Source of the DNA: Synechococcales cyanobacterium M55_K2018_004
GTDB taxonomy: Bacteria > Cyanobacteriota > Cyanobacteriia > Elainellales > Elainellaceae
Reading direction: 5' to 3'
Length of the DNA: 37,433 nucleotides
Assembly (NCBI GenBank): GCA_015295905.1
Contig: DVEB01000356.1
Span: forward strand, 1-37,433
Shown here: positions 1-37,433 of the stretch, piece after piece
Numbering within the stretch: the stretch's first letter is position 1
How the letters are laid out: each line of letters opens with the position of its first letter
Made by a program: the position numbers and the translations under genes
The notes under the pieces: model-generated
What the model saw: only the letters and a program-made list of their open reading frames with translations
Database searches by the model: none
Told to the model about the DNA's origin: nothing

Positions 1-1
1 T

Positions 2-1099
2 GTGCAACACGCCGCAGCCCGGGCGAAGGCAGCACCCGGCCAGCCAACGCTGGCACAGATTGTCCGCGAAGCCTACGATAAGGGGTTTTCTGATATTCAC
101 GTCGGGGTGGGAGAAGCCCCCCGTTTCCGCAACCGGGGCGAAATTGAGCGGACGGACTACCCTGTGACAGACCTCGATACCTTCATGAGCTGGTTAGGGG
201 AGGTGCTGTCAGATGCGGAGATCCAGCGTTTCAAAGATACGCTCGACTTCGATGGTGCAACCCAGTATGACTTCGCCCGCGTTCGGATCAACATTTTTGA
301 TTCGCTACGCGGCCCTGCCATGGTGATGCGTCTGATTCCGGTCAAAATTTTGACGATTGAGCAACTCAACTTGCCCCCCGTCTTCAAGGATGTGTGTCAC
401 TACCACAAAGGGCTGATCCTGGTGACGGGGCCAACGGGTTCTGGTAAGTCCACCACCCTTGCGGCAATGGTGGACTACATTAATAAGGAGATGCCCAGGC
501 ACATTATCACGATTGAAGACCCGATTGAATTTGTCCATACTAGCCAGCGATCGCTCATCAAACAGCGGGAAGTGGGGGTGCACACCCTGAAGTTTGAGAA
601 TGCCCTAAAAGCTTCGCTGCGGGAAGACCCAGATGTGATTCTGGTGGGGGAAATGCGAGACAAGGAAACGGTGAACACCGCCCTCAAGGCCGCCCAGACT
701 GGGCACCTCGTGATGGGAACCCTGCACACCAACAGCGCGGTCAAAACAATTGAACGGATCCTGGGGCTATACGAACCTGACCAACAGGAACCTGTACGCA
801 TCTCGATCGCAGAGTCTCTCGTTGCGGTGATCGCCCAGGGACTTTGCCGGACGACAGACGGTAAGCGGGCCGCCTTCCACGACATCCTGATCAACACCGA
901 CGCCATTAAGGACTACATCCGTAAAGGCGACATGGACGAGGTGGAAGCGCTGATCCCCAAATGTACCTTCGATGGCATGTGTACGATGAATCAGTCCCTT
1001 TACAAGTTGTATGAGGCAGGACGGATTACGGAGGAGACGGCTCTGGAAATGTCGCCTAAGCCGAACGAAATGGCGCAGATTCTCCGAGGGCGCGTGTAG
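2..1099 (+). CDS. pilT: Type IV pilus retraction ATPase, PilT2-like (5' end probably outside window)
   Basis: Hexameric secretion-superfamily ATPase that depolymerises type IV pili at the inner membrane, driving twitching and phototaxis. Visible motifs: Walker A GPTGSGKST (about residues 143-151), Asp box IITIEDPIEF (168-177), Walker B DVILVGEMRD (211-220) and His box TGHLVMGTLHT (233-243). The C-terminus NEMAQILRGRV is typical of cyanobacterial PilT. The N-terminal region (QPTLAQIVREAYDKGFSDIHVGVGE) resembles what I remember of PilT2 rather than PilT1. PilT2 proteins are usually longer (about 430 aa), so the GTG at position 2 is probably internal and the gene starts upstream of the window. 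No pilB or pilC is visible. Confidence 0.9.
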   Translation: MQHAAARAKAAPGQPTLAQIVREAYDKGFSDIHVGVGEAPRFRNRGEIERTDYPVTDLDTFMSWLGEVLSDAEIQRFKDTLDFDGATQYDFARVRINIFDSLRGPAMVMRLIPVKILTIEQLNLPPVFKDVCHYHKGLILVTGPTGSGKSTTLAAMVDYINKEMPRHIITIEDPIEFVHTSQRSLIKQREVGVHTLKFENALKASLREDPDVILVGEMRDKETVNTALKAAQTGHLVMGTLHTNSAVKTIERILGLYEPDQQEPVRISIAESLVAVIAQGLCRTTDGKRAAFHDILINTDAIKDYIRKGDMDEVEALIPKCTFDGMCTMNQSLYKLYEAGRITEETALEMSPKPNEMAQILRGRV

Positions 1100-1159
1100 C
1101 AAATCGCAAGGGTTCTAGCGGGATACGGTATCCCAATCCAGTTAGCATCCCGCACAATG

Positions 1160-1194
1160 GAGAGGCAGAGGTTCTTCAGGGGTCTCTGCCTCTC
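1160..1194 (+). terminator. Hairpin downstream of pilT
   Basis: Perfect 11-bp inverted repeat GAGAGGCAGAG (1160-1170) and CTCTGCCTCTC (1184-1194) with a 13-nt loop, about 60 nt after the pilT stop and before the KaiB-domain gene. No T-tract follows, so it may be a pause or processing site rather than a complete intrinsic terminator. Confidence 0.5.
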
Positions 1195-1230
1195 TGCCGT
1201 TTCAAGTCTCCCTCGTCCCCTTAGATTGGT

Positions 1231-2013
1231 ATGGGTAACACGTCCTCTACAGTGCCCAGTCCACATCGTCCAGAGATTTTTAAGGGAATTGCCCTTTTTA
1301 CCCCCGGTGGAGACCTGGTGTACTGTATCGATCCTTATAAGCAGGCCCGCTGGCATTTGCACCTGTGTGCTCTGTTGCAGGAACTGCTGCATCTGTCAGA
1401 ACCGCCTCACTTTTTGGTGCCCTGCTTTTCGGCTACCATCGATCGCTGGGTTGACCCCAAGACTCAGCAAATTCGGACTGCCGCAGAAGCCTGCCCCCAA
1501 GTGTTGCGCTACCAGGCATTGTTGAACGCGGTGTTTGACACAGGCGATTTGCACTGGAAGGCGATCGCGCCCTCACCTGGCAACTGCGATTTGTTAGTAC
1601 TTTCCACCTACCAGCAGCAATTTCCCCAACTGTGGGAGAACCATGACCTGATTGTCCGGTTTGACCAGACGGAGGCGGCAAATCGAACCAATCTATTAGA
1701 GCAGAGTGAACAATCGCCGCGATCGCCCCAACCCCAGGGCTACGTCCTGCGGCTCTACGTCTCTGGCATCACCAGCGGCACCGAGCAAATTTTGCAAAAC
1801 CTCCATCAATTGTTAGAGGAATCGCTCCAGCAGCCCTACACCCTCAAGGTCATCGATGTGCATAAGAACCCAGAGCAGGCTGAGGCAGATCAGGTCTCTG
1901 CCACACCCACCCTCGTCAAGGTCTATCCGCTACCCGTGCGGCGGATGGCTGGGGATTTGAACAATGGGGATCGGCTGTTGCAGATGCTGAGGACAGAGTC
2001 AACTGCAAGATAG
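1231..2013 (+). CDS. KaiB-like domain protein with long N-terminal extension
   Basis: A 260-aa protein. Residues about 170-255 form a KaiB/SasA-sensor type thioredoxin-like domain: it starts YVLRLYVSGIT and contains the signature ATPTLVKVYPLPVRRMAGDL, close to the family's ATPTL...P.PVR...GDL motif. True KaiB is only about 100 aa, so this is not the core clock KaiB. Residues 1-165 are an unrecognised globular region joined by a Gln/Ser/Pro linker (about 155-168). Starts ATG at 1231, 131 nt after pilT, and is convergent with the sbcC-like gene. By analogy it could bind KaiC or compete with KaiB or SasA; that is inference only. Confidence 0.8.
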   Translation: MGNTSSTVPSPHRPEIFKGIALFTPGGDLVYCIDPYKQARWHLHLCALLQELLHLSEPPHFLVPCFSATIDRWVDPKTQQIRTAAEACPQVLRYQALLNAVFDTGDLHWKAIAPSPGNCDLLVLSTYQQQFPQLWENHDLIVRFDQTEAANRTNLLEQSEQSPRSPQPQGYVLRLYVSGITSGTEQILQNLHQLLEESLQQPYTLKVIDVHKNPEQAEADQVSATPTLVKVYPLPVRRMAGDLNNGDRLLQMLRTESTAR

Positions 2014-2031
2014 CCGTTGTCTTGCCACGCC

Positions 2032-4794
2032 TCAGAGTTCACGCTCCACCACAATCACGTTTTCCGTCACCTTCTCGAACGTATCGTCGTGGCTGATGAC
2101 AAAGAGTTGACGGAAGGACTTGAGGTTGGCGATCGCCTCTGCTAGGCTTTCGCGCCGGGGCCTATCCATGTTGGTGGTGGGTTCATCGAAGAAGGCCACG
2201 TCAATATCCGCAAGGACGCGCAGCAGGGCAAGGCGGACGGAGAGCGCGGCACACATTTGTTCGCCACCAGAGAGGTTAATAAAACGTCGGAGGTGAGCAC
2301 CTTCCTGGACCAGGATTTCATAGTCACGCGTCCACTCTAGGGCCAGGTTGGAGCGGTTCATCAGTTCACGGAATAGGCGGTCGGCTTCACAGGAAATGCG
2401 CTGCACGTAGCGCTCGGTGATGCGTGGGCCTGCTTCTTTGTAGGCTCTGCGGGCAAAGGTGATAAAGCGGCGGACCTTTTCGTGTCGCTTCAGATCGGTT
2501 TGGGCGCGATCGCGCTTTGCCGCTATCTCCTGTAAGCTTTCCAGCCGGCTGGTCAGTTCTTGTTGCAGTTTGCGTTGCTGAGGCAGGGCACCCAGGAGGC
2601 GGTCGGCCTGACTCTTGAGATCGGCATAGGCCGCTTCAGCTTGGTGCCAGCGTTGCGGGTCGTAGTCCTGCCGCAGACTCTCGTACTCGGCTTGTCGCTG
2701 CGATCGCTGATCTGCCAATTGCTTGACCTGGGCGATCGCTGCCTCCCAGTCCTGCAAACGCTGGGGCAGTTGTTCGGCCTCTTGCTGGTTTTGCAGAACC
2801 AGCAGATAAGAGGCATGGTGCGATCGCTGGAGTTGCTTTTGCTCGTCAATCCGGGCATCAAGGTCAGCAAAGACAGTGAGTTGAGCCTCCAGCGCTGCGA
2901 TCGCCTGCTGAATGTCGTTAAACTGGGCAGCGATCGCCGCTTGCTGCTGGCGGACGCTTGCTTCCTGCTGGAGTTGTTGCTGCAAGAGTTGGCTCTTGCC
3001 TTGCGGGTTGTTGAGCGCCGTGAGTTGGGTGGCGATCGCCTCTAGTTCGGTTTTTAACTGGGGTTGAGCGGCGAGTTGGTCATCCAGTTCCGCAATCCGC
3101 TGCTTGAGTTGAGTCATATCGTCCTGCAATTGCTGCAACTGGTCGCCCTTGCTCTCCAGCGTGAGGAATTCGGCACGTTGCTGGTAGGCCAGGTCAATCT
3201 GCTGCTTGATGGCCTGGAGTTGCTGTTTGAGTTTCGGGGCAGAAATTTGCTCGGCCAAGTCTGCAAGGATAGTTTGCAGTTCTGCCAGCAGAGCATCGTT
3301 CAGGTCCATGCCGGTTTGCAGGGCATGGAGAACAGCATCGAAGGAGTCCGTCGCCAGCAGGGGCACTGTTTGCTGCATCTGTCGGAGTTGGGCAAGAGCA
3401 GCCTGCGCCTGGATCTGGTGCTGGTTGGCCTGCACCCGACTCTGAGCGACCAGCGATCGCAGGTCGGCCTCAAACTGGCGGGCTGCTTCCACACGACTGA
3501 GTTGCTCCTGGAGGCGATCGCGCCGTTGTTCCAGTTCAGGGATCTGCTCAATCACGGTGGACAACGTTTTCAGTTGCTCGATTTCCTGAGACAGGCGTTG
3601 CCAGTCGGCTTGCTGTTTGGACAGTTGTCGAGTCAGCGCCTGACGTTCCTGCTGAATCGCCTGGAGAGATTGGAGTTGTTGGGTGAGCGATCGCTGCTGC
3701 TGCTCGAGTTCGAGTTGCTGGTGCACGAGGGGACGCAGTTGCTCTAATTCTGCTGCTGCCTTTTCCAAGGCTTCCAGTTGCAGTGTCAAGCGAGTCATCT
3801 CGGTCTGCCGCTCTGCTAGGGTCTTTTCCATAGCATCCCGGCGTTTGGCCAGTTGTTGTCGTTTCTGTTGCTGTTGCTCCAGTTCCTTTTGGACGGCACA
3901 AGCGTTGAGATACGCATCGTAACTAGGGCGATTGTCTTCACAAATCTGGACAGCGTTTCTGGCTCGTTGCACTGATGTTTCCAGCAGCTCGTTTGCCTGC
4001 TGTTTGGCCTCAATCTGGGTGGTCAACGTTTGTAGGGCTGTTTCACACTGCTGCACAGCCTGAGCCTGAGCAGCGAGATGGTCTTTCTCCGCCTGAAGCA
4101 CTGCAATTTGCGCTTGCAGGTGAGCTAACCCCGCCTCTGCAGTGACTATTTCTTCAGTGAGTTGCTGGTGGCGTTGGAGCAGCGCTTCGCGTTCCTGCAA
4201 CATTTCATCGAACTGAGCGATCGCCCGTTGCAGGTTTTCCTCTTCCGCTTTGGCATACTTTTCAACAGACAACATCTCCTGGCTGACCTGCTTATACTCC
4301 TCGACCTTGAGGATAGCGTCGAAGACTTTTTTGCGGTCTTCCGGTGGCTTCAGGAAGTCTGCCGTAAAGGTGCCCTGGGGAACACCAATCGTGTTGGCAA
4401 ATAGCTTTGCCAAGTCAGTGCCAGGAGCCACACCCAAATGTTGCCGCAGCCAGGGCAAGACTTCTGCCTCGATGTGACGAAATTCCAACTGTGCGTTGAG
4501 TTGGGGGTCAAACAGCAGATAGCCCTTTGTGGTACACCGCTGCACATCGTAGGTGCGACCATCCCGGCTTGAGATAAAAGACACCCGCACTTGGGCACTG
4601 CCCGCCCCGTTGCGGATCAAGTCTTCCAGTCGATACACGCCTCTGTAGTTAAACAGCACCCAGGCGATCGCCTCCAGGATCGTCGTCTTGCCGGCTCCGT
4701 TTTCGCCGCAGATCGCATTGGTGCCCGGTTGAAAAACAAAGTGGCGATCGCTGTGGGATTTGAAGTTTTTCAGGGTGACGGAGAGAATCTGCAT
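2032..4794 (-). CDS. sbcC: SbcC/Rad50-family SMC-like ATPase
   Basis: A 920-aa DNA-repair ATPase of the SbcC/Rad50 type, expected to work with the SbcD/Mre11 nuclease on broken or hairpin DNA ends. N-terminal half-ATPase MQILSVTLKNFKSH with Walker A GENGAGKTT (about residues 30-38). Long Gln/Glu/Leu-rich coiled coils fill about 180-780. The C-terminal half carries the signature NLSGGEQM and Walker B VAFFDEPTTNMD. The start is taken as the ATG at 4794, because the 14 extra residues from an upstream start do not resemble the family. No CxxC zinc hook is visible between the coils; the expected apex holds a VPLLATDSFDAVLHALQ segment instead. No sbcD neighbour is present. Confidence 0.85.
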   Translation of the reverse strand: MQILSVTLKNFKSHSDRHFVFQPGTNAICGENGAGKTTILEAIAWVLFNYRGVYRLEDLIRNGAGSAQVRVSFISSRDGRTYDVQRCTTKGYLLFDPQLNAQLEFRHIEAEVLPWLRQHLGVAPGTDLAKLFANTIGVPQGTFTADFLKPPEDRKKVFDAILKVEEYKQVSQEMLSVEKYAKAEEENLQRAIAQFDEMLQEREALLQRHQQLTEEIVTAEAGLAHLQAQIAVLQAEKDHLAAQAQAVQQCETALQTLTTQIEAKQQANELLETSVQRARNAVQICEDNRPSYDAYLNACAVQKELEQQQQKRQQLAKRRDAMEKTLAERQTEMTRLTLQLEALEKAAAELEQLRPLVHQQLELEQQQRSLTQQLQSLQAIQQERQALTRQLSKQQADWQRLSQEIEQLKTLSTVIEQIPELEQRRDRLQEQLSRVEAARQFEADLRSLVAQSRVQANQHQIQAQAALAQLRQMQQTVPLLATDSFDAVLHALQTGMDLNDALLAELQTILADLAEQISAPKLKQQLQAIKQQIDLAYQQRAEFLTLESKGDQLQQLQDDMTQLKQRIAELDDQLAAQPQLKTELEAIATQLTALNNPQGKSQLLQQQLQQEASVRQQQAAIAAQFNDIQQAIAALEAQLTVFADLDARIDEQKQLQRSHHASYLLVLQNQQEAEQLPQRLQDWEAAIAQVKQLADQRSQRQAEYESLRQDYDPQRWHQAEAAYADLKSQADRLLGALPQQRKLQQELTSRLESLQEIAAKRDRAQTDLKRHEKVRRFITFARRAYKEAGPRITERYVQRISCEADRLFRELMNRSNLALEWTRDYEILVQEGAHLRRFINLSGGEQMCAALSVRLALLRVLADIDVAFFDEPTTNMDRPRRESLAEAIANLKSFRQLFVISHDDTFEKVTENVIVVEREL

Positions 4795-4880
4795 AGGCGA
4801 TCGACAGCAACAATGCCCCGTTCTAGGGTAGAACAAATGAATTGATAGGCCAATGGTTCAGTCACTGCTTCTCAATATCC

Positions 4881-6800
4881 TTAATAATCTTCCCGAAAAT
4901 AGGGGTTTCCGCAAAGCTCCGCTTGTAAACGAGCCTCCGCTATCAAGATGGGATCCCCAGAGTCAAGATAGGCTTGGAGGCGCTGCTGCTGTTTCTGCCG
5001 GTGGATTTGATAGCGCTGCTGCTGTCTTGCAGCGTGAGTCAGGTCGTATCGTCTGCGGTTCTCCTCGCGGTGCAGCCGGGAATTGGGCAGCGAGGACGGG
5101 AGAAATTGGGCAAGGTAACGCGAGACTGCGCCCGGTTGGGCCATTGTCGACATGCTCAACCGTAGTGGCGGTTGAGCATAAAGTGACTTTTGAGTATCAA
5201 TGGGGGTTGCAATTGGAGACAAATCCGTTAAGGAGGCGATCGCCCCATGCACAGCATCCTTCAACCCTGAAGGATGCACAACATAAGGATGCACAACATT
5301 ACGACCTAGCTGTTGATTCATCACTAGCAGGCAATCTCGATCTCCCTTGTATGTCAAGCCATTACGACCTGTGAGAGGAAATAAGCTTGTACAACTGGAC
5401 TGGGTTGATGCGCCGCTAGCGCAATTAACCCAGTCGTTGTCATCTGAGCTAAGGGGTTCTAGGGGGTTTTCCACAGGTTGCTGCTGTTGTGGAAAATCCA
5501 TCGACTTTTCCACAACAGAATGTTTTAAGGTTTCTGAAGAGGCTTCCAACGCAGCTGAAGGTTGTTCATTATCTGGACTGATCAGGTATTCAGGGTGCCA
5601 TAGCTCTCGATGACGGTAGAGCGTACTTCCACCAATTCCAAGTTTGGTCAAGGCTTTAAATCGAGCCGTTGCCGTTGCCGGTAAACTTTCTGTATTCAGA
5701 AGTGTGGCGATCGCCTGTTGAATCTTTTCCCTAGCTGTTTGTTGTTGCCGTTGATTCCACGTCGATGATCGAACTTTCACCGCCTCTATTTCAGAGGATG
5801 ACTGGAGACTCTGGCCAACGGTGTAAGGGAAATAGCGGCTCTGTTCCACACAGCGAGCCCACTCCTGCGCTCGCTTTTCAAGTTCGTGTTGATGGTTGCA
5901 CCAGTCAGCATATCCAGGTAGCGATCGCGCCACGCGCACAATTTCATCGACTAAAGCCTGACCCACTAGCGGTGCACCCCCCGTCAGGACATGATGAAAC
6001 ACGTAGGTACGCAAAGCAATCCGACCCAGTAAACGATTAGTCTGACCACTCCCCGTCCAACCCATTTCAATCTCAGCATTTAAGTCATGCAAAAACTTAT
6101 CTGCCTTCCCAGAAACAAGCCGAATCTTCTGGTTCGCTTGCTTGAGCGTGCGTTGAAAGCTATTGGAGTGAATTTCATTACGAGCTTGCGTCTGATACCA
6201 GCGTGTTACGAAGTGGGGGCGATCACTCCAAATCGTTTCCCAATTTTCGTTGAGGAGGTAAGAACCGCTCTGAAGCGGCAATCGATGGGCATTAAATAGA
6301 CTCTGCTTCCCGGCTGGAGAAAACGGCTTTGGATTGGGGAACACCTCAAGCTGACCTGGCTTCACCACAAAGCCTGCACGTTCCAGCAGAAATGTAACAA
6401 CAACCGCTAACTCCCAACTTTTTTGAGCTTGCTCAAAAGGAAAATACAAATGAATTCCACCGCTATAGGAACTTGTACAAGCGAGGTAGGACACCAAACC
6501 AATTGGTTCTAGGGCGGCGCAAATTCGATGGACAGCAAAAGCATCGCGTTGGGGATGATAGACGCTGCCTGCATCAATATCGAGAAGACAATACTGAGTC
6601 TGAGCACCAAAGCGAACTCCGTAAAGATGCTCTCCTGCCTGAATGAGGCGATCAGACAAGGGATAACGACGCTCAGTCTGCCAGTTGGGTCTTTCACCAG
6701 GATCGGGATGCTTGGCGTAAATAAAGTCATAGCGATGGGGAAAGAGGACAAGAAAAGAATCCTCTTCCTGCACATAGGCAAAGTTGGTCGTGGCAGTCAC
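4881..6800 (-). CDS. AEP-like primase / Rep-like protein with HTH-like segment
   Basis: A 639-aa protein not identified to a named family. The N-terminal 160 residues show a pattern like archaeo-eukaryotic primases: LLDIDAG (D74, D76), then SGGIHLYF (S113-F120, His117), then LEVFPNPKPF (151-160). This resembles the DxD, GxH and FP motifs of AEP primases in plasmid and conflict systems. Residues about 375-403 (FKALTKLGIGGSTLYRHRELWHP) look like a helix-turn-helix. The tail is Gln-rich. It starts with GTG; an AGGAGG lies about 15 nt upstream. Its 5' side faces a repeat-rich non-coding region and its 3' end lies 86 nt from sbcC on the same strand. A plasmid- or element-type replication initiator is the best guess; catalysis is unproven. 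Confidence 0.6.
   Translation of the reverse strand: MTATTNFAYVQEEDSFLVLFPHRYDFIYAKHPDPGERPNWQTERRYPLSDRLIQAGEHLYGVRFGAQTQYCLLDIDAGSVYHPQRDAFAVHRICAALEPIGLVSYLACTSSYSGGIHLYFPFEQAQKSWELAVVVTFLLERAGFVVKPGQLEVFPNPKPFSPAGKQSLFNAHRLPLQSGSYLLNENWETIWSDRPHFVTRWYQTQARNEIHSNSFQRTLKQANQKIRLVSGKADKFLHDLNAEIEMGWTGSGQTNRLLGRIALRTYVFHHVLTGGAPLVGQALVDEIVRVARSLPGYADWCNHQHELEKRAQEWARCVEQSRYFPYTVGQSLQSSSEIEAVKVRSSTWNQRQQQTAREKIQQAIATLLNTESLPATATARFKALTKLGIGGSTLYRHRELWHPEYLISPDNEQPSAALEASSETLKHSVVEKSMDFPQQQQPVENPLEPLSSDDNDWVNCASGASTQSSCTSLFPLTGRNGLTYKGDRDCLLVMNQQLGRNVVHPYVVHPSGLKDAVHGAIASLTDLSPIATPIDTQKSLYAQPPLRLSMSTMAQPGAVSRYLAQFLPSSLPNSRLHREENRRRYDLTHAARQQQRYQIHRQKQQQRLQAYLDSGDPILIAEARLQAELCGNPYFREDY
5270..5299 (+). 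repeat. 15-bp in-frame tandem repeat inside the AEP-like gene
   Basis: AAGGATGCACAACAT occurs twice in direct succession (5270-5284, 5285-5299), encoding VVHPY/VVHPS on the minus strand. Just before it, GCATCCTTC (5256-5264) pairs with GAAGGATGC, giving a small hairpin. The unit is a multiple of three, so copy-number changes would not shift the frame. Confidence 0.85.
5467..5514. promoter_or_regulatory. Cluster of three DnaA-box-like sites
   Basis: TTTTCCACA at 5467-5475, the inverted copy TGTGGAAAA at 5488-5496, and TTTTCCACA at 5506-5514: three perfect matches to the cyanobacterial DnaA-box form within 48 bp. They lie inside the AEP-like gene, where two are read as Val-Glu-Lys/Asn codons, so coding constraint could explain part of the match. 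The mixed orientation and close packing beside a Rep-like gene make an origin role plausible but unproven. Confidence 0.45.
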
Positions 6801-6877
6801 CGTAGCGATGCCACACCTCCTTTGTCGTTGCAGTTCCCAAAGCTCAACACGCGTCAGTCCAGATTAAGCCGGAGTTA

Positions 6878-7556
6878 TTGTCTCAGGCCTACGGAAACGG
6901 CTTTGGGAAAAGGATCTTTCTTGATCTGATCAGCGTGTCTCACAAGACTGAGGGACAGTCTAGACAAGCATTTCTCAGGTTGTTGGTGCGTTGATCCGGT
7001 TAGATCAGTTAACCGATCCAGAGGCAAAGTCACCAGAGGTGGAACATTTTGTCTGATGCTACAATCCAGATGAACTGAAACACTGAGCACGTTTTTGCAA
7101 AAAAATTGGCATGAGACAAACGTTTGCAGTGGTAAGCAGGCTTGTCTGATGCCAAAATTTTGTCCACAACATAGATCTGAAACGCTTGATAGACAAAGCC
7201 TTGAGCGATCGCCCCCAATCTTCCTACCACGCTAGACAAGTGCGCCAATCCGGAGTCAGTTGTCTCACCAGAAAGACAAGCTTGTCTTTCTGATCTCAGT
7301 CAACCACCACCGACACATCAGCGATAAATCCCAGCTTCAAGACGGCAGAAGTGGGTCGAGTCCCAGGAGAAAGTGGTTGGATGCGGAGGGAACTGTCTTA
7401 ACCCTCAGATAAATTTCTCTACGGGTAAAGTCTCTAAAGAGACTGAGGCAAGTGATGGCAACCGGAGCAACTGACCTCACTTGAAATGGCTCAAGCCTAA
7501 GTAAATCGAGCCTTTTAAGTAATTGAATGAGACAATGAGACAACTGAATGAGACAG
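6878..7556. repeat. Iteron-like array of TGAGACAA/TTGTCTCA motifs in about 1.1 kb of non-coding DNA
   Basis: The 6801-7889 interval has no convincing gene. It contains the octamer TTGTCTCA or its complement TGAGACAA at 6878, 7112, 7260, 7528 and 7536. The core AGACAA/TTGTCT also occurs at 6962, 7049, 7142, 7191, 7234, 7274 and 7282, making 12 in all. TTGTCTGATGC is repeated exactly at 7049 and 7142. TGAATGAGACA recurs with a 21-bp period at 7524 and 7545. By chance a given octamer is expected about 0.02 times in this length. The array flanks the start of the AEP-like gene, as iterons flank plasmid rep genes; an operator array is the alternative. Confidence 0.7.
7271..7290. promoter_or_regulatory. 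Perfect 20-bp palindrome within the iteron-like array
   Basis: GAAAGACAAGCTTGTCTTTC is a perfect palindrome made of two back-to-back copies of the AGACAA core. It is 4 nt from a TTGTCTCA copy at 7260-7267. It has the form of a site for a dimeric DNA-binding protein. Confidence 0.7.
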
Positions 7557-7889
7557 CAACTTGGGGTTTCAAGAGGGAAACGTCGAAGGCCAGCCAACTC
7601 TCGTGTCACGTCGTTGCGATGACTCAAATGATGACTAGAAGCGGCAAAGTCACGACAACAGGCTGGCCGATTGCCCTAAAAGTTCACTGCGAACACTGTG
7701 CTGATTTCCCCAAGAGAGTATAAATTAGAGCAGGAGTTTTTGAGTGCGAACCACCCGGATGATGGGATCCTAATCCTGGCTCTCCGGTTTTGAGTCGTGG
7801 TTCTTTGGGGCGCGCTCAAAGGCTGCCACGCTTGCTTTCGTGCCCTTGAAAAGGCATGGTTATCGCGCACACTCATGGAGATAAAGAGA

Positions 7890-8132
7890 ATGAGCGAAAA
7901 TAGCACCCCAGTTCAAACCATTGAGGATCGCATCCAGGCGGCGATCGCGGAGGCACATGCCATTTGTGACAAGCTAGGCAGCACCTCGCAAGAATGTGCA
8001 GTGGCCTGGGATGTGGTCGAAGAACTCCAAGCCGAAGCGTCGCACCAAAAACAAATTCCCCAGAAGACGGCCTTCCAGAAGTACTGTGATGCCAATCCTG
8101 AAGCAGACGAGTGCCGAATTTACGACGATTAG
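7890..8132 (+). CDS. cp12: Calvin cycle regulator CP12
   Basis: An 80-aa intrinsically disordered redox switch that, when oxidised in the dark, bridges GAPDH and phosphoribulokinase into an inactive complex. All hallmarks are present: N-terminal Cys pair C26/C36, core AWDVVEELQAEASHQ (39-53) and C-terminal Cys pair C66/C75 in YCDANPEADECRIYDD. The C-terminal tail inserts into GAPDH in characterised CP12 proteins. The start is the ATG at 7890, with GGAG 9 nt upstream; an in-frame ATG at 7875 is less likely. The gene stands alone between the iteron-like region and a repeat-bearing spacer. Confidence 0.96.
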   Translation: MSENSTPVQTIEDRIQAAIAEAHAICDKLGSTSQECAVAWDVVEELQAEASHQKQIPQKTAFQKYCDANPEADECRIYDD

Positions 8133-8182
8133 GAAATGTCTCCAAAACGGGTGCATGTCACTTTTGCCCTCACCCTAAATTC

Positions 8183-8249
8183 CTCTCCCAAATTGGGAGA
8201 GAGACTTTAAGATGGCTCAGCTCCCCTTCTCCCAACTTGGGAGAAGGGG
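8183..8249. repeat. Pair of related inverted repeats after cp12; rest of 8133-8666 shows nothing else
   Basis: Two hairpins share a core. The first has arms CTCTCCCAA (8183-8191) and TTGGGAGAG (8193-8201). The second has 13-bp arms CCCCTTCTCCCAA (8223-8235) and TTGGGAGAAGGGG (8237-8249) around one base. This type of sequence is dispersed in many cyanobacterial genomes, and here it may end the cp12 transcript. I see no gene or RNA in the remainder up to 8666. Confidence 0.7.
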
Positions 8250-8666
8250 CTAGGGGATGAAGGCCTGCAAAGATAATATTCTCTCCTCCCTAACTCTTTA
8301 CTGGAGATGTTACTAGAGATGCAAAGATGCTGAGTAGAAGTGAGCCGCACCCAGTGTCTTGGCCCCAGGAAATGCGCTCAGCCTACTCCATACCTTGGCC
8401 TTGTTCATGGTTTGCAGGCTCGGCGATCCAGTTCCAGAACCCAACGTCTAGAGCCATAGGTGCTCTCGAAAAAGCCACAGTAACGAGACTATTACTCTTT
8501 GTAAGGTTGATTTAAACTGAATACACTGGTGGACACCATCCGACCGTGATCACTGTCAGGTTGCACAGACAGGTTGCAAAGAGAAAGTCTCGTGCTTCGG
8601 GGCGGCCTATACTCAGGTTCTCTGATTAATCTGACCATGTGTTTGCTGATCGATTGACGCCTACTC

Positions 8667-9908
8667 TTGAGCCTAGGATTTATTAGTCAGTTGCTGAAAG
8701 CACCCTTTCGCCCAACTCTGTTTTCTCAGCCCTCCTCTGAAGGTCACAATGTCTCTGAGGGACAGTTGCCTCAGCCACTTTGCGAACCTAGCGTGCGTCT
8801 TGAACGCCTCAATATTACCAATCATTTCTTGCGGTTCTTCTGGGATCACTGGCCAACGCTCAAGAAAACCGTCCTATTGATGGCGATCGCCCTCCCCGTT
8901 GGGCTAGGGTTAACGGCACTCCACATCCCCATTGGCTGGTTGCTGGGGGCCATGCTGACTGGAATTGTCTATGTCATGGTGCAGGGGCGATCGCAGAAAC
9001 TCTATCCAGGACTCGCGACTGTCGGGCAGGTGATTATTGCGATCGCGACCGCTGCTCGCTTCTCTTGGGAAACGCTGACCCACGCCAGTGAATATGCCCT
9101 GCCTCTGATGCTGTGCATTGTCATCACGGCGGCTTTGAGTATGCTGAACGGTTACCTGCTGGCACGCTGGACGGGGATTGAGTATCGCACTAGTCTCCTG
9201 GGCAGCATTCCTGGCGCAGGGCCAAGCATTGTAGCACTGAGCGAAGAGATGGGGGCCAATGGCCTCGTTGTGGCAGTTCTGCAATACTTGCGAATTCTGC
9301 TGGTGAGTGCGGTGATTCCCATTCTGGCGAGTCTACTGTTCGCAAGTCAAAGCGTTGAAATGGCGATCGCCCCTGCTCCCTCGGCAACGACCCCGACCTT
9401 GCCCCTGCTTCCCAACGTGCTCGTGCTAGTCACCTGTGGCCTATTGGGTATCTGGGGTGGCAAGTTGCTGAAACTCCCTTCTGCCCTTTTTCTGGGGCCA
9501 TTCCTGGCTGCACTGATAGCCTTTTGGCTCTCTCCCACGCCTTTATATCTCCCTCAACCCCTGCTGGTGCTGGGGTTGCTGTTGGTAGGCTTAACGATTG
9601 GCCTCAAGTTTGACTGGCAAACGGTGCGCAACCTATTGAAGGCAGTCATTCTAGAAAGCATTCTGGTGTTACTGCTGATCCTGGTCTGCATGGGAGTTGC
9701 TTACGGATTTCACCTCATTACCCAGGTAGATGCGTTAACGGCGGTGCTGGGTTCAACTCCAGGAGGCATCAGTACGATGATTGCTAGCGCCATACAGTTG
9801 GGGGGGGATTCGGCCCTGGTCATGACGATGCAGATGACCCGCATGATGTTGATCCTCATGGTGACGCCGTGGCTGGCCAATTTCCTGAATGGCCGTCGCC
9901 TTGGGTAA
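8667..9908 (+). CDS. AbrB-family integral membrane protein (putative transporter)
   Basis: A 413-aa hydrophobic protein with two similar halves, as in the membrane AbrB family (not the AbrB DNA-binding protein); these are often mislabelled ammonia monooxygenase. First-half motifs: IPIGWLLGAMLTG, then LLGSIPGAGPSIVALSEEMGANGLVVAVLQYLRILLV. Second half: LKLPSALFLGPFLAALIAF, then VLGSTPGGISTMIASAIQLGGDSALVMTMQMTRMMLI. About ten membrane segments are expected. The reading frame opens with TTG at 8667; no ATG lies before the first membrane helix, and a GTG near residue 43 is possible, so the start is uncertain. Substrate unknown. The gene is monocistronic. Confidence 0.82.
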   Translation: MSLGFISQLLKAPFRPTLFSQPSSEGHNVSEGQLPQPLCEPSVRLERLNITNHFLRFFWDHWPTLKKTVLLMAIALPVGLGLTALHIPIGWLLGAMLTGIVYVMVQGRSQKLYPGLATVGQVIIAIATAARFSWETLTHASEYALPLMLCIVITAALSMLNGYLLARWTGIEYRTSLLGSIPGAGPSIVALSEEMGANGLVVAVLQYLRILLVSAVIPILASLLFASQSVEMAIAPAPSATTPTLPLLPNVLVLVTCGLLGIWGGKLLKLPSALFLGPFLAALIAFWLSPTPLYLPQPLLVLGLLLVGLTIGLKFDWQTVRNLLKAVILESILVLLLILVCMGVAYGFHLITQVDALTAVLGSTPGGISTMIASAIQLGGDSALVMTMQMTRMMLILMVTPWLANFLNGRRLG

Positions 9909-9992
9909 TAGATACGTCTGATAATGGAGTGAGAAGCGCTCTGATATGCCCCCAGCGCCTATTCCTTCTACTCAGGTAAATTCAAACGATCG

Positions 9993-10412
9993 ATGGTTCA
10001 AGACTCTGCCCCGGTTTTACTAACTGAAGCTCACCAGATGTTAAAGCGGTTTGACTGCCTCAAGCCAGGTGTGAGCTTGGCTTCGGGGGAGGGCGATCGC
10101 CTGCGAACGGCACTGCTGACCGTTGCCCAGCACTCAGACTATCAAATTCTGGGCGTGTGCGCCGATTCTATAACGCAGGCAGAAATCACGCTCAAACAGT
10201 ATGCTGCGGCGTTGGGCTATACCGTTCAACTGAGCCTCCCGAAGTTTGCTGGCCCTGCCTATCTCAAGTTCAACCCCAAATCGGGGCTATGCTATGCCGA
10301 TGCCTACCCAGGTGAGCATCGAGGCGTTTTGGTTTCTTGTCAGTCTGCCTATGCCGACGGCCTCAATGAAATGTATGGACACCTCCCGCTTGACCTGTTC
10401 GCGGGTGAGTAG
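9993..10412 (+). CDS. DUF1824-family protein
   Basis: A 139-aa soluble protein resembling the small cyanobacterial DUF1824 family, whose function is unknown. Recognisable features are an N-terminal helix-rich half (LLTEAHQMLKRFDCL), a central YQILGVCADSITQAEITLKQYAAALGY, and the C-terminal GPAYLKFNPKSGLCYADAYPGEHRGVLVSCQSAYADGLNEMYGHLPLDLF. No signal peptide or membrane segment. ATG start at 9993, 84 nt after the AbrB-family gene on the same strand. Confidence 0.8.
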   Translation: MVQDSAPVLLTEAHQMLKRFDCLKPGVSLASGEGDRLRTALLTVAQHSDYQILGVCADSITQAEITLKQYAAALGYTVQLSLPKFAGPAYLKFNPKSGLCYADAYPGEHRGVLVSCQSAYADGLNEMYGHLPLDLFAGE

Positions 10413-10768
10413 GTCTTGCGAGTCTTGCTCAAGAGTAGATTGGGCCTGGGCAACAGAGTACTGGCTCACCCCAAAATACTCGTCGCCTTGACGTTGAATC
10501 AGGATCACCCCGTTGGGTGTAGTTGGGGCGGTTGATTTCCCCCTACGCTACCCTCAAGGAAACGATATGATTCTTAAATAATCGCAATATTTTTTCTGAG
10601 GTTCTCGCTGAGGACAGTGTTTTGCGATCGCCCTCAGCCCTGAAGCGTGTGTCATGCCGAGCCATCGATCCTGCTGCGGGCAGTGATTCAGGGCGTGATC
10701 CAACGACCGTGATTCAGAATGTGAGCAAGGGCAATCGCACGTCTTTTGAGCTAAGAGGGGACATCTGT
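10413..10768. other. 356-bp gap upstream of devB; no gene supported
   Basis: It contains an AT-rich stretch at about 10565-10595 (TATGATTCTTAAATAATCGC) that may hold the devB promoter. A minus-strand open frame (10287-10508) begins plausibly (MILIQRQGDEYFGVSQYS) but continues antisense into the DUF1824 gene and has no supporting context. A devB frame extending upstream to 10622 was not used as the start because an RBS-linked ATG exists at 10769. Confidence 0.5.
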
Positions 10769-11938
10769 ATGACAACCGGCAGAGCATCGAAGCCTGGGCA
10801 GGGGGTGTGGTTGGGCATAGCCGGGGGGGCGATCGCCCTCGGGCTGCTGGGGTTTGGCATCTTTCGTATCCTCAACCCACAGGTTCCGAGTGCCGCGCAA
10901 GTGGCGGAATCACCTGCTCCTGTGCTAGAGCGCGTTGAAGTGGCGGCGTTGGGTCGGTTGGAGCCGCGCGGTGAGGTTATTCGCGTCGGTGGTCCTGTGG
11001 GAGAGCGGATTGCCCGCTTAGAAGTGGTCCAGGGGGAGCAGGTCAAGGCAGGTGACGTGCTGGCCTATCTGGAGAGCTACGAGGAGCAGAAAGCGCAGCG
11101 AGACTTGGCCGCCAGCCAAGTGGTTGAGGCAGAGCGTCGGCTCCGCGACACCACCACCGTTGGTCAGGCTGAAATTCGAGCCGCAGAGACCCGTTTGCGA
11201 CAGGTGCGCGAGCCAGGAAGTGCTGAAATTGCTGCCCAGACTGCCCGCATCCGAGAACTCCAGGCCCAGCTTTTGTTAGAGCAAACGAACTTACAACGCA
11301 ACCAGACCCTCCGAGCAGAAGGCGCTATCTCGCAACAAGCCTTGGACCAGCAAGTGAGCCGGGTGCGTCAGCTCCAGGAACAGATCCGCACTGCCGAATC
11401 GACGCTGACCCAACTCCAGCGCCGTTGGCAAGAAGATATTCGTAATGCTGAAGCAGAACTGCGATCGCAGCAGGCCAGTTTGCCGCTTGCTCAGGTGCAG
11501 GTGGCCGTAGAGTCGGCGCGGAGTAACCTGGCGCTGGCAGAGGCACGGTTGGAACGCACCATCATCCGCGCGCCTAGGGATGGGCGAGTGCTGCGCATTG
11601 TTACTCGTGCAGGAGAAGCGATCGCCAACCAAGGCATTCTCGATCTGGGAGACACTCGTCAAATGTACGTTGTGGCTGAGGTTTATGAGTCGGATGTAGG
11701 GCTGGTGAAGGTTGGGCAACCGGCGGTAATTACTAGTCGCAATGGTGCCTTCAACGAGGTATTGCGGGGCACGGTAGAGGCAATTGGCTGGCAGATTTTC
11801 AAAAACAATGTGCTAGACGATGACCCAGCGGCCAATGCGGATGCCCGTGTGGTGGAGGTCAAAATTCGTCTGCATAACAGTCAACCGGTTGAAGCACTGA
11901 CTAACCTCCAGGTGGATGTGCGAATTGATGTGAAATAG
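10769..11938 (+). CDS. devB: DevB-type membrane fusion protein (HlyD family)
   Basis: A 389-aa periplasmic adaptor linking an inner-membrane ABC exporter to a TolC-type outer-membrane channel. N-terminal membrane anchor about residues 12-33 (GVWLGIAGGAIALGLLGFGIF); lipoyl-like half around VAALGRLEPRGEVIRVGGPVGERIARLEVVQGEQVKAGDVLAYLE; a long alpha-hairpin coiled coil; then the second half RTIIRAPRDGRVLRIVTRAGEAIANQGILDLGDTRQMYVVAEVYESDVGLVKVGQPAVI. The start at 10769 is preceded by AGAGGGG 8 nt upstream. First gene of a devB-devC-devC-devA cluster. In Anabaena DevBCA exports heterocyst envelope glycolipids; homologues occur in cyanobacteria without heterocysts, so the cargo here is unknown. 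Confidence 0.92.
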   Translation: MTTGRASKPGQGVWLGIAGGAIALGLLGFGIFRILNPQVPSAAQVAESPAPVLERVEVAALGRLEPRGEVIRVGGPVGERIARLEVVQGEQVKAGDVLAYLESYEEQKAQRDLAASQVVEAERRLRDTTTVGQAEIRAAETRLRQVREPGSAEIAAQTARIRELQAQLLLEQTNLQRNQTLRAEGAISQQALDQQVSRVRQLQEQIRTAESTLTQLQRRWQEDIRNAEAELRSQQASLPLAQVQVAVESARSNLALAEARLERTIIRAPRDGRVLRIVTRAGEAIANQGILDLGDTRQMYVVAEVYESDVGLVKVGQPAVITSRNGAFNEVLRGTVEAIGWQIFKNNVLDDDPAANADARVVEVKIRLHNSQPVEALTNLQVDVRIDVK

Positions 11939-12064
11939 AGGGATTTCTGGCAAACCGCTCTGAGTTTCTGGCAGAAACAACTGCAAGAGCACTCCCCCTA
12001 GATGAGCGCTATCTCTGGATGACGGTGTGACTGCCGCAGGATCGATCGATTGGGTTGGATGGGA

Positions 12065-13207
12065 ATGCGAACTCCGATTGCATGGCTGAATTTGGTTCAC
12101 GAGAAGACGCGATTGGTGGTGGCGATCGCTGGCGTTGCCTTTGCGGTCATTCTCGTCTTTATGAACCTGGGCTTTCTAGGTTCTCTGGCAAAGACAGCGG
12201 CACTCATTTACAACCAGATCAACGCTGATATTTTTCTGGTGTCGCCCCAGGCCCTTGAGATCACCACCACCAAAGCCTTTCCCATCGAACGCATCTACCA
12301 GGCGGCAGGCGTGCCAGGAGTCGAGCGCACGATGCCCCTCTACGTTGGCTATTTGCAGTGGCGCAACCCCATCACTCGTCAGAGCCGCGCTATGTTTGTC
12401 TACGGCATCAATCCCAACGATCCAGTGTTTGTCATGCCGGAACTGCGATCGCCAGAGAACCAGGCCGCCCTACGGCGCTGGGATACGGTGTTGATCGACC
12501 GCCTGTCGCGGCCTGAGTTTGGCCCGCAGGACATTGGTACTGTGACGGAAGCTGGCCGCCGCAATGTCACCATCGGAGGACAGTATTCTATGGGGGGTGG
12601 GTTTGCCTCCGATGGAACGTTGATCATGAGTGACCAAAACTTCCGCCGTTATCTGGCCCCCATTCCCCTCAATTTGATCAACCTAGGCTTGATCAAATTG
12701 GAACCCGGCGCCGACCCCCAACAGGTGAAGGCGGAATTGCAAAGAATTCTTCCCAAAGATGTATTAGTTTTTACCCGACAGGAAATTATCGAGCGCGATC
12801 GCGATTACTGGATTAGCGCTACTTCGATTGGGTTTATGTTCACCATGGGGGTGATCGTCTCCCTAGTTGTGGGGGTGGTGATTGTCTACCAGATCCTCTA
12901 CACCGATATTGCTAGCCACATGAAGCAGTACGCCACACTGAAAGCCATGGGCTACAATAAGCGATTTTTGTTTGCCCTAATTCTGCAGGAGGCCATTATT
13001 CTGGCGGTGTTGGGCTACATACCCGGTTTCATTATTGCCGTGGGCCTTTACGAACTGACCACCCGTGCCACGGCGGGAGGTTTGCCCATCGGCATGGAAG
13101 TCTCTCGCGCAGTCCTCGTCCTGGTGCTGACTATTCTCATGTGTTCTATCTCTGGCCTCATCTCTGTCCAGAAGGCGGTCACTGCCGACCCTGCTGATGT
13201 GTTCTAA
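12065..13207 (+). CDS. devC: DevC-type ABC exporter permease, first copy
   Basis: A 380-aa MacB/FtsX-type permease: one N-terminal membrane helix (TRLVVAIAGVAFAVILVFMNLGFLG), a large periplasmic domain (about 45-250), then three C-terminal helices (ISATSIGFMFTMGVIVSLVVGVVIVYQILYTDI...; LFALILQEAIILAVLGYIPGFIIAVGL; LVLVLTILMCSISGLISVQKA). The conserved end is TADPADVF. I chose ATG 12065 (MRTPIAWLNLVHEKTRL) because it matches DevC N-termini; ATG 12059 in the same frame is possible. It follows devB after 126 bp and is followed 40 bp later by a second DevC. Confidence 0.9.
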   Translation: MRTPIAWLNLVHEKTRLVVAIAGVAFAVILVFMNLGFLGSLAKTAALIYNQINADIFLVSPQALEITTTKAFPIERIYQAAGVPGVERTMPLYVGYLQWRNPITRQSRAMFVYGINPNDPVFVMPELRSPENQAALRRWDTVLIDRLSRPEFGPQDIGTVTEAGRRNVTIGGQYSMGGGFASDGTLIMSDQNFRRYLAPIPLNLINLGLIKLEPGADPQQVKAELQRILPKDVLVFTRQEIIERDRDYWISATSIGFMFTMGVIVSLVVGVVIVYQILYTDIASHMKQYATLKAMGYNKRFLFALILQEAIILAVLGYIPGFIIAVGLYELTTRATAGGLPIGMEVSRAVLVLVLTILMCSISGLISVQKAVTADPADVF

Positions 13208-13247
13208 GCGATCGCCCCTGCAAAATGCCTCATTCCCGCTGCTGCCT

Positions 13248-14414
13248 ATGAAACGCCGCACTCCCCTCGCCTGGTCTAACCTCACCTACGAACGCCGCAA
13301 ACTTGTCACGGCGATCGCTGGCGTTGCCTTTGCGGTCTTGCTGATGTTTATGTTTCGAGGGTTTGAAAATGCCCTCTACGACAGCCAGATCCAACTGCTG
13401 ACTCGGTTAAATGGCGACATTGTCATGGTCAACCGCATCAAGTACACCATGTTTGTGCCAGAGCAGTTTGCCCGTCGCCGGCTCTACCAAGCGCAAGCCT
13501 TTGATGGGGTTGATGCCGCCTATGCCCTCTACATCCGCGATGGAGCCGCCTGGAAGAATCCCCAGACTAAAAAAGTGCGCGCCCTGCGGGTGCTGGCCTT
13601 TAACCCCAGCGAACCTGTGCTACCGTTACCGGGGATCTTGGCAAACCGGGAAAAGCTGACCATGCCTTGGACGGCGCTAATGGACGAGAAGGCCCGGACG
13701 GAAGTAGGACAGGTCGCAGCAGGCACCGTTTCTGAACTAGGTGAACGCCAAATTGAGATTGTTGGCACCTTTAGCTTGGGGACAGATTTTGCTTCGATTA
13801 ATGGCAATTTGGTGATGAGTGACCAAAACTTTATTCGTTATTTTGGGCAAGTCGGACCAGATGAACAGAGCCGCAGCCTGGGAACGGTGGATATTGGCCT
13901 GCTGAAGCTGGCCCCCGGTGCCAATGCAGAGGAATTGGTGCAGGTGTTGAGCGATCGCCTCCCCAAAGATGTTTCCGTTTACACTAAAGAAGATTTTGTC
14001 AAAAAAGAATTAGATTACTGGCGCAACAACACTAGCATTGGTTTTGTCTTCTCGTTGTTGACCACCATGAGTTTCATCGTTGGCATCATTCTCGTCTACC
14101 AAATTCTCTACACCGATGTCTCTGATCACTGGGCTGAATACGCGACGTTAAAGGCGATTGGCTATAACAATGTGTATCTGTTAACGATCGTGTTGCAACA
14201 GGCGTTAATCCTGGCTGTGCTGGGATTTATTCCCGGTTATCTGATTGCCCTCGTGCTGTATGACCTGACAACGAATGCCACCGGTCTGTTGATGCAAATG
14301 ACGCTCTGGCGGGGGGTGAACCTTTTAATTGCAACGTTTATGATGTGCCTGATTTCTGGTCTGATTGCGGTGCGCAAAGTCCAAGCCACTGATCCGGCCG
14401 AAGTGTTCAGCTAA
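13248..14414 (+). CDS. devC: DevC-type ABC exporter permease, second copy
   Basis: A 388-aa paralogue of the preceding permease with the same topology and landmarks: MKRRTPLAWSNLTYERRKLVTAIAGVAFAVLLMFMFRGFENAL, the periplasmic SDQNFIRYF matching SDQNFRRYL in copy one, KELDYWRNNTSIGFVF, ILVYQILYTDVSDHWAEYATLKAIGYN, and the end ATDPAEVFS. The two copies differ at many positions, so this is not a recent duplication. ATG 13248 gives the family-type N-terminus. Adjacent unequal DevC copies suggest a heterodimeric permease with one DevA ATPase. Confidence 0.9.
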   Translation: MKRRTPLAWSNLTYERRKLVTAIAGVAFAVLLMFMFRGFENALYDSQIQLLTRLNGDIVMVNRIKYTMFVPEQFARRRLYQAQAFDGVDAAYALYIRDGAAWKNPQTKKVRALRVLAFNPSEPVLPLPGILANREKLTMPWTALMDEKARTEVGQVAAGTVSELGERQIEIVGTFSLGTDFASINGNLVMSDQNFIRYFGQVGPDEQSRSLGTVDIGLLKLAPGANAEELVQVLSDRLPKDVSVYTKEDFVKKELDYWRNNTSIGFVFSLLTTMSFIVGIILVYQILYTDVSDHWAEYATLKAIGYNNVYLLTIVLQQALILAVLGFIPGYLIALVLYDLTTNATGLLMQMTLWRGVNLLIATFMMCLISGLIAVRKVQATDPAEVFS

Positions 14415-14431
14415 GTTCTGTTGCTAATCTC

Positions 14432-14467
14432 ACGTCAGTTCGGATGAAGCGGGTTTTGGAGCACCGC
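14432..14467 (+). repeat. Dispersed element copy A (truncated left end)
   Basis: Starts ACGTCAGTTCGG, continues with GAAGCGGGTTTTGGAGCACCGC, and stops in the first hairpin arm; the second half of the element is missing. It lies 18 nt after the second devC stop codon, in the devC-devA gap. Confidence 0.7.
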
Positions 14468-14563
14468 AGGGTCGTCTCCCCCGTGTAGGAAAGTCCCTCA
14501 TCTCCCTTCCATGCGATCTATCGTGAGCGTTTGAAAAATGAGCATAACTGTGACGCCTAGAGG

Positions 14564-15370
14564 ATGCACTTTCGTATGATTCATCATTCAACAGCACCAT
14601 CATTTGAATTCAACGACATCGGGCTGGCGGATGACCAGTATGCTGTGCGTATCCGCAATCTTAGTCATCACTTTGGTACAGGCGATCTGAAGACTCAAGT
14701 CCTCTACGACATTAACCTTGACCTGAAACGCGGACAAATTGTCATTCTCACCGGGCCATCTGGCTCCGGCAAAACAACCTTAATTAGTTTGATTGGGGCG
14801 TTGCGATCGGCGCAGAGCGGTAGCTTAAAAGTTCTGGGCAAAGAGTTGGTTGGCTTAAACAAAGCGCAACTCGTCGAAGTCCGCCGCAACATTGGCTTCA
14901 TCTTCCAGGCTCACAACCTGTTTGACTCGCTGACAGCCTCCCAAAATGTGGAAATGGCTGTCGAACTGCTGGAAGACTGGGGCGAAAAGCGGGCCAAAGC
15001 TGCCGAGATCTTGGCAAAAGTGGGGCTAGCCAGTCGCGTACACTACAAACCCAAAGCGCTGTCGGGGGGGCAGAAACAACGGGTGGCGATCGCCCGCGCC
15101 TTGGTCAACGAACCCGCCCTCATCCTGGCAGACGAACCCACCGCCGCCCTCGACAAAAAGTCGGGACGCGAAGTTGTTACCCTCATGCAAAAACTTGCCA
15201 AAGAGCAAGGCCGCACCATCCTCATCGTTACCCACGACAACAGCATCCTCGATGTTGCCGATCGCATTATCAATCTAGTAGACGGTCGCCTCGAATCTGA
15301 CCAGAGCCTCGAAACCTTCGTCAATACCCATGACCCGAAATCCCTTGATCGCCGCATGTTCATCATGTAG
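14564..15370 (+). CDS. devA: DevA-type ABC exporter ATPase
   Basis: A 268-aa ATPase of the MacB/LolD group. Walker A GPSGSGKTT (about residues 64-72), Q-loop IFQAHNLFDSLTASQNV, signature [15 protein letters not shown], Walker B LILADEPTAALD and switch His in VTHDNSILDVADRI. The first 25 residues precede the usual domain; ATG 14564 or ATG 14576 may be used. It lies 149 bp after the second devC, past a truncated dispersed repeat, so it may be transcribed separately or at a different level from the devB-devC-devC part. Confidence 0.93.
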   Translation: MHFRMIHHSTAPSFEFNDIGLADDQYAVRIRNLSHHFGTGDLKTQVLYDINLDLKRGQIVILTGPSGSGKTTLISLIGALRSAQSGSLKVLGKELVGLNKAQLVEVRRNIGFIFQAHNLFDSLTASQNVEMAVELLEDWGEKRAKAAEILAKVGLASRVHYKPKALSGGQKQRVAIARALVNEPALILADEPTAALDKKSGREVVTLMQKLAKEQGRTILIVTHDNSILDVADRIINLVDGRLESDQSLETFVNTHDPKSLDRRMFIM

Positions 15371-15484
15371 ACAGGGGGAGATGTGAGATGTCTCACACCG
15401 TTGTTAACCATCCTCTGGTGAAATTACTCCTATCTGTTTTCCTATCTGTTTTAGTTTTGCTACCCCACCTACTCCACCCACCCT

Positions 15485-15976
15485 ATGTCGCCAAATTTCA
15501 CCAATACGGCTCAGCAGATCGCCTACCGCAAAGTCGCCGACTACCTGGCCACCTCTGAGTTACTCAAGTCCTCCTTTAGGCCCGTGGAGGATCAGGCCAG
15601 CTTTCACATCCTCTATGGTTCGACAATGGTTGAGGTGGATATCCTCCCCTGGGAATTTCACCCCTGGGAACCTCAAGACCTGGCAATTGTGCGGGCGTCC
15701 AGTTGTGTCACCATTGGCAGTTGCATCGACTTTGACTTGATGCAGTATCTGCTGGGCGAAAATCGACGGATGCGCTTTGGGGGCTTCCACCTCGATGATG
15801 CAGGTCAGGTCGTCTTCTCTTACAGTATTTTGGGTGGCGAAAACATGGACTTGATGGAGCTACAAAGCTGTATCCTGTCTGTCGTCACGATCGCCGATAC
15901 CTACGACGACATCATTACTCAAAGGTTTGGCGGAAAACGAGCCGCAGACCAGGTCTCCAGCGAGTCCTTGAGATAA
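15485..15976 (+). CDS. YbjN-like (type III secretion chaperone fold) protein
   Basis: A 163-aa acidic soluble protein resembling cyanobacterial YbjN-domain proteins. Typical stretches: YRKVADYLATSELLKSSFRPVEDQASFHILYGSTMVEVDILPW, the central RRMRFGGFHLDDAGQVVFSYSILGGENMDLMELQSCILSVVTIADTYDDIITQRFGG. In YbjN-family proteins this fold resembles secretion chaperones, but the cyanobacterial function is unknown. ATG at 15485, 114 bp after devA. Its stop codon lies inside an 18-bp tandem repeat. Confidence 0.78.
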   Translation: MSPNFTNTAQQIAYRKVADYLATSELLKSSFRPVEDQASFHILYGSTMVEVDILPWEFHPWEPQDLAIVRASSCVTIGSCIDFDLMQYLLGENRRMRFGGFHLDDAGQVVFSYSILGGENMDLMELQSCILSVVTIADTYDDIITQRFGGKRAADQVSSESLR

Positions 15977-16002
15977 GGTCAATTCTTGAGATAAGGTCAA
16001 TT
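15967..16002 (+). repeat. 18-bp tandem repeat spanning the YbjN-like stop; 16003-16357 otherwise empty
   Basis: CTTGAGATAAGGTCAATT occurs twice back to back (15967-15984, 15985-16002); the first copy carries the gene's TAA stop. The following interval up to the hfq 3' end shows no supported gene; GTAGCG...CGCTAC at 16339-16360 is a short dyad overlapping the hfq stop. Confidence 0.85.
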
Positions 16003-16357
16003 GAATCACCACTGGAGTTCTTCTGGATTGTGGGTGGGCGGGGTAATACGACTGCTTCAAACTCTGACACAGAGTCTTGTGGAAGGGGGGGAACGTCGTC
16101 CCTCCCAGGGTTAGCGTATTTCCTGATTGATCACGCTCAAACCAAGCAGGCTTGGGGATGCCATCTCCCAGTCTCCAGCTTGGGGGTCAACGCTGCCCCC
16201 ACCCCCCTCAAGGTATTGCGCATGGGTGTCCAGTCTGCCCTTCGGGACTGGTGAGAAATAGAGTGTGTTGGGCGTGGCCGCTACGCCCGCCTGCCTGCAC
16301 CACGCACCAACAGGGCTGCACTGAATCAACGCCCACAGTGTAGCGGGCGCCACGGCG

Positions 16358-16573
16358 CTACAGCTTCGGCTTCATATAGACGATTGCGGTTCGCCACACC
16401 ACTGTCTGCTGATCATAGTGGTCAACCAGACAGATGCAGTGGGGGTCTTGCCAGCGCAGCTTGCCGGTCAGCAGGTCGTTGGTGATGAGTTTTAATTCGA
16501 CCTCACGGTCCTCACGGATCAAGGTCTGAATCTGACGAGTGCTAGGCAGTCCAGTTTCTAGGTCAATGGTCAT
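16358..16573 (-). CDS. hfq: Cyanobacterial-type Hfq (Sm-like protein)
   Basis: A 71-aa Sm-fold protein. Cyanobacterial Hfq is divergent, often does not bind sRNA like the enterobacterial protein, and in Synechocystis associates with the pilus motor PilB1 and is needed for phototaxis. The sequence follows that type: an N-terminal helix (GLPSTRQIQTLIREDREVELKLI), Sm1 strand region (TNDLLTGKLRWQDPHCICLVDH), then QQTVVWRTAIVYMKPKL. It is divergent from dapF, a linkage I know from other cyanobacteria. ATG at 16573. Confidence 0.88.
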   Translation of the reverse strand: MTIDLETGLPSTRQIQTLIREDREVELKLITNDLLTGKLRWQDPHCICLVDHYDQQTVVWRTAIVYMKPKL

Positions 16574-16761
16574 AGGTGTGGGGGTTGAAAAACGAGAGGT
16601 GACCTGAATCGATCACGCCTTGGATAGTAGAGGTAACTGAATCATTAAGGGTAACTTGCTCTTAATAATGCCCAATCCCTCCGGTCAATTCCACCCTAAG
16701 ATGTAAATCTACAGATTATTCAAGCTTTCATTTCAGACCCGAACTGTAAATCTCTCCACCC

Positions 16762-17607
16762 ATGACCCAAGCTTTTACCAAATACCACGGACTCGGTAAC
16801 GACTTTATTTTGATCGATAACCGTGCTTCTGATACCCCCCTGCTCACCCCCGAAGAAGCGGTGCAATGGTGCGATCGCCACTTTGGGATTGGCGCTGATG
16901 GCGTGATCTTTGCTCTTCCTGGGCAAAACGGCACCGATTACACCATGCGGATCTTCAATGCTGATGGCTCTGAGCCAGAGATGTGCGGCAATGGCATTCG
17001 CTGCATGGCCCGCTTCATTGCCGACCTGGAAACCATTGAGCGAGGTAATGCCCGTCCTGCCTACAATGTTCACACTTTGGCAGGGACGATGGTGCTGAAA
17101 ATGGAAGAGGATGGACAAGTGACGGTGGACATGGGACAGCCCTGGCTACTGGCGGCGGAGATCCCCACAACGCTGGCGGCACCTGACCAGCAGGTTGTCC
17201 GTCAACCGCTGGAGGTGGCTGGCAAGACCTGGGAGGTGACCTGTGTGAGCATGGGTAACCCCCATTGCATTACCTTCGTAGACGATGTGGCAGCGGTTCC
17301 GCTAGAGGCCATTGGGCCACAGTTTGAGCACCATGCTGTTTTTCCCAAACGCACCAACACGGAGTTCATCCAGGTCGTCCAGCGCAACTACCTGAAAATG
17401 CGCGTCTGGGAGCGGGGAGCGGGGATTACTCTGGCCTGTGGGACAGGAGCCTGTGCGTCGGTGGTGGCGGGAGTTTTGAATGACCTGTGCGATCGCCGTG
17501 CAACGGTAGAACTCCCCGGCGGTTGTCTGCTGATTGAGTGGTCAGCCGTAGACGGTCACCTCTACATGACTGGCCCCGCGCAACAGGTATTCGTCGGCAG
17601 GGTATAG
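16762..17607 (+). CDS. dapF: Diaminopimelate epimerase
   Basis: A 281-aa enzyme interconverting LL- and meso-diaminopimelate for lysine and peptidoglycan synthesis. Both catalytic cysteines are in their signatures: C75 in MCGNGIRC and C226 in LACGTGAC. The N-terminus [16 protein letters not shown] and the repeated two-domain architecture are intact, and the length is typical. ATG at 16762. It is divergent from hfq across 188 bp, which must hold both promoters, and is followed by a strong hairpin. Confidence 0.97.
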
Positions 17608-17636
17608 CCAGTGGCAGAGGCTGATTGAATCAAGAG

Positions 17637-17675
17637 GGTTTGGATGAGAAGTGCACAGCACTTCTCATCCAAACC
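17637..17675. terminator. Bidirectional hairpin between dapF and the hydrolase gene
   Basis: Perfect 18-bp inverted repeat: GGTTTGGATGAGAAGTGC (17637-17654) and GCACTTCTCATCCAAACC (17658-17675), with a 3-nt loop. It lies 30 nt after the dapF stop and 57 nt from the stop of the convergent hydrolase gene, so it may end both transcripts. Confidence 0.75.
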
Positions 17676-17731
17676 TGCGTAATTTGGGCCGACAGGCCTG
17701 CCATGCCTTCCTGCTGAACCAACGCGAACAC

Positions 17732-18472
17732 CTACAGGCAGGATCGAAATAGTTCCCACACGTGGTTCCAAGCATCGGCGGCTACATCGGGAACATAATC
17801 GGCCCGCTGGTCGCAACAGAAGCCATGCCCTGCGTTGGCATAGCGAAAGATCTGGTGTGGGCTATTGTGCTCCTGGAGGGCTGCTTCAATTTGATCGACC
17901 TGCTCCAGCGGGATCAACTCATCCTTCATGCCATAGAAGGCGTAGAGGGTGCCCTGAATTTGAGGGGTGCGGGTAATGGTGGGTGGCCCCCCACCGGGGC
18001 AGAAGGTGGCAATGCCTGCGCCATAGAATGATGCTGTGGCTGCTACCTCCGGTAGGGTAGCGGCAAGGTAGGCAACATGACCGCCAAAACAGAACCCAAT
18101 ACAGCCGACTCCGCCCGTCTTCACGGCGGGTAACGACTTCAGATAGGCGATCGCTGCCCCAATATCGCTCAACAGTTCCTCTGCTTTGGTCTGCTCTTTA
18201 TACTGACGGCCCAGCGCGATGTCCTCAGGGCTATAGCCCGCCTCGAAGCCGGGAGCAAGCCGCTGATAGATGGCCGGAGCGATCGCCACATAACCGTGCT
18301 GGGCGATCTTTTCTGTCACCTCACGAATGTGAGCATTGACTCCAAAGATTTCCTGGATCACCACTACGCCAGGGAAGCGCCCTTCGGCGACGGGTTGGGC
18401 GAGATAGGCGTCAATTTGAAGAGCGCCATTGGGGACCTTGACCCAATGGGATCGAATGGGATGAACTGGCAT
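17732..18472 (-). CDS. Dienelactone hydrolase family protein
   Basis: A 246-aa alpha/beta hydrolase of the dienelactone hydrolase family. The catalytic triad is visible: Cys128 in GFCFGG, Asp184 in GMKDELIP and His216 in NAGHGF. The N-terminal VVVIQEIFGVNAHIREVTEKIAQHGYVAIAPAIY is typical, with Glu41 of the EIFG motif. Cyanobacteria rarely run the chloroaromatic pathway, so the natural substrate is unknown. ATG at 18472. It is convergent with dapF and divergent from the plmA-like gene. Confidence 0.9.
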   Translation of the reverse strand: MPVHPIRSHWVKVPNGALQIDAYLAQPVAEGRFPGVVVIQEIFGVNAHIREVTEKIAQHGYVAIAPAIYQRLAPGFEAGYSPEDIALGRQYKEQTKAEELLSDIGAAIAYLKSLPAVKTGGVGCIGFCFGGHVAYLAATLPEVAATASFYGAGIATFCPGGGPPTITRTPQIQGTLYAFYGMKDELIPLEQVDQIEAALQEHNSPHQIFRYANAGHGFCCDQRADYVPDVAADAWNHVWELFRSCL

Positions 18473-18566
18473 TAAATTGTTTGAGTAGAGTGCGAAATAA
18501 TCACCTCAGAGGGTGTAGCTAGGCAGAAGGTATCTGCGGCTAGATATCCTTATTGTTAGGCATTGT

Positions 18567-18642
18567 TAGTCAAATGGTTTAGTCAAATGGTTTAGTCAAA
18601 GTTAGTGTCAGGCAACGATTGGTTAGTGTCAGGCAACGATTG
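18567..18642. repeat. Back-to-back tandem repeats upstream of plmA
   Basis: First a 13-bp unit TAGTCAAATGGTT, two full copies plus TAGTCAAA (18567-18600). Directly after it comes a 21-bp unit, GTTAGTGTCAGGCAACGATTG, in two perfect copies (18601-18621, 18622-18642). TCAGGCAA recurs once more at 18657. The array ends 61 nt before the plmA start, a position suited to an operator or promoter-spacing region in the divergent hydrolase/plmA promoter interval. Confidence 0.85.
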
Positions 18643-18703
18643 CCAGTCGAAAATGGTCAGGCAAATCTGCAAGGCTCCAGGGAACGGTTGATGAGGAGAG
18701 TTT

Positions 18704-19690
18704 ATGGTTGAATTTCATATCCAGACAGACAGCGAAATTCCAGCATCATCTCAGTTATATAACCAGATACGGTTTGCGATCGCGTCCCGTCAATATCCTC
18801 CTGGCCACCGTCTGCCCAGCACCCGCCAACTTGCCATGCAAACGGGGCTGCACCGCAACACCATCAGCAAAGTCTATCGTCAGTTAGAAGAAGACGGGGT
18901 AGTGGATGCCCACGCTGGTTCTGGCATTTATGTGCGGGCCCAAGGCGATGAGGGCAGCACGAAGGCCAGCCGCTCTCCCTTGTTTGACCGCTATCCCGAG
19001 GTTTACCAACTGGTGCAAAAGAGCCTGGATGAGTTGTTGAGCCAGGGCTGCTCCCTTAGTCAGGCGAGAGAACTGTTTTTGGCAGAAATTGACTGGCGCT
19101 TGCGGTGCAGTGCCCGTGTGTTGGTGACGGCTCCCCGCGAAGACCTGGGTGCAGGTGAACTGATGCTACGAGAATTGCAACAGGCGCTGCAAATCCCCAT
19201 TCAACTGGTGCCGTTAGAGGAATTGGCAGAGGTGTTGGATCAGGCACGGGGGGGCACCGTGGTCACCAGTCGCTACTTTGTCAGCAAGGCCGAGGCAATT
19301 GCCAAACCAAAATCTGTCCGTGTTATTCCCATCGACATTTACGACTACGAACGTGAACTGAAGTTGCTTAAGAGTCTCCCCAAGGATGGCTGCATTGGTC
19401 TGGTTAGCCTCAGTTCTGGTATCCTGCGGGCGGGTGAAGTGCTGATCTATAGTCTACGGGGTGAGGATTTGCTGGTGATGACGGCTCAAGCTGAGGACAG
19501 CTATAAGCTCAACACCCTGGTACGACGTGCTCAGACCATCTGGTGCGACCAGGCCAGCTACGCGGCGGTGAAGCATGCGATCCAGGCGGCCCGCGAAGAC
19601 TTGATCCGACCGCCTCAAGTTTTTTGCAGCGAGAACTATGTCGGGGCCAAGTCGATTAGTCTGCTGAAGCGAGAGTTGGGGTTGGAATAA
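18704..19690 (+). CDS. plmA: GntR-family regulator, PlmA-like
   Basis: A 328-aa regulator. N-terminal GntR winged helix (about residues 3-80: SSQLYNQIRFAIASRQYPPGHRLPSTRQLAMQTGLHRNTISKVYRQLEEDGVVDAHAGSGIYV), then about 240 residues that are not an aminotransferase domain as in MocR proteins. This architecture and length match PlmA, the cyanobacterial GntR protein first linked to plasmid maintenance in Anabaena and reported to join PII-PipX complexes. ATG 18704 with GAGGAG about 8 nt upstream. The assignment is from memory of the family, not alignment. Tandem repeats lie immediately upstream. Confidence 0.8.
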   Translation: MVEFHIQTDSEIPASSQLYNQIRFAIASRQYPPGHRLPSTRQLAMQTGLHRNTISKVYRQLEEDGVVDAHAGSGIYVRAQGDEGSTKASRSPLFDRYPEVYQLVQKSLDELLSQGCSLSQARELFLAEIDWRLRCSARVLVTAPREDLGAGELMLRELQQALQIPIQLVPLEELAEVLDQARGGTVVTSRYFVSKAEAIAKPKSVRVIPIDIYDYERELKLLKSLPKDGCIGLVSLSSGILRAGEVLIYSLRGEDLLVMTAQAEDSYKLNTLVRRAQTIWCDQASYAAVKHAIQAAREDLIRPPQVFCSENYVGAKSISLLKRELGLE

Positions 19691-19759
19691 TGCCTCCAGG
19701 GATGGCAGTCCGACGGGGGATAGGAGCCGCCCCTATCCCACACAAGAAATCCCTTGGTG

Positions 19760-19883
19760 AACATAAATTCCGGATAAGCTGAAATCCTCGTTTTTTTGTG
19801 CGCGGTGCACGCAAAACATCAAGGATGTTGGGGCACTGGGTACCGTGCCGTGCCCCAACACCCGCTTAACCCAAACTGACGTT
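19760..19883 (-). repeat. Dispersed element copy B; 19691-20080 has no gene
   Basis: About 124 bp in the inverse orientation: it opens AACATAAATTCCGGATAAGC and closes CTTAACCCAAACTGACGTT. The hairpin TGTTGGGGCAC...GTGCCCCAACA is well kept; the other hairpin is degraded. It begins 69 nt after the plmA stop. No coding sequence is seen in the rest of the plmA to binding-protein gap. Confidence 0.8.
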
Positions 19884-20080
19884 ATAAGCTAAGAGATGAT
19901 GGACTAATCGAGTATTTCTTTCCTAGTTGCCAGAGAGCGGGCCTGAGTCAGCCAGAGCGTGCTGAGTGAACTTGCCTGAAGCCAAGGTTTCAGTAATATA
20001 GAGCTTTGCTGAAACCTGTTGCATCCTATCAAGTGCAAGATTCGAGTGAAACCAAATTCCTAATTGAGTCGCATCGAGCA

Positions 20081-20917
20081 ATGAAACAACTAAAGTTTTT
20101 GTTGACAATGGTCTTCAGCGCTGTTCTCACCGTCTTTTTGGTAACAGCGTGTAATTCTCAAGCGCCCGATGGCACAGCGACCTCCGGTTCTCCTACTGCT
20201 GGTGGCAGTCCTGGACAGACCTTGATTATGGCAACCTCGGCGGATTATCCACCCTACGAGTTTGTCGATACCAGCAGTGGCAAAGAAGAAATTATTGGAT
20301 TTGATGTGGATATCGCCAAGTACATTACTGAGAAACTTGGCTATGGGTTGCAGATTAACAACATGGACTTTAATGGTCTAATTCCTGCGTTGCAGGCAAA
20401 GCGAGCCGATTTTGTGATGGCGGGCATGACTCCCACCGAAGAACGCAAGAAGAGTGTCGATTTTTCGGAGATTTACTTTGAGGCAAAAAACACACTGGTG
20501 GCCAAAAAGGGCAGCAACTTGACCTCGTTTGAGGCCATGGCCGGCAAGAAGTTGGGAGTTCAGTTGGGGAGTATTCAGCAGGAAGCAGCCAAGACAGCCA
20601 CTGAAAAAGTACCGACGATTCAGGTGGTGCCCCTCAACCGCATTAGTGAAATTATTCAAGAACTAAAAGCAGGACGCATTGACGCAGCACTGATTGAAGA
20701 TACCGTCGCCAGTGGCTTCATTAGCGCAAACCCTGACCTGGAGTTTAATGTGTTGCCCAACGAAGGAGAAGCTGGTTCTGCGATCGCTTTTCCCAAAGGT
20801 TCTCCCTTGCTGGCAGAGTTCAACCCCGTCCTGAAGGACATGATCGACAGTGGCAAGATGAATGAACTCGTGAACAAGTGGTTTGGCGATCAACGTCCAG
20901 GGCAAGCGACTTCGTAA
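20081..20917 (+). CDS. Polar amino-acid ABC transporter substrate-binding lipoprotein
   Basis: A 278-aa periplasmic binding protein of SBP family 3. Signal peptide with lipobox VTAC, lipidated Cys24, then a Ser/Gly/Thr linker. The mature part starts LIMATSADYPPYEFVD, with IIGFDVDIAKYITEKLGY, LIPALQAKRADFVMAGMTPTEERKKSVDFSEIYFEAKNTLVAKK and LGVQLGSIQQEAA, all typical of Gln/His/Arg-type receptors. ATG 20081 is chosen because an upstream extension would precede the signal peptide. It precedes its permease by 360 bp containing an element remnant and two hairpins. The ligand cannot be read from sequence. Confidence 0.92.
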   Translation: MKQLKFLLTMVFSAVLTVFLVTACNSQAPDGTATSGSPTAGGSPGQTLIMATSADYPPYEFVDTSSGKEEIIGFDVDIAKYITEKLGYGLQINNMDFNGLIPALQAKRADFVMAGMTPTEERKKSVDFSEIYFEAKNTLVAKKGSNLTSFEAMAGKKLGVQLGSIQQEAAKTATEKVPTIQVVPLNRISEIIQELKAGRIDAALIEDTVASGFISANPDLEFNVLPNEGEAGSAIAFPKGSPLLAEFNPVLKDMIDSGKMNELVNKWFGDQRPGQATS

Positions 20918-20921
20918 TGCG

Positions 20922-21000
20922 AGGTGAATTCGGGATACGCTGAACCCCTTGATGTTCCGGGCGCGTCGCGCCCAACACCCTGCTAACCCAAACTGACGTT
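20922..21000 (-). repeat. Dispersed element copy C (internally deleted)
   Basis: A 79-bp remnant: right end GTGAATTCGGGATACGCTGAA, then GATGTTCCGGGCGCGTCGCGCCC fused directly to the other end CTAACCCAAACTGACGTT; the first hairpin and half of the second are missing. It starts 5 nt after the binding-protein stop codon. Confidence 0.75.
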
Positions 21001-21026
21001 ATAGCGCTACACGCATAGGTTAGGAC

Positions 21027-21077
21027 AAAACATTTTGTGGGAAACCCCGCGCTGTGGGGTTTCCCACAAAATGTTTT
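21027..21077. terminator. Strong hairpin with A/T tails between binding protein and permease
   Basis: Perfect 22-bp arms at 21027-21048 (AAAACATTTTGTGGGAAACC then CC) and 21056-21077, with the 7-nt loop GCGCTGT. A 5' A-tract and a 3' T-tract give it an intrinsic-terminator form in both directions. Confidence 0.8.
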
Positions 21078-21137
21078 TTAAAGCATGAGCGCGTAGCCCC
21101 ATAATAATGTGGATTAGTCAAAAATTTGGAGGAATGG

Positions 21138-21167
21138 CAGGGGTCAGTGGCCCGCCACTGACCCCTG
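21138..21167. terminator. Second hairpin before the permease gene
   Basis: Perfect 13-bp arms CAGGGGTCAGTGG (21138-21150) and CCACTGACCCCTG (21155-21167), with loop CCCG and no T-tract. With the hairpin at 21027 it would lower read-through or protect the 3' end of the upstream mRNA. Confidence 0.6.
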
Positions 21168-21277
21168 TGCATCACAACTGGTTCTCAATGGTTAGTTTGA
21201 TACGGTTTACTGAGTCACAAAGCCCTTATAGTAAGCCGCAGTTTTCATAAAACGTTTGGCGTGTCTGAATATAGAGC

Positions 21278-21937
21278 ATGAACTTAGATTTTGCGCGAAT
21301 TGCTCCCTCAATTCCCTTCATACTGGCAGGGACTTGGGTGACTCTCCAATTTACCCTCCTCTCTGCCCTGATTGGCTTTACCTGGGGGACGCTGCTTTCC
21401 CTATTTAAAATTTCAACCTTCAAACCCCTGCGCTGGTTTGCTGATGCTTATACGTCCATTTTTCGAGGCACACCCCTGATCCTTCAGCTTGCCCTGATCT
21501 ACTTTTCTATTCCGCAACTGACTGGCTACAACATCTCAGGCTTAGAAGCCGGGGTGATTGCCTTTGCACTCAACTCCGCTGCCTATAGCTCTGAGACCAT
21601 TCGAGCTGGCATTATGGCAGTAGACCGGGGGCAACGAGAGGCGGCGATGTCTCTGGGGGTTCCCTATCCTCAGATGATGTGGGACGTGATTCTACCGCAG
21701 GCATTTAAAAATATTCTGCCTGCCCTGGTCAACGAAAGCATTAACCTGCTGAAAGACTCTGCGCTAGTCTCAACAGTAGGAGCGTTAGATTTGATGCGGC
21801 GTGCTCAAATCGTCGCGGCTGAAAAATATATCTATTTTGAACCGCTGATCTTCGTCGGGTTGATTTACTGGATCATGATTACTGGGTTTTCCTGGTTGGC
21901 AAGCCGCTTAGAAGTGAGGATGAGAAAAAGTGATTAG
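21278..21937 (+). CDS. Polar amino-acid ABC transporter permease
   Basis: A 219-aa His/Glu/Gln/Arg-type permease (HisMQ family). N-terminal helix [43 protein letters not shown], and the EAA loop [52 protein letters not shown] that contacts the ATPase. About five membrane helices. Its stop overlaps the next gene's GTG start by 8 nt, so the two are translationally coupled. Confidence 0.94.
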
Positions 21938-22652
21938 AACAGAGTTTTTGTGTAAATCGTTTGGTCGGCTGGATGTTTTAAAGGATGTTTCTACCGAGAT
22001 CAAACGGGGAGAAGTGGTGGCGATTATTGGCCCTTCTGGGTCAGGCAAATCGACCCTGCTGCGCTGTATGAATTTGTTGGAAACCCCCACCCGTGGACGG
22101 GTCTATATTAACGATGTGGACATTACCAGTCCTAAAGTGGATGTGAAGAGGGTCCGCCAAAACATTGGCATGGTGTTCCAGCATTTCAACCTGTTTCCTC
22201 ACATGAATGTCCTCAAGAATGTGAGCTATGCCCCAATTAAGGTGAAAGGGGTGCCCAAACCTCAGGCCGAAGCCCTGGCAATGGATTTGTTGAATAAAGT
22301 GGGTTTAGGGGAAAAAGCAGAGGCTTACCCTTCTCGTCTTTCCGGCGGTCAGAAGCAACGGGTGGCGATCGCCCGGGCGCTGGCTATGGAACCAGAGATC
22401 ATGCTGTTTGACGAACCCACCTCGGCCCTTGACCCTGAAATGGTGAAGGAAGTCTTGCAGGTGATGCGTGACCTGGCGAATACGGGAATCACCATGGCAA
22501 TCGTGACGCATGAGATGGGCTTTGCCCGCGAAGTCGCGAACCGCATCCTGTTCCTCGACCAGGGGCACATCGCTGAAGATGCCCCACCCAGCGTTTTCTT
22601 CACCAATCCCCACAGCGATCGCGCCCAGCAATTCCTGGAGAAGGTGCTGTAG
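21930..22652 (+). CDS. Polar amino-acid ABC transporter ATPase
   Basis: A 240-aa ATPase of the GlnQ/HisP group. Walker [10 protein letters not shown] (about residues 34-42), Q-loop [18 protein letters not shown], signature [15 protein letters not shown], Walker [17 protein letters not shown] and H-switch [21 protein letters not shown], which is the characteristic polar-amino-acid form. GTG start overlapping the permease by 8 nt. coaX starts 3 nt after its stop codon. Confidence 0.95.
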
Positions 22653-22655
22653 CCT

Positions 22656-23456
22656 GTGGTTCAATCGTCGGACAACTGGCTGGCCCTGATGATTGGCAAC
22701 AGTCGGCTGCACTGGGGCTGGTTTCAGGGCAAGCAACTCCGGCAACAGTGGGACACTGCCCATTTCTCTGAAGCCGAGATGACAGCGGTGATTGAACACT
22801 GGATGGGCGATCGCCCCCCCGACTCTTCCCTTCCTCCCGGACTGCAAGCAGTTCCACAGGCAAAACTACCCCTCTGGCTGGCCTCCGTTGTACCTCAGCA
22901 GGTTCCACTCTGGCAGCGCTATCCTGCCACGCACCTGATCACGCGAGATCAAATTCCCCTGGCCAATCAGTACGCAACGCTAGGCATCGATCGCTCCCTA
23001 GCGCTCTGGGGAGCCGGTCAGACCTACGGCTTTCCGGTGCTGGTGATCGATGGCGGCACGGCCCTCACCTTGACTGCGGCTGACGAGCAGCAGCGCATCG
23101 TGGGTGGGGCCATTTTGCCAGGGGTGTGGCTACAACTGCGATCGCTGGCTCAACAAACTGCTGCCTTGCCGGAAGTTCCCCTAGCGCTCTCTCAAGCTTT
23201 GCCCCCTCGCTGGGCCACCAACACCCCTGAGGCTATGCAGAGTGGTGTGATGTATTCCCTCTTGGCGGGAGTGCAGGAGTTTGTGGTGGACTGGTTGGAG
23301 ACCTGGAGTGAAGGGGCGATCGCCTTTACTGGTGGGGATGGCCATTGGCTGCACCACCACCTGCAACGGCGAATACCCACAGCCGCACAACGACTGCATC
23401 ACGACCCAGGTCTTATCTTCAAAGGCATTGCTGCTTTGAGGTCAATTTTGGGTTGA
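22656..23456 (+). CDS. coaX: Type III pantothenate kinase
   Basis: A 266-aa ASKHA-fold kinase phosphorylating pantothenate, the first step of coenzyme A synthesis. Phosphate loop region LALMIGNSRLHWGWF near the N-terminus, adenosine/metal motif VLVIDGGTALTLTA, GGAILPGVWLQLRSL, and FTGGDGHWL near the C-terminus. The usual Asp of the D-x-G-N-(S/T) motif is Met here; I recall similar N-termini in other cyanobacterial CoaX proteins but cannot verify it. GTG start 3 nt after the amino-acid transporter ATPase, so it is probably co-transcribed, though the pathways are unrelated. Confidence 0.88.
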   Translation: MVQSSDNWLALMIGNSRLHWGWFQGKQLRQQWDTAHFSEAEMTAVIEHWMGDRPPDSSLPPGLQAVPQAKLPLWLASVVPQQVPLWQRYPATHLITRDQIPLANQYATLGIDRSLALWGAGQTYGFPVLVIDGGTALTLTAADEQQRIVGGAILPGVWLQLRSLAQQTAALPEVPLALSQALPPRWATNTPEAMQSGVMYSLLAGVQEFVVDWLETWSEGAIAFTGGDGHWLHHHLQRRIPTAAQRLHHDPGLIFKGIAALRSILG

Positions 23457-23550
23457 GCATCATACGACTCTCAGCGTCAACTCGATTCTTATGCGCGTAG
23501 CACTATACCAATGCAGCAATGCTCAGTTTGGACGTCTAGAGTTTGGGACT

Positions 23551-23727
23551 TCTAGAGTAGTTTTAGCCCACCCGTGGCAGGCTAAAACTAACGTCAGTTC
23601 GGGTTAAGCGGGTGTTGGGGCACCGCGTCCGGCGCGGTGCCCCAACACCCTTGCTGTTCCGTGCGCGTCGCGCACGGAACAGCAAGGGTGTCAGCTTATC
23701 CCGAATTCACGTTAAAACTACTCTAGA
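23551..23727. terminator. Hairpin interrupted by an inserted element
   Basis: Left arm TCTAGAGTAGTTTTAGCC (23551-23568). The right arm is split: GGCTAAAACT (23580-23589) and ACTCTAGA (23720-23727), with a dispersed-element copy plus a duplicated AAAACT between them. Removing the insert and one duplicate restores a perfect 18-bp complement. It lies between the convergent coaX and DUF3747 genes, so it was probably their shared terminator. Confidence 0.85.
23590..23713 (+). repeat. Dispersed element copy D (intact, with target duplication)
   Basis: A 124-bp reference copy. Left end AACGTCAGTTCGGGTTAAGC; the right end reads AACGTGAATTCGGGATAAGC on the other strand, matching the left end at 17 of 20 positions. 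Two internal hairpins: one built on TGTTGGGGCACCGCG and its complement, the other on TTGCTGTTCCGTGCGCG and its complement. Flanked by AAAACT(A) at 23584 and 23714. No coding capacity. It has the form of a miniature inverted-repeat element (MITE). Confidence 0.85.
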
Positions 23728-23792
23728 CGCGAGATGGTTATACCCTGCGGATGCAACCACCTCGCGTCTAATTTTTATCCTGAGAATTGCTA

Positions 23793-25049
23793 TTACCGAT
23801 TTACGGGAACCACGCGAGCAGGCAGGTTTTGACTCGTCAGGGTAGCTTGAAATGCTTGAGCATCCGACAGTTGACGGAACAATCCAGCCTGCATCACCAC
23901 TTGGCCATCAATAATGGTGCGGAATGCATCGGGAGCCACACTCAACAAGCGTGACTGCACATCTGGCGCAGTACTGGGCACAATCACCCGATAGCTGAAG
24001 CCCAACTGAGAAGCCAATTGGGTAGGAGTAGTCGGCCCGGTACCGCTTGACCACGGACTACTCGAGCTACTGCCAAAATTGGGGGTGCGGTTGACTGAGA
24101 CACTGGGCATTCCAGGCGGAGTTTGCCCCCGAGGAGTGGGCGGCATCGACGGAACGGGCAAGACCCCGACTTGATCAGGACGATTGGTGCGGGGGGGGGG
24201 GGGCAAAGCCACGCCATCGCCGCGCACTACAGGCCGTATCGGAACGGGCGTTTCATTGCTGCGGCTCTCGTTGGAGTTCCAGCTATTGTTGGAATTCCAG
24301 TTACCGTTAGAGTTCCAAGTTCCATTTGAGGCAGAATTCCAGGAACCATTGGTATCCGGTGCGGGAACTGGAATTTCAATAGAGCGACCAGAGTTGGCAC
24401 TGCGTGGTAGGGGGCCGGGTGGTCGGGCAGAGACGGGGGGGAGATCATCGTCACGCCAGAGGGGGGCGGTAGGACGACTCGCGGCGGCAATTAATGTGTT
24501 GAGTGGTTGGTCATTTGTGAGATAGATGTGGCCCAATTGTTGGCCATTGAATACGCGCTTGGTGAACCGCCAACCTGGATTCAAATTCACTCGGACTGGG
24601 CCATCGGCAATGGTTGAGGCGCGGCCAATTTCTAGGGCGGGGCCACGGCTGCGGTTCATCGGTTCTGCGTAGAGAACTAGATTGCTTCCACTGCGCCGGA
24701 TACGCAGACTGTACTGCAAGCCCAGATCTTGTCCTGCTACCCGGACAGAATAGCCATTGCTGTCAGGGTTGCGACCGCAAATTCCGGTGAAATCAAACGA
24801 TAGCAAGAGTGGCTCAACAACGTTGCCTGATTCTCTCCAGCAGGCGCGGCTATTACTAATTTGTTCGAGAATGATGAGACGATACAAACTGCCTCCAGCT
24901 ACGGGGGAGGCGATCGCCACAAACCGACTTTGATCCACTTCAGCCTGGTCAAACAGGGTAGCACTAGCGGGCTGTGCTAGAAAACTTCCACCAGCTCCCA
25001 CGCTTAGGGCTGCCAGAGTGCCGAGAAATAACGAACGTACAGTTTTCAT
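23793..25049 (-). CDS. Exported DUF3747 protein with C-terminal SPOR-like region
   Basis: A 418-aa secreted protein. Signal peptide MKTVRSLFLGTLAALSVGAGGSFLAQPASA, with cleavage after ASA. Residues about 30-190 fit the cyanobacterial DUF3747 family (FDQAEVDQSRFVAIASPVAGGSLYRLIILEQ, SFDFTGICGRNPDSNGYSVRVAGQDLGLQYSLRIRR). The middle is low-complexity, with W-N-S-N repeats and Pro-rich stretches. The C-terminal 80 residues (FSYRVIVPS...QAGLFRQLSDAQAFQATLTSQNLPARVV) resemble a peptidoglycan-binding SPOR repeat. The ATG at 25049 starts the signal peptide. A 13-C run on the coding strand (24191-24203) encodes PPPP. Confidence 0.82.
   Translation of the reverse strand: MKTVRSLFLGTLAALSVGAGGSFLAQPASATLFDQAEVDQSRFVAIASPVAGGSLYRLIILEQISNSRACWRESGNVVEPLLLSFDFTGICGRNPDSNGYSVRVAGQDLGLQYSLRIRRSGSNLVLYAEPMNRSRGPALEIGRASTIADGPVRVNLNPGWRFTKRVFNGQQLGHIYLTNDQPLNTLIAAASRPTAPLWRDDDLPPVSARPPGPLPRSANSGRSIEIPVPAPDTNGSWNSASNGTWNSNGNWNSNNSWNSNESRSNETPVPIRPVVRGDGVALPPPPRTNRPDQVGVLPVPSMPPTPRGQTPPGMPSVSVNRTPNFGSSSSSPWSSGTGPTTPTQLASQLGFSYRVIVPSTAPDVQSRLLSVAPDAFRTIIDGQVVMQAGLFRQLSDAQAFQATLTSQNLPARVVPVNR
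24191..24203. repeat. 13-nt homopolymer inside the DUF3747 gene
   Basis: G13 on the plus strand (C13 on the coding strand), read CCC CCC CCC CCC CGC as four Pro and an Arg. A single-base slip would remove the downstream linker and the SPOR-like domain. Confidence 0.9.
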
Positions 25050-25389
25050 AGAAGGTCTCTGTGTCAAAAATCATGCGGCTGGTAGTTCCCCCGATTCGTC
25101 AAGTCTTTTCCAATTTCATGCAACTACTGACGCGGGGATTGTTGGGAAGTTTCGCAAATAAACTCTCAAAATCCGGATCTTTTTGCTATCCCCATCGAAG
25201 CTTTATCTCGAACCTTTTGCTATTGCCCTTTTGCCATTGCTAGGAGTGCGGCGTGCTCCCAGCAATGGTGCGGGTTGCAGTGGTGCTGTGCGCTGCTGCA
25301 ACCTGCTTAATCGGTGAAGTTGCAGGATCTGCTTTATCCCAAACATTCATGTCTAGACTGAGCAACGTCTACGGTTGAGGGGGGTATTG

Positions 25390-25512
25390 ACGTCAGTTCT
25401 GGTTCAGAGGAGGGTGGAGCACGATGCACCGCGCGGTGACCCAACCCCCTCAATTTTCTGTGGGCGCTGCGCACGAAAAATCGAGGATTTCAGCTGATCC
25501 GGAACTCACGTT
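25390..25512 (+). repeat. Dispersed element copy E (diverged); 25050-25667 has no gene
   Basis: Left end ACGTCAGTTCTGGTTCAG and right end CAGCTGATCCGGAACTCACGTT; both internal hairpins are partly degraded (GTGGGCGCTGCGCACG loop). It lies in the divergent gap between the DUF3747 gene and the importer ATPase. The remainder of the gap contains a small GGTTGCAG...CTGCAACC dyad near 25273 and no supported gene. Confidence 0.75.
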
Positions 25513-25667
25513 ATTAGTGTTCTTAGTGTTCTCATTATTTGATCATGGGGATGATCATTTGACAAGGGCTAGTCTCAGCATCAATCTGTAGCCGCTAGTA
25601 CAATACCGCTGCTTGATCTTCCGTAGGATCAGCGATTAACAATCCTTACAAAAACATCAGCGTTGTC

Positions 25668-26492
25668 ATGCTGGACTCCCAACTTGCACCCACCGGGCAG
25701 GCAGCAGATCAGAGGATGCCTATCCTCGAATTTCAAGAGGTTTCGCTGGAATATGAAATGCATGGGCGACGGATGACTATCCTCGATCGCATTTCTTTTG
25801 CAGTGGGGCGATCGCAATTTGTTTCGTTAGTTGGCCCTAGTGGCTGCGGCAAAACGACTCTGCTGCGGATGGTTTCTGGGCTGCTCCCCGTCGAAAAGGG
25901 GACAGTCTACTTTCAGGGACAACCGATCCGTGGCCCCCTCAAAAGTGTAGGCATTGCCTTTCAAAACCCTGTTCTGCTGCCCTGGCGCAATACGCTTCAG
26001 AATGTGTTGTTGCCGCTGGAAGTGGTGCAGCCCCACAAGCGTCAGTTTCAGGAGAAGCGCGATCGCTACACCAAAGCAGCTCAAGATTTGCTGAGAACAG
26101 TGGGCTTGGCTAACTTTCAGAAGCACTACCCATGGCAACTGTCGGGTGGAATGAGACAACGCGCCTCCCTCTGTCGTGCTCTGATCCACCAGCCAGAAGT
26201 GTTGCTGCTTGATGAACCCTTCGGGGCACTGGATGCCTTCACTCGCGAGGAAATGTGGGAAATGCTGCAAGCCCTCTGGCAGCAGACCAAGTGTACTGCC
26301 ATGCTGGTGACCCACGACCTGCGGGAAGCCTTGTTCCTGTCGGATGTGATTTACGTCCTCAGTCCCCGCCCTAGTAACATTGCCCTTGAATTGAAGGTCA
26401 ATCTGCCCCGACCCCGCACGCTGGAGATGTGTTTTACAGATGAGTTTCATCATCTCTTTACCGAGCTACGTAAACACATTCACCGGAACTAA
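25668..26492 (+). CDS. NitT/TauT (SsuB)-type ABC importer ATPase
   Basis: A 274-aa ATPase of the nitrate/sulfonate/taurine group. Walker A GPSGCGKTT (about residues 56-64), Q-loop IAFQNPVLLPWRNTLQNVLLPLEV (the LLPW form is typical of SsuB/TauB/ThiZ), signature LSGGMRQRASLCRAL, Walker B VLLLDEPFGALDAFTREEMW, H-switch LVTHDLREALFLSDVIYVLSPRP. First gene of an ATPase-permease-binding protein cluster. A dispersed element follows 3 nt after its stop. Confidence 0.94.
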   Translation: MLDSQLAPTGQAADQRMPILEFQEVSLEYEMHGRRMTILDRISFAVGRSQFVSLVGPSGCGKTTLLRMVSGLLPVEKGTVYFQGQPIRGPLKSVGIAFQNPVLLPWRNTLQNVLLPLEVVQPHKRQFQEKRDRYTKAAQDLLRTVGLANFQKHYPWQLSGGMRQRASLCRALIHQPEVLLLDEPFGALDAFTREEMWEMLQALWQQTKCTAMLVTHDLREALFLSDVIYVLSPRPSNIALELKVNLPRPRTLEMCFTDEFHHLFTELRKHIHRN

Positions 26493-26495
26493 TGC

Positions 26496-26617
26496 AACGT
26501 CAGTTTTGGTGAAGCGGGCTTTGGGGCACGGCGCCCGGCGCGGTGCCCCAAAGGGTCTAATTTCCGTGCACGTCGCGCACGGAAATTAGGGGTTTCAGCT
26601 GATCCGGAATTCACGTT
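26496..26617 (+). repeat. Dispersed element copy F, between importer ATPase and permease genes
   Basis: 122 bp: left end AACGTCAGTTTTGGTGAAGC, right end CAGCTGATCCGGAATTCACGTT. Hairpins CTTTGGGGCAC...GTGCCCCAAAG and CTAATTTCCGTGC...GCACGGAAATTAG are fully paired but differ in sequence from copy D. Flanking AATGC(A)/AATAC(A) suggests a target duplication with one mutation. Confidence 0.85.
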
Positions 26618-26718
26618 AATACAGAATCCGTCTGTAACGTAGCAGCCACCGACGGAGGTGGTATCACAAAGCAACAGCAAGACGGCAACTCGACGAAATT
26701 CTCTTCTGCCTGCTAACG

Positions 26719-27480
26719 ATGGAAAAATTCCTCAAATCTAAGTCTGCAAACTATGTTTTGCCAATCGCTGCCACAGTTGTTCTCCTGGTTTTGTGGGAGC
26801 TGGTTGTGCGATTGTTTAAGATTCCTGAATTCGTGCTGCCAGCACCCTCGGCAATCTTAGCGGCCTGGAGTGCCTGGAGTGGGGTCGTGATCCAAAACTC
26901 CTGGGTAACGCTGAGCAATACGCTGATGGGGTTTGCGATCGCCCTTGTCACCGGTCTCTTGCTGGGCTTCCTGATTGGTTACTCTAAAGTTGCCTACACC
27001 ACGCTTTATCCCCTGCTAGTCGGCTTCAATACGATTCCCAAGGTGGCACTGGTGCCCCTGTTAGCGATCTGGTTTGGCATTGGCACCATCCCTGCGGTGC
27101 TCACTGCTTTTCTGCTGGCTTTTTTTACCATTGCGGTCAATGTTGCCCTAGGATTGGCAACTGTTGAGCTAGAAATGCAAGATGTGCTCAAGGCCCTCGG
27201 GGCTACTAAGGTAGAGATCTTCCAAAAGGTGGGCTTTCCCCATTCCTTGCCCTACCTGTTTGCTTCCCTAAAGATTGCCATCTCCCAGGCATTTATCGGT
27301 TCCGTTATTTCCGAAACGGTTGCTTCTAACAAGGGACTGGGCTACCTGATTGTGAGTGCCAGTTCAACCTTTGATATTCCCTTGGCGTTTCTCTGCTTAA
27401 TCGTCCTTGCGATTATGGGTATGGTCTTGTATGGCATCTGTGTGGCGGTTGAGCAGCGGACCGTCCACTGGGTGCGCTAG
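26719..27480 (+). CDS. NitT/TauT (SsuC)-type ABC importer permease
   Basis: A 253-aa permease with about six membrane helices. N-terminal YVLPIAATVVLLVLWELVVRLFKIPEFVLPAPSAI, central LLLGFLIGYSKVAYTTLYPLLVGFNTIPKVALVPLLAIWFGIGTIPAVLTAFLLAFFTIAVN, EAA loop DVLKALGATKVEIFQKVGFPHSLPYLFASLKIAISQAFIGSVISE. ATG 26719. It is separated from the ATPase gene by 226 bp containing element copy F, so the operon may be split or its expression reduced at this point. Confidence 0.93.
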   Translation: MEKFLKSKSANYVLPIAATVVLLVLWELVVRLFKIPEFVLPAPSAILAAWSAWSGVVIQNSWVTLSNTLMGFAIALVTGLLLGFLIGYSKVAYTTLYPLLVGFNTIPKVALVPLLAIWFGIGTIPAVLTAFLLAFFTIAVNVALGLATVELEMQDVLKALGATKVEIFQKVGFPHSLPYLFASLKIAISQAFIGSVISETVASNKGLGYLIVSASSTFDIPLAFLCLIVLAIMGMVLYGICVAVEQRTVHWVR

Positions 27481-27608
27481 ATGCGGGGCGATCGCATGCA
27501 TAGCTTGCGAGACGGCTGATTGGGAAAACGTAACCAATAACACTTTTTTTCAAAGGTAGGTCATTTTTAATGATCTCTAAATAATTCATAAAGAAAACCG
27601 AATCTAAG

Positions 27609-28709
27609 ATGGCTCAGTTCTTCCTCAGACGTTCTCTGGGTGCGGCCTTGCTCGCCTTCACAATCAGCCTTGTGGGAGCAGGCTGTACCTCCACTCCCCA
27701 GGCTACGGAACCGTCTGCAACGACTGCGGAGAGTCCAGCCGCTAGCGAATCTGCGACTCTCACGCCCGTCAAGTTCACCTTGTCTTGGATGTTGCAGGGG
27801 CTAGATGCAGGGCTGACCCAGGCCCTTGCCAAGGGATATTTCAAAGAAGCAGGGCTAGATGTCACCATTGAGCGGGGCTTTGGTTCTGCCGATTCCATCT
27901 CGAAGGTCGCCGCCGGACAGTACGACATTGGCGAAGGTGACATCTACGCCATGATGGAGTTTAACGAAAAGAACCCTGACAACCAGCTAGTGGCAGTTGC
28001 CATTAAGTTCAATAAGTCGCCCCTGGCGATCGTTTCTTTGGCAGAAACGGGCATCACTGACCCCAAGGGTCTGGAAGGTAAAACGCTGGCTGCCCCAGCA
28101 GGTGATGGTGCTCGTCGGCTTTTTCCTGTGTTTGCCAGCGTGACGGGGATTGACCCCAACAAGGTCACCTGGACAAACGTGGATCCTAAGCTGCGGGAAA
28201 CGCTGTTGAGCAAGGGCGAATTCGATGGGATTTCCTGCTTCTCCACCTCCTGCATTCCACCCTTGGGGAAAATGGGGCATCCTCCCGATAAGCTGAATGT
28301 TTTTTATTACAACAACTTTGGCCTGGAGTTATACGGCAATGCCCTGATTGTTCGTCGCGCCTTCCTGGAAGAAAAGCCAGAGGTGGTGCGGGGGTTTGTG
28401 CAAGCCTACCTGCGTGGCCTCAAGGAGACGATTCAGAACCCTGATGCCGCCTTTGCAACAGTGGCTCAGTATGCTGAGGGGGGAGTCTTTGACGAGGCAC
28501 TAGAACGGCAACGGCTCCAATTAGCGTTGGATACGCTGATGGTCAGCCCCGAGGTGCAGGCCAACGGTGTGGGTGGTGTTGACACGGTGCGGCTGGAGAA
28601 GACTATTGCTCAGGTGGTGGAAGGGTTCGGCTTGACCAAGACTCCTACTGCAGCAGAAGTCTTTAACGATAGCATGCTGCCCCCGAAAGAAGAGCGCCTA
28701 TTGAATTAA
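27609..28709 (+). CDS. NMT1/THI5-like substrate-binding lipoprotein
   Basis: A 366-aa periplasmic receptor. Signal peptide with lipobox VGAGC (Cys26), a Thr/Ser/Ala linker, then the NMT1/THI5-type opening VKFTLSWMLQGLDAGLTQALAKGYFKEAGLDVTIERGFGSADSISKVAAGQYDIGEGDIYAMM. Further matches: LEGKTLAAPAGDGARRLFPVFASVTGID and NALIVRRAFLEEKPEVVRGFVQAYLRG. Receptors of this family bind sulfonates, nitrate/bicarbonate, thiamine precursors or riboflavin; the ligand is not evident here. It is 128 bp after the permease. Confidence 0.92.
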   Translation: MAQFFLRRSLGAALLAFTISLVGAGCTSTPQATEPSATTAESPAASESATLTPVKFTLSWMLQGLDAGLTQALAKGYFKEAGLDVTIERGFGSADSISKVAAGQYDIGEGDIYAMMEFNEKNPDNQLVAVAIKFNKSPLAIVSLAETGITDPKGLEGKTLAAPAGDGARRLFPVFASVTGIDPNKVTWTNVDPKLRETLLSKGEFDGISCFSTSCIPPLGKMGHPPDKLNVFYYNNFGLELYGNALIVRRAFLEEKPEVVRGFVQAYLRGLKETIQNPDAAFATVAQYAEGGVFDEALERQRLQLALDTLMVSPEVQANGVGGVDTVRLEKTIAQVVEGFGLTKTPTAAEVFNDSMLPPKEERLLN

Positions 28710-28714
28710 AGCAA

Positions 28715-28775
28715 GGGGTTTGGGTTACTGCGCCCGGCGCGGTGACCCAAACCCCACTTAACCAGAACTGACGTT
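28715..28775 (-). repeat. Dispersed element copy I (half element)
   Basis: Only one hairpin, GGGGTTTGGGT...ACCCAAACCCC, and one end, TTAACCAGAACTGACGTT, remain. The hairpin arms again differ from those of other copies while pairing is kept. It starts 5 nt after the stop of the NMT1-like gene. The rest of the gap up to rpiA (28776-28959) holds nothing recognised. Confidence 0.75.
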
Positions 28776-28959
28776 ACCTTATCAAATAGAGGGCAAATAG
28801 AGGGTGGGGAGATGCCATGTACCTCCCTGCCCTTGGGATTTGGCCTAACTTGTGCAGAGAAGTCTAAGAAGCTTACGGTGCAAACTTCCTGGACTTCTTC
28901 GTTGTGTCAACAATCAGTGTTTCAATTCGGCCACAGTCTAGTAAATGCGCTCTAGCTGC

Positions 28960-29667
28960 CTAAAACTCCCGAATTGAGGGTTGTCCGTCTTGGATTTCGC
29001 CGACCAAAATAACGTTGGCAACTCCAACAAACAGACCATTCTCCAACACACCGGGAATGTTGTTGATGGTCTTTTCCAGTTCTGCGGGGTTGTCAATGCG
29101 GTCAAACTTGACATCTAGTACCATATTTCCCTGGTCGGTGATCACCGGGCCATCTTTCCTGATTCCCATCCGCAGTTCAGCTTTGCCACCGAGTTTCTCA
29201 AGGGCACGAGTGACTGGAGCAACTGCCATTGGCAACACCTCTACGGGCAGAGGAAACGCCCCCAGCGCATCGACAATTTTGGTGCTATCTACGACGACAA
29301 TGAACTGATCCGCGAGGGAATCAACAATCTTCTCGCGGGTGTGGGCTGCACCGCCGCCTTTAATCAGGTTCTTATCAGGGTCTACTTCGTCGGCACCGTC
29401 GATCGCAATATCGATGTGGTCAGTATCATCTAGGGTAATCAGGGGGATACCATGTTGCTTGGCCAGTACCGATGCCTGGAAGGAGGTGGGAATGCCCAGC
29501 ACATCTTTGAGTTCACCCGACTTGAGGCGATCGCCCAAAAACTGGATCGCGAAGGCAGTGGTTGATCCGGTTCCCAGCCCAACAATTTGTCCGGACTGAA
29601 CGCGGGCAGCAGCGGCTCGCCCGACTTCTTGCTTCATGATTTTGACTGGATCTGGCCCTGCAGTCAT
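28960..29667 (-). CDS. rpiA: Ribose-5-phosphate isomerase A
   Basis: A 235-aa enzyme interconverting ribulose-5-phosphate and ribose-5-phosphate in the Calvin and pentose phosphate cycles. Motifs: [15 protein letters not shown] (phosphate-binding loop), [31 protein letters not shown] (catalytic region), [21 protein letters not shown], and the end VANVILVG. The ATG at 29667 is preceded by GAGGAG at good spacing. It is divergent from the TPR/CPBP gene over 119 bp. Confidence 0.97.
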
Positions 29668-29786
29668 GGTGTTAGTCTCCTCTAAAGTAGTTCTGAAGTA
29701 CTGGGGCAATGCGATCGCTGCAAACGCCATTGCTGTGAGCGTGTCCCAAAGGGCATTCTAGTGTAAGTGTGTACCTTCTCCACCGC

Positions 29787-31469
29787 ATGACCCCAGACGA
29801 TCTGCTTGGCTTCAAATATTCTTCATGGCGATCGCTCTCGCTGGAGCAGTGTCAGCAGCAGTTGCGTCGCCAGAACCTATCGACGGGCGATCGGTTCCAA
29901 CTCTGCTACCGACTGGGAAATCTGCTGGTACAACAGGGAGACCTAAAGGGCGCGATTGCCTATTACCAGCAGGCCATCGACCTGTCTCCCCAGCCCCCTG
30001 CTGACCTGTGGATTGAACAAGGTCACGCCTACCGGGGGTTGGGGCAGTATCGGCAAGCGCTTAGGTGTTATGACCAAGGGTTGGCGATCGCCCCCGACGA
30101 TTTGCAAGCCCTCACAGGTAAGGGCGGTGTGCTGGCAGTGTTAGGACAGAAGCGTGCGGCTAAAAAAATGTGCCAGCAGGCGTTAGACCGTTACCCCACG
30201 GCAGCAGAGGCATGGCATGGCATGGGTGTAGTCCTGTCGGTCTCAGGCCGTAACCAAGCCGCCCTCAGCTACTTTGAAAAAGCCTTGGCACTCAACCCGG
30301 ACTTTGATCGGGCCCGCTGCAATCGGGGGATTGTGCTGACGCGCCTGGGGCGATGGGGGGAGGCGATCGCCAGTTTTGATGCCGCCCTTGATCGGGGTGC
30401 TCAACGCCCATTAGCCTGGCACGGTAGTGCCTTGGCCTACCGGGGCTTTGCCCTCATGCGGCTGGGGCGCTACCAGGAGGCGATCGCCAGTTGTGACCGG
30501 GCACTGGCCATTCAACCCCGCTCCTACCCTGCTGCCTTGGCCCGCCTCATTAGCCTGGTGATGACAGGACAGTTGAGCCAGCAATTAACCCAGCGGGAGT
30601 CTCGGCGATCGCTGCTGGCGAACGTTGGGACGGTTCTTGGGGGCCTGAAGTGGCGTTTCTTGGGACTGCTGGGGGCGATCACATTATTGCGCTATGGGCA
30701 GGGAGGCTGGGCCGATGCGCTACGCGCTGGGTTGCCTTGGCTATTGTCAGTCGGAATCGTTGCCCTTGTGGCAGCGGATGTATGGAAACACCGCGATCGC
30801 CTCAGTTTTGTTTGGCAGACGTATTGCACCTCGCCGCTCACCTACCTACGCGCCTTCGCCACGGTGCTGGTAACACTCACCACCTATACGATCGCCGACA
30901 GCATTGCTCCCCCTTTTATGCGCTGGGGCTGGGCCAACTGGGTGTTTGGGCAACCGGGAAACGTTATCTTCCAGCCCTTTCACCTGATTGAAAAAAGCAC
31001 CGCCAGTGCCCCCCTGCCCTCCTCCGAAATGCTCACCTCGCCGTCAGTCACGTCACTGGCTGCCCCTCCCCCGCCGGTAGAAACGGCTGCCAGTGTTGGC
31101 CTCAGCTCTGCGACGGCGCTGATCCTGCTGTTCTGGGCCTTGCTGATGTTTGGGATTCCCTTCTGGGCACGCTTGGAAGAACGAATCTTCCGCAAAGGAG
31201 CGAATACTTGGAGACAGATCGCTGTCCGCTCCACTCAATTTGGCCTGGTGCATCTGCTGGCAGGCATCCCCATTGTGGGTGGCTTGGTGCTAATCCTGCC
31301 TGGTTTTCTGTTTGCCTGTCGCTACAAATTTGTGCGCGATCGCCACTTCAAACGCACTCGTGATGCAGCGGCTGCCCAAGAGGCCGGCCTGACTGCCAGC
31401 ACCCAAGACCATGCGGTGTATAACGCAATTTTGATCACTATGGCAGTTGCCGCACTGCTGATGCTCTAG
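29787..31469 (+). CDS. TPR protein with C-terminal CPBP (Rce1/ABI-like) protease motifs
   Basis: A 560-aa membrane protein. Residues about 35-260 contain six or so tetratricopeptide repeats (LGNLLVQQGDLKGAIAYYQQAIDLSP, HAYRGLGQYRQALRCYDQGLAIAP, GVVLSVSGRNQAALSYFEKALALNP and others). From about 285 there are multiple membrane helices. The C-terminal part carries a spaced set fitting CPBP intramembrane proteases: EExxxR as EERIFR (464-469), FxxxH as FGLVH (485-489), and HxxxN as HAVYN (542-546). ATG 29787 is preferred to GTG 29769. TPRs may recruit the substrate. Protease activity is inferred from motifs only. Confidence 0.75.
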   Translation: MTPDDLLGFKYSSWRSLSLEQCQQQLRRQNLSTGDRFQLCYRLGNLLVQQGDLKGAIAYYQQAIDLSPQPPADLWIEQGHAYRGLGQYRQALRCYDQGLAIAPDDLQALTGKGGVLAVLGQKRAAKKMCQQALDRYPTAAEAWHGMGVVLSVSGRNQAALSYFEKALALNPDFDRARCNRGIVLTRLGRWGEAIASFDAALDRGAQRPLAWHGSALAYRGFALMRLGRYQEAIASCDRALAIQPRSYPAALARLISLVMTGQLSQQLTQRESRRSLLANVGTVLGGLKWRFLGLLGAITLLRYGQGGWADALRAGLPWLLSVGIVALVAADVWKHRDRLSFVWQTYCTSPLTYLRAFATVLVTLTTYTIADSIAPPFMRWGWANWVFGQPGNVIFQPFHLIEKSTASAPLPSSEMLTSPSVTSLAAPPPPVETAASVGLSSATALILLFWALLMFGIPFWARLEERIFRKGANTWRQIAVRSTQFGLVHLLAGIPIVGGLVLILPGFLFACRYKFVRDRHFKRTRDAAAAQEAGLTASTQDHAVYNAILITMAVAALLML

Positions 31470-31503
31470 GCGGCTGAGGCGCAAGTTCGCCAACGTCCTG
31501 GTT

Positions 31504-31627
31504 AACAGGAATTCGGGATAAGCTGAACCCCTTACTTTTCCGTGCGCGTCGCGCACGGAAAAGTAAAGGTGTTGGGGCACCACGCCCGGCGCGGTGCCCC
31601 AACACCCGCTTAACCCGAACTGACGCT
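31504..31627 (-). repeat. Dispersed element copy G
   Basis: 124 bp in inverse orientation: opens AACAGGAATTCGGGATAAGC and closes TTAACCCGAACTGACGCT. Both hairpins are near perfect: TTACTTTTCCGTGCGCG with its complement and GGTGTTGGGGCACCACG with its near-complement. It sits in the 193-bp convergent gap between the TPR/CPBP gene and pnp, and may serve both 3' ends. Confidence 0.85.
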
Positions 31628-31662
31628 CGTGCTCAGGTCGTCATAGTACATACAAACGAGCC

Positions 31663-33813
31663 TTAGCGAGAAGCAGCCTCACGCGCTGCGGCAGCCTCGT
31701 CGGGGTGGATGCCTAGGCGCGTCAGGTTAATCCGTCCACGCCCATCAATCTCACGCACTTTAACGATCACTTCATCACCGACAGAAACCTCATCCTCCAC
31801 CTTGCCCACGCGATAGTCGGCTAGTTGCGAGATGTGAATCATCCCTTCTTTGCCCGGGAGGAATTCTACAAAGGCTCCAATCGGAATAATGCGTGTTACC
31901 TTGCCCACATAGACATCGCCGGCGCTCAGTTTGCGGGTCATCCCTTCGATAATGGCACGGGCAGCTTTCGCTTTTTCGCCCTCGATTGCAGAGATGGTGA
32001 CAGTTCCGTCATCTTCAATATCGACCTTGGCTCCCGTCTGCTCGGTGATGCTCTTAATCGTTTTCCCACCGGGACCAATCACCATACCAATCAGGTCGGG
32101 GTCAATCCGAATAGTCAGCAGGCGTGGGGCAAAGGGTGATAGCTCAGTACGCGGCTTGTCGATCGTTGCCAGCATCTTATCAAGGATGTGGAGGCGCGCC
32201 TCTTTTGCCTGATTAATGGCATCGGCAATCACTGCAATGGGCAGCCCCGTGATCTTCATGTCCATTTGCAGAGCGGTGATGCCGCTGTCGGTACCCGCAA
32301 CTTTAAAGTCCATGTCGCCCAGGAAGTCTTCAATTCCCTGAATATCCGTCAGGATGCGTACCTCATCTCCTTCCTTGATCAGGCCCATGGCGGCGCCGCT
32401 GACAGGTTTGCTGATGGGCACCCCTGCATCCATAAGGGACAGCGTGGAGCCACAGACTGACCCCATCGAGGTGGAGCCATTGGAGGACAGCACCTCCGAA
32501 ACCACCCGAATGACGTAGGGGAATTCGTCCTTGGGAGGCAACACTGGCACCAGTGCTCGTTCTGCTAGGGCACCATGACCAACTTCACGACGACCGGGCG
32601 ATCGCAACGGTCTAGTTTCTCCCACAGAGTAGGGCGGCATATTGTAATGGTGCATATACCGCTTTTCTTCGTCGGGGTGGAGGTCATCCAACTCCTGCGC
32701 TTCACCAGGAGTCCCCAACGTTACCACCGAGAGCACTTGGGTGAGTTCGCGTTGGAACAGTGCGCTACCGTGGACGCGCGGCGGCAGAATGCCTGTTTTG
32801 CAGAAGATCGGACGGACTTCGTTGAGCTTACGACCGTCCACCCGCACCCCATCTTCGATGATCTGACGACGCATCAGTTTCTTGGTGACGTTCTTAAAGA
32901 CGGTGGGCAGGGCTTTGGGATCAGCCTCGGCGGCAACCCGCAATGGATCGTCTTCGGGGAGGGCAGCGATCGCCGCTGCCACCGATTCCTTGACTTCATC
33001 CAGCTTGGCATCCCGCTCGGTTTTGGTGTACTCGAAGTGAGTGAGGATTTCCTTGATGGCGGCCTTCGATTGTTCGGTAATGAAGTCTTCGAGCGAGGAG
33101 TCCACAACGGGCGGGTCTTCATGGACAATTTCGATGCCCAGTTCGGCCATCAGATCGCGCTGGGCCTGGATCAGATCGCGGACGGCTTCGTAACCAAAGT
33201 CGATCGCCTCGATCATGTCTTGCTCAGGCAGTTGATTGGCTCCTGCTTCAACCATGATCACCCCATCGGGAGAGCCAGCCACCACAAGGTCAAGATCGCC
33301 GTCCTCAATCTCTTGATAGGTGGGGTTAATGATAAAGTCATCACCAACCAAACCCACCCGCACTGCTGCCATTGGCCCATTGAAGGGAATCTTGGCCAAC
33401 AATGTGGCGATTGAAGCTCCTGTCACTGCCAGAACATCGGGGGGAACTCGCTCGTCCATCGACATTGTTGTTGCGACAATCTGGATATCGTCACGCAACC
33501 AACTGGGGAACAAGGGCCGCATTGGGCGATCGATCAATCGACTAATCAGCGTCGCTTTCTCAGGTGGACGCCCCTCTCTACGCAAAAAGCCGCCAGGAAT
33601 TCTCCCCGCGGCGTAGAGGCGTTCTTCGTAATCAACCAGCAAAGGCAGAAAATCGATTCCTTCTCGTGCTGCGGCTCGCGTTGCCGTCACAAACACTGCC
33701 GTATTTTCGGACTCCATTAAGACTGCCCCACCTGCCTGGGGTGCCAGCAGTCCAATCTTAAGCCGAATGTCCCGTCCGTCAAAGGATATCGACTTCGTAA
33801 TTTCACCAACCAT
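31663..33813 (-). CDS. pnp: Polynucleotide phosphorylase
   Basis: A 716-aa trimeric 3'-5' exoribonuclease and polymerase, central to RNA decay and the source of cyanobacterial heteropolymeric RNA tails. Domain order is complete: first RNase PH domain ([38 protein letters not shown]), helical linker, second RNase PH domain ([56 protein letters not shown]), KH ([34 protein letters not shown]) and S1 ([33 protein letters not shown]). ATG 33813 fits the family N-terminus. Confidence 0.98.
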
Positions 33814-34065
33814 GTAGCGAGTTGTCCTTTCGTGTCCTCTTTTTTTCCTTACTGTCGCAATCGTAGCATTGATATCTATGGAGTTGCGGTTAAATTGGAG
33901 GATTCGCTCGTGGTTGTCAAGTCCTTGTTCTCAATTCCAGCAATTCTTTTTTGACCGTTCGATGTTGCGGGAGCTTGCACCTACGGAGTGCAAGAGAGTT
34001 AGAGTGCAAAAGAGTGCAAACTCCTACAACGCTCAACCATGCCGCTTCCCTTACGAGCGAGCGCA

Positions 34066-34284
34066 TTATTCTCCAGGCTTGATGCCATCGTCCGGAAACA
34101 CCCACTGCGTTGGCTGGGTCATTTTTTTGCGGAGTGCTTCTTCGGCGATCGCCAGCATATCGTCCAGAGACGTCTTTGCGATGAACTGAGCAGCCTGGGC
34201 TTTGTATTCCAGATTGGGGCAGCGATCGCCCAGGATACAGCCATTCACACAATCGACTTTGCAATTTACTTGATTTGGTTCCAT
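34066..34284 (-). CDS. Small Cys-rich protein, function unknown
   Basis: A 72-aa protein that looks like a conserved cyanobacterial small protein but which I cannot name. The N-terminus MEPNQVNCKVDCVNGCILGDRCPN has four cysteines (C8, C12, C16, C22), spaced as for a metal or Fe-S site. The rest is helical (EYKAQAAQFIAKTSLDDMLAIAEEALRKKM) and ends TQPTQWVFPDDGIKPGE. ATG 34284 is preferred to longer frames because GGAAG lies upstream and the upstream residues are unstructured. It is 253 bp upstream of pnp on the same strand. A 245-residue frame overlapping it is judged spurious. Confidence 0.7.
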   Translation of the reverse strand: MEPNQVNCKVDCVNGCILGDRCPNLEYKAQAAQFIAKTSLDDMLAIAEEALRKKMTQPTQWVFPDDGIKPGE

Positions 34285-34386
34285 GCTCAACTTCCCACAT
34301 TCGCTCCAGGGAGATCTTAACAGGAAGCCAGCAGGCAAACCCTCCCCTGAAGGCAATACGCTTCTGCATACGGGCTTGCTTGAGCA

Positions 34387-34425
34387 CGTGCATGGTTGTG
34401 CAGCCGTGCCGTGCAACCATGCACG
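34387..34425. terminator. Hairpin upstream of the small Cys-rich gene
   Basis: Arms CGTGCATGGTTG (34387-34398) and CAACCATGCACG (34414-34425), extendable by wobble pairs. It lies between element copy H and the small Cys-rich gene on the minus strand, about 100 nt upstream of that gene. It has no T-tract. It could end read-through from the upstream minus-strand gene. Confidence 0.55.
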
Positions 34426-34454
34426 CTAGAAGTCTTAGCCTGGCTTCTAACGAT

Positions 34455-34577
34455 ACGTGAATTCCGAATAGGCTGAAATCCTTGATGTTCCGGGCGCGTC
34501 GCGCCCGGAACATCAAGAGTTTTAGGGCACCGTGCCGTGCGCTGTGCCCTAAAACCCGCTTAATCAGCACTGACGTT
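34455..34577 (-). repeat. Dispersed element copy H, inserted at a stop codon
   Basis: 123 bp: opens ACGTGAATTCCGAATAGGC and closes TTAATCAGCACTGACGTT. Hairpin CTTGATGTTCCGGGCGCG with its complement is perfect, and GTTTTAGGGCAC pairs with GTGCCCTAAAAC. Flanking TAACGAT (34448-34454) and TAACGAC (34577-34583) form a 6-bp perfect target duplication. Its end supplies part of the TAA stop of the adjoining minus-strand gene. Confidence 0.85.
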
Positions 34578-35970
34578 AACGACGACGACCCATCATCCAT
34601 TTCCAGAACAGGTCCCAGTGTTTTTCTAGCCACAACATCCCAGCGTCGAGCCATTTCAGCAGGCGTTCAAGTGGGTGTTGCTCGTAGCCGATGAGGGTGG
34701 CATTGGTTTCAATATAGGGCGCAGGGGGGGGCAGAGGAGCCGTTTGAGCGGAGGGAGTGGCATTGGCTACCGTCAGCTCTGCGGCAGTGCCTGCTGGGGG
34801 ACGCGCCTGCGGGGGAGTGCCGCTGATGCGCTGCCCCGCAAGCGTGACCGTCGTCAGAAGCTCCGGATCGTCGAAGGGATTCACCAAGCCCCTGGGAGGG
34901 GTCTGCACCATCGGGCTGCGGCCCCGCTGCGACTGGGCGGTAAGTAATGTAGGGGTGGAGCGCTCTGTCCCTGTTGGGGTGGGGTGTAGAGGGAGTGCTT
35001 GGCTGGGGGCAATTGCCAGGGACTCGAATGAAAACAGTGGGGCATCCCCCTGGTCCCCAGCCAGCGTTTCAGGCGTCAGGTCGCCAAAGTAGAGGGCCAG
35101 CGTCGCTTCTTGGAAAAGGTTAGTGGCGATCGCCACTGGCCCCTGTTGCATCCAGTCCATCAGCCTCAGAAATGCCCGCACGGGGGGGAGCAGGTTCCTT
35201 TGCGCTGTCTCGGATGCAGGCAGGAAGCGGCGGGTGCGAGCAGTGATGCTGGCAAGGACCTGCTGACGCCGATCGCGCCAGTATGTTGCCATTTCCCAAC
35301 TCATCCGATGTTGCAGGGCGGCCTGCTGCTCCAGCGACAGCACATCGTAAATCACATTCCCCCTGCCCACCAGCACCAGCGAACGCTTGATCAGACAAGA
35401 GGCAATTCCTTGCAGAGAGGCGATCGCAGGCACAAGCACAGGGGAGACTTGCTGCAAATCCACGGGGGCAAGTTGGAGGTCGGGAGTGCCAACTGTTTGT
35501 AGCGCGGCAGCCTGACGGGGCGCCAGGGCAGCAGGAGATGAGGTTTTCTGCGGGGGGCGATCGCGCCATCCCGACAACCAGCCCCACAACCGCCCCAACC
35601 GGGGTTGCTCAAGCTTGACCGCTGGCTTTCCCTGCGCCAGCACCGCCAGACTATCGTTGCTTGTTGCCCAGTCCAGGATGCCCTGCAACGTATTGTGGAT
35701 CGGCGTGTCCGTGGGCAAAATTGCAGGGGGGGGGGCAATGCGATCGCCCGCCCCCAACCCCGGAAATACGTGCTGGGCAGTGCGGCCTACCTGCTGGGCG
35801 AGCAGGCGAGTTCCCTGGGCAGCGGCGTAGATGGGATAGAGAAGCACCTGGGCACTCCAGGTGGCAGTGATTTTTGCCTGTCGCCAGAGAACCTGCAGCT
35901 GATCTCGCAGGCGCAGGCGTTGCTGCGATAGGTAGCGAAACACACGGCTCTGGAAGGGCGCAGATGGCAT
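34576..35970 (-). CDS. Pro-rich cyanobacterial protein, function unknown
   Basis: A 464-aa protein I do not recognise beyond a resemblance to hypothetical cyanobacterial proteins. N-terminal basic, helical region (VFRYLSQQRLRLRDQLQVLWRQAKITATWSAQVLLYPIYAAAQG). A central conserved-looking stretch is IASCLIKRSLVLVGRGNVIYDVLSLEQQAALQHRMSWEMATYW. A Pro/Ala/Thr-rich linker leads to the C-terminal YIETNATLIGYEQHPLERLLKWLDAGMLWLEKHWDLFWKWMMGRRR, which may be amphipathic and membrane-associated. No signal peptide. A C10 run on the coding strand (35726-35735) encodes PPP. The stop codon is formed at the junction with element copy H. Confidence 0.65.
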   Translation of the reverse strand: MPSAPFQSRVFRYLSQQRLRLRDQLQVLWRQAKITATWSAQVLLYPIYAAAQGTRLLAQQVGRTAQHVFPGLGAGDRIAPPPAILPTDTPIHNTLQGILDWATSNDSLAVLAQGKPAVKLEQPRLGRLWGWLSGWRDRPPQKTSSPAALAPRQAAALQTVGTPDLQLAPVDLQQVSPVLVPAIASLQGIASCLIKRSLVLVGRGNVIYDVLSLEQQAALQHRMSWEMATYWRDRRQQVLASITARTRRFLPASETAQRNLLPPVRAFLRLMDWMQQGPVAIATNLFQEATLALYFGDLTPETLAGDQGDAPLFSFESLAIAPSQALPLHPTPTGTERSTPTLLTAQSQRGRSPMVQTPPRGLVNPFDDPELLTTVTLAGQRISGTPPQARPPAGTAAELTVANATPSAQTAPLPPPAPYIETNATLIGYEQHPLERLLKWLDAGMLWLEKHWDLFWKWMMGRRR

Positions 35971-36052
35971 AGCAGACCAGGGAAAAAGTAGGCCGGGGCT
36001 GGTGTAGAGTCAGGACAGAAAGCCCCCATACTGCCCTCATCTTACAGAATTC

Positions 36053-37433
36053 ATGACCGTCCCCACAGATCCCGCCGCCGTCCTAGCGGTAAGCATGGCT
36101 GATCTCCGTCGCCTTAGCCAAACAGAGATCCAGGCCCACTGGCGTGGCCTGGAAGCCGATGAACCGCCGCTCAAAGTGCTGGCAACCCAAGCATGGCAGT
36201 CCTGGCAACACTATCCGCTTAACGAGCGTCAGCACCTTGCTTGGCAGAAGGGGCGACGGGTGCTGTGGCTGGGGCAAACGATCCAAGTCCCGACAGATCT
36301 CGCCGGATATCCGCTGGCAGGGCTGACACTGCGATTGGTGCTTACCTGGTGGGCTGAGTTTGCCCAGGTTTTCGTAGATGGACAGTTGGTGCAGGAGGGC
36401 GACCTATTTGACAGTTCGGCACGGATTTTGTTGCGGGAATCTGTTGAGCCGGGGGAAGAAATTGCCGTGGCACTGCGGTTAGTCAGTCCAGGACACGACC
36501 AGGGGGCGTTGGTGCGATCGCTTCTTCTCTACGAACGGCCCCAGCACTGCTTGGAACCCTGCCCAGAACCGGGGTTCGTGGCCGATGAACTGGCAGTGGT
36601 GCAGCACTACGTCGAAGCGTTTGCACCGGAGCAATTGGGCGAACTGGCGCAGGCGATCGCCACGATTCCCTGGCAGATGGTCAGCGATCGAGCGGCATTT
36701 GATCGAGCGATCGCCACGCTGCGGCAACAACTCCAGCCTTGGGGAGACTGGATTAAACAGCGCAAAATTTCGCTTCTAGGACATGCCCACCTCGACCTAG
36801 CATGGCTGTGGACCGTGGATGACACCTGGGATGTTGCGGAACGCACCTTTCGCTCCGTTCTCAACCTGCAAAAAGACTTCCCCGAACTCACTTTCTGCCA
36901 CTCCTCCCCGGCGCTGTTTGCCTGGCTGGAGGAAAACCGCCCGACCTTGTTTGCCGAGATCCAGGAGCAGGTGCAGCAGGGCTGGTGGGAAATTGCTGCT
37001 GGCCTATGGGTAGAACCAGAACTCAACGTCGTCTCCGTGGAGTCGATCGCTCGTCAGATTCTCTACGGTCAGCGCTACGTTCAGGAGAAATTTGGGCGTC
37101 CCAGTCGCATTGCTTGGTTGCCAGATACCTTTGGCTTTCCCTGGCAACTTCCCCAACTGCTGAAACAGGGCGGCATTGATTACTTCGTCACCCAAAAACT
37201 GCGCTGGAACGACACCACCGAGTTCCCCCATGAGGCTTTCTGGTGGCGATCGCCCGACCAGACGGAAATCTTTAGCCTCCACTCTGCCCCCATTGGCGAA
37301 GGCATCGACCCCCTCAAAATGGTGCGCTATGCCAGTCAGTTCGAGCGCAAGACCAGCATTCCCCATGCCCTTTGGCTGATTGGTGTGGGTGATCATGGCG
37401 GCGGCCCCACTCGTGACATGCTGGTCATGGCCC
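36053..37433 (+). CDS. Alpha-mannosidase, GH38 family (3' end outside window)
   Basis: The first 460 codons of a glycoside hydrolase family 38 alpha-mannosidase, open to the end of the window. An N-terminal beta domain of about 235 residues precedes the catalytic barrel, which begins ISLLGHAHLDLAWLW with Zn ligands H246 and D248. The nucleophile Asp358 lies in IAWLPDTFGFPWQLPQLL, and the window ends in IGVGDHGGGPTRDMLVMA. Full-length bacterial relatives are about 1000 aa, so roughly half is seen. ATG 36053 is the first start in frame. It is divergent from the Pro-rich gene over 82 bp. A role in glycan or glycosylglycerate turnover is a guess. Confidence 0.92.
   Translation, partial: MTVPTDPAAVLAVSMADLRRLSQTEIQAHWRGLEADEPPLKVLATQAWQSWQHYPLNERQHLAWQKGRRVLWLGQTIQVPTDLAGYPLAGLTLRLVLTWWAEFAQVFVDGQLVQEGDLFDSSARILLRESVEPGEEIAVALRLVSPGHDQGALVRSLLLYERPQHCLEPCPEPGFVADELAVVQHYVEAFAPEQLGELAQAIATIPWQMVSDRAAFDRAIATLRQQLQPWGDWIKQRKISLLGHAHLDLAWLWTVDDTWDVAERTFRSVLNLQKDFPELTFCHSSPALFAWLEENRPTLFAEIQEQVQQGWWEIAAGLWVEPELNVVSVESIARQILYGQRYVQEKFGRPSRIAWLPDTFGFPWQLPQLLKQGGIDYFVTQKLRWNDTTEFPHEAFWWRSPDQTEIFSLHSAPIGEGIDPLKMVRYASQFERKTSIPHALWLIGVGDHGGGPTRDMLVMA

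Follow-up and report, generated by a model that had tools for sequence, protein, structure and literature searches.

The window analysed here (37,433 bases, contig C198 of a 5.0-Mb draft genome, G000, in 362 contigs) probably contains one half of a cyanobacterial plasmid replicon, an archaeo-eukaryotic primase (AEP) gene with its iteron array, split from the other half and retained in the chromosome. The AEP gene and array appear unlinked from their putative initiator because the matching second gene, P2, lies on another contig (C4) among chromosomal genes. A split, retained replicon is our best reading, and we prefer it, though it is not far ahead, to that of a relic left as debris.

The open reading frame at 4881-6800 on the minus strand is uninterrupted, begins with GTG and encodes 639 amino acids. 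A preliminary description of this DNA had pointed to a primase-superfamily-like protein with DxD, GxH and LEVFP motifs, and in an alignment of 40 homologues these motifs proved invariant: D74 and D76 of motif I (DID, residues 74-76; 6573-6581, minus strand), S110, S111, G115 and H117 of the motif II region (SSYSGGIH, residues 110-117; 6450-6473, minus strand), and E152, F154 and P155 of the motif III region (LEVFP, residues 151-155; 6336-6350, minus strand), together with R173. The hhhDhD/E pattern of AEP motif I is present as LLDID, the sxH of motif II as GGIH, and the acidic residue of motif III as E152, which aligns with motif III of CAPP. Pfam gave no match for the protein, and the sole hint from NCBIfam was a sub-threshold one to CRISPR-associated Prim-Pol. 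The family profile matched PDB sequences weakly (LigD polymerase, E 0.19; CAPP Prim-Pol, E 0.42), and when it was aligned to CAPP all three motifs lined up.

An AlphaFold2 model built from 4 sequences had a mean pLDDT of 59.5, with core blocks at 73-94 and a poorly modelled middle, and its best structural matches were AEPs. The first six Foldseek matches were CAPP Prim-Pol (best 4e-4) and the seventh to ninth were LigD polymerase, while the VIA-align Z scores were 10.6 for CAPP, 8.1 for LigD, 6.6 for Prim-PolC and 5.7 for human primase, with unrelated rows near 5. The comparison with AEP primases that had been proposed at the outset therefore came out in favor of the assignment, and the contrary outcome named with it, an unrelated fold together with array-less homologues, did not occur. 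The helix-turn-helix (HTH) predicted earlier coincides in the model with helices around residues 377-397 (LGIGGSTLYRHREL; 5610-5672, minus strand) with pLDDT 74-89. A C-terminal motif, LDSGDPILIAEA (residues 612-623; 4932-4967, minus strand), lies past a long variable linker and recurs in many of the aligned homologues; the C-terminal half folded separately gave a poor model. A search of a defence-system library with the AEP found no match. Sequence and predicted fold agree that this is an intact, primase-polymerase-like AEP on every count that could be tested.

Immediately before the AEP start lies an iteron-like array (6878-7555). Exactly 12 AGACAA cores, in both orientations, were found at 6878-7543, five of them as the octamer TGAGACAA (6878-, 7112+, 7260-, 7528+ and 7536+), with a variant, TGAGACAG, at 7549. 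These counts are those given in the preliminary description; 0.87 cores were expected, the maximum in 5000 dinucleotide shuffles of 6801-7570 was 6, and the density in the remaining window was 0.41 per kb. Two inverted cores form the perfect palindrome AGACAAGCTTGTCT at 7274-7287. The segment at 7525-7555 on the plus strand holds the doublet TGAGACAATGAGACAA, unique in the genome, and the GAATGAGACA direct repeats described earlier, at 7525 and 7546 with a spacing of 21 bp; the tandem TGAGACAATGAGACA has a single exact copy genome-wide, here. As in iteron replicons, a repeat array well above chance stands beside the replication gene.

The module, which holds the array and AEP alone, is inserted between sbcC, 45 bp downstream of the AEP gene, and CP12, past the array; farther out beyond CP12 are AbrB, DUF1824, an ABC transporter and PNPase. 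Inspection of the module's surroundings revealed no tRNA, att-like repeat, integrase or par gene, in agreement with the earlier account of a chromosomal site free of integrase, partition genes and att sites, and neither P1 nor P2, the partner genes found in relatives, occurs in these 37 kb. Since core genes border both sides of the module, we dropped the idea that the contig is a plasmid. The broader proposal that the locus is not chromosomal at all, its contig being a plasmid or a chimera of the assembly, we regard as very improbable: the assembly is a draft in 362 contigs and the order sbcC-rep-CP12 occurs in no relative examined, but sbcC lies on one side at 45 bp and CP12, DUF1824 and PNPase on the other, and two AEP copies in each of G025 and G029 are also on Mb-scale contigs that carry dnaA and sbcC. 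Within the 14-16 kb retrieved around sbcC of relatives there was no rep and no CP12, and an sbcC-rep operon or a fixed sbcC-rep-CP12 site was rejected, being absent from every relative examined. GC skew in G029 (40 samples) gave no usable signal, and neither AEP showed an origin signal. Loss of DnaA as a motive for retaining a plasmid origin was also rejected, DnaA being present in 27 of 27 good-quality genomes.

Using tblastn, we found homologues of the AEP on 66 cyanobacterial plasmid records. The complete, circular plasmid3 of Leptolyngbya boryana (13,170 bp) has the AEP as its sole recognisable replication gene; the annotation otherwise lists transposases, parAB and one hypothetical protein, and there is no other large ORF. 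Two tandem members of the family are present on pSYSG of Synechocystis PCC 6803, and 32 of the 36 genomes in the window genome's taxonomic family carry the AEP in 1-7 copies. A phage origin was rejected, with 0 matches in 50,697 phage records and one in IMG/VR. Certain members are already annotated as 'replication-related protein'. No description of the AEP/P1/P2 family turned up in the open-access literature, to which the search was confined, and its novelty is provisional.

The sequence of the array varies by locus, the region upstream of each homologue having its own repeats. We recognized classes A (TGAGACAA), B (CGCCGGAGTTACAG), C (CGCCGGAGTGATAG), D (GTTGACAA), E (GAGTACAA), F (GATTACA), G (GTAAACA), H (GGTTACA), I (TATGACA) and J (TACTACA). 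A 14-column motif finder run on each upstream region did well on strong arrays and returned noise on weak ones, so core counting was used instead. An over-represented 8-mer (score >8) was found upstream of the AEP at 29 of 78 loci and downstream at 1 of 78. A clear array was not seen at several loci, mainly outside the window's taxonomic family or on small plasmids, and DnaA boxes were not enriched in the arrays (1 upstream, 2 downstream). Classes B and C are nearly alike in spacing, with gaps near 34/25/32/26/73/26/32/26/24, and differ in the letters of the core. As expected for iteron replicons that coexist, loci in the same cell carried different iterons: among automatically classed loci, none of 31 same-genome pairs shared a class against 4.4 expected (P=0.004), by a shuffle whose control is not fully phylogenetic because the AEP paralogues of one genome frequently belong to separate clades. 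In the window genome, the class A array of the window coexists with a class B array, accompanied by P1, on contig C302 (L009). Avoidance of a shared class within one genome fits the pattern predicted by incompatibility.

These data also bear on the suggestion, which we consider improbable, that the array serves divergent or tandem genes simply as a promoter-operator and is not an origin. Its position directly before the AEP start, and between two genes in relatives, would suit an operator, and XRE-type HTH proteins are frequently repressors. However, 9-16 sites over 0.6-1 kb, in a geometry kept across classes B and C, go far beyond operator needs, and the same-cell avoidance of classes agrees with incompatibility.

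Clustering of neighbouring genes showed that in relatives the array is flanked by the AEP on one side and by another gene, P1 or P2, on the other. P1 (about 360-400 amino acids, 74-84% identical, divergently oriented) lies beside 24 arrays, mainly of classes B and C; P2 (about 490-730 amino acids, with a C-terminal XRE-type HTH) was found at 22 loci with the remaining classes. P1 matched nothing in PDB, Pfam or the defence-system library, and hhalign of the P1 and P2 profiles to F RepE detected no similarity. Iteron class changed 7 times on the P2 tree and once on the P1 tree, in both cases the minimum, whereas the AEP trees for these loci required 10 and 3 changes, inside the shuffled range. 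Iteron class thus tracks the phylogeny of P1/P2 without exception and does not track that of the AEP; because of this, P1/P2 is probably the reader of the iterons and the AEP an exchangeable primase. The partner is not universal, because on some plasmids that have the AEP (L. boryana plasmid3 and certain Nostocales plasmids) neither P1/P2 nor a clear set of iterons was found.

It is possible, if doubtful, that the AEP alone is the full initiator, its own HTH binding the iterons and the protein priming there like ColE2 Rep, while P1/P2 would be only copy-number or transcription regulators acting at the same sites. No other recognisable replication gene accompanies the AEP on the 13-kb plasmid3 of L. 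boryana, arrays always adjoin the AEP, split genomes keep the array with the AEP and not with P2, and ColE2 Rep and RepE/RepS join an AEP to an HTH with no need of a helicase (PMC5862659). Against this, the HTH of the AEP is near-invariant across very different iteron classes, the class follows the phylogeny of P1/P2 and not of the AEP, and AEP plasmids with no clear array exist. No specificity code was found within the HTH. TGAGACAA is therefore probably read by a protein other than the AEP, or by the AEP only together with another, and in this respect the earlier account was incomplete.

We found the partner that matches the window elsewhere in the same genome. Contig C4 carries an intact A-type P2 of 683 amino acids with no array alongside, and its neighbours, read from their translations, are a ribonucleotide reductase, a CHASE2 cyclase and a MATE-like transporter; the contig is chromosome-like. 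A-type P2 is likewise apart from the AEP, with no adjoining array, in G003, G025, G026 and G029, the two being separated by 31 kb in G003 and by about 1 and 3 Mb in G025 and G029, respectively, and it adjoins the array in G004, G007, G015 and G016. Identity of A-type P2 among genomes is 64-78%. On pA of Kovacikia, P2 and the AEP are 37 kb apart, and the split state recurs in several genera. A class A AEP and an A-type P2 occur together in 9 genomes and each alone in 1 (Fisher 1e-6), with part of the A classification made by eye (at least 2 copies of TGAGACAA); with automatic classes alone the figures are 5/6 versus 5/30 (hypergeometric 0.0035, computed by hand).

A plasmid search with the P2 of contig C4 led to a held-out case, plasmid1 of Leptolyngbya NIES-3755, in which a P2 (65% identical) is followed by 1,047 bp containing 16 AGACAA cores, 8 of them as TGAGACAA, and then by an AEP 60% identical to that of the window. 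Judged from sequence, this order of P2, array and AEP is the intact form of the module in the window. It bears out the earlier view that the locus has the layout of a plasmid rep region, and the search for the gene together with TGAGACAA arrays on cyanobacterial plasmids thus gave a positive result. The claim that AEP and array form a replication module holds as to its plasmid type; only half of such a module is present here, the cognate P2 being elsewhere. A putative iteron-binding initiator, P1 or P2, is linked to the array in relatives; for the window it would be the A-type P2 on contig C4, although the linked AEP might bind.

The reading of the locus as a dead relic, an integrated plasmid fragment with replication inactive and drifting to loss, is in our estimate unlikely. 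The window lacks par genes, an integrase and a linked P2, its insertion site is not common to relatives over the 14-16 kb retrieved, and in one split case, G029, the array is weak and nearly lost, with 2 copies of TGAGACAA. Against a relic stand the 639-amino-acid ORF, in which all catalytic residues are intact although the protein is only about 60% identical to its relatives, and the 12 array sites, inside the range of 3-16 in linked plasmid replicons; the cognate P2 is also intact elsewhere in the genome, and the split is recurrent in several genera. The same observations argue for retention, against which can also be set the absence of a clear match to sbcC: distances of the AEP correlated with those of P2 (rho 0.68, linked pairs included), and neither correlated significantly with distances of sbcC (rho 0.26 and 0.33, respectively). 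Since AEP and P2 distances do not clearly follow sbcC, the case for long vertical residence is not made. A more specific form of the retained, split replicon, offered tentatively and with rather less confidence, is that the chromosome has taken it over and domesticated it as a trans-acting replicon of two loci, array with AEP and P2 apart, kept in several genera. If so, it might act for the chromosome as an additional origin, in restarting replication or in controlling copy number, or it might support P2-type plasmids in trans.

The replicon is proposed to work as follows. The partner initiator, P2 with its C-terminal XRE-type HTH (P1 at other loci), would bind the array, as the covariation of partner and iteron suggests; it would then melt or mark the origin and recruit the AEP encoded beside the array. 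Through its DID, GxH and ExFP active site, for which residue conservation and fold were observed and activity is predicted, the AEP would lay the first primers, and the host replisome would presumably extend them, the module having no helicase gene. The iteron class may set incompatibility, which would account for the observed use of different iterons by cell-mates.

Several known systems share parts of this arrangement. CAPP (PDB 7nqd) and the LigD polymerase domain (2iru) have the AEP fold in common with the window protein, and CAPP also the order DxD, G-x-H, E-x-F-P; the window AEP differs in having neither CRISPR genes nor a ligase, an identity of about 12-24%, an added helical region, HTH and variable C-terminal tail, and its association with plasmids. 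The F/RepE (Rep_3) plasmids are similar in the many short origin repeats beside a replication gene and in class-specific coexistence, and differ in that the P1 and P2 profiles have no detectable similarity to theirs and DnaA boxes are not enriched in the arrays. In RSF1010 (IncQ), RepC is the iteron binder. The RepB' of this plasmid is an AEP primase (PMC5862659), and if our model is right the division of labour, an iteron binder with a separate AEP primer, would be similar; the present module has no RepA-type helicase gene, RepB' (3h20) was a weak Foldseek match (E 0.017), and the relation of P1/P2 to RepC is proposed as an analogy of role alone. ColE2 Rep and RepE/RepS are plasmid initiators made of an AEP, PriCT-1 and an HTH (PMC5862659). 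They resemble the window AEP in the helical part downstream of the AEP domain, the HTH, the plasmid encoding and the lack of a helicase domain; in contrast, the window protein has no Pfam match to PriCT-1, in a region that is poorly modelled, and the present family is accompanied by iteron arrays and by a further gene that probably determines their class. As a mechanism, the module by analogy resembles the IncQ division of labour, or ColE2 Rep if the AEP binds alone.

Among cyanobacterial plasmid Reps, CyRepX1/2 (Slr6031/Slr6090) and CyRepA often occur several per plasmid and have homologues on chromosomes too, CyRepX1 being helicase-like (PMC10899382), and CyRepA1/A2 are defined by DUF3854 and DEXDc (PMC10079941); neither group has been described as AEP. 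Membership of the present family in CyRepX, for which homology to Slr6031/Slr6090 with DEXDc/HELICc would be required, was rejected, as pSYSX is not among the plasmid matches listed (60 of 66) and CyRepX1 is a different protein, with an ORF of 1121 amino acids. Membership in CyRepA was rejected as well, the window protein having no Pfam domain and hence no DUF3854/DEXDc. For the large plasmids of Synechocystis 6803, Reps other than the CyRepA1 of pSYSA were unknown, and those of pSYSX alone were then assigned; pSYSG was given no Rep in that study (PMC10899382).

Most large cyanobacterial plasmids lack a known replication protein, and the AEP family is a candidate for pSYSG and dozens more. We propose as a testable rule that P1/P2 sets the iteron and that the AEP is exchangeable. 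The iteron classes offer a ready set for the building of vectors, which should be mutually compatible, and with the split form in the chromosome one can ask whether a plasmid origin can be kept there.

On the far side of the iteron array from the gene for the archaeo-eukaryotic primase family protein (AEP), relatives carry one of two second-gene families, P1 and P2, both putative iteron readers. P1 (360-400 aa) is divergent to the AEP gene, with the array in between, and was found in the window genome at 11925-13136 (+) of locus L009 (contig C302) and at 23 further loci. It is far more conserved than the adjoining AEP, with 74-84% identity across genera, and no match to it was found in Pfam, NCBIfam or the PDB.

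An intact P2 of the A-type, the group that matches AGACAA arrays, is encoded in the same genome at 7992-10043 (-) of L141 (contig C4) and is a candidate initiator that has no linkage to the window array. The genome encodes another P2, a more distant one, beside respiratory genes (L142, 8649-10379 (-), contig C80); the N terminus of this protein is rich in cysteines and resembles ferredoxin. The P2 frames of genome G004 (L102) and Kovacikia pA (L200) appear to be broken at residues ~550-578, reflecting either frameshift error or decay.

The window also encodes, at 1231-2013 (+), a 260-aa protein whose C-terminal end (residues 174-254) is a KaiB domain, the N-terminal part having no assignment. 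In the region upstream of the AEP gene, the TTGACAA iterons are often joined by another repeat, TCTAGA/ATTCTAGA, at class D loci (e.g. L099 and L106) and also at L011.

Two diverged AEP paralogues stand in tandem on pSYSG of Synechocystis PCC 6803 (L005), to which the CyRepX study assigns no Rep (PMC10899382). Another homologue lies on an IMG/VR contig classed as viral (L115), where a set of several long direct repeats, in which CAAACTAAACAACTTACTGGGTCA occurs, comes before it (5400-5770). At the C terminus of this AEP, of that at L112 and of others, ~70 residues match the terminal part of slr1353-family proteins (NF058667; best 6e-16; 13 of 40 members, the window AEP not among them), a similarity hinting at a module that AEPs may have in common with a chromosomal protein.

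Follow-up and report, generated by a model that had tools for sequence, protein, structure and literature searches.

The analysis of the window, the 37,433-nucleotide stretch of a cyanobacterial draft genome considered here, revealed one MITE nested in another, unrelated MITE in the gap separating coaX from DUF3747, two convergent genes. We are highly confident that a non-autonomous MITE, probably mobilised by an IS982-family enzyme, landed in the right hairpin-1 arm of an older MITE belonging to another family. According to this explanation, the older outer MITE would already have been in place between the two genes when the inner MITE, moved by an IS982-family DDE transposase recognising ACGTCAGTTCGGG ends, entered the right arm of hairpin 1, and the insertion would have doubled TAAAACTA, 8 bp of an AT-rich target of the form T...A. 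The reaction would have been carried out by an IS982 transposase that is now absent from, or unassembled in, the window's genome, and the outer element may owe its mobility to a DDE element similar to the one of 1420 bp in genome G007 described below. The analysis established the duplication, the restored arm, the multi-copy membership of both elements, and the presence of IS982 genes between near-identical ends in a related genome. The nesting illustrates an ordinary process clearly, and it provides a clean relative date, as the inner element arrived after the outer one.

The coaX gene, encoding type III pantothenate kinase (NF009871, E-value 1.8e-98; PF03309), occupies positions 22656-23456 of the forward strand, and the DUF3747 protein gene (PF12565, E-value 9.7e-62) occupies positions 23793-25067 of the reverse strand. 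Outer hairpin 1 lies between them, with its 18-base left arm, TCTAGAGTAGTTTTAGCC, at 23551-23568 (all features between the two genes are given on the forward strand). Its right arm is split into two half-arms, GGCTAAAACT at 23580-23589 before the insert and ACTCTAGA at 23720-23727 after it. In a deletion scan, every start from 23571 to 23621 was combined with every end from 23690 to 23730 and scored for arm complementarity. With the exception of one trivial 134-bp variant, only a 130-bp deletion, with nine equivalent placements in the duplicate, brought back 18 complementary bases out of 18. The 130 bp removed correspond to the 122-bp inner core and one 8-bp copy of TAAAACTA, the target-site duplicate, which was found at 23583-23590 on the left and at 23713-23720 on the right by both the flank-repeat reading and the deletion scan. 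The window duplicate is reduced to 6 bp only when the terminal A/T is assigned to the element. Since the direct repeats at other inner copies (GAAATTA, CTCAGTA, GATTTA and TAAGCTG) occur without that terminal T or A, these letters belong to the target and not to the element, and the window duplicate is therefore 8 bp. An earlier sequence-only reading had proposed that deletion of the element and one flanking copy restores a perfect arm, which is borne out by the scan; its duplication of 6-7 bp is correct as the mode of the family, but not for the window copy.

The inner MITE core, ACGTCAG...TTCACGT, was delimited by family comparison at 23591-23712, with TIRs ACGTCAGTTCGGGTTAAGC and ACGTGAATTCGGGATAAGC (reverse complement) of about 19 bp. 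At 122 bp, it is too short for a transposase gene. Two hairpins were predicted by folding, hairpin 1 at 23610-23650, the stem of which was also listed in a terminator scan, and hairpin 2 at 23648-23688. The end motif matched the window's genome (G000) 366 and 346 times with up to three mismatches, compared with 0 matches for a reversed control pattern, and the pattern counts together with the sampled loci revealed several hundred dispersed copies. Among 99 full copies read with their flanks, which represent an old population, exact direct repeats of 6-9 bp abutted the two ends in 30, where shuffling of the flank pairs gave an expectation of about 0.15. These duplicates were AT-rich and of the form T...A, with T as the first letter in 29 of 30 and A as the last in 27 of 30. 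The transposition with target duplication that had been proposed is thus strongly supported at the window copy and genome-wide, as well as in two other genera. We also observed three size classes of the family, 46, 77-82 and 122 bp (e.g., L064:2196, L137:2502 and L063:1502), of which the shorter ones lacked parts of the hairpins, as if entire hairpins had dropped out or had been joined at their centres. Many contig ends of the window's genome break in or beside inner copies (e.g., C10, C177, C199, C205 and C216), so the draft assembly probably hides more copies. A search of Rfam gave no match, and a search of a plasmid collection gave no match for either the inner or the outer family.

The hairpin that was split also belongs to a mobile family. 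Upon removal of the insert, the outer element (23514-23792) is 149 bp long with TIRs CAGCAATGCTCA and TGAGAATTGCTA, as delimited by nhmmer and an alignment of 11 copies, and the DUF3747 stop codon abuts its right end exactly. The rejoined window flanks matched positions 1-132 of the 133 in the outer family model (nhmmer, E-value 3.4e-30) and aligned over their full length with eleven uninterrupted outer copies elsewhere in the genome. These uninterrupted copies serve as paralogous empty sites, and they show the unbroken hairpin that the earlier reading had predicted. A search of the window's genome with the rejoined sequence returned 83 match pieces at many unrelated places. The 133-bp family consensus has the ends CAGCAATTCTCA and TGAGAATTGCTG and two hairpins followed by TAATTTTCAT. 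With its 12-bp TIRs, its small size and its dozens of copies, the outer family has the features of a MITE, including a target-site duplication of about 9 bp: several copies are flanked by 9-bp direct repeats (TTATATCAC, TATCTATTC and ACAACAAGG), which were read at L143, L072 and L076. The corresponding duplication of the window's outer copy has decayed to 6 of 9 identical positions (ATACCAATG and TTACCGATT). Outer hairpin 2, at 23725-23769 in the sequence and the predicted fold, is intact and is followed by AATTTTT at 23770-23776. Additionally, the window's outer copy contains a 16-bp tandem duplication near its left end (23525-23558) that is absent from the eleven aligned relatives.

As a candidate parent of the outer family, we found a 1420-bp element in genome G007 (L268:104-1523), which bears both perfect outer-family ends around a gene that is weakly DDE-like and contains a single in-frame stop. 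The candidacy comes from these ends and from the gene between them; the protein matched PF01609 with an E-value of 1e-4, just under the cut-off, and had no NCBIfam match. A search for the outer family in genome G003 gave 179 first-look candidates and no BLAST match, and these candidates probably represent a related family that has the same ends but differs in its stems.

The window is not the only place where the inner family has entered the outer stem. At least four further inner copies lie in hairpin-1 arms of outer-type elements, which makes this stem a recurrent target. At L141, a 122-bp inner copy occupies the same position as that of the window in the opposite orientation; at L165, a 77-bp copy with the target duplication TAAAACCA lies in the other arm, as does the inner copy at L150; and L107 is a decayed case. 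In G003, two outer-type elements (L223:442-665 and L220:382-641) are each broken by an inner copy, and at L223, where the target duplication is TATTTTC, rejoining after removal of the insert again gives a perfect stem. Inner copies were also found in outer ends at L147 and L220. The differences in orientation, size and arm between the nested cases indicate separate insertions, and the AT-rich T...A stretch of the outer stem would explain the insertion spot. In an unbiased sample of the window's genome, two of the 112 other inner copies were nested in the outer family, which is roughly what we would guess for random intergenic insertion. The rate of nesting is therefore unremarkable, and we claim no preference for the outer element, but we do claim a preferred spot within it.

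Three other explanations were weighed against an IS982-mobilised insertion into an older MITE. The hairpin may have been a dedicated bidirectional terminator of coaX and DUF3747 that was split by a chance insertion, and the convergent genes, the strong stem and the T-run after outer hairpin 2 are as such a terminator would have them. However, both hairpins and the TIRs are found again at numerous unrelated genomic positions, several of them with 9-bp duplications, and the terminator scan picked only the stem of the inner element (1 compared with 0.5 in shuffles, not clearly above). The dispersed copies refute the terminator as a gene-specific feature, and we consider this explanation very unlikely. 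The outer element may nonetheless terminate transcription. The predicted RNA fold of the region was very stable both with and without the insert. The earlier description of a split, terminator-like hairpin common to both convergent genes thus holds with respect to the split, but the hairpin is part of a second, dispersed MITE family; the split terminator was a tempting misreading that is corrected here to nested mobile DNA.

It is very unlikely too, and slightly more so, that the outer element with its insert formed once and spread as a unit, with no separate insertion at the window. Such a composite is suggested by the several outer-type copies in which the inner insert takes up almost the same position, but the inserts themselves differ, being 122 bp and forward in the window, 122 bp and reverse at L141, and 77 bp at L165, and those of L165 and L150 sit in the opposite arm. 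The letters of the target duplications also follow the local outer sequence from case to case (TAAAACTA, TAAAACCA and TATTTTC). That the duplicates and the restored arm arose by chance from AT-rich sequence is negligibly probable; the duplicates are indeed AT-rich, but neither the excess of exact repeats among the 99 full copies nor the recovery of all 18 pairs by essentially a single deletion length fits with chance.

We searched 36 genomes of the same taxonomic family for the inner family and found it in two besides that of the window (G003 and G015, from two other genera). The G015 copies were near-identical and young, with five distinct sequences among 20 sampled, and 17 of these 20 had exact target-site duplications of 6-8 bp. 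The G003 copies kept the 122-bp layout with different stems, and exact duplications of 6-7 bp were present in 18 of 23. In G015, four elements of 931-988 bp (L240, L244, L234 and L251) encode an IS982-family transposase (NF033520, E-value 4e-63, above the curated cut-off; PF13612, E-value 8e-66) between near-identical inner-type TIRs. TIRs common to the MITE and an autonomous-type IS982 element were thus found through G015, where several IS982-family copies look decayed and frameshifted. An autonomous partner in the same genome, which is usual and not required, is present in G015; no IS982 transposase was found in G003 or in the window's genome, which is a 362-contig draft, so that absence there is not certain. 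In these two genomes the parent link therefore rests on the shared ends and the size of the target duplication, and IS982 is the probable parent family. A parent IS was also sought in the window's genome through PF01609 and PF13612, and nothing with inner-type ends was matched. Likewise, end pairs 1.1-1.6 kb apart at the sampled loci enclosed apparent host genes (YlqF-like GTPase, rubrerythrin-like and SSB-like, as named from reading the translations) and no transposase.

The inner family resembles IS982 elements and IS-derived MITEs in that its TIRs are within a few bases of the G015 IS982 TIRs, its target duplication is 6-9 bp, and it combines a lack of coding capacity with a high copy number. 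In contrast to these, its interior consists of two tandem near-perfect hairpins and not of a visibly deleted transposase gene, and no parent was found in the window's genome. A limited literature search found no description of a cyanobacterial MITE derived from IS982. Nested small elements are already known in bacteria, as the BOX, RUP and SPRITE elements of S. pneumoniae insert into one another (PMC10969869); the window is a new, well-resolved example. These are also small non-coding repeats that nest mutually, some of them terminator-like; they differ in host, and the likeness drawn here concerns size, lack of coding and nesting. Nezha and other MITEs, as cited in PMC10969869, share the cyanobacterial host and are likened here in that respect. 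The present case adds exact boundaries, a target rule and an IS982 link for a high-copy cyanobacterial MITE family.

We also compared the inner stems between copies and found that they vary by matched changes on both arms in all three genomes (e.g., L207, L219, L222 and L226). Complementary double changes numbered 112 in G000, compared with 19.7 in shuffles (maximum 32), 14 compared with 1.2 in G003, and 4 compared with 0.2 in G015, where single-arm changes were absent. The change per site in G000 was 0.083 at paired and 0.102 at unpaired positions; paired sites thus lag only slightly behind unpaired ones, which does not indicate strong selection on the stem. Both orientations of the inner loops were seen, at a ratio close to 1:1 in G000 (GTC 29 and GAC 23; CGG 27 and CCG 20) and with a skew among the near-identical families. 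We slightly favour the view that the inner hairpins evolve by template switching during replication, in which one arm is copied onto the other and the loop is flipped, rather than by selection on structure. The shared ancestry of the copies inflates the double-change counts, so template switching is a lead and not a proof. Template switching is known to give matched-arm substitutions and loop inversion, both marks of the inner family (PMC8794818; PMC8604942); the systems described in these papers are RNA genes and yeast coding repeats, unlike the multi-copy bacterial MITEs considered here. If this view is correct, the inner families would serve as natural assays of template switching, each with many copies. 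Hairpins present in so many copies make it possible to quantify arm copying and loop inversion as they occur in natural genomes.

With respect to the flanking genes, CoaX was about 41-55% identical to its relatives, and among the coaX loci of 30 relatives, each fetched with flanks of about 1.5 kb, there was no case of DUF3747 next to coaX, so that these loci yielded no orthologous empty site. Within the DUF3747 reading frame, we observed a run of 13 G (window positions 24191-24203), a possible slippage site.
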